Assembly (NCBI RefSeq): GCF_010093445.1
Contig: NZ_PDWW01000004.1
Coordinates: forward strand, 62,001 to 126,000
Origin: Pseudoxanthomonas japonensis
Lineage (GTDB): Bacteria > Pseudomonadota > Gammaproteobacteria > Xanthomonadales > Xanthomonadaceae
Direction: 5' to 3'
DNA length: 64,000 nt
This document shows positions 1 through 64,000 of this stretch, one piece after another. The notes under the pieces were generated by a model. The model was not told the origin of the DNA. It saw nothing but the letters and a program-made list of their open reading frames with translations, and searched no databases. The translations under genes and the position numbers were made by a program. The stretch's first letter is position 1. Each line of letters begins with the position of its first letter.

Positions 1-1
1 G

Positions 2-391
2 CAGTGCTGCCAGCCGATCCCGGGCGACGAGATCATGGGGTACCACACGGCCGGCAAGGGCATCGTGGTGCATCGTCTGGATTGCCCCAACGTCACCGAG
101 TTCCGCAAGTCGCCGGAGCGCTGGGTGCCGATCGCGTGGGACGCGAAGGTCACCGGCGACTACGATGCCGCGCTGCTGATCGACGTGGAGAACCGCCCCG
201 GCGTGCTGGCGCAGGTCGCCGCCGCGGTCGCCAAGAGCCAGTCCAATATCGAGCGCGTCGAGTATCTGGAGCGCGACATCAACGTCGCCGTGCTGCGCTT
301 CTCGATCCAGGTCCGTGACCGCAACCATCTGGCGGAAGTGATGCGCCGGCTGCGGCGCCTCAACGTCGTGCACGGCGTTCGCCGGCAGTGA
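2..391 (+). CDS. spoT: (p)ppGpp synthetase/hydrolase SpoT, C-terminal part
   Basis: This is the last 129 codons of a bifunctional RelA/SpoT-family enzyme, which makes and degrades the alarmone (p)ppGpp in the cytosol. The reading frame is open from base 2, so the gene starts to the left of the window. The visible part begins with the conserved CCQPIPGDEI segment of the region before the ACT domain, continues with GIVVHRLDCPN, and ends in an ACT (regulatory) fold marked by DVENRPGVLAQVAAAV. The HD hydrolase, synthetase and TGS domains lie outside the window. The gene is followed by ridA in the same direction, a common arrangement after spoT in this group. A GTAG-type palindrome starts two bases after the TGA stop. 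SpoT rather than RelA is preferred because of this neighbourhood, not because of any residue seen here. Confidence 0.9.
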   Translation, partial: QCCQPIPGDEIMGYHTAGKGIVVHRLDCPNVTEFRKSPERWVPIAWDAKVTGDYDAALLIDVENRPGVLAQVAAAVAKSQSNIERVEYLERDINVAVLRFSIQVRDRNHLAEVMRRLRRLNVVHGVRRQ

Positions 392-392
392 C

Positions 393-518
393 GTAGGGCG
401 GGCTCAGGCCCGCCGTGTTGGTGTCTGTGCTCGCGCCGACGTCGTGGGGCAGCGTCGCTTTTCGTTCAATGCCATCGTGATCCGACCGGTCGCGATGGCG
501 GGCCTGGGCCCGCCCTAC
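393..518. repeat. Inverted pair of GTAG-type REP palindromes
   Basis: Two 22-base palindromic units face each other across about 82 bases. The left unit (393-414) begins GTAGGGCGGGC and the right unit (497-518) ends GCCCGCCCTAC, so each carries GTAG at its outer end when read from outside. The two are reverse complements with one mismatch. This head-to-head layout fits the GTAG-starting REP sequences mobilised by RAYT transposases in Stenotrophomonas and relatives. A -10-like TAGAAT (520-525) for ridA abuts the right unit. Confidence 0.75.
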
Positions 519-549
519 GTAGAATCCGGTATCCACACAGGAGTCGCGC

Positions 550-933
550 ATGAGCAAGCAGATCATCCACACCGACCAGGCGCCCGCCGCCATCGGCCCC
601 TACTCGCAGGCCGTGCGTGCCGGCAACACGGTGTACTTCTCGGGTCAGATTCCTCTGGATCCGGCCACCGGCAATCTGGTGGATGGCGACATCGCCGCGC
701 AGGCGCGTCGCGCGTTCGACAACCTCAAGGCGGTGGCGGAAGCAGCGGGCGGCTCGCTCGACCGCATCGTGCGGCTCGGCCTGTACCTGACCGACCTGTC
801 GCAGTTCGCGGCGGTCAATGCGGTGATGCAGGATTACTTCGTCGCGCCGTATCCCGCGCGCTCGACGATCGAAGTCTCGGGCCTGCCGAAGGGCGCGGCC
901 TTCGAAGTCGATGCGGTGATGGTGCTCGACTGA
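550..933 (+). CDS. ridA: RidA family enamine/imine deaminase
   Basis: A 127-residue protein of the YjgF/YER057c/UK114 (RidA) family, the usual family length. RidA hydrolyses reactive enamine/imine intermediates such as 2-aminoacrylate released by PLP enzymes, as a cytosolic homotrimer. The family signatures GPYSQAV near residue 18, [10 protein letters not shown] near residue 36, and near the C-terminus [14 protein letters not shown] followed by FEVDAV are all present, including the arginine (of ARST) that binds substrate carboxylates. The ATG follows an AGGAG ribosome-binding site at suitable spacing. The gene lies downstream of spoT and may be cotranscribed with it, although a REP pair and a -10-like TAGAAT in the gap allow an independent promoter. 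The next gene is convergent. Confidence 0.95.
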
Positions 934-946
934 GGACAGCGTATCC

Positions 947-969
947 GTAGTGCCGAGCTCGCTCGGCAC
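947..969 (+). repeat. GTAG-type REP palindrome
   Basis: GTAG is followed by a perfect hairpin, TGCCGAGC-TC-GCTCGGCA, just after the ridA stop codon. It lies in the convergent ridA/araC gap and is oriented opposite to the next two copies. It could double as a weak transcript end, although no T-tract follows. Confidence 0.7.
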
Positions 970-999
970 CACACGCTGTCCGCCGCAGGAACAGAGAGC

Positions 1000-1021
1000 A
1001 GCGGAGCAGGCTCCGCTCTAC
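1000..1021 (-). repeat. GTAG-type REP palindrome
   Basis: AGCGGAGC-AG-GCTCCGCT followed by CTAC; read on the minus strand it starts GTAGAGCGGAGC. It is nearly identical to the copy at 1060-1081, about 60 bases away. Confidence 0.7.
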
Positions 1022-1059
1022 GAAGGCGTGGCACGGACCCTGGTGTGGAGATGAAAGGC

Positions 1060-1081
1060 AGCGGAGCAAGCTCCGCTCTAC
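1060..1081 (-). repeat. GTAG-type REP palindrome overlapping a stop codon
   Basis: A second copy of the AGCGGAGC hairpin ending in CTAC. On the minus strand its leading GTAG contains the TAG stop codon (1078-1080) of the AraC-family gene, so the repeat sits exactly at the end of the coding sequence. Confidence 0.7.
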
Positions 1082-2115
1082 GCGGGTGACCGCCGCGTCT
1101 CGCTCGGCGTGTGTCCGGTCCAGCGCTTGAATGCGCGGCGGAACTCGCGCACGTCGTTGAAGCCGATCTGGCTGCCGACGCTGGCGATGGTCGTTTCCGC
1201 ATCCTGCAGCAGTTCCAGCGCACGTTCGGTGCGTACACGGTCGTGCACGGCGCTGAAGCTGGTGCCTTCCTCGGCGAGCTGGCGGCGCAGCGTGCGCTCG
1301 CTCAGGTGCAGCGCGGTGGCAACGTCGGTCATCTGCGGGTTGTCGCGCAGGCGTGGCCGCAACTGGCGTTCGACCGCGGCGGTGGTCTCGCCGCGCAGCG
1401 ACATCGCGGTGAGTTGCGCCCGGCACAGCGCGAGCGCCTGTCGCGAGGTCACCGGGTTGTAGCTGGCGAACGGCAGCTCCATCCAGCGCCGGTCCACCAC
1501 CATGGCGTGCTGCGGCTGGTCGAAACGCACCTCGCAGCCGAACAGGTCGCCGTAGCGCGCGGCGTAACGTGGCGCCGGATAGCCAAGCTCAAGCCGAACC
1601 GGATGGAACTCCGGACCCGCCAGTTCGCGCGCCAGCATCAGCGTGCTGGCGAACATCTCCTCGCACAGGAACGGCAGCAGGTCGGCGGCTTCGTCCGGCG
1701 CGGTGGCAACCACGGCCAGGCTGCCGTCGTCGCGGTCCTGCATGTCCAGGTCCATCAGCGGACCGAGGTTGCGCTGGTACTCCAGCCCGATCTGCACCGC
1801 GTCGCCGAACGTCGGCGCTGTCTTCATCGCCAGCCCCAGCAGGCCGAAGTTGCCGCCGTTCTGCTTCTCGCCCATGGCCAGGCCCACGCCGTCGATGGGC
1901 AGGGTCGGCAGGGCGCGGCGGATGATCTCGCTGGCCTGGCGGTAGGACACGCGGGCCAGCGGGTCGTGGATCTCCTGCACGTTCATCCGCATGCCGGCGA
2001 ACCAGCCCTCGGCGTTCACGCCGAACTCGCCGGCGAGCAGCACCAGCCCGCACAGCATGTTGGTGGGCAGGTTGGCGATCGACAGGCGATTGCCCAGTCC
2101 GGTTTTCCAGCGCAT
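1078..2115 (-). CDS. AraC-family transcriptional regulator with arabinose-binding-like N-terminal domain
   Basis: A 345-residue DNA-binding regulator. The N-terminal part (about residues 20-210) resembles the ligand-sensing domain of OruR-like AraC regulators. The C-terminal 100 residues form a double helix-turn-helix, with LHLSERTLRRQLAEEG in the first and IGFNDVREFRRAFKRWTG in the second, the family signature. The ATG at 2115 was chosen over an upstream in-frame start because it has a good GGAGGGG site in front and leaves a free divergent promoter region. The gene is transcribed away from the beta-helix/diheme/TonB-receptor genes (2235-7170), so control of that module is the most likely role (inference). 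The inducer is unknown. Its stop codon is provided by a REP element. Confidence 0.85.
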   Translation of the reverse strand: MRWKTGLGNRLSIANLPTNMLCGLVLLAGEFGVNAEGWFAGMRMNVQEIHDPLARVSYRQASEIIRRALPTLPIDGVGLAMGEKQNGGNFGLLGLAMKTAPTFGDAVQIGLEYQRNLGPLMDLDMQDRDDGSLAVVATAPDEAADLLPFLCEEMFASTLMLARELAGPEFHPVRLELGYPAPRYAARYGDLFGCEVRFDQPQHAMVVDRRWMELPFASYNPVTSRQALALCRAQLTAMSLRGETTAAVERQLRPRLRDNPQMTDVATALHLSERTLRRQLAEEGTSFSAVHDRVRTERALELLQDAETTIASVGSQIGFNDVREFRRAFKRWTGHTPSETRRSPA

Positions 2116-2234
2116 CGGAGCCCCTCCAGCTTGTCCGCTTTGCCCCCCGTAGTATGCCGCTCCCGCCCTCCGTGTCGCACCTGCCCGCACACCAGACTGC
2201 GGGGCACTACGCAGGCGTATGGGAGGGGAGACTC

Positions 2235-3470
2235 ATGCAGCGCATCATGTCCGTGGCAGTGGCCGGCGCCTTGGCGCTCGTGGTGGGCGCTTGCCAGCCC
2301 AAGGCGCCCGAAACCGCCAGCGCCCCGGCGGCCGACGCCGGCTTCGCCGCCACCCTGCAGGAGCGCCTGCTGGACGCCAGGCCGGGCGACGTCATCGACA
2401 TCCCGGCCGGCCGCCACCGCTTCGACCGCAGCCTGACCCTGCGCGCGGACGGGGTGACCATCCGCGGCGCCGGCATGGACAAGAGCGTGCTGAGCTTCAA
2501 GGGGCAGAAGGCCGGCGCCGAGGGCCTGCTGGTCAATGGCGACGACTTCACCATCGAGAACCTCACCATCGAGGATTCCAGGGGCGACGGCCTGAAGATC
2601 AGCGAGTCGTCGAACATCACCATCCGCGGCGTCAAGGTGCAATGGACCGGCGGGCCGAGCACGAAGAACGGCGCCTACGGCATCTACCCCGTGCTGACGA
2701 AGAACGTGCTGATCGAGGACACCGTGTCGATCGGCGCGTCCGATGCCGGCATCTACGTGGGCCAGTCCGATGGCGTGATCGTGCGCCGCAGCCGCGCCGA
2801 GCAGAACGTGGCCGGCATCGAGATCGAGAACACCATCAACGCCGACGTCTACGAGAACGTCGCCACCGGCAACACCGGCGGCATCCTGGTGTTCAACATG
2901 CCGGGCCTGTCGCAGCAGGGCGGCAACATCCGCGTCTACGACAACAAGGTGATCGCCAACAACCACGAGAATTTCGGCGCCAAGGGCACGCCGGTGGCCA
3001 GCGTGCCGGCGGGATCGGGCATCGTGATCAATTCCAACGACGACATCGAAGTGTTCGGCAACGAGATCCGCGACAACGCGACCGCCAACATCATCGTCTC
3101 CAGCGTCTATTCCACCGGCTACAAGGACAGCAGCGCCTCGCCCAACTTCGACCCGTATCCGGAGCGCATCTTCATCCATGGCAATACCCTGTCGGGAGGC
3201 GGCGATTCGCCCGACGGGTTCGACCTGAAGGCGTTGAAGGTGGCGACCTACGGCCTGCGCGGCAATTTCCCCGACGTGCTGTGGGACGGTTACTACAACA
3301 AGGACCGCGTGGTGGACGGCAAGAAGACCGGTCCGCAGATCTGCCTGCGCGACGTCAACGGCGTGGTCAACGCCGATGGTCCGGGCGGCTACAGGAATCC
3401 GAACAAGGACGCGAAGGTGCACGACTGCGAGCTGCCGCGTTTGCCGGCGGTCGACCTGAAGCGCGGTTGA
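2235..3470 (+). CDS. Parallel beta-helix repeat lipoprotein (two-gene-pair family, function unknown)
   Basis: A 411-residue exported protein. It opens with a lipoprotein-type signal ending VVGAC (Cys 20). The body shows stacked short beta repeats with the rhythm of right-handed parallel beta-helix proteins: FTIENLTIED, NITIRGVKV, VLIEDTVSIG, VIVRRSRAEQN, ADVYENVATGN, IRVYDNKVIANN and IEVFGNEIRDN, rich in Asn turns. Such folds bind or cleave polysaccharides or act as scaffolds. Two cysteines in the last 60 residues could form a disulfide. From family knowledge, this type occurs almost always next to a diheme protein like the next gene, and the function of the pair is not known. The ATG at 2235 follows GGGAGGGGA; an upstream in-frame ATG would bury the signal peptide. 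Likely cotranscribed with 3482-4654, 11 bases away. Confidence 0.85.
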   Translation: MQRIMSVAVAGALALVVGACQPKAPETASAPAADAGFAATLQERLLDARPGDVIDIPAGRHRFDRSLTLRADGVTIRGAGMDKSVLSFKGQKAGAEGLLVNGDDFTIENLTIEDSRGDGLKISESSNITIRGVKVQWTGGPSTKNGAYGIYPVLTKNVLIEDTVSIGASDAGIYVGQSDGVIVRRSRAEQNVAGIEIENTINADVYENVATGNTGGILVFNMPGLSQQGGNIRVYDNKVIANNHENFGAKGTPVASVPAGSGIVINSNDDIEVFGNEIRDNATANIIVSSVYSTGYKDSSASPNFDPYPERIFIHGNTLSGGGDSPDGFDLKALKVATYGLRGNFPDVLWDGYYNKDRVVDGKKTGPQICLRDVNGVVNADGPGGYRNPNKDAKVHDCELPRLPAVDLKRG

Positions 3471-3481
3471 GGCGCTCGCGC

Positions 3482-4654
3482 ATGCGGTATCGCGTGGTGA
3501 TATGGCTTGCCGTCCTGGTGGCGTGCATGGCGCTGCCCGCGTGCAGGCAGGCACCGCAGGTGCATTTCTTCGCCGAAGGCCAGCCGGCGGCGCTGGACGA
3601 GTGGGGGGTGCTGCGAGTCGAAGACGGTCATCTGCGCCTCAACGAAGGCGTGGTGCCCTACGACCTCAACACGCCGTTGTTCAGCGACTACGCGCACAAG
3701 CTGCGCACCGTGTGGATGCCGGCGGGCACATCGGCGACGTACCAGGCGGAGCAGAGCTTCGACTTTCCCGTCGGCACCATCCTCAGCAAGACGTTCTACT
3801 ACCCGTTGCCGGAAGGAAAGCCGTGGGATGGCACGTCCGTCGCACGCACGCCGCCGTCGCAGTCGTCGCTGGAAGGCGAGGCGCTGGACCTGGCCAAGGT
3901 ACGCCTGATCGAGACACGCCTGCTCGTGCACCGGGCCGAGGGCTGGGTGGCGCTGCCTTACGTGTGGAATGACGCGCAGACGGCGGCGACGCTGAAGCGC
4001 ACCGGCGAACTGGTCGCGCTCGAACTCGTCGATGCGCAGGGCAAGCGCGAGTCCGCCGATTACCAGGTGCCTGACCAGAACCAGTGCGGCGGTTGCCACA
4101 TCACCGACAACAAGTCGCGCAAGCTGCTGCCGATCGGTCCGAAGGCGCGGCACCTGAACCGCGACTTCGACTATGCGGGCGGCAAGGAGAACCAGCTGGC
4201 GCATCTGGTGCGCGTCGGGTACCTGACCGGCGTGCCTGCGTCGCCGCCGCGGCTGGCCGACGCCATGGATGCGCAGGCGCCGCTCGATGCGCGCGCGCGC
4301 GCCTACCTGGATGTCAATTGCGGCCATTGCCACAGCGCCACCGGCCCGGCGATCACCTCGGGCCTGTGGCTGGATGCGCACACGCAGGACCGGCTGAAGC
4401 TGGGCTTCTGCAAGCAGCCGATCGCGGCGGGCAAGGGGACCGGCAACCGGCGCTACGACATCGTGCCGGGGCATGCGGCCGATTCCATCTTCGACTACCG
4501 GTTGGACAGCGACGACCCCGCGATCATGATGCCGGAGCTGGGGCGCTCGGTCGTCCATCGGGAAGGGGTCGAACTGATCCGCGCATGGATCGACGCGCAG
4601 GCAGGCAGTTGCGATACGGCAAGTAAGGAAAGTGAACCACCGCCGGCCACCTGA
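3482..4654 (+). CDS. Diheme c-type lipoprotein, SO2930/HNE_0200 family
   Basis: A 390-residue exported protein with a signal peptide ending in a lipobox-like LPAC (Cys 21). It carries two covalent heme-c sites: CGGCH near residues 202-206 and CGHCH near 280-284. A MMPELG segment near the C-terminus contains methionines that could be distal heme ligands. The N-terminal 190 residues have no heme motif and resemble no enzyme I recognise. Members of this family are found beside beta-helix lipoproteins like the preceding gene. An electron-transfer or redox-enzyme role on the periplasmic or outer-membrane surface is inferred from the hemes only. The start codon lies 11 bases after the beta-helix stop, and the receptor gene begins about 35 bases downstream, so all three probably form one operon. 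Confidence 0.85.
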   Translation: MRYRVVIWLAVLVACMALPACRQAPQVHFFAEGQPAALDEWGVLRVEDGHLRLNEGVVPYDLNTPLFSDYAHKLRTVWMPAGTSATYQAEQSFDFPVGTILSKTFYYPLPEGKPWDGTSVARTPPSQSSLEGEALDLAKVRLIETRLLVHRAEGWVALPYVWNDAQTAATLKRTGELVALELVDAQGKRESADYQVPDQNQCGGCHITDNKSRKLLPIGPKARHLNRDFDYAGGKENQLAHLVRVGYLTGVPASPPRLADAMDAQAPLDARARAYLDVNCGHCHSATGPAITSGLWLDAHTQDRLKLGFCKQPIAAGKGTGNRRYDIVPGHAADSIFDYRLDSDDPAIMMPELGRSVVHREGVELIRAWIDAQAGSCDTASKESEPPPAT

Positions 4655-4689
4655 GGCCGGTTTCCGCACAACGCTTCCGGGAGGGCGTG

Positions 4690-7170
4690 ATGAGAGTGAT
4701 GCAACGGAATCTGGTCGTGGGGCTTCGGCGCGCGCTGTTCGGCGGTTGCGTGGCGCTGGGCGCGAGCGGGTCGGCCTGGGCACAGGCGACGCCTGAAGGG
4801 GAACAGCAGGCCACCAACCTCGACACCATCACCGTCACCGCGCAGAGTCGCCAGCAGGAACTGCAGGACGTGCCGATCGCGCTGCAGGTCGTCGACCAGC
4901 AACTGCTCGATGACGTTGCGGCGGAGAACCTGGGCGACATCGATGCGTTCGTGCCGGGCCTGGTGGTGGACGCCGCCCAGCCGACCCAGCCGTCGTTCCG
5001 CCTGCGTGGCGTGGAGACCAACGACTTCGGCATCGGCACCGATCCGGCGGTCGGCATCTTCGTCGACGGCGTGTACGGTGGTCGCGGCGGCGGCGTGCTG
5101 CTGCCGTTCCTCGACGTCGAGCGCATCGAAGTGCTGAAGGGGCCGCAGGGCACCCTGTTCGGACGCAATACCGCCGCGGGCGCGATCTCGCTGGTGACGC
5201 GGCGGCCGCAGGACGAGACCGAGGCGAGGTTGCGCCTGCGGCTCGGCAACTACGGCAAGCAGTACGTCGATGCGATGTGGAACATCCCGGTCAGCGACGT
5301 TTCCGCGTTCCGGGTGAATGCGCTGTTCAACCACAGCGACGGCTGGTTCCAGGATGGGGCCACCGGCAAGGACCTGGGCGGCGAGAACGTGTGGGCCGCG
5401 CGCGCGGCATGGCAGTTGCGCATCGGCGACAACACCACCGCGCTGCTGAGCTGGGACCATGAAAGCCTCGACCAGAACGGCCGCGTCACCACCGGCATCG
5501 TGCCGTTGCCGGCGTTTCCGCAACGGCCGCCGGTGCCGGTGGATCCGGACGATTACCTCGATCCGCGCAGGACGCCGACCTACAGCGATGCCGAGAATGC
5601 CGAGTGGCGCACGTTCGACGGCGTCAACCTGATCGTCGATCACGCCTTCACCTGGGGCAACCTGACCTCGACCTCGTCGTGGCGCGAGTACGACTCGAAG
5701 AACCAGACCGAGGAAGACGGCACCAACCGCGCCGACCTTTACATCGACTCCGTCAACACCGAAAGCAACGAGACCTTCTACCAGGAGTTCAAGTTCGCCG
5801 GCAGCACCGCGCGGCTGGACTGGGTGGCAGGCGCCAGCTATTTCAAGGAAGACGCCAGGCAGACCAGCGAGGTGAACACCAACACGACCGCGCTCGGCAG
5901 CATCCTGGCGAATCAGGGGTTCGCGGCACCGGCGGGCTTCCCGTTCGCGCCCGAGGGTACCCCTTTGCTGTTCGTCATGTCGCAGATCGGGCAGGCGAAC
6001 GGTTTGCCGTCGTTGCTGGGTTATGGCTGGAACGAAGTCTTCAACAACACCCTCGAAACCACGGCCTATGCGGCCTTTGGCGATGTCATCTGGCGCGCGA
6101 CCGACAAGCTGAACCTGACCTTCGGCCTGCGCTACACCCGCGACGAGAAGAGCTTCAGCTGGTTCAACGGACCGCGCAACGCAGCCGAGTTCGATGCGGT
6201 GCTGAATGCGTACCTCGGTGCCGGCATTCCGCAGATGTTCCTGGCGGATCTTCCGCCGGAAGCCGCAGCCCAGATCATGTACGCCCTCACCACCTCGGTG
6301 GCCTTCGTCGACCCGCCGGCGGTCGTCAACAAGGGAATCACCAATCGCGACAAGAAGAGCTGGAGCGACGTCAGCCCGCGCTTCGTGGTGGATTACCACC
6401 TCGACGACAGGACCATGGTGTTCGGCTCGCTGGCCAAGGGCTACAAGGCAGGCGGCTTCAACGCATTGCAGATCGGTCCGGCCTTCGAGAACGAGGATGT
6501 GTGGAACCTGGAGGCCGGCATCAAGCAGTCGCTGGGCCGTTTCGCCTGGAACGCCTCCGTGTTCCACTACCGCTACGACAACCGCCAGTCGGTGCGGCTG
6601 ATCGATCCGGACCCGAACAACCCGGTCGACATCCCGCGCTTCGTCTTCGACACCGGCGATCTGGAAGCGACCGGCATCGACGTCGACCTGCGCTGGAAGG
6701 TCACCGACGGCTTCACGCTGGACGCGCAGGCCGAGTGGATCGATTCCAAGTACAAGGACTACGTGACGCCGGAAGGCGTGGACCTGGATGGCGAGCCGAC
6801 CGGCGAACCGCGCTTCACCGCCTCGATGGGTGCGGCGTACAAGGTCGACCTGGCCGGTCATGGCGAACTTCGCTTCTCGGCGCGGCACGCCTACCGGGGC
6901 CGCAGCCGCTGCAACGAAGGCTCGGACCTGCAGGGCGATTGCGGTGTCAATGCGCTGCTCGACATCGGTGAGGCGCGCGACCGCACCGACGTCCGCATCG
7001 GCTGGACCGCGCCCAAGGGGCACTGGAGCTGGGCGGTCTACGGCAACAACGTGTTCGACAACCAGTATGTGAAGGGGCTGAACACCTATGGTCGCGGCCC
7101 GCTCGGTGTGGTGGGCGCCACCATCACGGAGCCGCGCACCTATGGCATGGAAGTGGCCGTGAAGTTCTGA
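4690..7170 (+). CDS. TonB-dependent outer-membrane receptor
   Basis: An 826-residue receptor of the large TonB-dependent transporter family, which imports bulky or scarce substrates across the outer membrane using proton motive force. A signal peptide ends near AWAQ, followed by a TonB-box-like DTITVTA, a plug domain (about residues 45-160: SFRLRGVETND, DGVYGGRGGG, VERIEVLKGPQGTLFGRNT) and a long 22-strand-type barrel ending in the aromatic C-terminal VAVKF. ATG 4690 is used; GTG 4687 and ATG 4699 are alternatives. The substrate cannot be read from the sequence. It is the last gene of the module with the beta-helix and diheme lipoproteins and is followed by a strong terminator. The plug resembles receptors abundant in xanthomonads, caulobacters and sphingomonads. 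Confidence 0.93.
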   Translation: MRVMQRNLVVGLRRALFGGCVALGASGSAWAQATPEGEQQATNLDTITVTAQSRQQELQDVPIALQVVDQQLLDDVAAENLGDIDAFVPGLVVDAAQPTQPSFRLRGVETNDFGIGTDPAVGIFVDGVYGGRGGGVLLPFLDVERIEVLKGPQGTLFGRNTAAGAISLVTRRPQDETEARLRLRLGNYGKQYVDAMWNIPVSDVSAFRVNALFNHSDGWFQDGATGKDLGGENVWAARAAWQLRIGDNTTALLSWDHESLDQNGRVTTGIVPLPAFPQRPPVPVDPDDYLDPRRTPTYSDAENAEWRTFDGVNLIVDHAFTWGNLTSTSSWREYDSKNQTEEDGTNRADLYIDSVNTESNETFYQEFKFAGSTARLDWVAGASYFKEDARQTSEVNTNTTALGSILANQGFAAPAGFPFAPEGTPLLFVMSQIGQANGLPSLLGYGWNEVFNNTLETTAYAAFGDVIWRATDKLNLTFGLRYTRDEKSFSWFNGPRNAAEFDAVLNAYLGAGIPQMFLADLPPEAAAQIMYALTTSVAFVDPPAVVNKGITNRDKKSWSDVSPRFVVDYHLDDRTMVFGSLAKGYKAGGFNALQIGPAFENEDVWNLEAGIKQSLGRFAWNASVFHYRYDNRQSVRLIDPDPNNPVDIPRFVFDTGDLEATGIDVDLRWKVTDGFTLDAQAEWIDSKYKDYVTPEGVDLDGEPTGEPRFTASMGAAYKVDLAGHGELRFSARHAYRGRSRCNEGSDLQGDCGVNALLDIGEARDRTDVRIGWTAPKGHWSWAVYGNNVFDNQYVKGLNTYGRGPLGVVGATITEPRTYGMEVAVKF

Positions 7171-7197
7171 GCCGCGCGGCGACGCGTCGGACGTGGG

Positions 7198-7230
7198 CCC
7201 CGGCATCGTGAGGTGCCGGGGTTTTTGTTT
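7198..7230 (+). terminator. Rho-independent terminator after the TonB-receptor gene
   Basis: An 8-bp stem CCCCGGCA/TGCCGGGG (7198-7205 with 7214-7221) is followed at once by TTTTTGTTT. It separates the accessory operon from recG. Confidence 0.85.
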
Positions 7231-7256
7231 TGCGTGGTTCCCGGCATCCTTGCGCG

Positions 7257-9362
7257 ATGCCCGTACGTCGCGACACGCCGTCCATCGATCTTTCTGCCGA
7301 ACCCCTGAGTCGTCTGCCGGGCGTCGGTCCTCGCGTGGCGGAAAAGCTGGCGGTGCGTGGTCTGTTGACGATGCAGGATCTGTGGCTGCACCTGCCGCTG
7401 CGTTACGAGGACCGCACCGCGATCACGCCGATCCGGTTGCTGCAGCCCGGCGTGCCGGTGCAGATCGAGGGGCGCGTCGAAGCGGTCGAGCGCGGTTTCC
7501 GTTATCGGCCGGTGCTGCGGGTGGCCGTCGGCGACGAATCCCGCGGCACGCTGGTGTTGCGCTTCTTCCATTTCCGTGCCGCCCAGGTCGCGCAGTTCGC
7601 CGTCGGCGCGCGTATCCGCTGCTACGGCACGCCCAAGCCGGGACAGCACGGACTGGAAATCGTCCATCCCAGCTACCGCGTGCTGGGCGATGGCGACGAC
7701 GCGGCGCTGGGCGAGGCGCTGGATCCGGTGTATCCGGCGGTGGAAGGCCTCGGTCCGGCGAGCATTCGCAAGCTGATCGGTGAGGCGCTGGAACGCTTGC
7801 CCGACAACGACAGTCTGGAACTGCTGCCTGCCACATTGCTTGAAGGCTTAGGCCTGCCATCGCTGCGCAATGCGCTGCTCACCATGCATCGCCCACCACG
7901 CGATGCCGATGTCGCGGCCCTCGCACTGGGCACGCACCCCGCACAACGTCGACTGGCGATCGAGGAACTGCTGGCCCATCACCTCAGTCTCCGCCGCCAA
8001 CGGTTGGCGCTGCAGCAGCACGGCGCGCCGGTGCTGAAGGGCAAGGGCGCGCTGGTCAAGGCCCTGGTCAAGGCGCTGCCGTTCACGCTGACGGGGGCGC
8101 AGCAGCGCGTGTTCAAGCAGATCCGCGAAGACATCGCCAAACCATCGCCGATGTTGCGGCTGGTGCAGGGCGACGTTGGCAGCGGCAAGACCGTGGTCGC
8201 GGCGCTGGCCGGCATGCTCGCCGTCGAGGCGGGCAAGCAGGTGGCGCTGGCGGCGCCGACCGAACTGCTGGCCGAGCAACACTTGGCCAACCTGCGTGCC
8301 TGGCTGGAGCCGCTCGGCGTGCGCGTGGCCTGGCTGGCCGGCAAGGTCACCGGCAAGGCGCGCGCGACTGTGCTGGCGCAGGTGGCATCGGGCGAGGCGC
8401 AGGTCGTCGTCGGCACGCACGCGCTGATGCAGGAGGCGGTGACCTTCCACGATCTTGGCCTGGCCATCGTCGATGAACAGCACCGGTTCGGCGTGCACCA
8501 GCGCCTGGCGTTGCGCGACAAGGGAGCCGGCAGGAACCGCGTCCCCCACCAGCTGGTCATGACAGCGACGCCGATCCCGCGCACGCTGGCCATGGCGGCG
8601 TATGCGGACCTGGATGTCTCCGCCATCGATGAACTGCCACCGGGACGTACCCCTGTGCAGACGGTTGCGCTGAGCGCCGAGCGACGGCCTGAGCTGGTCG
8701 AGCGCATCCGCACCGCCTGCGCAGAAGGCCGACAGGCGTACTGGGTCTGTACGCTGATCGACGACAGCGACGAGGTCGTGGCGCAGGCCGCGCAGACCAC
8801 GTTCGAGGCCCTGTCCGCCTCGTTGCCCGATGCCCGCGTCGCGCTGGTGCACGGACGGATGAAGGCGGCCGACAAACAGGCCACCATGCGTCGCTTCAAG
8901 GAAGGCGAGGTCGACCTGCTCGTGGCGACCACGGTGATCGAAGTCGGCGTCGATGTGCCCAACGCCTCGCTGATGATCATCGAGAACGCGGAACGGCTTG
9001 GCCTCGCGCAGCTGCACCAGTTGCGCGGGCGCGTCGGTCGTGGTGCGACCGCATCGACCTGCGTGCTGATGTACCAGCCGCCGCTGTCGATGATGGCCAA
9101 GCATCGCCTGGCGACGATGCGACAGACCAATGACGGCTTCGTCATCGCCGAGAAGGATCTGGAACTGCGTGGTCCCGGCGAACTGCTCGGCACTCGGCAG
9201 ACCGGACTGGCGGCGTTCCGCGTTGCGGACCTTGCGCGTGATGCCGGTTTGTTGCCGCAGGTGCACGCATTGGCGGAGCGGTTGCTTGCCGACGATCCCG
9301 CGGCGGCGGACCGCGTGATCCATCGCTGGGTGGGCGGTGCGGCGAGATACGCGTCTGCGTAA
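7257..9362 (+). CDS. recG: ATP-dependent DNA helicase RecG
   Basis: A 701-residue superfamily 2 helicase that remodels stalled replication forks and Holliday junctions. It has the expected order: an N-terminal helix-hairpin region (LPGVGPRVAEKL), an OB-fold wedge domain, Walker A GDVGSGKT near residue 305, DEQH near residue 406 (the RecG variant of the DEAD box), TATPIPRTL, and the C-terminal helicase motif QLRGRVGRG, followed by the RecG-specific C-terminal tail. ATG 7257 gives the family length; an upstream TTG would overlap the preceding terminator. In many gammaproteobacteria recG sits close to spoT. Here a 6-kb module lies between ridA and recG. Confidence 0.97.
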   Translation: MPVRRDTPSIDLSAEPLSRLPGVGPRVAEKLAVRGLLTMQDLWLHLPLRYEDRTAITPIRLLQPGVPVQIEGRVEAVERGFRYRPVLRVAVGDESRGTLVLRFFHFRAAQVAQFAVGARIRCYGTPKPGQHGLEIVHPSYRVLGDGDDAALGEALDPVYPAVEGLGPASIRKLIGEALERLPDNDSLELLPATLLEGLGLPSLRNALLTMHRPPRDADVAALALGTHPAQRRLAIEELLAHHLSLRRQRLALQQHGAPVLKGKGALVKALVKALPFTLTGAQQRVFKQIREDIAKPSPMLRLVQGDVGSGKTVVAALAGMLAVEAGKQVALAAPTELLAEQHLANLRAWLEPLGVRVAWLAGKVTGKARATVLAQVASGEAQVVVGTHALMQEAVTFHDLGLAIVDEQHRFGVHQRLALRDKGAGRNRVPHQLVMTATPIPRTLAMAAYADLDVSAIDELPPGRTPVQTVALSAERRPELVERIRTACAEGRQAYWVCTLIDDSDEVVAQAAQTTFEALSASLPDARVALVHGRMKAADKQATMRRFKEGEVDLLVATTVIEVGVDVPNASLMIIENAERLGLAQLHQLRGRVGRGATASTCVLMYQPPLSMMAKHRLATMRQTNDGFVIAEKDLELRGPGELLGTRQTGLAAFRVADLARDAGLLPQVHALAERLLADDPAAADRVIHRWVGGAARYASA

Positions 9363-9446
9363 CGCGGTCTGCGCTTGAGCGCCCCGTGCTTCCATGGGGC
9401 CGCCGGCGGTGCGAGACTCGGCGGCCGAGAAGACGAAGAGAAGAAG

Positions 9447-10385
9447 ATGACGGACAGGATTCCCCTGCTGATCGACACCGATCCCGGTGTCGATGACGCG
9501 CTGGCGCTGCTGATGGCGTTCAACGATGCGCGCCACGAGATCGTCGGCCTGACCATCGCGGCCGGCAACGTGGGACTGCAGCACACCGTGCGCAACGCGC
9601 TGAAGCTGTGCGAGGTGGCGGGCCGCGACGACATTCCCGTATTCGCCGGCGCGCCGGCGCCGTTGCTGCATCCGTCGCCGGACGCGGGCTACGTGCACGG
9701 TCAGGACGGTTTCGGCGATGTCGGCTTCCCGCCGGCGGCGCGCCAGGCGGAGGCCGAACATGCGGCACTGGCGATCCTGCGTCTGTCGCATGAACACGCC
9801 GGCCGGCTGGTGCTGGTCGCGCTGGGGCCGCTGACCAACGTGGCGCTGGCGCTCAAGCTGGACCCGACGCTGCCGCAGCGCATCGCGCGCCTGGTGGTGA
9901 TGGGCGGTGCGGTGACCTGCCACGGCAACATCACGCCGGCGGCGGAGTTCAATTTCTACTTCGATCCCGAAGCGGCGCATCTGGTGCTCGAGGCCTTCGA
10001 ACGCTACGACCTGGCCGACTGGGAAGCCACCATCGCCCATGGCCTGCACCACGAGCGCGTGGCCGCTTGGCTGCGCGCCGATTCCGACCGTGCCCGCTTC
10101 TACGACCGTATTTCCGAAAAGACCCGGTCGTGGTCCGCCGACCGCCGCGGCGACCACTGGTTCGCCGCCGACGCGCTGGCCATGGCCTTTGTGCTGGCGC
10201 CGGAGGGCGCGCTGGAGCTGGCCGAACGCCCCCTCGCCGTCGAACTGCAGGGCGCCCACGCCCGGGGCGCCTCGATCGTGGACTGGCGCCGGGAAGGAGG
10301 CGGGCCGGACAAGGCCAATATCCTGCTGCGCTACGACCAGGCCCGGTTCGAGGCCCTTATCGAGGCGGCGCTGGCGGCGGGCTGA
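9447..10385 (+). CDS. Inosine-uridine-preferring nucleoside hydrolase
   Basis: A 312-residue member of the IUNH family, which cleaves the N-glycosidic bond of ribonucleosides in purine/pyrimidine salvage. The calcium-binding signature [12 protein letters not shown] is at residues 10-21, and the [14 protein letters not shown] and VVMGGAV segments of the family follow in order. No signal peptide is present, so it is cytosolic. The ATG at 9447 matches the usual N-terminus; a longer in-frame TTG start is unlikely. The ribosome-binding site is weak (AAGAGAAG). It follows recG after 84 bases and may be transcribed with it. Substrate preference (inosine-uridine, purine-specific or pyrimidine-specific) cannot be fixed by eye. 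Confidence 0.92.
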
Positions 10386-10393
10386 GAACCGGG

Positions 10394-10423
10394 TTGCGCG
10401 GGACGGGCAGGGCGGTCTACAAT
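10394..10423 (+). promoter_or_regulatory. Candidate sigma-70 promoter for rpmE2
   Basis: TTGCGC (10394-10399) and TACAAT (10418-10423) are separated by 18 bases, with the rpmE2 ATG 36 bases beyond the -10. No Zur-like palindrome was seen around it. Confidence 0.5.
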
Positions 10424-10459
10424 GCCGCTCTTCCATTCCCGCGACACGGTGTTACCGCC

Positions 10460-10702
10460 ATGAAGGCCGACATCCACCCGAATTACCGCGAAGTCGTCTT
10501 CCACGACGTGACCTCCGATTTCAAGTTCCTGACGCGCTCCACGCTGGGCAGCAAGGAAACGACGAAGTGGGAAGACGGCAACGAGTACCCGCTGATCAAG
10601 GTCGAAATCTCCTCGGCCTCGCACCCGTTCTACACGGGCAAGCACAAGGTCATCGACACCAGCGGCCGTATCGACAAGTTCCAGAAGCGCTACGCGCGCT
10701 GA
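10460..10702 (+). CDS. rpmE2: 50S ribosomal protein L31 type B (zinc-independent)
   Basis: An 80-residue ribosomal protein of the long, type B L31 family ([16 protein letters not shown] ... [25 protein letters not shown]). The zinc-binding cysteines of type A L31 are absent; the protein has no cysteine at all. In many bacteria such a C-minus paralogue is made under zinc shortage to replace the zinc-bound form, but in xanthomonads it can be the main L31; which holds here cannot be told from the window. It has its own candidate promoter, lies 75 bases after the nucleoside hydrolase, and is followed by a GC-rich hairpin (about 10734-10756) without a clear T-tract. Confidence 0.96.
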
Positions 10703-10962
10703 TCGAACCGTCGTTCGCCTGATCCGCCTGCGGCCGCGCCTTGTGCGCGGCCGTTCGCGTTTGCGCGAGCCGGATCGTGTGCTTCTACGAAACGGACGGT
10801 TGCGCCTGCGGCCTTAGTCTTTGGTCTGACGCTGGTGCGGTATCGAGCGACGGCTCCAAATGCCGTGTGCGATAATTCGGGTCATCCAAGGTTCACTCCC
10901 TGGACTCCCGTCACGCGCCGACCGGACCCCGGACGGCGTTACCCCACGAAGGAGCGCACACT

Positions 10963-12252
10963 GTGTCCGAACTTGACCAGGTCACGCTGAATGCCGGCGA
11001 CAAATCCGTCGTCCTGCCAGTCCTGAAACCCACGCTTGGCAACGACTGCGTCGACATTTCCAAGCTGACCAAGGAAACGGGTCTTTTCACCTACGACTCC
11101 GGTTTCACCGCCACGGCCAGCTGCAAGTCGGCCATCACCTACATCGATGGCGACAACGGCGTCCTGCTGTATCGCGGCTACCCGATCGAACAGCTCGCCC
11201 AGCACTCGAACTTCCTGGAAGTCTCGTACCTGCTGATGAACGGCGAACTGCCGACCCCGGACGAATTCGCCAGGTTCGAACACGAAGTCACGCATCACAC
11301 GATGATGCATGAGTCGCTGAAGAACTTCCTGCACGGCTTCCACTACGACGCGCACCCGATGGCCATGCTGGCCGGCACGGTCGCCTCGCTGTCGGCGTTC
11401 TACCACGACACGCTGGACCTGGAAGACCCCGAGCAGCGCCGCCTGGCCGCCATCCGCCTGCTGGCGAAGATGCCGACCCTGGCCGCCGCCGCGTACCGCT
11501 ATTCGATCGGCTGGCCGATCCGCTATCCGCGCAACAACCTCGATTACGTCGACCGCTTCCTGCACATGATGTTCGAGGTGCCGAGCGAGCCGCTGGAACT
11601 GAACCCGGTGGTCGCCAAGGCGCTGGACCTGCTGTTCATCCTGCACGCCGACCACGAGCAGAACGCGTCGACCTCGACGGTGCGTCTGGTGGGCTCGACG
11701 GGCGCCAACCCGTACGCCTCGGTCGCCGCCGGCATCACTGCCCTGTGGGGTCCCGCCCATGGCGGCGCCAACGAGGCCGTGCTGAAAATGCTGGAAGAGA
11801 TCGGCGATGCGAAGAACGTCGCGTCGGCCGTCGCCAAGGCCAAGGACAAGGAATCGGGCTTCCGCCTGATGGGCTTCGGCCACCGCGTCTACAAGAACTT
11901 CGATCCGCGCGCCAAGATCATCCGCGAGATGACCCACAAGGTGCTCGGCGAGCTGGGCGTCGACGATCCGCTGCTGGAAGTGGCGATGCGTCTGGAAGAG
12001 GCCGCGCTGAAGGACGAGTACTTCATCCAGCGCAAGCTCTACCCGAACGTCGATTTCTACAGCGGCATCATCTACAAGGCGCTGAAGATCCCGACCGAGA
12101 TGTTCACCGTCATGTTCGCCATCGGCCGCACCGCCGGCTGGGTCTCGCACTGGCTGGAACAGCAGGTCGACCCGGAAGCCAAGATCGGCCGTCCGCGCCA
12201 GATCTACACCGGCTACGCGCCGCGCGACTACGTGCCGACCGGCAAGCGCTGA
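10963..12252 (+). CDS. gltA: Citrate synthase
   Basis: A 429-residue type II citrate synthase, which condenses oxaloacetate with acetyl-CoA at the entry to the TCA cycle. The family signature [15 protein letters not shown], with the catalytic histidine, lies near residues 304-318, and the second active-site region [18 protein letters not shown] lies around 228. The protein starts with GTG at 10963 after a clear GAAGGAG site, giving [10 protein letters not shown] 260-base leader region in front carries a GATAAT (10871-10876) that could be a -10 box, without a convincing -35. A bidirectional terminator follows. Type II enzymes of this class are typically hexameric and inhibited by NADH in gammaproteobacteria. 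Confidence 0.97.
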
Positions 12253-12271
12253 ACGCGTCGGCGGTACGATG

Positions 12272-12300
12272 AAAAAGGCCCCTCGCGGGGCCTTTTTCTT
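12272..12300. terminator. Bidirectional rho-independent terminator
   Basis: An 11-bp perfect stem AAAAAGGCCCC/GGGGCCTTTTT with loop TCGC (12272-12297). The A-tract and T-tract let it serve gltA on the plus strand and the convergent gene at 12350-13006 on the minus strand. Confidence 0.9.
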
Positions 12301-12349
12301 TGGTGCACTCGGCCGGCGGGCGGCGCGGCGCGAGAAGGGGCAGGCCGGC

Positions 12350-13006
12350 TCACCGGCGCGCCGCATCCCGTTCGTAGCCGGCGATGTCTTCCTCGGCGAG
12401 CAACTGGCGAACTTGCGCGGCAGAGGCGCGCTTCATGGGCTTCTCGTCGATGCCCGAAAGCGGTGCCTGCCGTAGCGCGTCGTGCGGCAGCACGGTCAGG
12501 TCGAAGCTCAGCTCCTCGGCACTGAATACCCAGACCGGCACATCGGCCACCCGCTCGCGGTCCATGCGCAGCCGGCGATCGCGGGCATCGGCGGGAATGC
12601 GATGATCTTCCAGCCAGCGTGTCACTGCGTCCGGGTCGTCACTGTGGACATGCAGGTGGACGGGCGTGTTGGCGTCGGCCGTGCCCTCGAGCACCGGGCC
12701 CACCAGACGTGGTGAGAAGCCGGACAGGAATTCCATGGCGCGCAGCGCGGCCTCGCGCCGCTGCCTCAGGCCGGTGGCGTGCGCCTCGCCGGCGAACAGG
12801 CGCTGGTACTCGCGCAGGGCCTCCTCGATCTCGCGGTTGCGGGGCAGGGAGGCATCGTCGTGGATGCCCAGCCGGCTGGCGGCCTTGAGTTTGGCCTGGT
12901 GAAAGTCGCGCATGCCGCCTTCGGCCATGAGCCGGGCGGCTTCGTGCGCCAATCGTTGGCGCCGTTCGCGGGTGCGCGTTTCGGCATGCTGGCGGGCGTG
13001 GTGCAT
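12350..13006 (-). CDS. Conserved protein of unknown function
   Basis: A 218-residue cytosolic protein I do not recognise by function. The N-terminal 80 residues are charged and helical (MHHARQHAETRTRERRQRLA), with no signal peptide or membrane segment. The C-terminal half contains VHLHVHSDDPDAVTRWLEDH and a stretch ending FSAEELSFDLTVLPHDALRQ, which loosely recalls small nucleotidyltransferase-like folds; this is a guess. It is coding by codon bias, has no competing frame, and is convergent with gltA across a bidirectional terminator. The divergent promoter side faces the 3' end of mrcA about 100 bases away, so it is probably monocistronic. Confidence 0.7.
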   Translation of the reverse strand: MHHARQHAETRTRERRQRLAHEAARLMAEGGMRDFHQAKLKAASRLGIHDDASLPRNREIEEALREYQRLFAGEAHATGLRQRREAALRAMEFLSGFSPRLVGPVLEGTADANTPVHLHVHSDDPDAVTRWLEDHRIPADARDRRLRMDRERVADVPVWVFSAEELSFDLTVLPHDALRQAPLSGIDEKPMKRASAAQVRQLLAEEDIAGYERDAARR

Positions 13007-13110
13007 GGCAGGCCTCCGCGTCGAAACTGACCGCGAATGTACACCATGTCCCCGACGTGTCCATGACGGTGCGGGTACACCGTCATGGCGCCTTCACGAG
13101 GGCTGCGGGA

Positions 13111-15534
13111 TCAGAAGATGTCGAACGCTTCCTCGTCGGGCACCGCGTCTTCGGGCCCGTACAGGTCGTAGTCCTGGATGCGGTCCATGTCCTCGACCTT
13201 CACCCACTCGGTCACGCCGTTGAGCGTGGCCTGCACCATGCCGTCGGGCGGATCGTTCGCCGCGATCGGCGTGTCCTTCAGGGCGACACGCATGTAGTCG
13301 ATCCAGATCGGCAGGGCCGCCTTGCCGCCGTACTCGCGATAGCCCAACGACTGGAAGTTGTCGCGACCCACCCAGACCACCGTGGCGTAGCCGCCACCGA
13401 AGCCGCCGAACCAGGCGTCGCGGTGATCGTTGGTCGAGCCGGTCTTGCCGCCGACGTCTTCGCGCCCCAGCACCTTGGCCGCGGTGCCGGTACCGCGCTG
13501 GACGACGTCGCGCATCATCGACACCATCTGGTAGGCGGTGCGCTCGTCGATGGCGCGTGGCGCCGTCACGACGTTCGGATCGGCCGGCTTCTCCTCGGCC
13601 TTGGCCTTCGGTGCCGTCGCCGTCGCCGGTTTGGCGGCTTCCGCAGGGCCGAAGTTGAATCCGTCCACGACCTGTGCCGCCGCCGTGCTCGCACCGTACT
13701 GGCCCGCGCCGCAGCCACGGCAGGCGACTGCAGGATTCTCCTTGAACACCACGTTGCCTTCGCGGTCCTTCACCTGGTCGATGAACCAGGGCGTCACGCG
13801 CGAGCCGCCGTTGGCGAACACCGCATAGCCGCGTGCGACCGACAGCGGCGTCAGCGAAGCCGTACCCAGCGACATGGACAGGTTGGGCGGCAGTTCCGCC
13901 TCTTCGAAGCCGAACTGGCTGATGTAGGTGCGCGCGAACGGGACGCCGATGCCGTCGAGCAGGCGCACGGACACCAGGTTGCGCGACTGCACCAGCGCTT
14001 CGCGCAGGCGCATCGGTCCGCGGAAGCCGCCGCCGTCGTTCTGCGGACGCCACATGTGGCCGCGGCGGTCGCGGAACACGACCGGCGCGTCCAGCACGAT
14101 GGACGCGGGGTTGAAGCCCTTCTCGAACGAGGCGGCGTACAGGAACGGCTTGAAGCTGGAGCCGGGCTGGCGGCGTGCCTGCGTGGCGCGATTGAACTTG
14201 TTGCCGGCGAAGCTGTAGCCGCCGACCAGTGCACGCACGGCACCGTTGTTCGCGTCGAGGGAGACCAGCGCCGCCTGCGCGCGCGGGATCTGGTCGAGCA
14301 CGTAGCTGCCTTCTTCCTTGCCCGACTTGATGCGGGTCAGGTCGCCACGCTTCAGCAGCTTGGCGAGGGAGCGTCCGGTCCACTTGCTGGCGGCGGCGGG
14401 AAGGACGACCTCCCTGCCATCGGCCATCACGACCGTCGCGCTGCCATCGTCGGCCACGCGTGCCACGATGACCGGGAGCAGGCCGTTCTGCGCGGGAATC
14501 CCCCGCAGGTGGGCGGCCAACACCTTCGCATCCGCATCGGCGGCCACGTCGACGTGCTGTTCGACGCCGTTCCAGCCGTGGCGGTGGTCGTACAGTCCCA
14601 GGCCATCGCGGACAGCGTCGTTGGCGGCAGCCTGCGCCACGGCGTCCAGCGTGGTGGTGACGTGGTAACCCTTGGTCAGTGCCTCCGGTCCGAAGCGCGC
14701 GATCATCTCCTGGCGCACCATTTCGGCCACGTAGGGGGCATAGACCTCGATCGGCCGCTCGTGCGGCCTGGCATGCATCGGCTCGGCCTTGGCCTGCGCG
14801 GCCTCGGCGGCGGTGACGTAGCCGTCCTCGCGCATGCGCTCCACGACGTAGGCGCTGCGCTGCTGGTTGCGGCCCGGGTTGCTGATCGGGTTGCCGCTGG
14901 AGGGGAACTTCAGTGCGCTGACCAGCGTGGCGGTCTCCGCCAGGGTCAGCTGGTCCAGGGTCTTGCCGTAGTAGTACTCGGCCGCGGCGGCCACGCCGTA
15001 GGAGCGGTTGCCGAAGAAGCTCTTGTTGAGATACAGCTCCAGGATCTCGTCCTTGGTCAGCATGTTCTCGATGCGCATCGCCAGCATCATCTCCACCAGC
15101 TTTCTGGTGTAGCTGTACTCCGAACTGAGGAACCACTGCCGGGCGACCTGCTGGGTGATGGTGCTGCCGCCGGCCACGCGGCCTTCCTTGCGGCTGACGA
15201 TCTGCCAGACGGCACGGGCGATGCCGGTGGGGTCGATGCCGTTGTGCTCGTAGAACTTGCTGTCCTCGGCCGCCACGAAGGCCTGCTTGACCCGGGCCGG
15301 GACCTTGTCGATCTGCACCGGGTAGCGGCGGATCTCGCCGTACAGGCCCATCAGGCGGCCATCGCTGGCGTAGATGTAAAGGGGCTCCTGCAGTTCGACG
15401 TTCCGCAGGGACTGGACGTCCGGAACCTTGGCCGAGACCGTGTAATACAGCACCCCCAGGCCGACGGCGCCGGCCAGGGCAAGTATCAGGAACGTGATGA
15501 GGGTCCAACGGAGAAGACGACGGAACCGGGACAT
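13111..15534 (-). CDS. mrcA: Penicillin-binding protein 1A (bifunctional transglycosylase/transpeptidase)
   Basis: An 807-residue class A PBP that polymerises and crosslinks peptidoglycan in the periplasm. A single membrane anchor spans residues 10-31. The GT51 domain follows, with its catalytic glutamate at residue 90 in [14 protein letters not shown] and [15 protein letters not shown]. The transpeptidase domain has the nucleophile motif SSFK near residue 459, SRN about 50 residues later, and KTGS near 697. The start at 15534 ([10 protein letters not shown]) gives the usual N-terminus; the open frame runs further upstream but lacks the membrane anchor pattern. The gene is divergent from pilMNOPQ, the conserved ponA/pil arrangement of Pseudomonas and Xanthomonas. 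Confidence 0.96.
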
Positions 15535-15648
15535 CCAGTGCTTTCCGATTGCAGAATTCGTAACGGCAGAGTATAGATGACCGCCGGGATCGCCACAGGC
15601 GATTCCAAGGGGAACAGGGACTTGGGGAACAACCCTCGTGAAACGTGA

Positions 15649-16808
<1,160 letters not shown>

Positions 16809-16809
<1 letters not shown>

Positions 16810-17573
16810 TGGCAAGAATCAACCTACTCCCATGGCGTGCCGAACGCCGTGCGCAGCGCCAGCGCGAGTTCTACGTCATGCTGGGCGCCGCCGCGATCGC
16901 CGGCCTGCTGCTGTCCTTCCTGCTCTGGTTCCACTACGACCGCCAGGTCGCCGGCCAGACCGAGCGCAACGATTTCCTGAAGGACGAGATCGCCAAGGTT
17001 CAGGCGCAGAACAAGGAAATCGAGAAGCTCGACGAACAGAAGCGCCGCCTGCTCGCCCGCAAGGACGTCATCGAGAAGCTGCAGGCCAACCGTTCGCAGA
17101 TGGTCCACCTGTTCGATTCGCTGGTCCGCACCATCCCCGATGGCGTGATGCTCGCCAACATCAAGCAGGAAGGTGAAGTGCTGACGCTGCAGGGCCGTGC
17201 GCAGTCCAACGCCCGGGTCAGTGCTTACATGCGCAACCTCGAGACCTCCGGCTGGATGACCAAGCCCGAGCTGTCGATCATCGAAGCCAAGCCGGAAGAG
17301 GTCAAAACGCTGACCAACACCGGTGCCGGCAGCGCGCTGCCCTACGTCTTCACGCTGCAGGTGCGCCTGGCCAATCCGACGGCCGAGCAGGAAGCCGAGA
17401 CGGCCGCCGCGGCCGACGGCACCACGCCCGCCGACGGCACGGCTCCGGCACCCGCACCGGCGTCCGCGCCGCTGGAAGGCCAGCCCGCCGCCCCCGCACC
17501 TGCGGCCCCGGCGTCTTCGGAGCCGGCCGCGCCCGTGGAGACTTCCACCCCGGCCGCCGGGAGCAAATCATGA
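16809..17573 (+). CDS. pilN: Type IV pilus assembly protein PilN
   Basis: A 254-residue inner-membrane protein. It begins with the PilM-binding motif MARINLLPWR, followed by one membrane helix (about residues 22-42), a coiled-coil-like segment (DEIAKVQAQNKEIEKLDEQK) and a periplasmic ferredoxin-like domain. PilN pairs with PilO to align the machine between the inner membrane and the PilQ secretin. The last 60 residues are an Ala/Pro/Thr-rich low-complexity tail beyond the folded domain. The stop and the next start overlap as ATGA. Confidence 0.95.
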
Positions 17574-18259
17574 GCCAGAAGACGTCGCTCAAGAACCTCG
17601 ACATCAACAACATCGGCGCATGGCCCCAGAACGCGAAGGTGGGTTTCTGCGTCGTGCTGGCCATCTTCATCCTGGCCCTGTCGTATTTCCTGTTCGTCAG
17701 GGGGAAGACCCAGACGCTGGAATCGCTTGAGCAGGAAGAGGTACGCCTGCGCCAGGATTTCGAGAAGGAGCAGGCCAAGGCCGCCAACCTCGAACCCCTG
17801 AAGCAGCAGCTCGCGCAGATGGAGCAGGTCCTGCAGCAGATGCTGCGCCAGCTGCCCAGCAAGACCGAAATGCCGGACCTGATCATCGACATCTCGCAGA
17901 CCGCGCTGTCCAGCGGCCTGACCAACGAGCTGTTCCAGCCGCAGCCGGAAACGTTGAAGGAGTTCTACGCCGAGAAGCCGATCCAGCTGCGCATGGTGGG
18001 CAACTACCACCAGTTCGGCGCCTTCGTCAGCGGCGTTGCGTCCCTGCCGCGCGTGGTCATCCTGACCATGCACGACATCTCGCTGCAGCCGAAGGAAGGC
18101 AAGGGCGGCGTCAACCGTGGCGCGCTTGAGCTCTCCGGTACGGTCAAGACCTACCGCTACCTCGATGAGACCGAGGTGGCCGAGCAGGAAGCCGCCGCGG
18201 CCGAGGTGTCGAAGGCGGCCCGCAAGAAGAATGCCCCCGCATCGGGAGGAGCCCCGTGA
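17570..18259 (+). CDS. pilO: Type IV pilus assembly protein PilO
   Basis: A 229-residue inner-membrane protein with one helix (about residues 25-45, VGFCVVLAIFILALSYFLF), a coiled coil (SLEQEEVRLRQDFEKEQ) and a periplasmic domain. It forms a heterodimer with PilN and contacts the lipoprotein PilP. The C-terminal 25 residues are Glu/Ala/Lys-rich. Start ATG overlaps the pilN stop by four bases; the end overlaps the pilP start. Length and domain order match the family. Confidence 0.95.
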   Translation: MSQKTSLKNLDINNIGAWPQNAKVGFCVVLAIFILALSYFLFVRGKTQTLESLEQEEVRLRQDFEKEQAKAANLEPLKQQLAQMEQVLQQMLRQLPSKTEMPDLIIDISQTALSSGLTNELFQPQPETLKEFYAEKPIQLRMVGNYHQFGAFVSGVASLPRVVILTMHDISLQPKEGKGGVNRGALELSGTVKTYRYLDETEVAEQEAAAAEVSKAARKKNAPASGGAP

Positions 18260-18783
18260 TGCGCAGCAACTGGCATTGGATGATCCTCGCCGCGGTGGTC
18301 GCGACATCGGGTTGCGCACGTGGAATCACCAGCACTCCGGGCGATGCGCCCAATCTCGAGAAGTGGGTGGAGGACGTGCGTGCGCGCCCCGCGCCGCCGC
18401 TCGAACCGTTGCCGGTGATGCAGCAGTTCGAAACCTTCGAGTACGCCGCGCAGACGCTGCGCGATCCCTTCAGCAACGCCTGGAGCAATGCCGATGCGGG
18501 TGGGTTGCGGCCCGACCCGAACCGGCGCAAGGAAACACTGGAGCAGTACCCGCTGGACAGCCTGGACATGGTCGGTACGATCGGAAAGGGGGCAGGTCTG
18601 GTGGCACTGGTGATGGGACCCGACAAGGTCACCTACCGGGTACGTCCGGGGAACTACCTGGGCCAGAGCGATGGCCGGGTCACCTCGGTCCGCGAAGATG
18701 GCGTCGAACTTGTCGAACTAGTGCCGGATGGCGCGGGCGGCTGGCTGGAAAGGCCGGCGTCGCTCTCGCTTGAAGATCAATGA
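18259..18783 (+). CDS. pilP: Type IV pilus assembly lipoprotein PilP
   Basis: A 174-residue lipoprotein with the signal ending VVATSGC. PilP links the PilNO dimer in the inner membrane to the N0 domain of the PilQ secretin. The conserved core FEYAAQTLRDPFSNAW is followed by the C-terminal beta-sandwich region (MVGTIGKG, YRVRPGNYLGQSDGRV). GTG 18256, three bases upstream and in frame, is an equal alternative start; either overlaps the pilO stop. Confidence 0.94.
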   Translation: MRSNWHWMILAAVVATSGCARGITSTPGDAPNLEKWVEDVRARPAPPLEPLPVMQQFETFEYAAQTLRDPFSNAWSNADAGGLRPDPNRRKETLEQYPLDSLDMVGTIGKGAGLVALVMGPDKVTYRVRPGNYLGQSDGRVTSVREDGVELVELVPDGAGGWLERPASLSLEDQ

Positions 18784-18797
18784 TTGGGGGATACACG

Positions 18798-20717
18798 ATG
18801 ACCGCAACGAATGCCTACCGCCCGCGGCCGTCCCGGCGCCTGGCGACCTTCCGGCTCTGCTCTCTGGGGCTGGCCATCGGCCTGCTTGCCGCGGCGAGCG
18901 CCGCTGGCGCCGCGTCGCCTGCACCGCAGGCCGCGTCCCCCGTTGCCGCCGCCCAGCCGGCATCGGGCGTCGCGGTATCGAACATCGATTTCCGTCGGGG
19001 CGAGGATGGTTCCGGCCGCCTGATCGTCAAGTTCGATGGCCAGGGCGCGGCGCCCGATCTGCGCAACCAGGGCGACAGCGTCGTGGTGAACGTCGGCAAC
19101 GCCACGTTGCCGGCCTCGCTGCAGCGTCCGCTCAACGTGGTCGACTTCGCCACCCCGGTGCAGCGCGTCGAAGCCCAGAGCAAGGGCGGCGGCACGCAGC
19201 TGGTCCTGAGTACGCGCGGCGACTTCGAGTCGCTGGCCTACCAGTCCGGCAACGAGTACGTCGTCGAGATCGTGCCGGCCGCCGGCAAGAAGGCCATGGG
19301 CAGCGCGACTGCCACGTCCGGCACCAGCGCATCGGCGGTGGTGGCCGCCGCGCAGAAGGTGGCATCCGAAGCGCGCCGCTACAGCGGCCGTCCGGTGACG
19401 TTCAACTTCCAGGACGTGCCGGTGCGCACCGTGCTGCAGCTGATCGCCGAAGAATCCAACCTCAACATCGTCGCGTCCGACACCGTGCAGGGCAACGTCA
19501 CCCTGCGCCTGGTCAACGTGCCGTGGGACCAGGCGCTGGACATCGTGTTGCGTGCCAAGGGCTTGGACAAGCGCCGCGACGGCGCCGTGGTCTGGGTCGC
19601 ACCGCAGCCCGAGCTGGCCAAGTTCGAGCAGGACAAGGAAGACGCGCGCATCGCGATCGAGAACCGCGAGGACATGGTCACCGACTACGTCCAGATCAAC
19701 TATCACAGCGCCGCGGCTATCTTCAAGGCGCTCACCGAGGCCAAGGGCATCGGCAACCAGGGCAGCGGCGGCGGTGGCGGCGGCAACAGCCAGAACGAGA
19801 ACGGCTTCCTGTCCCCGCGTGGCCGCCTCGTTGCCGATGAACGCACCAACATGCTGATGATCAGCGACATCCCGAAGAAGGTCGCGCAGATGCGCGAGCT
19901 GATCTCGATGATCGACCGTCCCGTGGACCAGGTGCTGATCGAAGGCCGCATCGTCATCGCCAGCGATACCTTCGCGCGCGACCTGGGTGCGAGGTTCGGC
20001 ATCCAGGGGCGTCGTTTCGGTGATCGCAGCCAGGGCATCGGTGGCTCGCTGGGTGGGAATGCGGGCAATGTCACCAATCCCGCGCGTCCGATTACGCCAG
20101 GTGCGCTGAACGTCAATCTGCCGGCAGGCAATTTCACGGATACGACAGCGGGCGCGCTGGCGTACACGCTGCTGGGGCGCAATTTCTCCATCGATCTCGA
20201 GCTGTCGGCGATGCAGGAGGAGGGGCGTGGCGAGGTCATTTCCAACCCGCGCATCGTCACCGCCAACCAGCGCGAGGGCGTGATCCGCCAAGGCAGGGAA
20301 ATCGGCTACGTCACGATCACGGCAGGCCAGGGCGGCGTTACGACGCCGAATGTGCAGTTCAAGGAAGCACTGCTCGAGCTGAAGGTGATGCCGACCATCA
20401 CCAACGACGACCGCGTGTTCCTGAACCTCAACGTCAAGAAGGATGAAGTGGCGGAGCTGATCACGCTCGAGGGTTACGGCACGGTGCCGACCATCGACAA
20501 GCGCGAGATCAACACCGCCGTGCTGGTGGAGGATGGCCAGACCGTCGTGATCGGCGGTGTGTACGAGTTCACCGATCGCAGCAGCGTGGCCAAGGTGCCG
20601 TTCCTGGGCGACATCCCCTTCCTGGGCAACCTGTTCAAGAAGAAAGGTCGCAGCAAGCAGAAGGCCGAGTTGCTGATCTTCATCACCCCGAAGGTGCTGA
20701 CGGTCGCCAAGCGCTGA
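18798..20717 (+). CDS. pilQ: Type IV pilus secretin PilQ
   Basis: A 639-residue outer-membrane secretin through which the pilus passes. After a signal peptide there is one AMIN domain (about residues 60-140, VSNIDFRRGEDGSGRLIVKF), which binds peptidoglycan; an STN/N0 domain (VPVRTVLQLIAEESNLNIV); a secretin N1 repeat with a Gly-rich insert (GGGGGGN); and the C-terminal secretin barrel (VLIEGRIVIAS ... VFLNLNVKKDEVAELI ... VPFLGDIPFLGNLF). Only one AMIN domain is evident, where many PilQ proteins have two. ATG 18798 follows GGGGGATA; ATG 18780, overlapping the pilP stop, is an alternative. Last gene of the operon, followed by a terminator. Confidence 0.96.
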   Translation: MTATNAYRPRPSRRLATFRLCSLGLAIGLLAAASAAGAASPAPQAASPVAAAQPASGVAVSNIDFRRGEDGSGRLIVKFDGQGAAPDLRNQGDSVVVNVGNATLPASLQRPLNVVDFATPVQRVEAQSKGGGTQLVLSTRGDFESLAYQSGNEYVVEIVPAAGKKAMGSATATSGTSASAVVAAAQKVASEARRYSGRPVTFNFQDVPVRTVLQLIAEESNLNIVASDTVQGNVTLRLVNVPWDQALDIVLRAKGLDKRRDGAVVWVAPQPELAKFEQDKEDARIAIENREDMVTDYVQINYHSAAAIFKALTEAKGIGNQGSGGGGGGNSQNENGFLSPRGRLVADERTNMLMISDIPKKVAQMRELISMIDRPVDQVLIEGRIVIASDTFARDLGARFGIQGRRFGDRSQGIGGSLGGNAGNVTNPARPITPGALNVNLPAGNFTDTTAGALAYTLLGRNFSIDLELSAMQEEGRGEVISNPRIVTANQREGVIRQGREIGYVTITAGQGGVTTPNVQFKEALLELKVMPTITNDDRVFLNLNVKKDEVAELITLEGYGTVPTIDKREINTAVLVEDGQTVVIGGVYEFTDRSSVAKVPFLGDIPFLGNLFKKKGRSKQKAELLIFITPKVLTVAKR

Positions 20718-20741
20718 GGCTGGTCGATCCGGAACAGAGAG

Positions 20742-20771
20742 GACGGGCCGCACTGCGGCCCGTCTTCATTT
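20742..20771 (+). terminator. Terminator of the pil operon
   Basis: A 10-bp perfect stem GACGGGCCGC/GCGGCCCGTC (20742-20751 with 20755-20764) with a 3-base loop is followed by TTCATTT. Confidence 0.75.
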
Positions 20772-20885
20772 GCGGAAGGCGGGGCGGGAATTCCCGCTGA
20801 ATCCGTGCCGTTCCTCACAGGGGGTTCCGGGAACCCGCGTGGCACACTGGCGGTCCCACGCGCACCCCGCCCTGCCCGGAAGCCC

Positions 20886-21875
20886 ATGGACCATCCCGCC
20901 GCCGATGCTCGCCTGTTCGAGCGATTCGTTTCCCTGCGTGAGGATCTCTCGCAGACCATCGTCGGGCAGTCGGCGCTGGTCGAGCGCCTGCTGATCGCGT
21001 TGCTGGCCGACGGTCATCTGCTGGTCGAAGGCGCGCCCGGGCTCGCCAAGACCACCGCCATCCGCGCGTTGGCGTCGAGACTGCAGGCCGAGTTCGCCCG
21101 CGTGCAGTTCACGCCCGACCTGCTGCCGGCCGATCTGACGGGCACAGAGGTCTGGCGCCCGCAGGACGGACGCTTCGAGTTCCAGGCCGGGCCGATCTTC
21201 CATCCGCTGCTGCTGGCCGACGAGATCAACCGGGCGCCGGCGAAGGTGCAGTCGGCGCTGCTGGAAGCGATGGGCGAACGCCAGGTGACGGTGGGCCGTC
21301 ATACCTATCCGCTGCCGGCGCTGTTCCTGGTCATGGCGACACAGAATCCGATCGAGCAGGAAGGCACCTTCCCGTTGCCGGAAGCGCAGCTCGACCGGTT
21401 CCTGATGCACGTGAAAATCGGCTATCCCGAAGCCGCGGCCGAAGCCGACATCCTGCGACTGGCGCGTGATCGTGCGCGCGAGCAGATGCAGCCGGCTCGG
21501 GACGCCCTGAGCCGGATGCCGCTGGAGGATGTCTTCGAAGCGCGCACGCAGGTGCTCGACCTGCACCTGGCGCCGGCGCTGGAGCGCTACCTGATCGAGC
21601 TGGTGCTCGCCTCGCGCGATGCTTCCCGTTACGACGCGACGCTGGCGCGGCGCATCGCCTGGGGCGCCAGTCCGCGTGGCTCCATCGCGCTGGAACGCTG
21701 CGCGCGCGCGCGCGCCTGGTTGGCGGGGCGCGACTACGTGACGCCCGACGACATCCGTGCCATCGCGCCCGACGTACTGCGCCACCGCGTGCTGCCCAGC
21801 TACGAGGCGACGGCGGAAGGCTGGGATGGCGATCGTCTGGTGAAGGCGTTGCTCGACGTGGTTCCGCTGCCCTGA
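20886..21875 (+). CDS. MoxR-family AAA+ ATPase
   Basis: A 329-residue AAA+ ATPase of the MoxR family, chaperone-like proteins that work with von Willebrand factor A (VWA) proteins to activate or assemble target complexes. Walker A is GAPGLAKT near residue 49, followed by the MoxR-typical LLPADLTGTEVW, the Walker B region LLADEINRAPAKVQSALLEAM and the sensor segment VMATQNPIEQEGTFPLPEAQ. ATG 20886 gives the standard N-terminus (MDHPAADARLFERF). It is the first gene of a run of six with DUF58, DUF4381, two VWA proteins and a BatD-like protein, all touching or overlapping. The client is unknown. Confidence 0.93.
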   Translation: MDHPAADARLFERFVSLREDLSQTIVGQSALVERLLIALLADGHLLVEGAPGLAKTTAIRALASRLQAEFARVQFTPDLLPADLTGTEVWRPQDGRFEFQAGPIFHPLLLADEINRAPAKVQSALLEAMGERQVTVGRHTYPLPALFLVMATQNPIEQEGTFPLPEAQLDRFLMHVKIGYPEAAAEADILRLARDRAREQMQPARDALSRMPLEDVFEARTQVLDLHLAPALERYLIELVLASRDASRYDATLARRIAWGASPRGSIALERCARARAWLAGRDYVTPDDIRAIAPDVLRHRVLPSYEATAEGWDGDRLVKALLDVVPLP

Positions 21876-21894
21876 GTCGGGATCGCACCGCTCC

Positions 21895-22791
21895 ATGAAC
21901 GAAGGCATCATCCCCAGCCTGTCCGAGCTCATCGCATTGCGGGCGAGCGCGCAACGACGCCCGCCCGCGCGCCGCGGCCGGCACTCGGTCACCGGTCCGT
22001 CCGCCTCGCCGCTACGCGGACGCGGCATGGAATATGCCGAATCACGCGAGTACGTCGCCGGCGACGACGTGCGCCACATCGACTGGCGGCTGACGGCACG
22101 CAGTGGTCGCACGCATACCAAGCTGTTCCAGGCCGAGCGCGAACGGCTGACGCTCCTCGTCGCCGATACGTCGCCGTTGCTGTACTTCGGTACGCGTACC
22201 CGCTTCAAGTCGGTGCAGGCGGCGCGCGCAGGTGCCGTGGCCGCCTGGCAGGCGGTGCGCGAGGGCGATCGCATCGCCATCGTCCGCGGCAGCATGGCGG
22301 AAGCGCCGGTGCCGCCGGCTTCCGGTACGCGCGGCGCATTGCGCGTGCTCGATGCGCTGGTGCGCTGGTATGCGGCCACGCCGCCGGACGATCTCGGCCT
22401 GGCGTTCGCGCTCGATCACGCCGCGCGCCTGCTGCGGCCCGGTTCGCGATTGCTGGTCCTGGCCGAGCCCCACAGCGTGGCCGCCATTCCCGAATCGCGC
22501 TGGCCGGCGCTCGCCGCCCATCATGACGTCGTCGTCCTGCTGCTGACGGATCCGCTCGAAACGGCGCCGCCGTCGCAGCGCCTGCCGTTCGTCTCGGGTG
22601 GCCAGCGCGTCGAACTCGACCTGGCGAGCGATGCACAGCGCGAGGCGTGGCGTGCCGAATTCCAGCGTCCGCTCGACCGCGCTCTCGATCTGCTTCCGGC
22701 GCGCGGCGTGCAGGTGAGGATGCTCGCGACCGATGCGCCCAGCGACGCCTGGCTGGCCGCGCTGGGGCGCATGCAGCCGCAGGTGGCGTGA
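21895..22791 (+). CDS. DUF58 domain-containing protein
   Basis: A 298-residue soluble protein with the DUF58 core: GMEYAESREYVAGDDVRHID followed by WRLTARSG (about residues 44-72), the most conserved block of the family, and a VWA-like fold downstream (LLVADTSPLLYFG). DUF58 genes almost always lie beside moxR and VWA genes, as here, and are thought to be part of the same machinery. The start is 19 bases after the MoxR stop. No membrane segment is evident, in contrast to many longer DUF58 proteins. Confidence 0.9.
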   Translation: MNEGIIPSLSELIALRASAQRRPPARRGRHSVTGPSASPLRGRGMEYAESREYVAGDDVRHIDWRLTARSGRTHTKLFQAERERLTLLVADTSPLLYFGTRTRFKSVQAARAGAVAAWQAVREGDRIAIVRGSMAEAPVPPASGTRGALRVLDALVRWYAATPPDDLGLAFALDHAARLLRPGSRLLVLAEPHSVAAIPESRWPALAAHHDVVVLLLTDPLETAPPSQRLPFVSGGQRVELDLASDAQREAWRAEFQRPLDRALDLLPARGVQVRMLATDAPSDAWLAALGRMQPQVA

Positions 22792-22792
22792 G

Positions 22793-23245
22793 ATGGACGT
22801 GGCGGCGCTCGTGTTGCGCGACGTGCATGTGCCTGCGTCGCCCTCGTTCTGGCCGCCGGCACCCGGGTGGTGGGTGGTGTTCGCCATCGTCGCGTTGTCG
22901 GTAGCCTGGATCGCAGCGTGGCGATTCTCCGTCCGCTGCAGGCGGCGGCGCTGGCAGCACTGGTTCGATGCCGCAAGCGAGGCGTATTCGGCGGCGGACC
23001 GGGTGGCCGCGATGTCCGAACGCCTGCGCCGCGCCGCACGGCGCGTCGATCCCGCGGCGGATCGTCTGGAAGGCGAGGCGTGGCTGCAGTTCCTCGATGG
23101 CCGGCGTGGCCAGGCGTTCTCGCAAGGCCCCGGTCGCCTGCTGATGGATGGAGGCTACCGCCGCGACGTTCCGCCGGCTGAGCTCGCTGCCGCCACCGCG
23201 GTTGCACGCGCCCGCTTCCTCGAACTGATGGGGGGCGTGCGGTGA
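22793..23245 (+). CDS. DUF4381 family membrane protein
   Basis: A 150-residue protein with an N-terminal proline-tryptophan segment (FWPPAPGWW), one membrane helix (about residues 24-45) and a cytoplasmic helical tail ending in ARFLELMGGVR. This pattern fits DUF4381, a small component found in moxR/VWA operons. ATG 22793 begins one base after the DUF58 stop; an earlier in-frame ATG would overlap DUF58 heavily. Its last codons overlap the next GTG start. Confidence 0.85.
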   Translation: MDVAALVLRDVHVPASPSFWPPAPGWWVVFAIVALSVAWIAAWRFSVRCRRRRWQHWFDAASEAYSAADRVAAMSERLRRAARRVDPAADRLEGEAWLQFLDGRRGQAFSQGPGRLLMDGGYRRDVPPAELAAATAVARARFLELMGGVR

Positions 23246-24264
23246 GCCTGTCGCTGCCCACCCTGCAGTGGTTGCATGACGGCTATGCGGGCTTCGCGTG
23301 GCCGTGGTTGTGGCTGGCGTTTCCGCTGCCGTGGCTGGTGCGCTGGCTGCTGCCCGCGCGCCGTTCGCATGGTGATGCGCTCAAGGTCCCCTATGGCCAC
23401 GCGATGCAGGCCATCGCGCAACGTGGCGGTCGCGCGTCGCCACGCCATGCCGCCGCGCTCGCCTGGCTGGCGTGGTTCCTGCTATGCGCTGCGGCGGCAC
23501 GCCCGCAGCAGTTCGGCGATGCGGTGACGCCGCCGGTGAGTGGACGCGACCTGATGCTGGCCGTGGATCTGTCGGGCAGCATGACCGAACCCGACATGGA
23601 GCTGGGCGGCGCCGTGGTCGATCGCCTGACCGCGGCGAAAGCAGTGCTGGCGGACTTCCTCGACCGCCGCGATGGCGACCGCGTCGGCCTGCTGGTGTTC
23701 GGGCAGCGCGCCTACGCGATGACCCCGCTGACGCGCGACCTGCACACGGTGCGCGAACAGTTGCGAGACGCCGTCGCCGGCCTCGCGGGACGCGAGACCG
23801 CCATCGGCGACGCCATCGCGCTTGCGGTGCGCCGCCTGCGCATGCAGCAGGATGGCCAGCGCGTACTGATCCTGTTGACCGACGGCGTCAATTCGGCGGG
23901 CGTGCTGACGCCGCAGAAGGCGGCGGAACTGGCGAAGGAAGAGCGCGTGCGCATCCATACCATCGCCTTCGGCGGCGATGGGGGCGTCAGCGTGTTCGGC
24001 ATCCCGTTGCCGATGCCGGCCAGTGCGTCCGACGCCATCGACGAAGCGACGCTGCGCACGGTGGCGGAACAGACGGGTGGTCGCTTCTACCGCGCACGCG
24101 ATACGCGCGAACTTGCGGGCATCTATGCCGAACTCGATCGGCTCGAGCCCGTGGAGCAACCCGGCAAGGCGGTGCGTCCGCGCATCGAGCGCTATGCGTG
24201 GCCGCTCGCCGCTGCGCTGGCGATATCGCTGATCGCGTTCGTGCTGCCACGGAGGCGGGCATGA
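23242..24264 (+). CDS. VWA domain-containing membrane protein (BatA-like)
   Basis: A 340-residue protein with N-terminal membrane helices (about residues 15-38 and 66-82), a periplasmic VWA domain and a C-terminal helix (LAAALAISLIAFVLP). The metal-ion-dependent adhesion site is complete: AVDLSGSMTEPD (DxSxS), the downstream Thr in MTPLTRDL, and the Asp in ILLTDGVNS. This matches BatA of Bacteroides-type aerotolerance operons and similar VWA proteins that pair with MoxR. The GTG start overlaps the DUF4381 stop (GTGA), and the end overlaps the next ATG. Confidence 0.92.
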   Translation: MSLSLPTLQWLHDGYAGFAWPWLWLAFPLPWLVRWLLPARRSHGDALKVPYGHAMQAIAQRGGRASPRHAAALAWLAWFLLCAAAARPQQFGDAVTPPVSGRDLMLAVDLSGSMTEPDMELGGAVVDRLTAAKAVLADFLDRRDGDRVGLLVFGQRAYAMTPLTRDLHTVREQLRDAVAGLAGRETAIGDAIALAVRRLRMQQDGQRVLILLTDGVNSAGVLTPQKAAELAKEERVRIHTIAFGGDGGVSVFGIPLPMPASASDAIDEATLRTVAEQTGGRFYRARDTRELAGIYAELDRLEPVEQPGKAVRPRIERYAWPLAAALAISLIAFVLPRRRA

Positions 24265-26006
24265 GCGTCGACTGGGCCGCCCTGCATTTCCTGCGTCCCC
24301 ACTGGCTGTGGGCGCTGCTGGCGTTGCCCGTGCTGGCCTGGGCCTGGCGCGCGCAACGGCAACGCCGCAGCGCATGGCGGGGACACGTCGATGCTCACCT
24401 GCTGCCACATGTGCTGGTGCAGGGGGGCGCCGGCGCGCGCACCGGCCTGATCGCCGCGCTGGCGGCCTGCACGCTGGCCGTGCTCGCGCTGGCCGGCCCC
24501 AGCTGGCGACAGGCCGAACAGCCGCTCTGGCAAGTGAAGCGGCCACTGGTCATCGTGCTGGACCTCTCCAGCCGCACCACGACCAGCGACCTGCCGCCTT
24601 CTCGCCTGCTGCAGGCGCGCGCGAAGCTGGCGCAGGTGCTGGAGGCCCGTGCGGGCAGCCCGGTCGCACTGGTGGCGTACGCCGAGGACGCCTTCACCGT
24701 CACGCCCTTGACCGACGACACCGCGAACATCCGGCTGTTCCTCGATGACCTGGCGCCCGAGATCATGCCGGCGGACGGGCAACGGACGGATCGCGGCATC
24801 GCATGGGCGGCGCGGCTGCTCTCGCAGGCGGAGGCGCGCAGCGGCGACATCCTCGTGCTCACGGATCGCGCGGATCCCGCGGCCATGACGGAGGCGGCAT
24901 CCGCGCGTACGGGAGGCTATGCCGTGTCGGCGCTCGGCCTCGGTACCGCGGCCGGCGCGGCGTACCGCGGAAGCGACGGTGCGATCGGACACGCTGCACT
25001 CGATGCCTCCTCACTGGGTGGTCTCGCGTCGGCCGGCGGCGGTCGCTACCACGCGTTGACGGCCGACGATGGCGATCTTGCGGCACTGGGGTTGCGGACA
25101 CCCGTCGACAGCGCAGGCGAAGCCGCCACGGCCGGTGGCGGCAAGGCGTGGCGGGATGAGGGTTACTGGCTGCTGATTCCGTTGATGGCGATCGCCCTGC
25201 TCGGCTTCCGCCGGGGTGCGGCGCTGGTCCTGGTCGGCGCGTTGTGGCTGCCGATGGCGTCGCCCGCCTCCGCCGCCGGTGTCGACTGGTGGCAGCGTGC
25301 CGACCAGGTCGAACACGCGCGTGTAGTCCGAGGCGCCGATGCGTACCGGCAGGGCGATTTCGCGGCGGCGGAGAAAGCCTTCACGGGCGTCGATACGGCC
25401 GAAGGCTGGTACAACCTCGGCAACGCGCTGGCCAAGCAGCAGCGCTACGACGATGCCATCGCCGCCTACGACCGCGCATTGCGCGCGCAGCCTGGCATGC
25501 CCGATGCGGTCGCGAACCGCGCCGCAGTCGATGCCGCCCGCAAGCGACCGCCGTCGTCGGACGAGAGCCAGGGCAAGTCCGGACAGAAGGGCGATGGAAA
25601 GCAGGGAGCAGGCTCGCAGGGTGACGCGAAGCCGCAACCGGGCGAACAGAAAAACCCCTCGCCCTCGCAGGCCAAGGGTGAGCCATCCTCGCAGGGCCAG
25701 GAGAAGACGCCGCCTGCGACGGCACCCTCCCGTCCGCCTTCTTCGTCACCGGCGGATGCGTCGGCGCAATCGGCCGCCGATGCCGCGCAACGCGAGCGCA
25801 TGCGCGAGGCGATGGCGAAGGCTGCCGCACAGCGTGCGGAGCAGGAGAAACAGGGCCAGCCGGCCGTGCAGGCGGAGACCGCGGAACAGCGCGAGCGCCG
25901 TCAGGCGGTGGATGCATGGTTGAAACGCGTGCCGGACGAACCGGGCTCGCTGCTGAAGGCGAAGTTCCGCCTCGAACAGGAACGGCGACAGAGGGAAGGA
26001 CGATGA
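24261..26006 (+). CDS. VWA plus TPR membrane protein (BatB/BatC fusion-like)
   Basis: A 581-residue protein. N-terminal helices flank a VWA domain (about residues 90-280), a second pair of hydrophobic segments lies around 300-340, then come TPR repeats (AEGWYNLGNALAKQQRYDDA) and a long Gln/Ser/Pro/Lys-rich linker before a charged C-terminal helix. This is the layout of BatB fused to BatC. The VWA metal site is altered: the DxSxS motif reads DLSSR, so its last serine is replaced by arginine, although the later Thr (TPLTDD) and Asp (LTDRAD) are kept. Metal binding may therefore be weaker or lost. ATGA overlaps join it to both neighbours, so translation is probably coupled. Confidence 0.9.
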   Translation: MSVDWAALHFLRPHWLWALLALPVLAWAWRAQRQRRSAWRGHVDAHLLPHVLVQGGAGARTGLIAALAACTLAVLALAGPSWRQAEQPLWQVKRPLVIVLDLSSRTTTSDLPPSRLLQARAKLAQVLEARAGSPVALVAYAEDAFTVTPLTDDTANIRLFLDDLAPEIMPADGQRTDRGIAWAARLLSQAEARSGDILVLTDRADPAAMTEAASARTGGYAVSALGLGTAAGAAYRGSDGAIGHAALDASSLGGLASAGGGRYHALTADDGDLAALGLRTPVDSAGEAATAGGGKAWRDEGYWLLIPLMAIALLGFRRGAALVLVGALWLPMASPASAAGVDWWQRADQVEHARVVRGADAYRQGDFAAAEKAFTGVDTAEGWYNLGNALAKQQRYDDAIAAYDRALRAQPGMPDAVANRAAVDAARKRPPSSDESQGKSGQKGDGKQGAGSQGDAKPQPGEQKNPSPSQAKGEPSSQGQEKTPPATAPSRPPSSSPADASAQSAADAAQRERMREAMAKAAAQRAEQEKQGQPAVQAETAEQRERRQAVDAWLKRVPDEPGSLLKAKFRLEQERRQREGR

Positions 26007-27676
26007 AAGCTCGGGTGTGGCTGCTGCTGTGTCTGCTGTTGGCGTGGCCGCTGTCGTCGCTGGCGGCGACCCGTGCGTGGCTCGAGCAGACCGAGGTGTC
26101 GCTCGGCCAGGCCGTGACGTTGAATGTCGAAACCGATGCGGTATCCGCCACTCCTGACCTGACGCCGCTGATGCGCGATTTCGAGGTGGAAGGGCAGTCC
26201 GACAGCCGCAGCGTGCAACTGGTGAACGGGCGCGTGAGCAGCCGCACGACGTTCGCGCTCACGCTGCGCCCACGGCGCACGGGCACGCTGGCGATTCCCG
26301 CGCTCCAGGTGGGTGCCGAGCGTACCGTGCCGCTGGTGCTGGAGGTCGCCGCGACCCCGACCGCGAGCGCGGCGTCCAACGGGCTGGTGTTCGTCGAAAC
26401 CGAAGTCGACGACGGGAATCCCTACGTACAGCAGTCGGTCGGCGTCACGGTGCGCCTGTCCTACGCCACGCCGCTGGTGTCCGGCCAGCTCGACCTGGAT
26501 CCACCCGACGGCGCGCTGCTGCAGCGGGTCGGCGAGATCGTGCAGTCGAGCCGCGAGATCAATGGGCGCCGCTACAACACCGCCGAGCGCCGCTTCCTGC
26601 TGGTACCCGAGCGCAGCGGTCCGCTGACGTTGCCGGGTGCGCGCTTCAGCGGTCGCGGCGCGGGTGGCTGGATGGACGATCTGCTGGGTGGCAACAGCCG
26701 CGAGGTCAACATCACCGGCACGCCGCGCACGTTGCAGGTTCGACCGCAACCGGCCAACGCACCGCAGCCCTGGTTGCCGGTGCGCGACCTGCGGTTGCGG
26801 TACACCGCGGTGCCCGACCAGATGCGTACCGGCGAAGCCGCCACCCTCACCATCGAGACCACGGTCATCGGTGCGACCCAGGCGCAGTTGCCGGAATTGC
26901 CGGCACCGGTGGTGCCTGGTGCGCAGGTGTTCGCAGAACCTCCGCAGTACGACGAGAGCTTCGCGGGCGGCACGCCGCAGGTGAAGCTGACGCGCCGCTA
27001 TTCGCTGGTGCCATCGCAGGCGGGCACGCTGGCCGTACCCGGCGTCGCGATGGCCTGGTGGGACGTGCGCACGGGAACCGGCAAGCGCGCGACCTTGTCC
27101 GACCTGAGCATTCCCGTCGTGGCGGGAAGTGGCCAGGCATCGCGCCCGCCGGCACCTGCGGACGCCGCACCGGCGTCGCCGGGCGCGAAGGATGACGGCG
27201 TGATCGCGCTTGCCGGTGGGCGGCAGGTGCCCGCACAGCTGTGGCCCTGGCTCGCGGCCGGCTTCGCGCTGCTCTGGCTGGTCACGCTGGTGTGGGGGCT
27301 GTCGCGTCGGCAGGGCGGCGCCGGCGTGTCGCGTGCCCGCCCATCTCTGACGGACTCGCACGGGACGGTGGCATCCGCCACGCACACGGCCGCCGACCTG
27401 AAGCGTGTGCTGGACGCGGGGGATCTCGACGACATCGAGACGGTGCTCTGCGGCATGGCGCGTCCGCTGGCCACCGATCTTGATGATCTGCAGCGCCGCC
27501 TGGCATCAGCCGCGCAACGCGCGGCGTTGGACCTGCTGCGCCGTGCCCGCTGGGCCGGTGGCGATCCCGCGCAGGCCCGCCTCGCCCTGCGCGAGGCCTT
27601 CCGGGGTGGTCCCCATTGGCACGCCATGGATGCCGGCGTGACGGACGAACCGCTGCCGCCGCTCTACCCGCGATAG
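26003..27676 (+). CDS. BatD-like protein
   Basis: A 557-residue secreted, membrane-anchored protein. A signal peptide (KARVWLLLCLLLAWPLSSLA) is followed by three or more immunoglobulin-like beta domains (LEQTEVSLGQAVTLNVET; FVETEVDDGNPYVQQSVGVT; VPDQMRTGEAATLTIET), a helix near residue 415 (LWPWLAAGFALLWLVTLVWG) and a cytoplasmic helical tail. This matches BatD of MoxR/VWA operons. It is the last gene of the operon. The function is unknown beyond the association with cell-envelope stress tolerance in some bacteria. Confidence 0.88.
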   Translation: MKARVWLLLCLLLAWPLSSLAATRAWLEQTEVSLGQAVTLNVETDAVSATPDLTPLMRDFEVEGQSDSRSVQLVNGRVSSRTTFALTLRPRRTGTLAIPALQVGAERTVPLVLEVAATPTASAASNGLVFVETEVDDGNPYVQQSVGVTVRLSYATPLVSGQLDLDPPDGALLQRVGEIVQSSREINGRRYNTAERRFLLVPERSGPLTLPGARFSGRGAGGWMDDLLGGNSREVNITGTPRTLQVRPQPANAPQPWLPVRDLRLRYTAVPDQMRTGEAATLTIETTVIGATQAQLPELPAPVVPGAQVFAEPPQYDESFAGGTPQVKLTRRYSLVPSQAGTLAVPGVAMAWWDVRTGTGKRATLSDLSIPVVAGSGQASRPPAPADAAPASPGAKDDGVIALAGGRQVPAQLWPWLAAGFALLWLVTLVWGLSRRQGGAGVSRARPSLTDSHGTVASATHTAADLKRVLDAGDLDDIETVLCGMARPLATDLDDLQRRLASAAQRAALDLLRRARWAGGDPAQARLALREAFRGGPHWHAMDAGVTDEPLPPLYPR

Positions 27677-27814
27677 GGGAAAACGGGCCAACGTTCGTCA
27701 TCCCTTCGTTGCAGGCACCCGCGCTGCACGCGACCCGGAACGGCCTGTCGTGCAAGAACGGGGTGTCACGCCGGGTTTGCTAAGCTCCCGAACTTGTCTC
27801 CGCAGGACCCGCCG

Positions 27815-29128
27815 ATGACCGACGCCACGCCCGCCACCCGCACCAAACTGCCGCTGCACTGGAAGATGGCCATCGGTTTCGGCATCGGCCTGCTGGTTGG
27901 GCTCATCGTGCATGCCACGGGGCAGGGCGACGCGGCGTGGGTGGGCCAGGTCACGAAGTACGTCACCACGCCCTTCAGCAAGATCTTCCTCAACCTGATC
28001 TTCATGCTGATCGTGCCGCTGCTGTTCTCTGCGCTGGTCTGCGGCATCGCCGAGATGGGCGACATCCGCGCGCTGGGCCGGATCGGCTGGAAGACGCTGG
28101 CCTACACCATCGTGCTGTCGGCGGTCGCCGTGCTGCTGGGTCTGGTGCTGGTCAACTTGTTCAAGCCGGGCGTCGGCGTCGATCCGGCGCTGGCGCAGCA
28201 GCTGATCGCCGAGAACGCCGAACGCACCAAGGAGATCGTCGCCAGCGTCGGCACGCAACCAACCGGCATGGACATGCTGCTGTCGATCGTGCCGGACAAC
28301 GTGATCGGCGCCGCGTCCAGCAATGCGGCGATCCTGTCGCTGATGTTCTTCGCGGTGATGTTCGGCATCGGCCTGGTGCTGACCCCGTCGGAGAACACCG
28401 GCATCCTCAAGCGCGGTATCGAAGGCGTGTTCGAGATCTCGATGACGCTGATCGGCCTGGTCATCCGCCTGGCGCCGTATGCGGTGGCCTGCTTCATGTT
28501 CAACCTCGCCGCGATCTTCGGCTTCGACCTGCTGGTGCGGCTGGGCCAGTACGTGTTCGTGGTGGTGCTGGCGCTGGCGCTGCACCAGTTCGTCAGCTAT
28601 TCGATCGCGCTGAAGCTGGCGGGCTACTCGCCGCTCAAGTTCTTCCGCGGCGCGCAGGAAGCGATGGTGATGGCTTTTTCCACCGCCTCCAGCAACGCCA
28701 CCCTGCCGACCGCGCTGCGCGTGGCCGACGAGAAGCTCGGCCTGCCGCGCACGGTGTCGCGCTTCGTGCTGACGGTCGGCGCCACCGCCAACCAGAACGG
28801 CACCGCGCTGTTCGAGGGCGTGACGGTGATCTTCCTGGCGCAGTTCTTCGGCGTTGACCTGTCGCTGGGCCAGCAGTTTATGGTGATGCTGGTGTGCATC
28901 CTGGGTGGCATCGGCACGGCTGGCGTGCCGTCCGGCTCATTGCCGGTGGTGGCGCTGATCTGCGCGATGGTGGGCGTGAACCCGATCGGCATCGGCCTGA
29001 TCCTGGGCGTGAACCACTTCCTCGACATGTGCCGTACCACGCTCAACGTCACCGGCGACCTGACCCTGGCCTCGCTGGTGGCCAAGGGCGAGCGCAACGA
29101 CCTGACGCTGCCGGGGCAGGCGGGCTAA
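27815..29128 (+). CDS. Dicarboxylate/amino acid:cation symporter (DAACS family)
   Basis: A 437-residue inner-membrane symporter of the glutamate/aspartate/C4-dicarboxylate family (GltP, DctA, GltT relatives). The helical hairpin motif [19 protein letters not shown] and the cation/substrate site [18 protein letters not shown] are present, as is the C-terminal [18 protein letters not shown], whose Arg and Asn contact substrate. ATG 27815 gives a cytosolic N-terminus before the first helix; a TTG upstream is in frame. The substrate (glutamate, aspartate or C4-dicarboxylate) cannot be fixed. It is followed by transketolase after 100 bases. Confidence 0.93.
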
Positions 29129-29228
29129 CACCCCGACAACCGGCCCGCAACCGCGACACGGCGGGCGGGGGGTGGGACAATGGGCCGCCCGCAGCCCGCC
29201 GGGCGCCGCCCCCTCTGTCCCGATCCCC

Positions 29229-31226
29229 ATGACGACGCCCACCCGCCGCCAGCTCGCCAACGCCATCCGTTTCCTCGCCGCCGACGCGGTGCAGGCCGCC
29301 AACTCCGGACATCCCGGCATGCCCATGGGCATGGCCGACATCGCCGAAGTGCTGTGGAACGACTACTACCGCCATAGCCCATCGAACCCGCACTGGTTCA
29401 ACCGCGACCGCTTCGTGCTGTCCAACGGCCATGGCTCGATGCTGCACTACGCGCTGCTGCACCTGTCCGGCTACGACCTGCCGCTGCAGGAACTCAAGAA
29501 CTTCCGCCAGCTGCACAGCAAGACCGCCGGCCACCCGGAGCGTCATGAGACTCCCGGCGTCGAAACCACCACCGGTCCGCTGGGCCAGGGCTTCGCCAAC
29601 GCCGTCGGCTTCGCGCTGGCCGAGAAGCTGCTGGCGCAGCGCTTCAACCGCGAAGGCCATGAGATCGTCGATCACCGCACCTTCGTCTTCATGGGCGACG
29701 GCTGCCTGATGGAAGGCGTCTCGCACGAGGCCGCCTCGCTCGCCGGCACCTGGGGCTTGGGCAAGCTGGTGTGCTTCTGGGACGACAACAAGATCTCCAT
29801 CGACGGCAACACCGATGGCTGGTTCACCGACGACACGCCGGCCCGCTTCGAGGCCTATGGCTGGCAGGTGGTGCGCAACGTCAACGGCCACGATCCGGTC
29901 GAGATCAAGACCGCCATCGATACAGCGCTGAAGAAGACCGACAAGCCCACGCTGATCTGTTGCCGGACTACCATCGGTTTCGGTTCGCCGAACAAGGCCG
30001 GCAAGGAATCCAGCCACGGCGCGCCGCTGGGCAAGGACGAGCTGGACGCCACGCGCGCCGCGCTGGAATGGCCGTATGGTCCGTTCGAAGTGCCCGCCGA
30101 CATCTACGCCGGCTGGAACAAGGTCGACGCCGGCAAGACGCTGGAAGCCGAGTGGAAGTCGCAGTTCGATGCCTACGCCGCACAGTTCCCCGAGCAGGCC
30201 GCCGAACTGATGCGTCGTTCGTCCGGCGAACTGCCGGCCGACTTCGTCGCACAGGCCGACGCGTACATCGCCAAGGTGCAGGCCGAAGGCCCGGTGATCG
30301 CTTCGCGCAAGGCCTCGCAGAACGCCATCGAAGCCTTCGCGCCGCTGCTGCCGGAACTGGTCGGCGGTTCGGCCGACCTGGCGCATTCCAACCTGACCCT
30401 GTGGAAGGCCAGCAAGTCGGTCTCCACCACCGACCCGAACGCCAACTACGTGTACTACGGCGTGCGCGAGTTCGGCATGACCGCGATCGCGAACGGCCTG
30501 GCGCTGCACGGCGGCTTCGTGCCGTTCGATGCGACCTTCCTGGTGTTCAGCGACTACGCCCGCAACGGCGTGCGCATGAGCGCGCTGATCCCGGCGCACG
30601 CCATCCACGTGTACACGCACGACTCCATCGGCCTGGGCGAAGACGGTCCCACCCACCAGCCGGTCGAACACCTCGCCTCGCTGCGCTACATCCCAAACAA
30701 CGATGTGTGGCGTCCGTGCGACGCGGTCGAGTCGGCGGTGGCATGGAAGCAGGCGATCGTGCGCCAGGACGGCCCGAGCTGCCTGGTGTTCTCGCGCCAG
30801 AACCTGCCGCACCAGCCGCGTACCGACGCGCAGGTCGGCGAGATCGCGCGTGGCGGCTACGTGCTGGCCGATGCCGACGGCACGCCGGACGTGATCCTGA
30901 TCGCCACCGGTTCGGAAGTCGGCCTGGCCACCCAGGCCAAGGCGACGCTGGACGCACAGGGCATCAAGACGCGCGTGGTGTCGATGCCGTCGACCGACGT
31001 GTTCGACCGCCAGGACGCCGCCTACCGCGAAGCCGTGCTGCCGAAGGCCGTGCGCAAGCGCGTGGCAGTGGAAGCGGCGATCAGCGACTTCTGGGGCAAG
31101 TATGTCGGCCTGGACGGCGCGGTGATCGGCATGACCACGTTCGGTGCCTCCGCGCCGGCCGACGCGCTGTATAAGCACTTCGGCATCACCGCGGAGGCGG
31201 TGGTCGAGGCGGCGAAGTCGCTCTGA
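29229..31226 (+). CDS. tkt: Transketolase
   Basis: A 665-residue thiamine-diphosphate enzyme that moves two-carbon units between sugar phosphates in the non-oxidative pentose phosphate pathway. Conserved features in order: [20 protein letters not shown] (substrate His), the cofactor motif [18 protein letters not shown] near residue 156, DDNKISIDG, and the pyrimidine-domain segments [17 protein letters not shown] and [18 protein letters not shown] 29229 gives the family length. A GACAAT (29176-29181) may serve as the -10. A strong terminator follows. It opens a stretch that also holds gap, pgk, pyk and fba, split here by minus-strand accessory genes. Confidence 0.97.
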
Positions 31227-31248
31227 AGCGACGGCTGGCCGGATGGCG

Positions 31249-31281
31249 ACGGGCGCGCTACGGCGCGCCCGTTTGTTTTTT
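31249..31281 (+). terminator. Terminator of tkt
   Basis: A 10-bp stem ACGGGCGCGC/GCGCGCCCGT with loop TACG (31249-31272) is followed by TTGTTTTTT. Confidence 0.88.
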
Positions 31282-31299
31282 GCCCGTAGCCCCTGGCTC

Positions 31300-31378
31300 G
31301 TCATCCCGGCGAAGGCCGGGATCCAGTGCCTTTAGTTTCGCAGCGAAGTCGCTGGGTCCCGGCTTTCGCCGGGATGAC
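31300..31378. repeat. Dispersed ~80-bp inverted-repeat element, copy 1
   Basis: A 27-base left arm starting GTCATCCCGGCGAAGGCCGG and a matching right arm ending CGGGATGAC (two mismatches) flank a short core containing CCAGTGCCTTTAG. Related copies lie at 47990 and 48184. It sits between the tkt terminator and the convergent acetyl-CoA hydrolase gene. Confidence 0.75.
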
Positions 31379-31411
31379 GGTCGTGTGGGTCGTTTGAGGT
31401 GACGCCGATGT

Positions 31412-33352
31412 TCACCGCGTTTCACGCAGTCCCAGCGCCAGCAACTTCGCTTCGATGCGCTCGCTCAGGTTGCCGGGCGCAGCGAGCTCCATCCGCGCCA
31501 TCGCCTCGCTGTCATCGGATCTCGCCCCCAGCGCACGCAGCACCGTACCGATCTTCTTCCATGGCGTGGCGGTATTCGCCTTCAGCCAGCCCAGCGCCTT
31601 GACGATGCGCTGCTCAACGTCGGTGAAATCGCTGCCCAGCGGGTAGTCGGGCAGGGTGCCGTCGTGGCGGAACGCACGCAGCCGCGCGGACAGGTGCGCC
31701 GGCGTGTTGTCGATCCAGTGCGCGGCCGCATGGAAGCCGGCACGCAGCTTGCCGGCCTGTTGCGCCTGCGCCATCAACGCCTGCTGGAAGCGCGCATCGG
31801 TGATGCCGCCCATCGCGATGATGCAGTCCTCGTCGTTCCTGCCGCGCACATCGGCGATACCGTACTCGTTGACGTAGACGTCGCGCAGGTGGCGCGGGAT
31901 GGTCGTGTGCCCGTAGTTCCAGCGCACGTTCGATTCGGCGGCACCGGCGTCTTCGCGCACCGCGCGGAACATCAGCACGCTGCGTGCGCCGTCCAGTGCG
32001 TTCGACATGTCGACGAAGTTGTACTGCCCGCCGACACCCGAGACCACGCGGCCGTCCTCCAGCCCGTCGGAGACGGCGGCGCCCAGTGCGGTCGCCATCA
32101 TGCAGGAGTTGAAGAAGCGCGCGTCGTGGCGCTGCAGGCGGGCCAGCGATTCGCGTCCGCGTTCCAGCTCGTTGATCAGGCTGATGCGGCGCATGCCGAT
32201 GGCGCGACGCTGGTCGTCCGGCAACGTGCGTAGCCACTCGTAGAACGCCGGCGAGCCGAGGTAGAAGGCGCCGTGCAGGTATTCGCCATCGCGCTCCAGT
32301 CGTGCCTGGTCGCCGAGGTTGGCGGTGCCGTCGGCGAGCCGCTGCATCAGTGCCTCGTCGTCCGCCACCTTGCGGCGGATCACGCCGGTTTCGACCAATC
32401 GCTTGAAACCCTCGTTGATCATTTCACTGCAGCCGTACAGGCCGATGGCGAACGGATCGAGGCCGCCGCTGGCGATCACGGCGGGGTGGCGTTCCAGTTC
32501 CGGATCCATCGCGGCCAGCACGCGCCGGTAGGTCGCGTTGTCGGTGTGGCGCAGCACCAGCGCATGGCACAGCGCATCGGCCAGCGCGCCGATGCCGATC
32601 TGCAGCGTGCCGCCATCGCGCACCAGCGTGCTGGCGTACAGGCCGATGGCGTAGTCGACGTCCGACACCGGCTGGCGCGGCAGGCCGAACAGCGCGGGAT
32701 AAGGGCCGGGCGGCGAGACGACCAGGTCGAAGTAGTCCTCGTCCACCGCTGCGGTGCCGCCGATCCACGGCAGCTCGGGATCCACTTCGGCTACCAGCAG
32801 CGGACGCGGCAGACCGCGCGCGACGATGGCATCCACGGCGTCCTGGGTCAGGTCGTTGTTGCATGAGAACGACAGCCGCGTGCCACCCGCCTCGCGCGCG
32901 ACCTTCTGCACGATGACGTTGAGTTCGCGGTCCACCAGCGCGCGCGCAACGTGCGTGTAGTTCAGGCTGGCGTAGTGCCGCTGTGCCGTGGTCGAGCGCA
33001 GCAGCGCGCCGCCCTGCATGTAGAACTCTTCGACCTCGATATTCGGCGGAAGCGCGTCACGCTTGATTGCCTGCACGTAGGCGAGGCGCGGGAAATCCTC
33101 GCCGAAGTGGCGCGCCGCGAACGGCTTCACGAAGCGGCCTTCCAGTCCCTTGCCCCCGCCCGGCGGATCCAGCGACAGCGCGGTGTACAGCATCCACGAC
33201 CGCGACGGTTCCGCGGCGATCCGCGCATACAGCGCATTCAACAGCCGATGCGGCTTTCCGATGCCCAGCGGCGCGCCCATGCGCAACGGCCCGTAGGTGT
33301 GGGACAGGATGAGGTCGACAGCGTCGTCGAGGTCGGTGAGGTGCTTGGCCAT
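31412..33352 (-). CDS. Acetyl-CoA hydrolase/transferase family protein
   Basis: A 646-residue protein of the acetyl-CoA hydrolase/4-hydroxybutyrate CoA-transferase family, which moves CoA between acyl groups or hydrolyses acyl-CoA. The N-terminal region is DLDDAVDLILSHTYGPLRMG. The CoA-transferase core contains LQIGIGALADALCHAL and SGGLDPFAIGLYGCSEMINE, and the C-terminal domain contains VGGQYNFVDMSNALDGARS, where this family usually has a glycine-rich GGQ(x)DF-type motif; the C-terminal half also has RHLRDVYVNEYGIADVRG, typical of the class. It is longer than canonical Ach1-type enzymes (about 500), owing to N-terminal and C-terminal extensions. No signal peptide. The next gene downstream in its direction is across the tkt terminator, so it is probably transcribed alone or behind the flavin reductase. 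Confidence 0.9.
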   Translation of the reverse strand: MAKHLTDLDDAVDLILSHTYGPLRMGAPLGIGKPHRLLNALYARIAAEPSRSWMLYTALSLDPPGGGKGLEGRFVKPFAARHFGEDFPRLAYVQAIKRDALPPNIEVEEFYMQGGALLRSTTAQRHYASLNYTHVARALVDRELNVIVQKVAREAGGTRLSFSCNNDLTQDAVDAIVARGLPRPLLVAEVDPELPWIGGTAAVDEDYFDLVVSPPGPYPALFGLPRQPVSDVDYAIGLYASTLVRDGGTLQIGIGALADALCHALVLRHTDNATYRRVLAAMDPELERHPAVIASGGLDPFAIGLYGCSEMINEGFKRLVETGVIRRKVADDEALMQRLADGTANLGDQARLERDGEYLHGAFYLGSPAFYEWLRTLPDDQRRAIGMRRISLINELERGRESLARLQRHDARFFNSCMMATALGAAVSDGLEDGRVVSGVGGQYNFVDMSNALDGARSVLMFRAVREDAGAAESNVRWNYGHTTIPRHLRDVYVNEYGIADVRGRNDEDCIIAMGGITDARFQQALMAQAQQAGKLRAGFHAAAHWIDNTPAHLSARLRAFRHDGTLPDYPLGSDFTDVEQRIVKALGWLKANTATPWKKIGTVLRALGARSDDSEAMARMELAAPGNLSERIEAKLLALGLRETR

Positions 33353-33396
33353 GGCGCCAGCGTACCCAGCCGGATGTTAACCGGCCATGGGCTGGC

Positions 33397-33954
33397 TCAC
33401 TGCTCCAGCATGTCCGGCCGGAACAGCCGTCGCCGCGAGACTTCCCGGCCCGACACCATGAAGCGGCCATCGCCCCGGTAATGCACGGTGCGCGGCAGGC
33501 GGGGCGAGGTGGCGACATGCGCGTGGACGATGCGCCAGACGAAGAGGGGATAGTCGGCGGTGATGCGGGTTTCGTGCAGGCGGCATTCGAAGCGCGCGTG
33601 GCATTCGCCGATGCCGGGCGCGTCGACCTCGCGCGACGGCAATGCGGTCAGGCCGAAGCGTTCGAATTTGTCCTGCTCGCTGCTGCTGCAGTTGCCGATC
33701 CGCACCACCGTATCGAGCAGGTCCTCCGTCGGCAGGTTGATCACGCACTCGCGGCTGGCGCGGGCCAGCGCGTGGCTGCGGTTCGCCTGCCAGAGGTACG
33801 TGCCGACCAGGTCGTAGCCCAGCATCATGTGCCAACCCAGCGTCATGATGGCGCGCTCGTCCCGGTGCACCGTGCTGAGCAGCACGACGGGGCCGGGCTC
33901 CAGATAGCGTCGCGCCCGGTCGGGCGGCAGGGTCTTCCAGCGCTTCTTGGTCAT
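33397..33954 (-). CDS. Flavin reductase family protein (FMN-binding)
   Basis: A 185-residue split-barrel FMN-binding protein of the flavin-reductase-like family (PGPVVLLSTVHRDERAIMTL; TYLWQANRSHALARASRECV; FERFGLTALPSREVDAPGIG). Such proteins use FMN to reduce free flavin or act as small oxidoreductases; the actual partner is not visible. It lies 44 bases upstream of the acetyl-CoA hydrolase in the same direction, and 38 bases downstream of modC. Cytosolic; no signal peptide. Confidence 0.85.
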   Translation of the reverse strand: MTKKRWKTLPPDRARRYLEPGPVVLLSTVHRDERAIMTLGWHMMLGYDLVGTYLWQANRSHALARASRECVINLPTEDLLDTVVRIGNCSSSEQDKFERFGLTALPSREVDAPGIGECHARFECRLHETRITADYPLFVWRIVHAHVATSPRLPRTVHYRGDGRFMVSGREVSRRRLFRPDMLEQ

Positions 33955-33992
33955 GTGGCGGCTCCGATGTCAGGAAGCAGCCTACGCGCGGC

Positions 33993-34610
33993 TCAGTCGA
34001 GAGCGTGTATGGAATCCGCCACGCGCCGGACTTCGTCCGGGTGGTGGCTGACGTAGACGATGGGCAGGCGGATCTCGTCGCGCACGCGCTGAAGATAGGG
34101 GATCAGTTCCTCGCGGCGCGCCTGATCCAGCGCCGATAGCGGCTCGTCGAACAACAGCAGCGAGGGCTGCGACAGCAGCGCACGGCCGATCGCCACGCGC
34201 TGCGCTTCGCCGCCGGACAGGTTGCGCGTGCGCCGCGCCAGCAGCGGCGCGATGCCGAGCAGGTCGACCACCGTATCGAAGCCGAACCGTGGTGCACCGC
34301 GTCCGCCATGCCGTCCGTACAGCAGGTTGCGGCGCACATCGAGGTGCGGGAACAGGCGCGCATCCTGGAACACGTAGCCGACGCGCCGCCGGTGCACGGG
34401 TTCATCGATGCGTCGCGTACTGTCGAACAGGCAATGGCCATCCACTTCGATGCGGCCCGAGGCCGGCGTCACCAGCCCGGCGATGGCGTTGAGCACGGAG
34501 GTCTTGCCGGCGCCCGACGGACCGACCAGCGCGATCACGCGTGCTTCGTCGTCGATACGGACATGGCGGTGGAAGTGGCCGCGCCGCAGTTCGATGTCGA
34601 GCTTCAGCAT
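33993..34610 (-). CDS. modC: Molybdenum ABC transporter ATP-binding protein, short form lacking the TOBE domain
   Basis: A 205-residue ABC ATPase that powers molybdate uptake with ModB. Walker A is GPSGAGKTS, the signature is LSGGEAQRVAIGRALL, Walker B is LLLFDEPLSALD, and the switch histidine is in VYVSHHPDEV. The usual ModC has about 350 residues with a C-terminal molybdate-binding (TOBE/Mop) domain; here the protein stops right after the ATPase core, with a normal stop and no further homologous frame downstream, so it looks like a natural short form. The ATG at 34610 overlaps the modB stop (ATGA), which sets the start. Confidence 0.92.
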   Translation of the reverse strand: MLKLDIELRRGHFHRHVRIDDEARVIALVGPSGAGKTSVLNAIAGLVTPASGRIEVDGHCLFDSTRRIDEPVHRRRVGYVFQDARLFPHLDVRRNLLYGRHGGRGAPRFGFDTVVDLLGIAPLLARRTRNLSGGEAQRVAIGRALLSQPSLLLFDEPLSALDQARREELIPYLQRVRDEIRLPIVYVSHHPDEVRRVADSIHALD

Positions 34611-35311
34611 CAGCTCTCCTCCCCGTGGCGCGTGTAGTGGCGCCGTACCAGCCATTCGGAGAACAGCAGCGCGGCCAGCGAGATCACCACGGCCACCGCG
34701 GCCAGCCGCCAGATGCCGGCTTCGCCGCCGGGCACCTGCATCAGGCCGTAGATCGCGGAAGACAGCGTCTGCGTTTCACCGGGGATGTTGGAGACGAAGG
34801 TGATGGTGGCGCCGAATTCGCCCAGCGCCTTGGCGAAGGCCAGCACGCTGCCGGCGACCAGCCCGGGCCAGGCCAGCGGCAGGGTGATGGTGAAGAACAC
34901 GCGCCACGGCCCGGCGCCGAGCGTGGACGCGGCCTGTTCCAGCCGGCGGTCCGTCGCTTCCAGCGATAGCCGGATGGAGCGCACCATCAACGGGAAGCCC
35001 ATCACCGCGCAGGCCAGTGCCGCACCCGTCCAGCGGAACGCGAAGACGATGCCGAAGTGCTCCTGCAGGAATGCCCCGACCGCGCCCTGCGTACCGAGCG
35101 TGACGAGCAGCGCGTACCCCATCACGACCGGCGGCAGCACGAGCGGGAGATGCACGAGGGCATCGAGCAGCGCCTTGCCGGGAAACCGCGTGCGCGCCAG
35201 CAGCCAGCCGACCAGCACGCCGAACGGCAGGCTGGCCAGCGCCGCCACCAGCGCCACCTTCAGGCTCAGGCGGATGGCGGTGAGTTCTTCCGGCGAGAAC
35301 GCGTCGAGCAT
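34610..35311 (-). CDS. modB: Molybdate ABC transporter permease
   Basis: A 233-residue inner-membrane permease with five to six helices and the binding-protein-dependent transport signature EQAASTLGAGPWRVFFTITL, which contacts the ATPase. FAKALGEFGATITFVSNIPG is typical of ModB. It lies between modA (7 bases upstream) and modC (4-base overlap). Confidence 0.95.
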   Translation of the reverse strand: MLDAFSPEELTAIRLSLKVALVAALASLPFGVLVGWLLARTRFPGKALLDALVHLPLVLPPVVMGYALLVTLGTQGAVGAFLQEHFGIVFAFRWTGAALACAVMGFPLMVRSIRLSLEATDRRLEQAASTLGAGPWRVFFTITLPLAWPGLVAGSVLAFAKALGEFGATITFVSNIPGETQTLSSAIYGLMQVPGGEAGIWRLAAVAVVISLAALLFSEWLVRRHYTRHGEES

Positions 35312-35318
35312 GCGCAGG

Positions 35319-36107
35319 TCAAGGCTTCACGGCGAAGCCGCGGCGCTGGAAGATCGCATCGGCGGCGGGCGAGGCCAGCCAGTGCACGAACTGCGTCGCC
35401 TGCGCGGAGCGCGCACCGCGCAGCGCCGCCACCGGGTAGACGATCGGCGGATGCGAATCCTCCGGGAAGGTCGCGAGCACGCGTACGCCCGGCTCCGCCT
35501 TCGCGTCCGAGGCGTACACGATGCCCAGCGGCGTCTCGCCGCGCGCCACCAGCATCAGCGCCGCACGCACGCTGTCGGATTCGGCCAGCCGCGCCTTGAC
35601 GCCGTTCCACAGCGACAGCGATTCCAGCGAGGCCTTCGCGTACTTGCCGGCCGGCACCGTCTGCGTCTGGCCTACCGCGAGGCGTCCGTCGCCGAGGGCG
35701 GCGAGGAACGTGGCGGGCCGCTTCAGGTCGACGCGTGCCTTGCTCGCCCTCGGCGCGACCAGCACCAGCTGGTTGCCCAGCAGGCTGCGGCGCGTGGCGA
35801 CCTCGAGCTTGTTGCGCTCCTGCAGGTAGTCCATCCACTCCAGGTCGGCGGAGAAGAACACGTCGGCTGGCGCACCTTGTTCGATCTGCCGTGCGAGCGC
35901 GGAGCTGGCGGCGTACGACACGCGGACCGGGACGCCGGTCTGCGTCTGGTAGGCGGTGGCGGCTTCGTCCAGCGATTCCTTCAGGCTGGCGGCGGCGAAG
36001 ACGGTAAGGCCGGCATTGTCCTGCGCGCGCGCGATGGGTGGCGCGAGCACGGTGGCGAGCAGCAGGGCGGCGGTTGCGACGGGGCGGAGCAACGCGGACA
36101 GGTTCAT
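35319..36107 (-). CDS. modA: Molybdate-binding periplasmic protein
   Basis: A 262-residue exported binding protein. The signal peptide ends near [27 protein letters not shown] and [20 protein letters not shown] are the two conserved ModA blocks whose serines bind molybdate or tungstate. The RBS CAGGAG precedes the ATG. First of modABC. The S1/P1 nuclease gene lies 54 bases upstream in the same direction, so it could share a transcript. No ModE-like palindrome was noticed. Confidence 0.95.
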
Positions 36108-36161
36108 GCGAACGACTCCTGAAGAAGATCACGGGACGATGCGGGCGATGCCGCATCGCGC

Positions 36162-36977
36162 TCAGCGCCCATCCAGCGCCTTGTTCAACACCGCTGCCAG
36201 TGCCACGCCGCCGGCGCGCAGCTGGCGCTCGGCGATGGGCAGGTGCTTGTCCACGTAGGCCTGTTCGAGCTTCGCGCGGCGGGGATAGAAATCCGGTTGG
36301 GTCACCACATGGCACGACTGCTCGGCCCAGGCCGCCGCCGGTGGAGGCAGGGTCATCGCCGGGAGAGTGGGACGTGGCAGCGTGCGCAGATGGTCCAGAT
36401 ACGCCTGCTCGCTGCGGCCGGTGGACAGCAGCATGCGGCTGTCCCACAGCGTGTGCATGTTGGTGCCGCGCCCGTTCCAGTTGATCTGGAAGTCATTGCC
36501 GCCCTTGTCGTGTCCATAACCGGCGTGCAGCGGTTGGTGGGCATCGCCGACGAAATGCACGACGAACTTCAGTGCCTGCAGGCGCTCGGCACGCGGACGC
36601 CGCGCGTCGGCCAGGATCGCGGTCTGTTTACGGATCGCTTCCACCACGCAGTTGCCACCGGGGCAGTCGCGTTGTTGCAGGTAGGCGCAGTCGTGCTCGC
36701 CGATGTTGACGAAGTGCCAGTTCGCGGATTCGCGTCCGAGTGCGGGATCGTTCTTGCGCAGGTCGTCGGCCCAGCCGGCGATCCCCGCCAGCGTGGGATC
36801 GGGCTCGCCCTGCAGCAGGATGTCGATCTGGCGGCGGGTGTCGGGCGAAAGATCGTCCCAGGCCAGCAACGCCACCAGCCGATGGCCTAGCAGGCCCCAG
36901 GCGTGCGCGGGAACCGGCATCAGCGCGAATGCGAGCGAAGCGACGAGCGTGAGCGCGAAAAGAAGGGAACGGACCAT
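36162..36977 (-). CDS. Secreted S1/P1-type nuclease
   Basis: A 271-residue exported zinc nuclease that cleaves single-stranded nucleic acids. The signal peptide ends PAHA, leaving Trp 27 as the mature N-terminus, as the S1/P1 family requires because that residue binds zinc. Other ligands of the trinuclear zinc site are visible in WGLLGHRLVALLAWDDL, WHFVNIGE and VVHFVGDAHQPLHAGYG. Length and order fit the family. Xanthomonads often carry such a nuclease, presumably for nutrient or phosphate scavenging (inference). Confidence 0.93.
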   Translation of the reverse strand: MVRSLLFALTLVASLAFALMPVPAHAWGLLGHRLVALLAWDDLSPDTRRQIDILLQGEPDPTLAGIAGWADDLRKNDPALGRESANWHFVNIGEHDCAYLQQRDCPGGNCVVEAIRKQTAILADARRPRAERLQALKFVVHFVGDAHQPLHAGYGHDKGGNDFQINWNGRGTNMHTLWDSRMLLSTGRSEQAYLDHLRTLPRPTLPAMTLPPPAAAWAEQSCHVVTQPDFYPRRAKLEQAYVDKHLPIAERQLRAGGVALAAVLNKALDGR

Positions 36978-37041
36978 GCCGGTACTGTAACCGACACAGG
37001 CCGTTCCCCGATTTACCGCAGGCGCCGGATCGAGCGCGTGC

Positions 37042-37662
37042 TCAGAACTTCAGGACATAAGCCACGCCGTACACCAGCGGGTCGATGTTGGCCGTGCCCA
37101 GTTTGGCGCCGTCCACTTCCACCTTGGTGTCGATGTCGGCCCAGCGCACGTCCACGCGCACCGCGCTGCGCTCGCTGACCTTGAAGTCGAGGCCGGCATG
37201 GGCGGCAAGGCCCCAGGAGTCGTCCAGCTTCAGCCTGGTGCCTTCGAGCGCACCGGTGGTGTCTTCACTGAAGAAGGTCGTGTAGTTCAGGCCCACGCCG
37301 AGCAGCGGCGACACCTTGCCCTCGCTGTTGAAGTGGTACTGCAGCGACACGGTCGGCGGCAGATGCTTGGTTTCGCCCACCTTGCCCACGCCCTTCACCG
37401 AGATGTCGTGCTTGAACGGCAGTGCGGCCAGCACTTCCAGGCCCAGGTTGTCGCGCAGGAAGTATTCGAAGGTCACGGTCGGCTTGACGTCGCTGTCGAT
37501 CTCCAGCGGCAGGGTGCCGCCGGCGAGGGTGCCGTTGTCGGATTTCGGGTTGACCTGGTGCACGCCCACGCCCAGCGTCCAGTCGCCCTTGGACTGGGCG
37601 AAGGCGGGAACGGCGGCGCCCAGGGCGAGGGCGATGGCAATCGGGACAAGGGTCTTCTTCAT
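37042..37662 (-). CDS. ompW: Outer-membrane protein OmpW family
   Basis: A 206-residue eight-stranded outer-membrane beta-barrel. The signal peptide MKKTLVPIAIALALGAAVPA ends near AFAQ. The barrel has the OmpW pattern: GDWTLGVGVHQVNPKSDNG at the start, VKPTVTFEYFLRDNLGLEVL, the PPTVSLQYHF segment, GLNYTTFF, and the aromatic C-terminus VYGVAYVLKF. OmpW proteins form narrow hydrophobic channels and in several bacteria respond to oxygen and stress. A perfect FNR-type box lies 57 bases upstream of the start codon, suggesting oxygen-dependent control. The open frame extends further upstream, but the MKK start begins the signal peptide. Confidence 0.94.
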   Translation of the reverse strand: MKKTLVPIAIALALGAAVPAFAQSKGDWTLGVGVHQVNPKSDNGTLAGGTLPLEIDSDVKPTVTFEYFLRDNLGLEVLAALPFKHDISVKGVGKVGETKHLPPTVSLQYHFNSEGKVSPLLGVGLNYTTFFSEDTTGALEGTRLKLDDSWGLAAHAGLDFKVSERSAVRVDVRWADIDTKVEVDGAKLGTANIDPLVYGVAYVLKF

Positions 37663-37719
37663 GGTGGTGACGCTCGTTGGAATGTGGCGCCAGTCTCTGC
37701 CCGCGTTTCCCGTGCCGCC

Positions 37720-38830
<1,111 letters not shown>

Positions 38831-38852
38831 GGCGCTCTGAGCTGCCGTATCG

Positions 38853-38884
38853 CACGGGCGCCCTTGGGGCGCCCGTGTCGTTTC
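38853..38884 (+). terminator. Terminator of gap
   Basis: An 11-bp perfect stem CACGGGCGCCC/GGGCGCCCGTG with a 3-base loop (38853-38877) is followed by TCGTTTCC; the T-tract is short. Confidence 0.65.
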
Positions 38885-39043
38885 CGGGTATCGTCATGTG
38901 ATACGAGATGGGCGGGATCGCGCCACCGGCGCATCGGATTCTTGCAAATCCGGTGGCCTTGCCCGAGGCTGCGGCGAGGCTGAAGGGACGGCCGGGGAGC
39001 GGATGCCCGTTCCCGCACCGAACACGCAACGACGGGGTAGGCG

Positions 39044-41758
39044 ATGGATGATCTGGCGGGAATTCTGGTGTTGCTCGGCCTGGCCGTACTGGCGGTGCCG
39101 GTACTGCTGATCGTGGCGCTGGTGGCGATCAGCGGCCTGAAGCGCCGCGTCGCCGATCTGGAGCGGCAGGTAAGCCAGCTGCGCGTGCCGCAGGCCGCCG
39201 TGGTCGCACCGGAGGCCGTGGCGCCTGTGCCCGCCGACACCGGACCCACCCTGGCGGAACTCGTACGCTCGCCGCCGCCGCGCGTGGAAACGCCGCCTCC
39301 CGTGCGGGCGACCACGCCACCGCCGATTCCTCCGCGCCAGGCGCCGCCGCCGGAGATCCCCGCACAACCTGCGGCCGCGTTGCCGCCGCGTCCGCCGCGC
39401 GACGAACCGCCGCCGCGTCCCGCCAAGCCTGATGTGTTCACCGTTGCGCTCCGCGCGGTGCAGCGCTGGTTCACCGTCGGCAACGTGCCGGTGAAGATCG
39501 GCGTGCTGGTGCTGTTCGCCGGTGTGGCTGCGCTGCTGAAATACGGCGCCGACCAGGGCTGGTTCTCGCTGCCGCCGGAGCTGCGCCTGGCCGGCATCGC
39601 CGCCGCGGCGCTGGGCGCGCTGGTGTTCGCGTGGCGCAAGCGCGACAGCAACCGCACGTTCGCGCTCAGCCTGCAGGGTGGCGCCATCGGTGTGCTGCTG
39701 CTGGTGGTGTTCGCCGCGGTCAAGATCTTCGGGGTGATCCCGGCCGGCGCGGCCTTCGCGCTGAGCATCGTGCTGATCGCCGGCGCGGGCATGCTGGCCG
39801 TCCTGCAGGACGCTAAGTCGCTGGCCGTGTTCGCGCTGCTCGCGGGTTTCCTCGCGCCGATCTGGCTTTCCACCGGCAGCGGCAACCATGTCGCGCTGTT
39901 CTCGTACTACGCGGTATTGAATGCGGCCATCGTCGGTATCGCCTGGTACAGATCCTGGCGGATTCTCAACCTGCTCGGCTTCGTCTTCACCTTCGGCATC
40001 GGCACCGCATGGGGGCTGTTCGATTACGCACCGGAGAAGTACGCCAGTACGCAGCCGTTCCTGGCCTTGTTCTTCGTCTTCTATCTGCTGATCCCGTTGC
40101 TGTTTGCGCGTCGCCAGCCGGCCGGTCGCCGCGACTTCATCGATGGCTGCCTGGTGTTCGGCATACCGCTGGTGGCGTTCTCGCTGCAGGCGGGCCTGAT
40201 GCAGGGCGGCAGCTTCGAGGACAGCCGCCTGCCGCTGGCGTTCTGCGCGCTGGGCCTGGGGGTGCTGTATGCGGGGCTGTCGTGGACATTGCGTCGCCGC
40301 GCGAACTACGACGTGCTCGCACAGTCGTACGCGTTGCTGGCGGTCGGTTTCGCCACCCTGTCGGTCCCCTTGGCGCTGTCGGCGCAGGCCACGGCGTGCG
40401 TGTTCGCGCTGGAAGGCGCCGCGCTGGCGTGGCTGGGACTGCGGCAGTCGCGGTTGTTGCCGCAGCTGACCGGTGCCGGTCTGCAGATCGCGGCGGCGGT
40501 GGCGTTCTTCATCGCCCAGGTCGACGTTGCCTCGTGGCGCGAGACCGTGGACGCGACGATGTTCGCCAATGCGTCGTTCATGAGCGCCCTGCTGATCACG
40601 GTGGCCGGTTTCGCCAGTGCGTGGGCGTACCGCGCGCGTGGCCATGGCGTGGCGCTGGTCTACTACCTGTGGGCCCTCGCGTGGTGGCTGGGCAACGGCA
40701 TGGTCGAGATCGATACGCATGTCGCCTATCGCGCCGAACCCGACGCACTGCTGGCATTCGCCGCGCTGACCGGCTGGCTGGCGGCCGAAGTGCATCGTCA
40801 TCGTCCATCCACCGCGTTGGCGTGGACGACGCTGGCCGCATTGGCATCCGCGGCTCCGTTCGCGCTGTGGCAATCGGAGGTGCACCAGCAGCCGTTCGCG
40901 GGTCACGGCGCCTGGGCGTGGCTCGCCTACGCCGTGCTGGGTGTGCGCAGCCTGATGTGCCTGCGCGACAGCGATCATCGCCTTGCCGGCGCGGCGCAGT
41001 TCGTGTGGTGGCTGGTGTGGCCGCTGGTCGCGAGCCTGCTTCTGGCCTGGTTGCCCGGCCACGTGGAGGGCATGGGCGGCGGTTGGCAGACCGGCCTCGT
41101 CGCGCTGCCGTGGCTGGTGGTCGTTGCGCTGGCGCTGTTCCGCTGGGACTGGCTGGCGGCCCCATTGGGCGGGCGCTTCGACGCATGGCGCACGCCCTTG
41201 TTCAGCGTGCTGTTCGTCGTGCTCGGACTCTGGTGGTTGGTTTCGCTCTTCATGTCCGGTGACGCGCATCCGTTGCCCTGGATTCCGGTGCTGAATCCGA
41301 TGGAACTGGCGCAACTCGCTACACTGGTACTGCTGCTGCGCTGGTGGATGCCGGAGGCGCGCGTGCTGCCGCCGTCGCGCATCGTGCTGCTGTCGTCGCT
41401 GGCGTTCGTGTGGATCACCTCGGTGGTGCTGCATGCCGTCCATCACTGGGGTGGCGTGCCGTGGAACGACAGCCTGGTCTCCGGCAGCCTGGCGCAGACC
41501 AGCCTGACCATCACCTGGAGCGTGCTGGGCGTGCTCGGCTGGGTGATCGGGTCGCGTCGCGGCCAGCGCATGCTGTGGCTGGGCGGTGCGGTGCTGATGG
41601 GCGTGGTACTGGCGAAACTGGTGTTCGTCGACCGTCAGCACCTGGGCAACTTGCTGGGCATCGGTTCGTTCATCGCGTACGGCCTGCTGTGCACGGTGGT
41701 GGGTTACCTGGCGCCGGCACCGCCGCGCCGCGTCGAGAACGAGGAAGCGACCGCATGA
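39044..41758 (+). CDS. DUF2339 multi-spanning membrane protein
   Basis: A 904-residue inner-membrane protein of the DUF2339 family, function unknown. An N-terminal helix (LAGILVLLGLAVLAVPVLLI) leads into a short coiled coil (LKRRVADLERQVSQL), a Pro-rich linker (about residues 60-130), the conserved block WFTVGNVPVKIGVLVLFAG, and then more than 20 hydrophobic helices to the C-terminus. The linker is notable for repeated PP and RPP motifs. The stop overlaps the start of the DUF3999 gene, so the two are probably translated together and act together (inference). The ATG lies after a weak GGGTAGG site. Confidence 0.9.
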   Translation: MDDLAGILVLLGLAVLAVPVLLIVALVAISGLKRRVADLERQVSQLRVPQAAVVAPEAVAPVPADTGPTLAELVRSPPPRVETPPPVRATTPPPIPPRQAPPPEIPAQPAAALPPRPPRDEPPPRPAKPDVFTVALRAVQRWFTVGNVPVKIGVLVLFAGVAALLKYGADQGWFSLPPELRLAGIAAAALGALVFAWRKRDSNRTFALSLQGGAIGVLLLVVFAAVKIFGVIPAGAAFALSIVLIAGAGMLAVLQDAKSLAVFALLAGFLAPIWLSTGSGNHVALFSYYAVLNAAIVGIAWYRSWRILNLLGFVFTFGIGTAWGLFDYAPEKYASTQPFLALFFVFYLLIPLLFARRQPAGRRDFIDGCLVFGIPLVAFSLQAGLMQGGSFEDSRLPLAFCALGLGVLYAGLSWTLRRRANYDVLAQSYALLAVGFATLSVPLALSAQATACVFALEGAALAWLGLRQSRLLPQLTGAGLQIAAAVAFFIAQVDVASWRETVDATMFANASFMSALLITVAGFASAWAYRARGHGVALVYYLWALAWWLGNGMVEIDTHVAYRAEPDALLAFAALTGWLAAEVHRHRPSTALAWTTLAALASAAPFALWQSEVHQQPFAGHGAWAWLAYAVLGVRSLMCLRDSDHRLAGAAQFVWWLVWPLVASLLLAWLPGHVEGMGGGWQTGLVALPWLVVVALALFRWDWLAAPLGGRFDAWRTPLFSVLFVVLGLWWLVSLFMSGDAHPLPWIPVLNPMELAQLATLVLLLRWWMPEARVLPPSRIVLLSSLAFVWITSVVLHAVHHWGGVPWNDSLVSGSLAQTSLTITWSVLGVLGWVIGSRRGQRMLWLGGAVLMGVVLAKLVFVDRQHLGNLLGIGSFIAYGLLCTVVGYLAPAPPRRVENEEATA

Positions 41759-43113
41759 AGAAGTTCCTGATGCTCCTCGGCCTGCTGCCGCTGATGGCGG
41801 CCGCGCAGGCGCCCGCGCCCGCGCCCTACGCGAAGCGCTGGCCGCTGGTGCTGTCCGGCGAGCAGGCCGGCGCGTATCGCGTCGTGCTGGCCCCCGAGGT
41901 CTACGCCACCACTGCGTGGCCCGACCTCCGCGACGTGGACGTGCTGGATGCGCACGGCAAGCCGGTCGCGGCGGCGCTGTTCGGCCCCGAGCAACCGACG
42001 GCCTTGCCGGCGCGACGCATCGTCGTGCCGTGGTTCCCGCTGCCGGCGTCGATGCAGGATGCCGGCACGTCGTCGCGCGTGTCGGCCCAGTTCGGCGAGA
42101 ACGGGCGCATCGTCCGCATCGAAGCCGACACCGGCGCCGCCACCGGGGCGGGTCCATCGCGAGCCTTCCTGGTCGACCTGAGCGGCATCCGCGACCGTGC
42201 CGAAGCGCTGGAATTCACCTGGGACACCGGCACGCCGCGCGAGGCGAGCTATCGCGTGGAGGGCAGCCACGACCTGCAGGCCTGGGACGTGGTGCAGGAT
42301 CGGGTGACGCTGGTGGAACTGCAGCGGGGCGCGCAACGCCTGCTGCGCGACGACGTGCCGATCCAGAGCGGCCTGCGCTACGTGCGCTTCGTGCCGCTGG
42401 ATGCGTCGCCCGCACTGCCGATCCGCGAAGTCCGCGTGCGCCTGGACGCCGTGCATCTGCAACAGGCCGTGCAGTGGTCGGAACTGCAGGGAAAGCGCGT
42501 GTCCGAGCAGGGCGTCGACGCGTTCATCTACGAGAACACCGGTCGCCATCCGGTCGCCTTCGCCGACCTGGCGATGGAAGACTACGCGGTGGGCGAGTGG
42601 ACGCTGGAAAGCCGCGACGCGACCGATGCGCCATGGCGGCTTCGTGCCGGTCCGTGGGTGGCGTATCGGGTCGGTGGCGATCGTCCGAGCGCGTCGCCCG
42701 CGCAGCCGCTGGCGAGCGAGCCGGCACGCGACCGCTACTGGCGCCTGCGCAATCGCAGCGCATTGCCCGATCAGGTGCCTACGCTGAGGCTGGGGTACCG
42801 CCCCGAGGTGATGGTCTTCCTTGCGCAGGGCACGCCGCCGTACGCGCTGGTGGCAGGCAGCGCAACGGCACGCAGAGCCGTCGTGCCGATGCCGGCGCTG
42901 GTGGATGCGCTGCGTCGTGACCGGGGCGAAGACTGGCAGCCTGCGCCTGCGTACCTGTCGCCGGCCTCGGCGCTCGCCGGTGATGCGGCGCTGATCGCAC
43001 CGCCCACGCCGCGCGACTGGAAGACCTGGCTGCTGTGGGGCCTGCTGGTGCTGGGCGCCGCACTGGTGGCGGCCTTCGCCTTCAGCCTGTTGCGCAGCCG
43101 TCCACCGGCGTAG
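41755..43113 (+). CDS. DUF3999 domain-containing exported membrane protein
   Basis: A 452-residue protein with a signal peptide ([18 protein letters not shown]), a large periplasmic beta-rich region and one C-terminal helix ([20 protein letters not shown]). It fits DUF3999, found almost only beside DUF2339 genes. The periplasmic part contains [18 protein letters not shown], reminiscent of a carbohydrate-binding-like discoidin fold, but this is only an impression. ATGA overlap with the preceding gene. Function unknown. Confidence 0.88.
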
Positions 43114-43184
43114 TCCGCGCTTCGTTTGCGGCATGCGGGGGCAGGCGGGACAATAGCGGTCTTTCCCGCTGCCCAGGACCTCCC

Positions 43185-44360
43185 ATGCCCATCGTCCGCA
43201 TGACCGACCTCGACCTCGCCGGCAAGCGCGTGCTGATCCGCCAGGATCTGAACGTGCCGATCGACGGTGGCCGCATCACTTCCGAGCAGCGCATCACCGC
43301 GTCCCTGCCGACGCTGAAGCTGGCGCTGCAGAAGGGCGCGGCGGTCATGGTCACCTCGCACCTCGGGCGACCCAAGGAAGGCGTGTGGAGCGAAGCCGAT
43401 TCGCTGGCGCCGGTCGCCGCGCGCCTGTCGGAACTGCTCGGCGTCGACGTGCCGCTGGTGAAGGATTGGGTGGAAGGCGTCGATGTCGCACCCGGGCAGA
43501 TCGTCCTGCTCGAGAACTGCCGCATGAACGTCGGCGAGGGCAAGGACGACGAGGCACTGTCGAAGCAGTACGCCGCGCTTTGCGACGTGTTCGTCATGGA
43601 CGCCTTCGGCACCGCACACCGCGCACAGGCCTCGACCCACGGCGTGATCCGCTTCGCCCCGGTCGCCGCCGGCGGCCCGCTGTTGATGGCCGAACTGGAT
43701 GCGCTGGACAAGGCGCTCGCCAACCCCGCGCGTCCGCTGCTCGCCATCGTCGCCGGCAGCAAGGTCTCCACCAAGCTGGAACTGCTGACCAGCCTGGTCG
43801 GCAAGGTCGATCAGCTGATCGTCGGCGGCGGGATCGCCAACACCTTCATCGCGGCTGAAGGCCATGCGGTCGGCAAGTCGCTGTACGAAGCCGACCTGAT
43901 CGATACCGCGAAGAAGATCGACGCCGACGCCAAGGCGCGCGGTGCCGAGATTCCGCTGCCGACCGACGTGGTGGTCGCCACCGCGTTCGCCGCCGATGCG
44001 CCGGCGACGGTGAAGGCCGTCGATGCGGTCGCGGCCGACGACCTGATCCTCGATATCGGTCCGCAGACCGCACAGCGCTACGCCGAGCTGATCAGGTCGG
44101 CCGGCACGGTGGTATGGAACGGCCCGGTGGGCGTGTTCGAATTCGATGCCTTCGGCAAGGGCACCGAGACGTTGGCGCACGCCATCGCGCAGTCGAAGGC
44201 GTTCTCCATCGCCGGTGGCGGTGACACGCTGGCGGCGGTGGACAAGTACGGCATCGCCGATGACGTCAGCTACATCTCCACCGGCGGTGGCGCGTTCCTG
44301 GAATTCCTGGAGGGCAAGACGCTGCCGGCCGTTGCCGCGCTGGAAGCACGCGCGCAGTGA
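43185..44360 (+). CDS. pgk: Phosphoglycerate kinase
   Basis: A 391-residue monomeric kinase that makes ATP from 1,3-bisphosphoglycerate in glycolysis. N-terminal substrate site [17 protein letters not shown] and [13 protein letters not shown]; hinge and nucleotide site [30 protein letters not shown] and [15 protein letters not shown]-terminal [16 protein letters not shown]. The ATG follows an AGGACC site. A GACAAT (43149-43154) resembles the -10 of tkt. The last codons overlap the gph start. Confidence 0.98.
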
Positions 44361-44998
44361 GCCGCGATACGCTGTTCTTCGATCTCGACGGCACCCTGAT
44401 CGATTCGGCCGTCGGCATTACCCGCTGCATCGCGCATGCGCTTACGCAGCTCGAGCATCCGGTTCCACCGGAGGCCGAGCTGCGTGGCTGGATTGGCCCG
44501 TCGCTGCGAACCAGCTTCCTGCCGCTGCTCGGCGATCCGGTGAAGGTCGAAGCCGCCGTCGAACACTACAGGGAGCGCTTCGAGTCACACGGCTGGCTGG
44601 AGCACCAGGTCTATGCCGGCATCGGCGAGGCCATCGAGGCGCTGCACGCCGATGGCCACCGGCTCGCCGTGGTCACCGCGAAGAACGAACCGCATGCGCG
44701 CAAGATCCTGGCGCATCTGCCGTTCGGGCACCGCTTCGAGGACATCATCGGCGCCACCGCCGATGGCCGCCTGAGCCACAAGAAGGATCTGATCGGCGAA
44801 GCACTGCGTCGTCTGGCGCTGACGCCGGATGCTTGCTGGATGATCGGCGACCGCCACATGGACATCGATGGCGCGCATCACCACGGCATGCGCAGCGTCG
44901 GCGTGTTGTGGGGCTTTGGCGGTGAAGCGGAGTTGCGCGACGCGGGCGCGAACCGGCTCGCGGGCGCCCCCGACCAATTGCGGCCACTGTTCGCCTGA
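44357..44998 (+). CDS. gph: HAD-family phosphatase, phosphoglycolate-phosphatase-like
   Basis: A 213-residue HAD-superfamily hydrolase. Motif [10 protein letters not shown] near residue 9 carries the nucleophilic aspartate, motif II is [12 protein letters not shown], and motifs III/IV lie in [11 protein letters not shown] and [13 protein letters not shown]. The helical cap and length fit phosphoglycolate phosphatases, which remove 2-phosphoglycolate; another sugar-phosphate substrate is possible. GTG start overlaps the pgk stop (GTGA), so translation is likely coupled with pgk. Confidence 0.85.
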
Positions 44999-45273
44999 GC
45001 GGGACGCGCGCGATCAAACGCGCGTTTCATCGTCTCGTTTTTTGCGCAGTCGGGTGTGCGTGCGCAGCATCCATCGCATGCGCAGAGACCAAAAAAATAC
45101 CAGTCGTCCGGTGTGCGCGATGCTGACCAAAGCGCTTGAAAACAGCGCTTTCCGCACGTCGCCGCAAGCGTGAGGCACGCTGTCCCGGGACAGTCGCATG
45201 ACGTCGCGAAGCCCGGCCTCAACGACGCTGTTTCGCTGTGGTAGCGTTTGCGCGATCACACGGAACCCGCACC
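44999..45273. other. 275-base intergenic stretch before pyk, less GC-rich, with hairpins
   Basis: This gap is visibly richer in A and T than its surroundings (TTTTTT near 45038, AAAAAAA near 45092). It holds ACGCGCG/CGCGCGT (45004-45025), perhaps the gph transcript end, and a 7-bp stem AAAGCGC/GCGCTTT near 45130-45152. No convincing gene is seen in any frame. It presumably holds the pyk promoter; a small RNA cannot be excluded. Confidence 0.4.
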
Positions 45274-46743
45274 ATGACCGAACGCCAGCGCCGCACCAAG
45301 ATCCTCGCCACCCTCGGACCGGCGACGGACCCGCCGGGCGTGCTGGAAGACCTGTTCCGTGCCGGCGTCAACGTGGTGCGCTTGAACTTCTCGCACGGCG
45401 ATCCTTCCGGACAGGCGAAGCGCGCCGCGGCGGTGCGCCTCGCCGCGCAGCGTGTCGGCGCCGAGGTCGGCATCCTCGCCGACCTGCCGGGCCCGAAGAT
45501 CCGCGTCGAGCGGTTCGCCGAAGGCAAGGTGGTGCTGAAGACGGGCGACCGCTTTGACCTGGTGGCCAATGTCAACGCGCCGCCCGGCGATGTCTCGCAG
45601 GTGGGTGTGAGCTACCTCGGCCTGCCCGGTGACGTGGAGGCCGGCGATGTGCTGCTGCTCGACGACGGCCTGATGCAGCTGAAGGTGGTGTCGGTCGAAG
45701 GCGAGCGCATCGTCTGCACCGTGCTCAACGACGGCGTGCTGTCCGACCGCAAGGGCCTGAACAAGCAGGGCGGCGGCCTGTCGCTGGGCGCGCTGACCGA
45801 GCGCGACCGCGAACTGATCGCCTACGTGGCCGAAAACATCGGCGTGGATTTCATCGCCGTGTCGTTCTGCCGCAACGCTGACGACATGAACGAAGCGCGC
45901 CGCATCGCGCGTGAACACGGCTGCGATGCCGCGCTCGTCTCCAAGATCGAGCGTACCGAAGCCATCGAGAACCTGGCCGAGATCGTCGACGCCAGCGACG
46001 TGGTGATGGTGGCGCGCGGCGATCTTGGCGTGGAGATCGGCGATGCCGAACTGCCCGGCCTGCAGAAGAAGATCATTCGCGAGTCGCTGGCGCGCAACAA
46101 GGTGGTCATCACCGCCACCCAGATGCTGCAGTCGATGGTGGACAGCCCGATCCCCACACGCGCCGAAGTGCTGGACGTGGCCAACGCCGTCATCGACGGC
46201 ACCGACGCGGTGATGCTGTCGGCGGAAACTGCGGCGGGCAGCTATCCCGTCCGCGCGGTCGAGGCGATGGCGCGCATCTGCCTGGGCGCCGAGAAACAGT
46301 TTGAGATGGACACCGATTTCGAGAAGGCGCCGCGCAACCTGGAACGCGCCGACCAGGCCATCGCGATGGCGACGATGTTCCTGTCCGAGCACATCGGCGT
46401 GCGTGCGATCGTGGCGATGACCGAATCCGGCGGCACCGCGCGCTTCCTGTCGCGCTTCCGCTCCAATGCGCCGATCTATGCGTTCTCGCGTCACGACGGC
46501 GCGCGCCGCAAGATGGCGATGATCCGCGACGTGTTCCCGATCGCGTTCGACAGCCGCGGCCTGGCGCCTCGCGAGGCCGCGCGCGATGCGATGCGCGTGC
46601 TGCACGACCGCGAACTGCTGGCCGAGGGCGACCGCGTCATCTTCACCAGCGGCGACCACATGGAACGCCACGGCGCCACCAACACGCTGCGCCTGCTGCA
46701 GATGGGCGAGCGTGGCAAGGCCGAGGGTCTGGGCGAGCTGTAA
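45274..46743 (+). CDS. pyk: Pyruvate kinase
   Basis: A 489-residue enzyme that makes pyruvate and ATP from phosphoenolpyruvate. N-terminal TKILATLGPATDPPG, the substrate segment VVRLNFSHGDPSGQAK, the catalytic lysine in LVSKIERTEAIENL, and MVARGDLGVEIG binding Mg2+ are present, together with the C-terminal alpha/beta domain. ATG 45274 is the usual family N-terminus; there is no strong ribosome-binding site. Type I versus type II allostery (FBP or AMP/sugar phosphates) cannot be read directly. Followed after 137 bases by fba, which has its own promoter. Confidence 0.97.
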   Translation: MTERQRRTKILATLGPATDPPGVLEDLFRAGVNVVRLNFSHGDPSGQAKRAAAVRLAAQRVGAEVGILADLPGPKIRVERFAEGKVVLKTGDRFDLVANVNAPPGDVSQVGVSYLGLPGDVEAGDVLLLDDGLMQLKVVSVEGERIVCTVLNDGVLSDRKGLNKQGGGLSLGALTERDRELIAYVAENIGVDFIAVSFCRNADDMNEARRIAREHGCDAALVSKIERTEAIENLAEIVDASDVVMVARGDLGVEIGDAELPGLQKKIIRESLARNKVVITATQMLQSMVDSPIPTRAEVLDVANAVIDGTDAVMLSAETAAGSYPVRAVEAMARICLGAEKQFEMDTDFEKAPRNLERADQAIAMATMFLSEHIGVRAIVAMTESGGTARFLSRFRSNAPIYAFSRHDGARRKMAMIRDVFPIAFDSRGLAPREAARDAMRVLHDRELLAEGDRVIFTSGDHMERHGATNTLRLLQMGERGKAEGLGEL

Positions 46744-46842
46744 GCGGTTCCGGCCGCGCGGCACAACCGCTGCGGCTGCCGGAGCCGGGCGCGCTGCGGC
46801 GCGTTCTTCGCCGTGATTGCCCGCTCTCGGCGGGGTGCGGTC

Positions 46843-46848
46843 TATAAT
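46843..46848 (+). promoter_or_regulatory. -10 box of the fba promoter
   Basis: A perfect TATAAT lies 32 bases before the fba start codon. The only -35-like TTGCCC (46817-46822) is 20 bases upstream, longer than usual. Confidence 0.6.
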
Positions 46849-46880
46849 TGGTCTCTTTTTCGTCCCGCCACAGGAATCCC

Positions 46881-47885
46881 ATGAGCATCGAACAGCTTGC
46901 CGAAACCGCCCAGGCCATGGTCGCCGCGGGCAAGGGCATCATCGCGATCGACGAGTCCACCACCACCATCGCCAAGCGGTTCCAGGGCGTGGGCATCGAG
47001 AACACGGAAGAGAACCGTCGCGCGTACCGCGAGCTGCTGCTCACCACGCCGAAGCTGTCGGACTACATCTCCGGTGCCATCCTGTTCGACGAAACCCTGC
47101 GCCAGTCCACCAAGGACGGCGTGCCGTTCGCCAAGTACATGGCCGACCACGGCATCATCCCCGGCATCAAGGTCGACAAGGGCACGCATGCCCTGGCCGG
47201 CTGCCCGGGTGAAGTGGTCACCGAAGGCCTCGACGGCCTGCGCGACCGCCTGAAGGAGTACTACAAGCTGGGCGCGCGCTTCGCCAAGTGGCGTGCGGTC
47301 ATCACCATCGGCGAGGACATCCCGTCCGGCACCTGCATCGAGGCGAATGCGCACGCGCTGGCCCGCTACGCCGCGCTGTGCCAGGAATGCGGCCTGGTGC
47401 CGATGGTGGAGCCGGAAGTGCTGATGGACGGCGACCACAACATCGAAGTCTGCTATGAAGTGACCGAAGCCGTGCTGCGCTCGCTGTTCGGCGCGCTGTA
47501 CGAGCAGAACGTGCTGCTGGAAGGCACCATCCTGAAGGCCTCGATGGTCATCGCCGGCAAGGACTGCGAAGAGCAGGCCGACGTCGACGAAGTGGCCGAG
47601 TCCACCGTGATGTGCCTGAAGAGCACCGTGCCGGCGATCCTGCCGGGCGTGGTGTTCCTGTCCGGCGGCCAGACCGACGAGCAGTCCACCGCCCACCTCA
47701 ACGCCATGAACCAGCTCGGCAACCTGCCGTGGCCGCTGAGCTTCTCCTACGGCCGCGCCATGCAGCAGGCCGCGCTGAAGCTGTGGTCGCAGGACCTGAC
47801 CGGCAACTTCGCCAAGGCCCAGGCCGTGGTGTACGAGCGCGCCAAGGAAAACGGCCTGGCTGCGCTGGGCAAGTGGGAAGGCTGA
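46881..47885 (+). CDS. fba: Fructose-bisphosphate aldolase class I
   Basis: A 334-residue Schiff-base (class I) aldolase that splits fructose-1,6-bisphosphate. It opens with the animal/plant-type block KGIIAIDESTTTIAKRF and has GIKVDKGTHALAG, the KWRAVITIGEDIPSG strand, EPEVLMDGDHNIEVC and the Schiff-base lysine region LLEGTILKASMV, ending ENGLAALGKWEG. Class I rather than the metal-dependent class II is typical of xanthomonads. The ATG has CAGGAAT before it and a TATAAT 32 bases upstream. A terminator follows. Confidence 0.97.
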   Translation: MSIEQLAETAQAMVAAGKGIIAIDESTTTIAKRFQGVGIENTEENRRAYRELLLTTPKLSDYISGAILFDETLRQSTKDGVPFAKYMADHGIIPGIKVDKGTHALAGCPGEVVTEGLDGLRDRLKEYYKLGARFAKWRAVITIGEDIPSGTCIEANAHALARYAALCQECGLVPMVEPEVLMDGDHNIEVCYEVTEAVLRSLFGALYEQNVLLEGTILKASMVIAGKDCEEQADVDEVAESTVMCLKSTVPAILPGVVFLSGGQTDEQSTAHLNAMNQLGNLPWPLSFSYGRAMQQAALKLWSQDLTGNFAKAQAVVYERAKENGLAALGKWEG

Positions 47886-47911
47886 TCGCCCGCGCCACCT
47901 GAAGTGATTCC

Positions 47912-47944
47912 GACGCCGGCCTCGTGCCGGCGTCGTCGTTTCCG
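47912..47944 (+). terminator. Terminator of fba
   Basis: A 9-bp perfect stem GACGCCGGC/GCCGGCGTC (47912-47920 with 47926-47934), followed by GTCGTTTCC; the T-tract is weak. Confidence 0.6.
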
Positions 47945-47989
47945 GGGTCGGAATCCGACATTCAAGCGTGTCCGCCGCTCCGCCGATGC

Positions 47990-48070
47990 GTCATTCCCGC
48001 GCAGGCGGGAACCCAGCGCCTTCGGCTTCACGGCGGAAAGTCGCTGGGTCCCCGCCTGCGCGGGGATGAC
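47990..48070. repeat. Dispersed ~80-bp inverted-repeat element, copy 2
   Basis: A 29-base left arm beginning GTCATTCCCGCGCAGGCGGG and a right arm ending CGCGGGGATGAC match with two mismatches across a core CCTTCGGCTTCACGGCGGAA. Same family as the copies at 31300 and 48184. Confidence 0.8.
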
Positions 48071-48183
48071 AGCCCTCGTTCCGTCGACTCAGTGCGGGCA
48101 CCCGTTCGCTTGAATAGGGACGCGGCGACCGTCCTCTGCGGGGCTCAAGCTCCGTGCCAGCGGGGCATCCGGCCCAGCACACC

Positions 48184-48265
48184 GTCGTTCCCGCGAAGGC
48201 GGGAACCCAATGCCTTCGGCTTCACGGCGGGAAAGTCGCTGGGTCTCCGCCTGCGCGGGGAGGAC
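48184..48265. repeat. Dispersed ~80-bp inverted-repeat element, copy 3
   Basis: The left arm begins GTCGTTCCCGCGAAGGCGGG and the right arm ends CGCGGGGAGGAC, with the same core CCTTCGGCTTCACGGCGG as copy 2. The arms have about six mismatches, so it is more decayed. It lies about 195 bases from copy 2 in the same orientation. Confidence 0.75.
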
Positions 48266-48407
48266 GGGCCTCCTTCCTTCGCCCGATGCGGCCCCGCCGC
48301 TGCGAGCCTGAAGAAGGGCTCGGCGACTGTCCTGCAGGACGGGCTGCCATCCCTGAAGACCCTACTCCGTAGCGAAAGCGCGGCTGAACAAGTTTCTTCG
48401 CCTTGAA

Positions 48408-48438
48408 TATAATTGCCTAAGCATCTATATCATAGGCA
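48408..48438 (+). promoter_or_regulatory. Promoter and probable MarR operator of the emr locus
   Basis: A perfect TATAAT (48408-48413) is followed at once by the dyad TGCCTA-N13-TAGGCA (48414-48438), which ends three bases before the marR start codon. The dyad covers the expected transcription start, the usual place for a repressor site. Confidence 0.6.
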
Positions 48439-48441
48439 CCC

Positions 48442-48915
48442 ATGAAGACACCTGCCGGCCAAAGCACCATCGGTTATCTGATCGCGGACCTGAGCCGGTT
48501 GTTCGGCCGCGTCTTCGACCGCCGCGCCGCGCACCTGGGCCTGACCCGCGTGCAGTGGCGTGCGCTCAAGCGCATCCATCAGAGCGAAGGCATCACCCAG
48601 TCCGAACTGGCGGATCTGCTCGACATGGAGCCGATCGCCGTCGGTCGCGTGATCGACCGCCTGCAGAAGGCCGGCTTCGTCGAGCGCCGCAGCGATCCGG
48701 ACGACCGCCGGGTGTGGCGCCTGCACCTGCTGCCGCAATCCGACGCGGTGATGCACGACATCGAGGCGGTGGCCACCTCCGTCCGCGAGGACTGCCTGGC
48801 CGGCATCGATGCGGACGAACTGGAAACGGCCCTGAAGGTGCTCGGCCAGATCCGCGAAAACCTCTCCCTGCTCGACCGCGCCAGTCGCGCCGAGTCCTCC
48901 CTCCGCAAGAGCTGA
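48442..48915 (+). CDS. MarR-family transcriptional repressor
   Basis: A 157-residue winged-helix regulator. The DNA-binding segment LTRVQWRALKRIHQSEGITQ and SELADLLDMEPIAVGRVIDR followed by the wing residues DPDDRRVWRLHL are characteristic. It heads a tripartite-efflux locus (emrA nine bases downstream, then emrB), so it most likely represses that locus through the dyad at its own promoter and is released by a toxic compound or phenolic ligand. The start codon lies close to the promoter, leaving a very short leader without a clear ribosome-binding site. Confidence 0.92.
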   Translation: MKTPAGQSTIGYLIADLSRLFGRVFDRRAAHLGLTRVQWRALKRIHQSEGITQSELADLLDMEPIAVGRVIDRLQKAGFVERRSDPDDRRVWRLHLLPQSDAVMHDIEAVATSVREDCLAGIDADELETALKVLGQIRENLSLLDRASRAESSLRKS

Positions 48916-48923
48916 CCCCCACC

Positions 48924-50015
48924 ATGACCAGCAAGATCAACGAGGCCGCCGAGAACGCGGCCAGGACTCCCGCTCCCAAGCGTCGCCGCGTGCCGGTGTG
49001 GCTGTGGGTCGCCGGCCCGCTCGCCGTGGCCGGCTTCTTCGGCTGGGAATACGTCGCCTCGCAGCGCGAAGTCAGCACCGACAACGCCTACATCAAGGCC
49101 GAGCGCATCCTGATCGCGCCGCAGGTCGGCGGACGCGTCGTCGAAGTCGCCGTGCAGCAGAACCAGCCGGTGAAGAAGGGCGACCTGTTGTTCCGCATCG
49201 ACGCCGATCCGCTGACGATCGCCGTCGCGCAGAACGAAGCGCTGGTCGCGCGCATGGCGAACAGCGCCAGCGCCAGCCGCGCGAAGGTCGTCGGCACCGG
49301 TACCTCCATCCAGGCCGCGCGCGAGACGCTGGCGTGGGCGCAGCGCGATTTCCAGCGCATGCAGCAGCTCGCCGGACAGCAGCTGGTCTCGCGCAAGATG
49401 CTGGACGACGCGCGCCACGCGGTCGCCGAAGCGCGCACCGACCTGGCCGACGCCATCGCCACGCAGTCCGAAGCCACCGCGTCGCTGAGCGGCAGCCCGG
49501 GGACGCCGACGCAGGACCTTCCGGAATACCGCGCCGCGATGGCCATGTTGGCCAAGGCGAAGCTCGACCTGGCGCACGCCGAAGTGCGCGCACCGGTCGA
49601 CGGCATCGTCGGCCTGCACGACCTGCAGGTGGGCGAATACATCAACGTCGGCCAGACGGCGATGCCCCTGGTGGCCACCTCGCCGATCTGGGTCGAAGCC
49701 AACTTCAAGGAAACCGAACTGACGAAGATGCAGGTCGGCCAGGCCGCGACGGTCGAGGTCGACTCGTATCCGGGCGTGAAGTGGAAGGCGCACGTCGCCT
49801 CCATCGCGCCCGCCTCGGGCGCCGAGTTCAGCGTGCTGCCGCCGCAGAACGCCACCGGCAACTGGGTGAAGATCGTGCAGCGCATTCCCGTGCGCCTCGA
49901 GATCGACAGTGCCGACGCCGATGCGCCGCAACTGCGCGCCGGCATGAGCGCCGACGTGCATGTCGAGCTGCGCGATGGCGGCAGCGCTTCCAGTCGCGCG
50001 ACTGCCGCGCGCTGA
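48924..50015 (+). CDS. emrA: HlyD-family efflux periplasmic adaptor (EmrA-like)
   Basis: A 363-residue membrane-fusion protein with an N-terminal membrane anchor (about residues 26-45), the biotinyl-lipoyl half-motifs VSTDNAYIKAERILIAPQVG and APVDGIVGLHDLQVGEYINV, a helical hairpin (about residues 100-195) and a beta-barrel (VEANFKETELTKMQVGQ). It bridges the inner-membrane pump EmrB to an outer-membrane channel, which is not encoded here. The STDNAY signature is typical of EmrA. Gene order marR-emrA-emrB supports the call. Confidence 0.93.
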   Translation: MTSKINEAAENAARTPAPKRRRVPVWLWVAGPLAVAGFFGWEYVASQREVSTDNAYIKAERILIAPQVGGRVVEVAVQQNQPVKKGDLLFRIDADPLTIAVAQNEALVARMANSASASRAKVVGTGTSIQAARETLAWAQRDFQRMQQLAGQQLVSRKMLDDARHAVAEARTDLADAIATQSEATASLSGSPGTPTQDLPEYRAAMAMLAKAKLDLAHAEVRAPVDGIVGLHDLQVGEYINVGQTAMPLVATSPIWVEANFKETELTKMQVGQAATVEVDSYPGVKWKAHVASIAPASGAEFSVLPPQNATGNWVKIVQRIPVRLEIDSADADAPQLRAGMSADVHVELRDGGSASSRATAAR

Positions 50016-50029
50016 GGCTTCTTTTCCAT

Positions 50030-50107
50030 GTCATCCCGGGCGTGCGCGGACGCGGGCGAGGGCACTGTGGTGGGGCCCGGCCCCGCCGACGCCGCGCCCC
50101 GGGTGAC
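50030..50107. repeat. Imperfect inverted repeat in the emrA-emrB gap
   Basis: GTCATCCCGGGCG (50030-50042) and CGCCCCGGGTGAC (50095-50107) form imperfect outer arms around a very GC-rich core. The ends resemble the dispersed GTCATCCCG-type element. It fills the 140-base gap between two genes that would otherwise be contiguous. Confidence 0.5.
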
Positions 50108-50155
50108 CTCTGGATCGTCGTGCTCCGTGCGCGTCGATCCGTTCCGGACTATCCC

Positions 50156-51712
50156 ATGAGCACTTCCACCGCTACCGCGGCCCCCGCGCAGGAAGACACC
50201 GGCAAGCGCACGCTGCTGGTCGGCTCGGTGATGCTGGCCACGCTGATGCAGGCGCTGGACACCACCATCGCCAACGTCGCGCTGCCGGACATGCAGGGCT
50301 CGCTGTCGGCCACCCAGGACCAGGTGTCGTGGGTGCTGACCAGCTATATCGTCGCTGCCGCGATCCTGACGCCGGTCACCGGCTGGCTGGCGGGCCGCCT
50401 GGGGCGCCGCCGCCTGTTGATCATCGCGGTCAGTGGCTTCACCGTCGCCTCGCTGCTGTGCGGCATCGCCACCGGCATCGGCGAGATGGTGATGTTCCGC
50501 ATCCTGCAGGGCGTGTTCGGCGCCTCGCTGGTGCCGATCTCGCAGTCGCTGCTGCTCGATGCCTTCCCCAAGGAGAAGCACGGCGCCGCGATGGCGATGT
50601 GGGGCATGGGCATCATGGTCGGGCCGATCCTCGGTCCGCCGCTGGGCGGCTTCCTGACCCAGAACTACAGCTGGCACTGGGTGTTCCTGATCAACCTGCC
50701 GATCGGCATCCTGGCGCTGATGGGCATCATGGCCAGCGTCAAGAAGGACGTGCCGCACGAGCGCCCGCTCGATGGCGTCGGGCTGGCGCTGCTGGCGCTC
50801 GGTATCGGTGCGCTGCAGCTGTTCCTCGACCGCGGGCAGAGCGAGGACTGGTTCGGCAGCGTCGAGATCCAGATCGAAGCCGCGCTCGCCTTCCTCGCGC
50901 TCTACATGTACGGACTGTGGTGGTGGCGCCGGCGCGACCATGCGCTGCTCGACCTCGGCCTGCTGAAGAACGCGAACTTCGCCGTCGGCTGCGCGCTGAT
51001 CTTCGTGGTCGGCATCGTGCTGTTCGCGACGCTGGCCTTGTTGCCGCCGTACCTCAGCACGCTGATGAACTATCCGGTGCTGACCATCGGCCTGGTGCTG
51101 GCACCGCGCGGCGTCGGCACGATGTTCAGCATGATGGTGGTCGGTCGCCTGCTGGGCCGCATCGACGCGCGCTGGCCGATCCTGGTCGGCATGGGCCTGA
51201 TGGTCTTCTCGCTGCACGGCATGACCCAGTTCGGTCCGAATGCGTCGATGGAATCCATCGTCTGGCTCGGCGTCGTGCAGGGCATGGGCCTGGGTCTGGT
51301 GTTCGTGCCCATTTCCACCGTCGCCTACGCCACGCTTGAGCCGCACCAGCGCACGGAGGCCGCCGGCCTCTTCAGCCTGGTGCGCAACATCGGATCGTCC
51401 GTCGGCATTTCGGTGGTGATGACGATGCTGTCGCGCGCCATGCAGGTGAACCATGCCGAGATCGGCGCGCGCATCCCGGCCTTCGGCGCGGAAACGACCC
51501 TGCTGCCGGCGGCCATGAATCCTTCCACCGCCACGGGGCTGGCGTTGCTCAATGCCGAAGTGAACCGTCAGGCCGCGGCCATCGGCTACCTCAACGATTT
51601 CAAGCTGATGATGCTGCTGACCCTGGCCTCGATGCCGCTGGTGCTGCTGATGCGCGGCGGCAAGGCGCCGTCGGGTGGCAATGCAGGCGCAGACGCCGCC
51701 GCGGCCCACTGA
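50156..51712 (+). CDS. emrB: DHA2-family multidrug efflux MFS transporter (EmrB-like)
   Basis: A 518-residue inner-membrane drug:proton antiporter with 14 predicted helices. Motif D1 LDTTIANVALPDMQGSL in helix 1, motif A-like GWLAGRLGRRRLLI and motif C MGIMVGPILGPPLGGFLTQ identify the DHA2 (EmrB/QacA) subfamily. It works with EmrA. The ATG at 50156 gives a short cytosolic N-terminus before helix 1; no strong ribosome-binding site is seen. The next gene starts one base after the stop. Confidence 0.94.
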   Translation: MSTSTATAAPAQEDTGKRTLLVGSVMLATLMQALDTTIANVALPDMQGSLSATQDQVSWVLTSYIVAAAILTPVTGWLAGRLGRRRLLIIAVSGFTVASLLCGIATGIGEMVMFRILQGVFGASLVPISQSLLLDAFPKEKHGAAMAMWGMGIMVGPILGPPLGGFLTQNYSWHWVFLINLPIGILALMGIMASVKKDVPHERPLDGVGLALLALGIGALQLFLDRGQSEDWFGSVEIQIEAALAFLALYMYGLWWWRRRDHALLDLGLLKNANFAVGCALIFVVGIVLFATLALLPPYLSTLMNYPVLTIGLVLAPRGVGTMFSMMVVGRLLGRIDARWPILVGMGLMVFSLHGMTQFGPNASMESIVWLGVVQGMGLGLVFVPISTVAYATLEPHQRTEAAGLFSLVRNIGSSVGISVVMTMLSRAMQVNHAEIGARIPAFGAETTLLPAAMNPSTATGLALLNAEVNRQAAAIGYLNDFKLMMLLTLASMPLVLLMRGGKAPSGGNAGADAAAAH

Positions 51713-51713
51713 C

Positions 51714-52100
51714 ATGCGCATCGACGGCCTGCACCATGTCGCGATCATCGCGTCCGATTACGCGCGGTCGAAGCGCTTCTATACCGAGGTGCTGGGCCTG
51801 CGCGTGATCGCCGAGCACTGCCGCGCCGAACGCGACTCCTGGAAGCTCGACCTCGCGCTGCCGGACGGCACGCAGGTCGAGCTGTTCTCCTTCCCGTCGC
51901 CGCCGCCCCGCGTGTCGCGACCGGAAGCCTGCGGCTTGCGCCACCTCGCGCTGCGGGTCGCCGACCTCGATGCCGCTGTCGCGCATCTGCATGCCCATGG
52001 CGTGGCGAGCGAACCGGTTCGCGTGGACGAATACACCGGCTGCCGCTTCACCTTCTTCGCGGATCCGGACGACCTGCCGCTGGAACTCTACGAAGCATAG
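51714..52100 (+). CDS. VOC (glyoxalase/bleomycin-resistance fold) protein, YaeR-like
   Basis: A 128-residue single-unit pair of beta-alpha-beta-beta-beta modules of the vicinal-oxygen-chelate superfamily (GLHHVAIIASDYARSKRFYT; CGLRHLALRVADLDAAVAHL; FTFFADPDDLPLELYEA). The pattern HHVAII ... GLRHLAL ... DLPLELYE resembles the YaeR/SMU1112c group, whose substrates are unknown. Metal ligands His and Glu are in place. The ATG starts one base after the emrB stop, so it may be the last gene of the efflux operon. Confidence 0.87.
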   Translation: MRIDGLHHVAIIASDYARSKRFYTEVLGLRVIAEHCRAERDSWKLDLALPDGTQVELFSFPSPPPRVSRPEACGLRHLALRVADLDAAVAHLHAHGVASEPVRVDEYTGCRFTFFADPDDLPLELYEA

Positions 52101-52111
52101 GAATGCTCTCT

Positions 52112-52246
52112 GTGGGAGCGACGTAAGTCGCGATCGCACGGCATCGCTGGCAGCGATTCCTGCTTGGCTCTCTCACCAGCAGACATGGGGTTTCAGTAAT
52201 GTCCACGGCCTCCGGAATTCATGATCGCGACTGACGTCGCTCCCAC
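52112..52246. repeat. Inverted REP-like pair
   Basis: A left arm starting GTGGGAGCGACGTAAGTCGC (52112-52135) and a right arm ending GACGTCGCTCCCAC (52223-52246) match with two mismatches across an 87-base spacer. The same core (GGAGCGACGT) recurs in the pair at 63907. Confidence 0.75.
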
Positions 52247-52326
52247 ACCGATTTTTTCGGATCGCCTGTCCACCCATGCACCTGCTAAGGTCGCGCGAAA
52301 TATGATCTGCCGCAGCGGAGACGCCC

Positions 52327-52794
52327 ATGAGACGCCTGACGACGTTTTTTCTGTCCGTGTCGACAGCACTAATCGCGGTCCCGGCATCGGCCAACGATCT
52401 CGACTGGCTCGCCGGCCACTGGTGCGGCCAGAGCGGCAAGACCTTCAGCGAAGAAACCTGGATGGCGCCGCGCGGCGGCCTGCTGGTCGGCATGCACCGC
52501 GATACGCGCGACGGCAGGGCGACCGGATTCGAATTCATGCGCATCGCGGCGCAGGACGGGCGATGGGTATTCCTCGCGCAGCCCGGCGGGAAAGCCGCTA
52601 CCGCATTTCCGGCGGAGCGGGTGGAAAAGGACCGTGCTGTGTTCGCCAATCCAGCGCACGACTTTCCGAAGCGCGTGATCTATTCGCGCCCCGACGTCGA
52701 CACATTGCACGCGCGCATCGACGATGGCCGCGACGACGGCCAAGCGATGGAATGGACGTGGCGGCGCGATTGCGTCGCGCCGCCGTCGTCCTGA
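52327..52794 (+). CDS. Small exported DUF6265-like protein
   Basis: A 155-residue protein with a signal peptide ending PASA (about residue 22) and a compact beta-rich domain beginning NDLDWLAGHWCGQSGKTFSE and containing EETWMAPRGGLLVGMHR and FEFMRIAAQDGRWVFLAQPG. This resembles the uncharacterised DUF6265 family, a calycin-like fold that may bind a small hydrophobic ligand; no function is known. It ends 6 bases before the convergent cysK stop. Confidence 0.8.
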   Translation: MRRLTTFFLSVSTALIAVPASANDLDWLAGHWCGQSGKTFSEETWMAPRGGLLVGMHRDTRDGRATGFEFMRIAAQDGRWVFLAQPGGKAATAFPAERVEKDRAVFANPAHDFPKRVIYSRPDVDTLHARIDDGRDDGQAMEWTWRRDCVAPPSS

Positions 52795-52800
52795 GGTCAC

Positions 52801-53775
52801 TTACGGCAGCGCGGCGTCGCCCAGCGACGACAGCCACTCGTCGTCCGAGCCCTCGTTGACGCCTTCGAACAGCGGCGTCGAGAAGTAGCGCTCGCCGGTA
52901 TCCGGCAGCATCGCCAGCAGCACGTCGCCGGGCTTGGCCTTCTGCGCGACCTGCAGCGCGGCGGCGACCGTGGCGCCTGCGGAGATGCCGACGAAGATGC
53001 CTTCCTCGGCGGCGAGGCGACGTGCGGTGGCGATCGCCTCCACGTCGGTGACCGGCAGGACCTCGTCGGCGACCTCGCGGTTCAGCACGTCCGGCACGAA
53101 GTCCGGGGTCCAGCCCTGGATCTTGTGCGGCTGCCATTCCTTGCCTTGCAGCAGCGACGCACCGGCGGGCTCGGACGCGGTGATGCGCACTTCCGGGCGC
53201 GCGACCTTCAGCACTTCGCCCACGCCGGTCAGCGTACCGCCGGTGCCCCAGCCGGTGACGAAATGGTCGAGGCGCTGGCCGGCGAAGTCGCGCAGGATTT
53301 CCGCCGCCGTCGTTTGCCGGTGGTAGGCGGGATTGGCGGGATTGGCGAACTGGCGGGCAAGGAACCAGCCGTGCTGCTTCGCCAGTTCTTCCGCACGCCG
53401 CACCATGCCACTGCCGCGCTCGGCGGCCGGCGTCAGGATGACTTTGGCGCCGTAGGCACGCATCAGCTTGCGGCGTTCGATCGAGAAGGTCTCCACCATC
53501 GTGGCGACGAACTTGTAGCCGCGCGCGGCGGCGACCATCGCCAGTGCCACGCCGGTATTGCCGGACGTCGCTTCGACGATGGTGTCGCCCGGCTTCAGCA
53601 GGCCCTTGGCTTCGGCGTCGAGAATGATCGCCAGCGCCAGGCGGTCCTTCACCGAACCGCCGGGATTGAACGATTCCACCTTGGCGTAGAGCGTCACGTG
53701 CTCGGGCGCGATGCGGTGCAGTTTGACGACCGGGGTGCGGCCGATGGTGTCCAGGATGCTGTCGTAAACGGCCAT
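52801..53775 (-). CDS. cysK: Cysteine synthase A
   Basis: A 324-residue PLP enzyme (O-acetylserine sulfhydrylase) that makes cysteine from O-acetylserine and sulfide. The cofactor lysine is in NPGGSVKDRLAL near residue 44, the substrate loop is EATSGNTGVALA, and the phosphate loop is GWGTGGTLTGVGEVL. It lies 22 bases downstream of cysG in the same direction, which suggests cotranscription. It catalyses the last step of the pathway fed by the sulfite reductase genes at 62-64 kb. Confidence 0.96.
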   Translation of the reverse strand: MAVYDSILDTIGRTPVVKLHRIAPEHVTLYAKVESFNPGGSVKDRLALAIILDAEAKGLLKPGDTIVEATSGNTGVALAMVAAARGYKFVATMVETFSIERRKLMRAYGAKVILTPAAERGSGMVRRAEELAKQHGWFLARQFANPANPAYHRQTTAAEILRDFAGQRLDHFVTGWGTGGTLTGVGEVLKVARPEVRITASEPAGASLLQGKEWQPHKIQGWTPDFVPDVLNREVADEVLPVTDVEAIATARRLAAEEGIFVGISAGATVAAALQVAQKAKPGDVLLAMLPDTGERYFSTPLFEGVNEGSDDEWLSSLGDAALP

Positions 53776-53797
53776 GGGATCTCCGTGGGGCGTGGGC

Positions 53798-55249
53798 TCA
53801 GGCAGCCTGCAGTGTGGGCGTAGGCAGGTTGCGGGAATGTGTGGGGGCGACGGCGCAGACGGGCGGCGCGCCGAACCAGTGCAGGGTGCCAGCGAGCGCG
53901 GCGACTTCGCCGAGTACCAGCAATGCGGGCGAGCGTACCTGGTGGAAACGCGCGGTTTCCGGCAGATCGGCCAGGGTGCCGGTCAGCACCCGCTGGTCGC
54001 GGCGCGAGCCGTTTTCGATCAGGGCGAACGGCGTGGACGGTGCACGCCCGTGCGCGACGAGCCGGTCGCGCAGGCCCTCCAGTCCGGCCACGCCCATGTA
54101 GACGGCCAGCGTCTGCCGCTCCTGCGCGAGCGACTGCCAGTCGAGGGTGTCGAACGAATCCTTGCAGTGTGCCGTCACCAGCTTCACCGACTGCGCATGA
54201 TCGCGATGGGTCAGCGGGATGCCGGCATAGGCGGCGCACGCGACCGCGGCGGTGATGCCGGGCACGACCTCGTAGGGAATGCCGTGCGTGCGCAGGAACT
54301 CGAGTTCCTCGCCGCCGCGACCGAACACGAACGGATCGCCGCCCTTCAGCCGCACGACACGCTTGCCGGTGCGCGCGTGTTCCAGCATCAGCGCGTGGAT
54401 GTCGTCCTGGCGCGTGCTGTGGCCGGTGGCGGACTTGCCGACTTCGATGTACGTCGCATCGCGGCGGCCGAGTCGCAGCACGTCCTCGCTGACCAGGCGA
54501 TCATGCAGGATCACATCGGCCTCGTTCATCGCGCGCAATGCGTTGAGCGTCAGCAGCCCGGCGTCGCCGGGGCCGGCACCGACCACCGCGACCGAGCCGC
54601 GTGCCGTGGTGGCATGCTCGTCCAGCACCGCGAGGAAGTGCTGTTCGGCCTGCGCATGCAGCCGCTGCCGGTACAGGCGCGGCAGCGGTCCGGCGAGCAG
54701 CTTTTCGAAGAAGCGGCGCCGCTCGGCGGTCTGCGGGAAGCGTTGGCGGATGCGCCGGCGCTGGCGGGTGAACAACTCGGCCAGCGATGCCCAGGAATCG
54801 TCGAGCAGGGTCTCGAGCTGACGGCGCAGGTGCCGCGCCAGCATCGGCGCGCCGCCGCCGCTGGAGATGGCGACCTGCAACGGACCGCGCTCGACGATGG
54901 CGGGGACCTGGAACGTGGAGAGCTCGCGGTCGTCGACGACGTTGGCGAAGACATGGCTCGCGTCGGCAGCGGCGGCGACCGCGCGATTGACGTCGGCGTC
55001 GTCGGTGGCGGCGACCACCAGCCACACGCCCGAGAGCCAGTGCGGATCGAAGCGCCCGTCGATCCACTCGATGCGGCCTGCCTCGTACCACGCCAGCAGG
55101 CGCGGCGTCAGATCGGGGGCGCCGACACTTGGCAGCGCGCCGGCATGCAGCAGGGCCTCGGTCTTGCGCTCCGCCACCGGACCGCCACCGACGACCAGGA
55201 CCCGGCGGCCTTGCAGGTCGGCGAACAGGGGAAACAGCGGAGCGCTCAC
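53798..55249 (-). CDS. cysG: Siroheme synthase CysG (trifunctional)
   Basis: A 483-residue enzyme that makes siroheme, the cofactor of sulfite reductase. The N-terminal precorrin-2 dehydrogenase/ferrochelatase part has [18 protein letters not shown] and [17 protein letters not shown]; the C-terminal uroporphyrinogen methyltransferase part has [39 protein letters not shown] and [20 protein letters not shown]. The GTG start at 55249 (MSAPLFPLF) best fits the family N-terminus. Earlier in-frame ATG codons at 55297 and 55315 would add 16 or 22 residues into the intergenic region shared with cysB; none has a clear ribosome-binding site. Confidence 0.93.
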
Positions 55250-55423
55250 GGGCGTCGGGAGATGGCGGTTGGGCTGGTGACCGTACCGGCCGCTCATGGC
55301 GGTCGGGAATGACATACGACCAACACCATATAGCTTGCGGTTATAAGCAGTGCCGGCTACGGTCCCGGCAAATCCTCTACAGTCCAAGGCCCCTCCCGGT
55401 GGGCCGCTGCGCCCTTCCCGCCG

Positions 55424-56407
55424 ATGACGCTGACCCAACTCCGCTACCTGGTGGCGATCGCCGATGCCGACCTGAACATCACGCTGGCGGCGGCGCGCGT
55501 GCACGCCACCCAGCCGGGCCTGTCCAAGCAGCTCAAGCAGCTGGAAGACGAGCTCGGCTTCCTGCTGTTCGTGCGCAAGGGCCGCAGCCTGGAGAGCGTG
55601 ACCCCGGCCGGGCAGGAAGTGATCGACCGCGCGCGGCTGGTACTGGCCGAGGCCAACAATATCCGCACCTACGCGGCCAACCAGCGCCGCGAGAGCCAGG
55701 GCCAGCTGGTGCTGGTCACCACGCACACGCAGGCGCGCTTCGTGCTGCCGCCGGCCATCGCGCAGATCAAGCGGGATTTCCCGCAGGTCAGCGTGCACCT
55801 GCAGCAGGCGCCGGAAAGCCAGGCGCTGGACCTGCTGACCCAGGGCGATGCCGACATGGCCGTGGTCAGCACCGCCGGCGACCAGCCGCAGGCCGGCATC
55901 GCCGTGCCGCTGTACCGCTGGCGCCGGCTGGTGCTGGTGCCGCGCGGCCATGCGCTGGAACAGCTCGGCCGCGTGCCGGGCATGGCCGACCTGGCCGACC
56001 AGCCGCTGATCAGCTACGAGTCGTCGACGCGGCCGGGCTCGTCGCTGCAGCGTGCCTTCGCCAAGGTGGGGCTGGAACCGAACATCGCGCTCACCGCGCT
56101 CGATGCCGACCTGATCAAGACCTACGTCCGCGCCGGCCTCGGCGTAGGCCTGCTCGCCGAGATGGCGGTGAATGCCACCGACACCGACCTGCGCGCCTGG
56201 CCGGCGCCGCCTGAAGTGAAGGAATGCATCGCCTGGGCGGTACTGCCGCGCGAACGCGTCCTGCGCGACTACGCGCTGGACCTCGTACGCGCGCTGGCGC
56301 CGCAGATCGATCGCCGCGACCTGCGCCGGGTGATCGACGGCAACCAGGACCCGGACTGGCCGGAGCCGCCGACCTGGCAATCGCTCACCCAGACGATCAC
56401 CAGCTGA
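55424..56407 (+). CDS. cysB: LysR-family regulator CysB
   Basis: A 327-residue LysR-type activator of cysteine biosynthesis. The winged-helix domain ([40 protein letters not shown]) and the sensor domain ([20 protein letters not shown]; the ligand-loop [10 protein letters not shown]) are typical of CysB/Cbl, including the TTHTQARY/F-type block. It is divergent from cysG across 174 bases that include an AT-rich patch (near 55326-55350), a plausible place for a CysB site. N-acetylserine and sulfide/thiosulfate are the known effectors of this family. Confidence 0.93.
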
Positions 56408-56485
56408 GGGCTCCCTCGGTGGTGTGATTGACGCGGCATGCCTGCACGGGCGAGCCTGCACGCCACCCTTCCTGTCCCGTCGCCG

Positions 56486-56833
56486 ATGAACCGCATCTCC
56501 CGGATGGTCGCCCGCATGTACGCCCCGGCCGTGGTGATCGCGGTCGGCGGTTTCGCCACGGCGGAAGTGGTGACGCGCACCGAGCGCGCGTTCGGCGAGA
56601 TCACACCGCAACGCCTGGCATCGCTGTCGTTCCTGCTGGCGATCCTGCTGGGCACGGCGTGGGCCCTGCATTCCAGCTGGCGGCTCTACCGCTGGGCACG
56701 AGGACGCGAACTGCGGTGCGCCTGTGGCGGCATGATGTCGCGCATCCGCTACAACCGGCAGCGGCAGAAGTACCGCAAGTGCCTGGCCTGCGGCAGCAAG
56801 AGCCTCGAGGGTGCGCATTGCGGCAGCGCGTGA
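56486..56833 (+). CDS. Small membrane protein with C-terminal zinc-ribbon-like motif
   Basis: A 115-residue protein I do not recognise. Two hydrophobic helices (about residues 9-26 and 43-62) are followed by a basic tail carrying RCACGG and, 20 residues on, [12 protein letters not shown], a possible Cys4 zinc ribbon. An upstream in-frame ATG at 56438 would add 16 residues without a signal. Its stop overlaps the GTG start of the next gene (GTGA), so the two likely form a pair. Codon use is like the neighbours. Confidence 0.6.
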
Positions 56834-57213
56834 GGTGGCGGTTCGACCCTGCCGCGGCGGGGTGGGCGCTCGGTCTGTTCGTGTTGCTCGTCCTGCTGGC
56901 GACCATCGGCGCGGGACTGGGCTGGATACGCAGTTTCGTCGGCGACGTGCTTGCCGTGGTCTGGGTGCATTGCCTGCTGGCCAGCGTCGTGTGGCTGCGC
57001 CCACCGGCGCGTCCGCTGATCGCGCTCTCCGTCGGGCTGGCCGTCGAAGCGGCACAGTACATCAGCCAGCAGATCGGCTGGCAGGTCGCATCGCCCGTAT
57101 TGCGCATCGTGCTGGGCAGCACGCCGGACTGGCTGGACGTGGTCGCCTACCTGATCGGCTTCGGGCTGGCCTGCGTGGTGGAACGTCGTTCTGTGGTCAA
57201 CCCCGCACGGTGA
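56830..57213 (+). CDS. DUF2809/VanZ-like small membrane protein
   Basis: A 127-residue inner-membrane protein with about four helices ([76 protein letters not shown]). The pattern DxxAVxWVHCL ... GLAVEAAQ ... [15 protein letters not shown] fits DUF2809, related to VanZ. The GTG start overlaps the preceding stop by four bases. Function unknown. Confidence 0.75.
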
Positions 57214-57303
57214 TGGGGGCGGATGCAGCGGCGCTACCGCTCGTCACATGCGCCCCAAAAGACATCGAGTCCGCTTCCGGTGTCACTGCTTGCGGAATAC
57301 GCG

Positions 57304-57323
57304 AGTGATACTGTAGTGTCACT
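57304..57323 (+). promoter_or_regulatory. Palindromic operator at the toxin-antitoxin promoter
   Basis: AGTGATACTGTAGTGTCACT pairs in 8 of 10 positions and ends two bases before the antitoxin start codon. It contains a -10-like GATACT. An autoregulatory site for the Phd/ParE complex is likely. Confidence 0.55.
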
Positions 57324-57325
57324 TC

Positions 57326-57583
57326 ATGCGCACCGAGCTCGTCACTACCCTCAAGCGGCAAGCCACTGACCTGTTGGCCGATATAGAACGCGATCGGCAG
57401 CCCATCCTCATCACCCAGCATGGGTTGCCCAGCGCGTATCTCGTGGATGTGGAAACCTATGAGACGCTGCTGTCGCGCATGGCGATGCTGGAAGGCATTG
57501 CGCGTGGCGAGCAGGCCGTTGCCGAAGGCCGCACGGTCACCCACGATCAAGCCAAGGATCGGCTTGCCAGATGGTTGAGATAG
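57326..57583 (+). CDS. Type II antitoxin, Phd/YefM family
   Basis: An 85-residue antitoxin. The N-terminal half (LKRQATDLLADIERDRQPIL followed by ITQHGLPSAYLVDVETYETL) is the Phd/YefM DNA-binding fold; the C-terminal tail (VTHDQAKDRLARWLR) would bind the toxin. The palindrome in front fits repression of its own promoter. Its end overlaps the toxin gene by 13 bases in another frame, a classic toxin-antitoxin layout. The ATG is only a few bases from the predicted promoter, so the message may be leaderless. Confidence 0.88.
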   Translation: MRTELVTTLKRQATDLLADIERDRQPILITQHGLPSAYLVDVETYETLLSRMAMLEGIARGEQAVAEGRTVTHDQAKDRLARWLR

Positions 57584-57891
57584 TCTGGTCCGAACCGGCG
57601 CTGGCGGATCTGGACGCTGTTGCCGACTACATTGCGCTGGACAATCCGAACGCGGCCGCCGAACTGGTGCGCCGTGTATTCGCGCATGTCGAGCATCTCG
57701 CTGCGCATCCGGACAGCGGCAGCCGTCCTGTCGAACTGAAGCGCGGGCGTTACCGCCAGATCGTCGAGCCGCCATGCCGAGTGATCTATCGTCACGAGCC
57801 GGGGCGCGTGCTGATCCTCCACGTCATCCGCAGCGAGCGCCTGCTGCGCCCTGGCATGCTGAAGCCGCGCACCTCTGGTAAAGCCCGCTGA
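57571..57891 (+). CDS. Type II toxin, ParE/RelE superfamily
   Basis: A 106-residue toxin of the ParE/RelE fold: VWSEPALADLDAVADYIALD at the N-terminus, AAHPDSGSRPVELKRGRYRQ in the middle, and RVIYRHEPGRVLILHVIRSE near the C-terminus. The pattern (ALADLDAVADYIA ... VIYRH ... ILHVIRSERLL) favours ParE, which poisons DNA gyrase, over RelE, which cleaves mRNA on ribosomes, but the target is not certain. It overlaps the antitoxin gene. Confidence 0.88.
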   Translation: MVEIVWSEPALADLDAVADYIALDNPNAAAELVRRVFAHVEHLAAHPDSGSRPVELKRGRYRQIVEPPCRVIYRHEPGRVLILHVIRSERLLRPGMLKPRTSGKAR

Positions 57892-58123
57892 TGCCTCGCT
57901 TGAGCGCAGGGCACGAATGGCGTTGCCGGTCGCACCAGGCACGATCGCAGCGACTGCCGCACGATCACGGTTCTTCCCGCCGTGGCGGGGAGGCGAGGGC
58001 GCGCAGCGCATAGGTCGAATCGCGCCGCTGGCTACGGTCGCGGCCGTGGAGCACGACGTGTCCGGGCCGTGTCGGTCACGCCGATCTCCTGGAGCGATCC
58101 GCATAGGGAGGCCATCCGGACCC

Positions 58124-58768
58124 ATGAAACATCTGCTGTTCATCCGCCACGGTGAGAGCGTCGCAAATGCCGGCGGCGTCACCCTGCCGCATGCGGATAT
58201 CCCGCTGTCGGAGCGTGGACGACGCGAAGCATCCATCGTTGCCGGTCTTCTGCCTGCTTCGCCCTCCCGGATCTATTGCTCGCCGTTCCTGCGCGCGATG
58301 AGCACGGCAGAGCCGTACAGCCAGCGCACCGGCGTGCCGCTGACCGTGCTGGACGAGCTCCAGGAATTCTCGGCGATCGACCCTGCGCTGCTGGAAGGCA
58401 TGAGCGGGGCACAACGGAGACCCATTGCGGATGCGTACTGGGCGGACGCCGATCCCGGGCGACGGATGGGAGCGAATGCCGAGACCTTCGCCGAGTTCCA
58501 CGCCAGGGTCCGCCTTGGTATCGACACGCTGCGCATGATCGAGGACGGAAGTGTCGTGTTCGGTCATGGCATCTGGCTTGGACTCGCCTACTGGATGACG
58601 GAGAGGAACATGGCCTCCACGCCGGACGACATGCGTGCCTTCCGCGTCTATCAGTTGGGCATTCCGCTACCGAACTGCGGCTGCCACAGGGTGAGCCTGG
58701 ACGAAGGGGGCACCGTCCGTATCCGTTTCGATGCTGACACTCACCGCAGGACGCTCGAGGCCCTGTAG
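58124..58768 (+). CDS. Histidine phosphatase family protein
   Basis: A 214-residue member of the histidine phosphatase (phosphoglycerate mutase-like) superfamily. The catalytic FIRHGESVANAGG motif is at residues 6-18, and YCSPFLRAMSTAEPY and VVFGHGIWLGLAYWM hold the second arginine and histidine. Two-histidine phosphatases of this kind act on sugar phosphates, nucleotides or proteins, and the substrate is unknown. ATG 58124 follows GGGAGG at a longish spacing. The 232 bases before it hold no convincing gene. Confidence 0.88.
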   Translation: MKHLLFIRHGESVANAGGVTLPHADIPLSERGRREASIVAGLLPASPSRIYCSPFLRAMSTAEPYSQRTGVPLTVLDELQEFSAIDPALLEGMSGAQRRPIADAYWADADPGRRMGANAETFAEFHARVRLGIDTLRMIEDGSVVFGHGIWLGLAYWMTERNMASTPDDMRAFRVYQLGIPLPNCGCHRVSLDEGGTVRIRFDADTHRRTLEAL

Positions 58769-58831
58769 TTCCGGATGGCCTGTCAGGGCAGCGGCAGCGA
58801 GGCGCCGCCGGGGGAACGTGCGTTGCACCGC

Positions 58832-59191
58832 TCAAGTGCAGCCGTTGACGCCTTGCTGGCTCACGCATTCGCGGTAACCGTCCGGCAGACCACGGATCTC
58901 ATGCGTCTTGCCGGGCGCCAGCACGAAGTCTTCCAGCGTGGTGCGGGCGCAGGCGGCCGGGTTTTCGCCGGGTGCCGGCGTGGGGCAGCGTTCGGTGTAG
59001 ACGCGGTAGTGGCACTGGCCGGTTTCGCTGGCGAAGCACTCGAACCTGGCCACGCCTTCCTTCAGCGTGCTCTTGCTGAAGAGCGTGTCCACGCCGTTCG
59101 CGCTGCTGTGGTGGATGGTCGTGACGCTGGGCTTGTCGTCGCATCCTGCCAGGGCGAGCAGGCAGGAGATCAGGGAGGTGACGATGCGCAT
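58832..59191 (-). CDS. Small lipoprotein of unknown function
   Basis: A 119-residue exported protein with a lipobox LAGC (Cys 17). The mature part has six cysteines (in FECFASETGQC, TERCPTP, AACAR, RECVSQQ and NGCT), enough for three disulfides. No known domain is recognised. The ATG follows GAGGAAA. It is convergent with the histidine phosphatase and lies about 110 bases downstream of the LytTR regulator gene in the same direction. Confidence 0.75.
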   Translation of the reverse strand: MRIVTSLISCLLALAGCDDKPSVTTIHHSSANGVDTLFSKSTLKEGVARFECFASETGQCHYRVYTERCPTPAPGENPAACARTTLEDFVLAPGKTHEIRGLPDGYRECVSQQGVNGCT

Positions 59192-59304
59192 GGCGGTTTC
59201 CTCGAGTGTTCCGTTGGGCAAAGGCATGCCCTCCACGACGCGCGTGCGTCGTGCCGGCGATGCCACGTTGGATGCCGCGCGGGGCGGTCCGGTTTAGAGC
59301 GGCG

Positions 59305-60075
59305 CTACATGGTGCGGAACAGCGTCATGAAGGGCTGGCTGACCGTCAGCACTTCCGGTCGGCTCTTCAGCTTCAACCGTCCCCGGCCGGCGTCGTCGCG
59401 ACTGACCGAGGCGACCTGCTTCATGTTGACGATGGTGGAGCGGTGGATCTGCTTGAACGTGTTCGTGTCCAGCGCATCGAGCAGTTCGCGCAGCGGCGTG
59501 CGCAGCAGCGATTCGCCATCCGCCGTCATCACGGTGGTGTACTTGTTGTCGGCCTGGAAGTAGGCCACGTCGTCCACCATGATCAGCTTCGTATCCTTGC
59601 CGGCGCTGGCGGTGATCCATGCCAGCGGCGGCTTGTCAGGCGCGCCCTGGCGCGCCGACAGGTGGCGCAGCAGCGCATCGAGCGTCGCGCCGTCCGGGTG
59701 TCCGGCGGCGACGCGCGCCTGGATGCGCTGCACGGTGGCCAGCAACCGTTCGCGTGTGATCGGCTTCAGCAGGTAGTCGATGGCGCCCTGCTCGAACGCG
59801 TCGATGGCGTACTGGTCGTAGGCGGTGACGAACACCACCTGCGTGCGCGGGCTGGCCTCGGCCATGGCGCGGGCGACTTCGATGCCGGTCAGGCCCGGCA
59901 TGCGGATGTCGAGGAAGGCCACGTCCGGCTGCAGTTCGGCGATGGATTCCAGCGCGCTGGCACCGTCCTCGCACTCGGCCACGATCTCCATCTGCGGCCA
60001 GGTCTCTTTCAGCAACGAAGAAAGCGCGGTACGCAGCAGTTCCTCGTCTTCGGCGATCACGCCACGGAAGTTCAT
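59305..60075 (-). CDS. LytTR-family response regulator
   Basis: A 256-residue response regulator with a receiver domain (phospho-acceptor Asp 56 in FLDIRMPGLTGIEVAR, acidic pocket EDEE, conserved Thr in VVFVTAYDQYA and Lys in YLLKPITRERLL) and a C-terminal LytTR DNA-binding domain (VAYFQADNKYTTVMTADGES; TFKQIHRSTIVNMKQVA), like AlgR and LytR. The start ATG overlaps the histidine kinase stop by four bases, so this is a cognate pair. Target genes are not evident; the downstream lipoprotein is a candidate. Confidence 0.93.
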   Translation of the reverse strand: MNFRGVIAEDEELLRTALSSLLKETWPQMEIVAECEDGASALESIAELQPDVAFLDIRMPGLTGIEVARAMAEASPRTQVVFVTAYDQYAIDAFEQGAIDYLLKPITRERLLATVQRIQARVAAGHPDGATLDALLRHLSARQGAPDKPPLAWITASAGKDTKLIMVDDVAYFQADNKYTTVMTADGESLLRTPLRELLDALDTNTFKQIHRSTIVNMKQVASVSRDDAGRGRLKLKSRPEVLTVSQPFMTLFRTM

Positions 60076-61370
60076 GCCCGGGTCTCCTCGTGCGTGAGCG
60101 GCAGGGTCAGCGTGGCGGCCACGCCACTGGGGAAGTTCGAGACGATGGCGAACGAGGCCGCGCTGCCGAAGGTCAGGCGCAGGCGTTCGCGCAGGTTCTT
60201 CAGGCCGATGCCGGTGCCGCTGCTCTGGCCGCCGAAACCCTGGCCGTCGTCGGCGACGGTCAGCGTCGCGTGGTCGTCGTGCCGGCGCGCCAGGATCCAG
60301 ATGGTGCCGCCGCCGGTCTTCGGCTCGAGGCCGTGCTTGATCGCGTTCTCGACCAGCGTCTGCAGCATCATCGATGGCATCGGCACCGACTTCAGCGCGT
60401 CGGGTACCTCGATCTGCAGCGACAGGCGGCTGCCCATGCGGATCTTCAGGATCTCGAGATAGGCCAGCGTGCGTTCCAGTTCCTCGCCCAGCGTGGACAG
60501 CGTGTCGTCGGTGCGCGGCAGCGAGCCGCGCAGGTACTGGATGAGGTGACCGAGCATCACGTCGGCGCGCGGCGGATCGGTGCGCGTCAGCACCTGCGCG
60601 CTGGCCAGCGTGTTGTAGAGGAAGTGCGGCTCCACCTGCGCATTGAGCAGGTTCAGGCGTGCGACGGTCAGCTCCTTCTCGCTGACGGTCTTCACCACGT
60701 CGGCCTGCTCCTGCCGGCGCTGGTCGGAGACGCGGCGGGTGATGGCGCGGGTGACGGCTTCGGCGTTCTCGACGTTGACGCCGTCGTCGAGCACGAACAG
60801 GTCCAGCCATGCGCTCGCATCCGGACCGACCATCAGGGTGATGCTGCTGGTGCCGTTGCCCGGCGTGACCGTTGCCTGCACCAGGTCGCGCTTCACCGCG
60901 AAGCGGGCCATGATGTTGAAGCGCGAGGGCTGGCTGGGACCGTCGAAGCTGTCCACCCGGCGCACCTTGACCCGCACCTGCAGGCTGTCGGGTGCGCTTT
61001 CCGCGTCCTCGGCGCGTGGCAGTTCGCGCAGCGCGCCCTCGATCAGCTCGAACGCCGCGGCGGTGTCCAGCGGCACTTCGATCTGCCGGCGCTGCCGGCT
61101 CGACAGGGCGGCGCTGTCCAGGCGACCGGTGATCAGCCAGATGCGGCGCAGGTGGCTGATCAGGCCGATCAGTACCGAGATCATCACCAGCGTCGCGGCC
61201 AGGTTGAACAGCCAGCTCGCGCCGCCGGACAGGAACGTCCGCTCGAAGAGGCCGTTCCAGACCAGGCCGGCCATCAGGATCGCGAGGAACCAGGCGATGA
61301 GGATGCGGATGATCAGGAGCAGGCTGGGGAACACGTCGGACACCACGGCTTCGGGAGTGCCGTGGAGCAT
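60072..61370 (-). CDS. LytS-type sensor histidine kinase
   Basis: A 432-residue inner-membrane kinase. Two hydrophobic segments (about residues 15-38 and 53-73) precede a long 140-residue region with no recognised domain (about 90-225), then the His_kinase block LNAQVEPHFLYNTLASAQVL with phospho-acceptor His 249, the N-box MMLQTLVENAIKHGLEP and the ATP-binding DDGQGFGG. This is the class that pairs with LytTR regulators. The central region may be the sensor. ATG 61370 is used; translation is coupled to the regulator by a four-base overlap. Confidence 0.92.
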   Translation of the reverse strand: MLHGTPEAVVSDVFPSLLLIIRILIAWFLAILMAGLVWNGLFERTFLSGGASWLFNLAATLVMISVLIGLISHLRRIWLITGRLDSAALSSRQRRQIEVPLDTAAAFELIEGALRELPRAEDAESAPDSLQVRVKVRRVDSFDGPSQPSRFNIMARFAVKRDLVQATVTPGNGTSSITLMVGPDASAWLDLFVLDDGVNVENAEAVTRAITRRVSDQRRQEQADVVKTVSEKELTVARLNLLNAQVEPHFLYNTLASAQVLTRTDPPRADVMLGHLIQYLRGSLPRTDDTLSTLGEELERTLAYLEILKIRMGSRLSLQIEVPDALKSVPMPSMMLQTLVENAIKHGLEPKTGGGTIWILARRHDDHATLTVADDGQGFGGQSSGTGIGLKNLRERLRLTFGSAASFAIVSNFPSGVAATLTLPLTHEETRA

Positions 61371-61480
61371 AGCCCGCTCGTCCTCGGAGGGAAGAGGGAG
61401 CGCGACGGATCCTGCGATGCGGCGACGAAACCGGGGTGCCTGGGTGCGAACGGATCAGCCCGGTGGCCGCCCCGCGTGGC

Positions 61481-62194
61481 TCAGACGTCGATGTGGATGC
61501 CGCACTCGCGCTTGAGGCCGTTGAAGCGGGTGTCTTCCTCGCGCATGCCGGGCTCCCAGCGGCGCGTGGTGTGGAAGTCGCCGATCGACACGTAGCCCTG
61601 TTCCCACAGCGGGTGGTAGGGCAGGTCGTGCTGCTTCATGTACTGCCACACGTCACGGTCGGTCCAGTCGACGATCGGATTGATCTTCCAGCGCTCCTCG
61701 CGCTGCTGCAGGACCGGCGCATTGGCGCGGCTGGTGGCCTGCACGCGGCGAAGACCGGTGAACCATGTGCCCACGCCCAGCTCCTTGAGCGCGCGCTTCA
61801 TCGGTTCGACCTTGCGCAGGCTGTTGTACTGCTCGATGCCGACCAGGCCCTGTTCCCACAGGCGGCCATGGCGCGCCTCCATCCAGGCACGACTGACCAG
61901 CGGGCGGAACACCTGCAGGTTGAGCTGCAAGCGCTCGGTCAGCTCATCGGCGAAGCGATAGGTCTCGGGGAACAGGTAGCCGGTGTCGATCAGCACCACG
62001 GGGACGTCCGGCTTCTGCCGGGTGACCATGTGCAGCAGCACCGCCGCCTGCGCGCCGAAGCTGGACGACATCGCCGCTTCGGCCGGGCCGTGCTTGAGGG
62101 CCCAGGCAACCCGTTGTTCGGCGGTCTGTCGCTCGAGCGCTGCGTTGTGCTCCACGATCTGGTCCGTGTCGAGGGAGAGGGCGAGAGCGCTCAT
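61481..62194 (-). CDS. cysH: Phosphoadenosine phosphosulfate (PAPS) reductase
   Basis: A 237-residue thioredoxin-dependent reductase that converts PAPS to sulfite. The nucleotide loop [14 protein letters not shown], the PAPS-binding [14 protein letters not shown] and the C-terminal catalytic cysteine in RECGIHIDV are present. The paired cysteines that hold an iron-sulfur cluster in APS reductases are absent, so the substrate should be PAPS. Its ATG overlaps the cysI stop (ATGA). It is the last gene of cysJIH. Confidence 0.95.
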
Positions 62195-63894
62195 GCGTAC
62201 AGTTCCAGTGCGATCTGTCGATGGGTGGGGTAGGGCGGCAGGGCGACGACGCCGCTGCGATGCAGGAAGTCGCCGAAGCCTTCGTCGTCGCTGCGTTCGG
62301 CGGCGTAACGGGCGAACAGCCCGTCGAGCGTGTCGAGGATGGCGGCCTCGTCGATGTTCTCGCGGTACAACGTGTTGAGACGCTGGCCGCGTGCGTCGCC
62401 GCCGAGCATCAGGTTGTAGCGGCCGGGGGCCTTGCCGACCAGGGCGATCTCCGCCAGGTACGGCCGCGAGCAGCCGTTCGGACAGCCGGAGATGCGCAGC
62501 ACGATCGGTGTATCGCGCAGGCCGTGCTTTTCGAGCAGCGGCTGTAGCCTGGCGGTGAAGTCGGGCAGGTAGCGCTCGGCCTCGGCCATCGCCAGGCCGC
62601 AGGTGGGGAGCGACACGCAAGCCACCGCCGCGCGCTGCAGGGCCGTACCCAAGCGCTGGCCGGCATCCAGGCCATGCGTCTTCGCCAGCGCGTCGATGCG
62701 TTCGCGTTCGCCTGCCGGCACGCCGGCGATGACGAGGTTCTGGTTCGCCGTCATGCGGAACTCGCCGCGATGGATGTTGGCGATCTCGCGCAGGCCGGTC
62801 AGATGCGTTGCGTGCGCGGTGTCGGCGATGCGGCCGGCGTACAGATGCAGGGTCAGGTGCCAGCGGCCATCCTCGCCTTCCACCCAGCCGTAGCGGTCGC
62901 CGTTGTGCTCGAAGCGGAACGGGCGCACCGGCTGCAACGTCACGCCGCTGCGACGCTCGATCTCGCCGACCACCTCCTCCAGCCCGTGGTCATCGATGGT
63001 GTACTTGAACCGCGCACGCTTGCGCAGCACGCGGTTGCCGAGGTCGCGCTGGGTGGTGACCACCGCCGTACCCACGTCCAGCACCTGGTCCGGCGTGATG
63101 AAGCCGACCACGTTGCCGATGCGCGGATAGGTTTCGGCATCGCCATGGGTCGCGCCCATGCCACCACCGATGACCAGGTTGAAGCCGGCCAGTGCACCGT
63201 CCTCCAGCACGGCGATGAAGCCGAGGTCGTTGGCGAACACGTCCACGTCGTTGACCGGCGGCACCGCGAAGCCGACCTTGAACTTGCGCGGCAGGTAGGT
63301 GGCGCCGTAGATCGGCTCCTCTTCTTCGCCACTGCCGGCGACGCGCTCTTCGTCCAGCCAGATCTCGTAGTAGGCGCGGGTGTTGGGGAGCAGGTGCTCG
63401 GACAGTTTCGCCGCCCACGCCTGCACTTCCGCATGCGCGCGCGACTCCAGCGGATTGGCCGCGACCAGCACGTTGCGGTTGACGTCGCCGCAGGCGGCCA
63501 GCGTGTCGATCAGCGCGGCGTTGATGGCCTGCATGGTCGCCTTCAGTTCGCGCTTGATGACGCCGTGGAACTGGAAGGCCTGCCGCGTGGTGATGCGCAG
63601 CGAGTGGTTGGCGTACTGCGTGGCGATGGCGTCGAGCTTCAGCCACTGCTCCGGCGTGACCACGCCGCCGGGCGTACGCGTGCGGATCATGAACTGGTAG
63701 GCGGGCTCCAGCTTCTGCCGGCGGCGCTCGTCGCGCAGGTCGCGGTCGTCCTGCTGGTAGCTGCCGTGGTACTTGATCAAGGTCTGGTCCGATTCGCGCA
63801 GCGCGCCGGTGACCGGGTCGGCCAGGCTGTCGAGCAGGCTGCCGCGCAGGCGGTTGCTCTCGGATTTTATGTCTTCGACGGAATGGTTGCTCAT
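62191..63894 (-). CDS. cysI: Sulfite reductase hemoprotein subunit (beta)
   Basis: A 567-residue siroheme and [4Fe-4S] protein that reduces sulfite to sulfide with electrons from CysJ. The cluster cysteines are in [20 protein letters not shown] and [20 protein letters not shown]; siroheme-binding arginines lie in [18 protein letters not shown] 63894 ([18 protein letters not shown]) has GGTGGAAA in front. Placed between cysJ (partial, upstream across a REP pair) and cysH. Confidence 0.97.
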
Positions 63895-63906
63895 TGGGTT
63901 TCCACC

Positions 63907-63965
63907 GTAGGAGCGACGTGAGTCGCGACCGGAAGGTTGCAGGTCGCGACTCACGTCGCTCCTAC
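63907..63965. repeat. Inverted GTAG-type REP pair in the cysJ-cysI gap
   Basis: Two perfectly complementary 24-base arms face each other across 11 bases. The left arm begins GTAGGAGCGACGTGAGTCGC (63907-63930) and the right arm ends GTCGCTCCTAC (63942-63965). On RNA this would form a very stable hairpin inside the presumed cysJIH message. Confidence 0.85.
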
Positions 63966-63977
63966 AAGGGCGGGTCG

Positions 63978-64000
63978 TCAGTACACGTCGCGCCCGTAGC
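63978..64000 (-). CDS. cysJ: Sulfite reductase flavoprotein subunit, last residues
   Basis: Only the last six codons and the TGA stop are in the window, giving the C-terminus YGRDVY. This matches the RDVY end typical of CysJ (NADPH-sulfite reductase flavoprotein), and the position just upstream of cysI is where cysJ belongs. The call rests on these few residues and on gene order. Confidence 0.7.

Follow-up and report, generated by a model that had tools for sequence, protein, structure and literature searches.

A Xanthomonadaceae module linking the TIGR03805/TIGR03806 beta-helix/diheme cytochrome pair to a TonB-dependent receptor and a divergent AraC regulator

TIGR03805 and TIGR03806 form a widespread protein pair without known function, and PA4926/PA4927 may be its counterpart in Pseudomonas. 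In the portions of the literature accessible under the family, locus and product names no function is given for the pair. Those portions describe SO2930/SO2931 as c-type cytochromes (PMC4837345, PMC5955497, PMC5829830, PMC12175506, PMC10986466, PMC5357785), the Shewanella diheme cytochrome SO2931 also being termed an outer-membrane lipoprotein in print; TIGR03805 has been assigned to Bcam1339, which belongs to an exopolysaccharide cluster (PMC3584217), and to a surface protein of Streptococcus (PMC5847202), and PA4926 is listed among growth-impairing inserts (PMC3922391). Other described systems that bear comparison are, as far as the available sections of their sources go, the AlgE mannuronan C-5 epimerases with catalytic residues Tyr149, Asp152, His154 and Asp178 (PMC7385640), the P460 cytochromes, with the cross-link lysine Lys106 in NsP460 and Lys78, five residues after Gly73, in McP460 (PMC11928373, PMC6427953), and the alkane-induced TonB receptors OmpS and TOL_0244 (PMC6304351).

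The DNA analysed here (the window) is a stretch of 64,000 nucleotides from Pseudoxanthomonas japonensis, contig NZ_PDWW01000004.1. At 1078-7170 it carries an operon encoding a right-handed parallel beta-helix lipoprotein (PBH), an SO2930-family diheme c-type cytochrome lipoprotein (CYT) and a TonB-dependent receptor (TBDR), with an AraC regulator gene divergent from it (Table 1). All four genes are real and lie in the order and on the strands stated in the first-pass annotation, whose layout of an operon with a divergent AraC gene is borne out by profile matches and coordinates. PBH and CYT, which it took for a known family pair, are indeed TIGR03805 and TIGR03806, exceeding curated cut-offs of 141.5 and 313.3 bits, respectively, and they share with the described pair their adjacency, across a gap of 11 bp, and a lipobox each. 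The window pair differs in being joined to a dedicated TonB receptor, which begins after a gap of 35 bp, and to a divergent AraC gene, with one operator. Terminator-like hairpins, identified by consensus match only, number 6 as compared with 3.4 +/- 2.0 in shuffles.

Table 1. Positions of the features of the AraC-PBH-CYT-TBDR locus in the window
Feature	Position	Strand	Basis or remark
AraC-family regulator	1078..2115	-	PF12625 sensor domain 134.8 bits and HTH_18 75 bits; divergent from operon
Candidate operator, presumed AraC site	2131..2168	+	TTGTCCG-N-TTT-N-CCCCCC-N4-TATGCCG-N5-GCCC, conserved
PBH, right-handed parallel beta-helix lipoprotein	2235..3470	+	TIGR03805 427 bits; lipobox Cys20
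CYT, SO2930-family diheme c-type cytochrome lipoprotein	3482..4654	+	TIGR03806 392 bits; lipobox Cys21
CYT Lys103 codon	3788..3790	+	aligns with P460 heme-cross-linking lysine
CYT heme 1 motif CGGCH, residues 202-206	4085..4099	+	sequence
CYT heme 2 motif CGHCH, residues 280-284	4319..4333	+	sequence; likely axial ligand invariant Met350
TBDR, TonB-dependent receptor of PBH-linked subfamily	4690..7170	+	Plug and barrel over cut-off
Terminator-like hairpin with T tail, operon end	7195..7224	+	13 pairs, 8 GC; consensus match only

The linkage of CYT, TBDR and AraC is far beyond chance. When the families are searched together across 247 genomes of the Xanthomonadaceae, CYT (above the TIGR03806 cut-off), the receptor (E <= 1e-120) and the regulator (at least 242 bits) are found in an identical set of 60, the thresholds for receptor and regulator being our own choice, set during the work and not beforehand, and the top 4 and top 8 candidates per genome having been scored for receptor and regulator, respectively. 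At these thresholds none of the other 187 genomes has CYT alone, the receptor alone or the regulator alone. The profile covers these three genes; PBH was seen in the fetched loci, 58 of the 60, every one of which has all four genes in the same order with AraC divergent and PBH, CYT and TBDR co-directional. In each of the two unfetched genomes (G176, G240) the matches to CYT, receptor and regulator fall inside a 7-kb stretch of a single contig. As in the window, the module sits between ridA and recG in 53/58 loci and elsewhere in 5/58; the AraC gene, which the gene caller missed in L029, L041, L067 and L173, was shown by tblastn in the first three of these. Several loci are repeats, as judged by identical PBH stretches (L029/L173, which are the same contig stretch, L031/L166, L078/L163, L036/L172 and L090/L217), and one such stretch is common to L058/L062, from two genomes.

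Between araC and PBH lies a candidate operator whose loose form is found in 57/59 module intergenic regions and in 0/11,200 shuffles, and whose strict form is found in 36/56. Its core pattern occurs once in the window's genome, no further site being found with up to 3 mismatches allowed, which argues for a local switch; a local, ligand-inducible operon fits such a single conserved operator, at which AraC, sensing one ligand, would presumably bind and activate. The first-pass label 'OruR-like' for this regulator is not confirmed, since no OruR model is among its NCBIfam matches and the nearest models lie far below their cut-offs (QhpR 140.1/250, GliR 124.6/570, CypR 112.4/500 bits). Through the strictly co-inherited module the pair gains a partner for import, a switch made up of one AraC with one operator, and a probable location, the outer membrane.

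Whether the receptor and AraC gene stay with the pair in relatives bears directly on the first-pass proposal of a four-gene module. Inside the order the linkage is tight in the family and holds for most Dyella/Rhodanobacter/Dokdonella loci (TBDR in 11/12, AraC in 10/12, counting L096, placed by inference in the Rhodanobacteraceae); outside it the linkage fails for most sampled pairs, which are without both. The loci named here come from a search with the PBH of L103, as the best 80 of its 567 confirmed matches, so that counts outside the family do not come from a random sample, and in genus g155, Sphingomonas-like by inferred placement, 45/166 genomes are over the cut-off, from which 20 were fetched together with G466, G472 and G484. 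Within this non-random sample a module-type TBDR adjoins the pair in 8/101 other loci and 2/23 genus-g155 loci, and no AraC above 200 bits stands beside it in either group, so the receptor would be an addition to a core formed by the pair. Receptors of the module's subfamily turn up again next to the pair in L088, L101, L103, L203, L206, L209, L221, L230, L236 and L269, with a TetR gene nearby in 7 of these 10, mostly in place of AraC. No cytosolic enzyme is included in the window operon, as the first-pass annotation remarked, but that does not extend to relatives, where an aldehyde dehydrogenase gene lies 3' of the receptor in 10/12 Dyella-type loci, L209 and L059. A PQQ alcohol dehydrogenase is encoded near the pair in 4 loci (convergently in L125), an FAD-linked oxidase gene overlaps CYT in L269, ferredoxin and CYP153 genes accompany the pair in L158, and PBH is found without a cytochrome nearby in L207, L213, L216, L223 and L225. 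Divergent CYT domains also occur C-terminal to PQQ glucose/sorbosone dehydrogenase domains (L117, L118, L119); these share with CYT the diheme domain type and its position C-terminal to a substrate domain, and differ in that they do not reach the TIGR03806 cut-off and that the window partner is a beta-helix. In fused proteins elsewhere PBH occupies the place of the PQQ dehydrogenase domain, before CYT.

The first heme domain of CYT is predicted to resemble the cytochrome P460/c'-beta fold, and it carries the P460 cross-link signature. In searches with the structure model (pLDDT 91.5) the top 10 rows for the N-domain (~residues 27-254) are all P460/c'-beta (Z 7.4-5.7; next row 4.0), the best match being modest (Z 7.4, rmsd 3.8, 132 residues) in that Z < 8 can be a common arrangement. 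Foldseek returned zero matches for CYT at E <= 0.001, Pfam PF16694 (P460) is absent among its matches at E <= 0.1, and a sequence search of PBH and CYT against solved structures gave nothing useful. Profile comparison of the CYT domain with P460 yielded a probability of 16% (E 0.0016) using 54 sequences and of 77% (E 2.1e-5) using 199, with 12 decoys at 0.5% or less. The P460 Gly-x4-Lys signature is present as K103 in 199/199 and G98 in 198/199 of the aligned CYT domains, drawn from a set of 203 proteins of which 12 have no motif match in the cut stretch; L241, lacking a P460 frame, was left out of the first profile comparison. Apart from the predicted likeness of the N-domain, CYT shares with P460/c'-beta a motif of the type FPxG[TS]xxxK, in which Lys follows five residues after Gly, and a CxxCH at the domain end; it differs in that it has a further heme domain and is paired with a beta-helix. 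Invariant in the heme 1 domain are C202, C205 and H206 (alignment A3) as well as Lys103 and Glu144, and neither His nor Met is conserved as a sixth ligand, so this heme would be of the reactive type; heme 2 looks, from sequence, like an ordinary His/Met relay, and CYT like a distant, two-heme relative of the P460 heme enzyme class. A broader idea, possible but doubtful, makes the SO2930 cytochromes a third branch, with two hemes, of the P460 superfamily, spread over many proteobacteria other than nitrifiers and methanotrophs. The enzyme would sit at the outer membrane and oxidise, at a Lys-modified P460-type heme, a substrate that a re-purposed beta-helix presents to it, the His/Met heme being the electron exit; in the family it would be welded into an inducible receptor module, and elsewhere a PQQ dehydrogenase domain would stand in place of its beta-helix. 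If true, P460-type hemes would occur far beyond the nitrogen-cycle bacteria in which they were found. For a long-known pair of unknown proteins the signature offers a direct and testable prediction.

The reading that we prefer, to which we give a little less than an even chance, is a self-contained, inducible outer-membrane module for substrate oxidation and uptake. PBH and CYT would probably sit on the outer membrane because both have lipoboxes; PBH, an epimerase-like beta-helix without the conserved catalytic His, would bind and present the substrate, CYT would do or receive the oxidation, with electrons leaving through heme 2, and TBDR would import substrate or product, which an aldehyde dehydrogenase, encoded elsewhere in the window's genome, may finish. 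For the substrate our guess is a compound that carries an alcohol, aldehyde or N-hydroxy group. The identical 60 = 60 = 60 of 247 profile together with the single conserved operator argues for oxidation and uptake, as do the recurrence of the same-subfamily receptor beside the pair in 10 distant loci, the oxidoreductases among some neighbours, the PQQ fusions and the P460 link. What counts against it is that most sampled pairs outside the order are without the receptor or such enzymes, that the structure match is modest, the first profile comparison low and PF16694 absent, and that aldehyde dehydrogenases are common regardless (40/40 module versus 33/40 non-module genomes). The inducible capture and redox system of the first-pass annotation is partly supported: the conserved operator and the linkage inside the order speak for it, the add-on character of the receptor outside the order against it.

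A hydrophobic substrate (alkane, fatty alcohol or terpenoid) that PBH, CYT and TBDR would capture and begin to oxidise is unlikely in our estimation. It would agree with the PBH-CYT-ferredoxin-CYP153 array, all in one direction, of L158 (CYP153A7 522 bits), with the steroid- and fatty-aldehyde dehydrogenases among the nearest solved relatives of the L165 aldehyde dehydrogenase, and with the P450-reductase fusion and Mo-oxidoreductase subunits encoded upstream of the pair in L205. FadL-type genes lie within 5 genes in 7/12 Dyella-type loci and ahead of the PBH-CYT fusion in L114, and a VolA/Pla-1 phospholipase gene lies two genes from AraC in L085 (Shewanella-like by inferred placement), but it is not clear that these VolA and FadL genes are transcribed together with the pair. 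CYP153 itself is found in 0/80 family genomes (40 carrying the module and 40 lacking it, in a search that included no known-positive genome), beside the pair in none of 20 further genus-g155 loci, and not at L261, the sister locus of L158, so the hydrocarbons guessed at in the first-pass annotation find little support; L269, moreover, has a polar theme, with an FAD-linked sugar-lactone-oxidase-like enzyme and a hydroxyaspartate-aldolase-like protein. TBDR shares with OmpS/TOL_0244 a proposed role in hydrophobic uptake, in the accessible text of PMC6304351, and at 62.9 bits against the TOL_0244 cut-off of 645 is not a member of that family.

Metal, heme or siderophore acquisition, with TBDR importing a chelate, PBH as a NosD-like metal-handling helix and CYT as a metal reductase or oxidase, is more unlikely still. 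The receptor, with PF07715 Plug (66 bits) and PF00593 barrel (107.3 bits) both over cut-off, has a plug resembling those of siderophore receptors (62.9 bits to the pesticin receptor 4epa), but its 151.1 bits to TIGR01783 fall below the cut-off of 223.5 and 16 of 17 solved-structure matches, all but the weak 5nec, are confined to its first 234 residues. Similarly, PBH matches Pfam NosD PF05048 (38.8 bits, cut-off 23.6) and NosD structures (Z 27), yet reaches 38.6 bits against a cut-off of 300 for TIGR04247 NosD, and the operon has no metal transporter. We regard as improbable that PBH is an alginate-epimerase- or lyase-like protein feeding the receptor in the binding or use of acidic polysaccharide. 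The best folds for its model (pLDDT 91.4) are AlgE6/AlgE4 (Z 33, 22-23% identity over 288-291 residues), along with other polysaccharide-active helices, and the exopolysaccharide setting of Bcam1339 points the same way. Set against this right-handed beta-helix shared with the AlgE A-module, PBH is a lipoprotein whose partner is a cytochrome, a partner carrying heme has no role in epimerase or lyase chemistry, the operon encodes neither a glycosidase or lyase nor a sugar transporter, and among 45 PBH sequences no His reaches 90% conservation, so that His154 of AlgE is not matched; the invariant residues of PBH are Tyr148, Tyr151, Tyr174, Glu196, Glu198, Phe220 and Met222. An equally small probability attaches to receptor and regulator being historical neighbours only, PBH-CYT then being an independent respiratory or stress pair, as the majority of pairs sampled outside the order might suggest. 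The co-retention in 60/60 genomes argues otherwise, as does the repeated linkage to the pair, in distant lineages, of one receptor subfamily; whole PBH-linked receptors score at least 530 bits and the five unlinked ones at most 174.

The genes for an AraC-type regulator, a beta-helix lipoprotein (PBH), a diheme cytochrome lipoprotein of the SO2930 family (CYT) and a TonB-dependent receptor (TBDR) form a module that, at the thresholds given below, is co-inherited in the Xanthomonadaceae, the family to which Lysobacter, Luteimonas and Arenimonas belong. CYT above the TIGR03806 cut-off, a TBDR match at E <= 1e-120 and an AraC match of at least 242 bits were each found in 60 of 247 family genomes and, at these thresholds, the three sets of genomes coincide exactly. 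This 247-genome test covers CYT, TBDR and AraC, with the top 4 receptors and top 8 regulators scored per genome, and the TBDR and AraC thresholds were fixed after the linked genes had been seen. Weaker CYT matches occur in six more genomes, and sub-threshold AraC matches, at most 176 bits, in three others as well as in one duplicate. In all 58 loci fetched the four genes keep this order and AraC is divergent; the module lies between ridA and recG in 53 of them and elsewhere in 5. In the window the operon is likewise flanked by ridA on one side and recG on the other, with PBH and CYT exceeding the curated cut-offs of TIGR03805 and TIGR03806, respectively, in profile searches.

Features of the module in the window
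Feature	Position	Strand	Remarks
AraC-type regulator	within 1078-7170	-	divergent from the three-gene operon
Operon PBH, CYT, TBDR (in this order)	within 1078-7170	+	gaps of 11 and 35 bp; terminator-like hairpin after TBDR
Block TTGTCCG-N-TTT-N-CCCCCC-N4-TATGCCG-N5-GCCC	2131-2168		AraC-PBH intergenic region

A repeat of ~30 bases (AGCGGAGCAAGCTCCGCTCTACG type, palindromic by eye) is located at about 1053-1083 and matches at 34 more places in the genome; this dispersed REP-like element adjoins ridA and the 3' end of AraC. In one family locus (L074, genome G101) TBDR is split into two reading frames of 483 and 283 aa and recG gives a weak, short match only, so that either the gene is disrupted or the sequence contains an error. 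In four family genomes lacking the module (L082, L083, L084, L120), a TIGR03806-like cytochrome that is divergent in sequence and stands alone (160-183 bits) has as its neighbor another small protein resembling a cytochrome, which bears the motif C[HN]DCHTP.

The AraC-PBH intergenic region contains a conserved operator block, present in its strict form in 36 of 56 such regions and in a looser form in 54 of 56, or 57 of 59 when three loci whose AraC was missed by the gene caller are included. The looser pattern was written once the alignment had been seen; it is absent from 11,200 mononucleotide shuffles, and all 57 of its matches in 2.35 Mb (132 loci) fall in module promoters. Because these matches are confined to module promoters and the 28-base core, at fixed spacing and with up to three mismatches, occurs a single time in the 4.08 Mb genome, AraC is predicted to be a dedicated, single-target regulator.

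The PBH model (pLDDT 91.4) is a right-handed beta-helix, nearest in fold to AlgE6/AlgE4 (Z 33, 2.4 A over 288 residues, 22-23% identity). No His is conserved at the 90% level in 45 PBH sequences, so that His154, given as the catalytic residue of AlgE in PMC7385640, has no conserved counterpart. Invariant in all 45 are Tyr148, Tyr151, Tyr174, Gln177, Glu196, Glu198, Phe220 and Met222, which are positioned on or beside strands of successive coils in the model, a pattern suggesting that they line one groove.

For the CYT model (pLDDT 91.5) Foldseek returned zero matches at E <= 0.001. With a second structural aligner the top ten entries are all cytochrome c'-beta/P460 proteins (Z 7.4 to 5.7; best superposition 132 residues, rmsd 3.8) and the next entry has Z 4.0. 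Because Z below 8 is weak by itself, a sequence test was run, comparing a profile of 11 P460 homologues (PF16694) with CYT alignments. The probability was 16% (E 0.0016) for a 54-row CYT alignment, 77% (E 2.1e-5) for 199 CYT N-domains and 76% when 31 divergent ones among them were used by themselves, and at most 0.5% (E >= 0.11) for 12 decoys comprising three other alignments, one reversed alignment and eight column shuffles. At the motif, the P460/CYT profile alignment places FPDGTILVK on FPVGTILSK. The heme cross-link lysine of P460 is Lys70, Lys78 or Lys106 in Table 2 of PMC11928373, and its placement at Lys106 follows from our own count on an alignment. PMC6427953 lists Gly73 and Lys78 with three other residues that, in addition to CXXCH, are conserved across 144 P460s, and their spacing equals that of Gly98 and Lys103 in CYT. 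Lys103 and Glu144 are each invariant in 199 of 199 CYT sequences. The cross-link Lys is described in a review as absent from cytochromes c'-beta; some of the P460 homologues that we fetched likewise lack it. The PF16694 profile itself has no match to CYT, and a formal P460 assignment is therefore withheld.

Glu144 may be the distal carboxylate of heme 1. Apart from the heme motif, the CYT N-domain has no His or Met conserved at 90%, yet in the C-domain Met350 never varies; judged from sequence, therefore, heme 1 seems to be of a reactive type and heme 2 to act as an electron relay. The scheme of an inducible surface system for ligand sensing, capture, redox chemistry and import, proposed in the first-pass annotation, stands as the best outline. 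AraC would regulate the operon, PBH and CYT would sit at the outer membrane, substrate would be presented by PBH and oxidized at or through heme 1 of CYT with electrons leaving via heme 2, and TBDR would carry out import.

Beyond the family, TBDR and AraC are found within four genes in 11 and 10, respectively, of 12 loci from a sister group in the same order (11 named Dyella, Rhodanobacter or Dokdonella, and L096, which we infer to belong there). AraC has the orientation of the operon in the named loci that possess it and is divergent in L096. In a non-random sample of 101 further loci from other groups (96 with CYT nearby; L090 is identical to L217) the PBH-CYT pair is mostly alone, with a module-type TBDR beside it in 8, a TetR regulator (profile > 100 bits) in 8 and an AraC above 200 bits in none. 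In one genus outside the order, probably Sphingomonas-like, TBDR adjoins the pair in 2 of 23 loci. The linked TBDRs belong to one subfamily, whole ones outside the family scoring 530-1142 bits against the module profile (713 in L269) and split or miscalled ones less, while five unlinked receptors in the loci compared reach at most 174 bits. Of the 10 loci outside the order in which TBDR is linked, 7 (L088, L103, L203, L206, L221, L230, L236) have a TetR gene close by. With one TBDR subfamily linked in distant groups and TetR nearby there, the association of TBDR with the pair either dates far back or arose repeatedly, and one regulator can take the place of another. In three Shewanella-like loci (L085, L086, L123) PBH and CYT are fused into one protein of about 870 residues, next to an AraC that is less closely related but has the same type of domains. 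L085 also has a VolA/Pla-1 family phospholipase beyond sohB, L155 has a tandem of three TIGR03806-like cytochrome genes on one short contig, and in L105, L162, L176 and L188 a squalene-hopene-cyclase-like gene (by eye) is convergent to or near the pair.

Most sampled pairs are without an oxidoreductase neighbor of the kinds that follow. An aldehyde dehydrogenase related to that of L165, which itself is closest to enzymes of the class-3, fatty-aldehyde and steroid-aldehyde types, comes after TBDR in L209, in one main-family locus (L059) and in 10 of the 12 loci from the sister group; aldehyde dehydrogenase is found in 40 of 40 family genomes with the module vs 33 of 40 without. L158 has a ferredoxin and a CYP153-type P450. 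CYP153 was found in none of 80 family genomes, and the earlier guess of a hydrocarbon substrate has gained little support in the family. Four loci have a PQQ alcohol dehydrogenase gene close to the pair (L125, where it is convergent, L186, L194 and L196), and a receptor comes after that gene in L125 and L186. In L269 CYT shares 4 bp with the gene for an FAD-linked oxidoreductase (TIGR01679, 365.5 bits, above cut-off). Divergent TIGR03806 domains (170-234 bits) are located behind PQQ glucose/sorbosone dehydrogenase domains in large fusion proteins (1158-2310 aa) of L117, L118 and L119, that of L119 also bearing PSD/PSCyt (DUF1585-1595), PKD and CBM26 domains.
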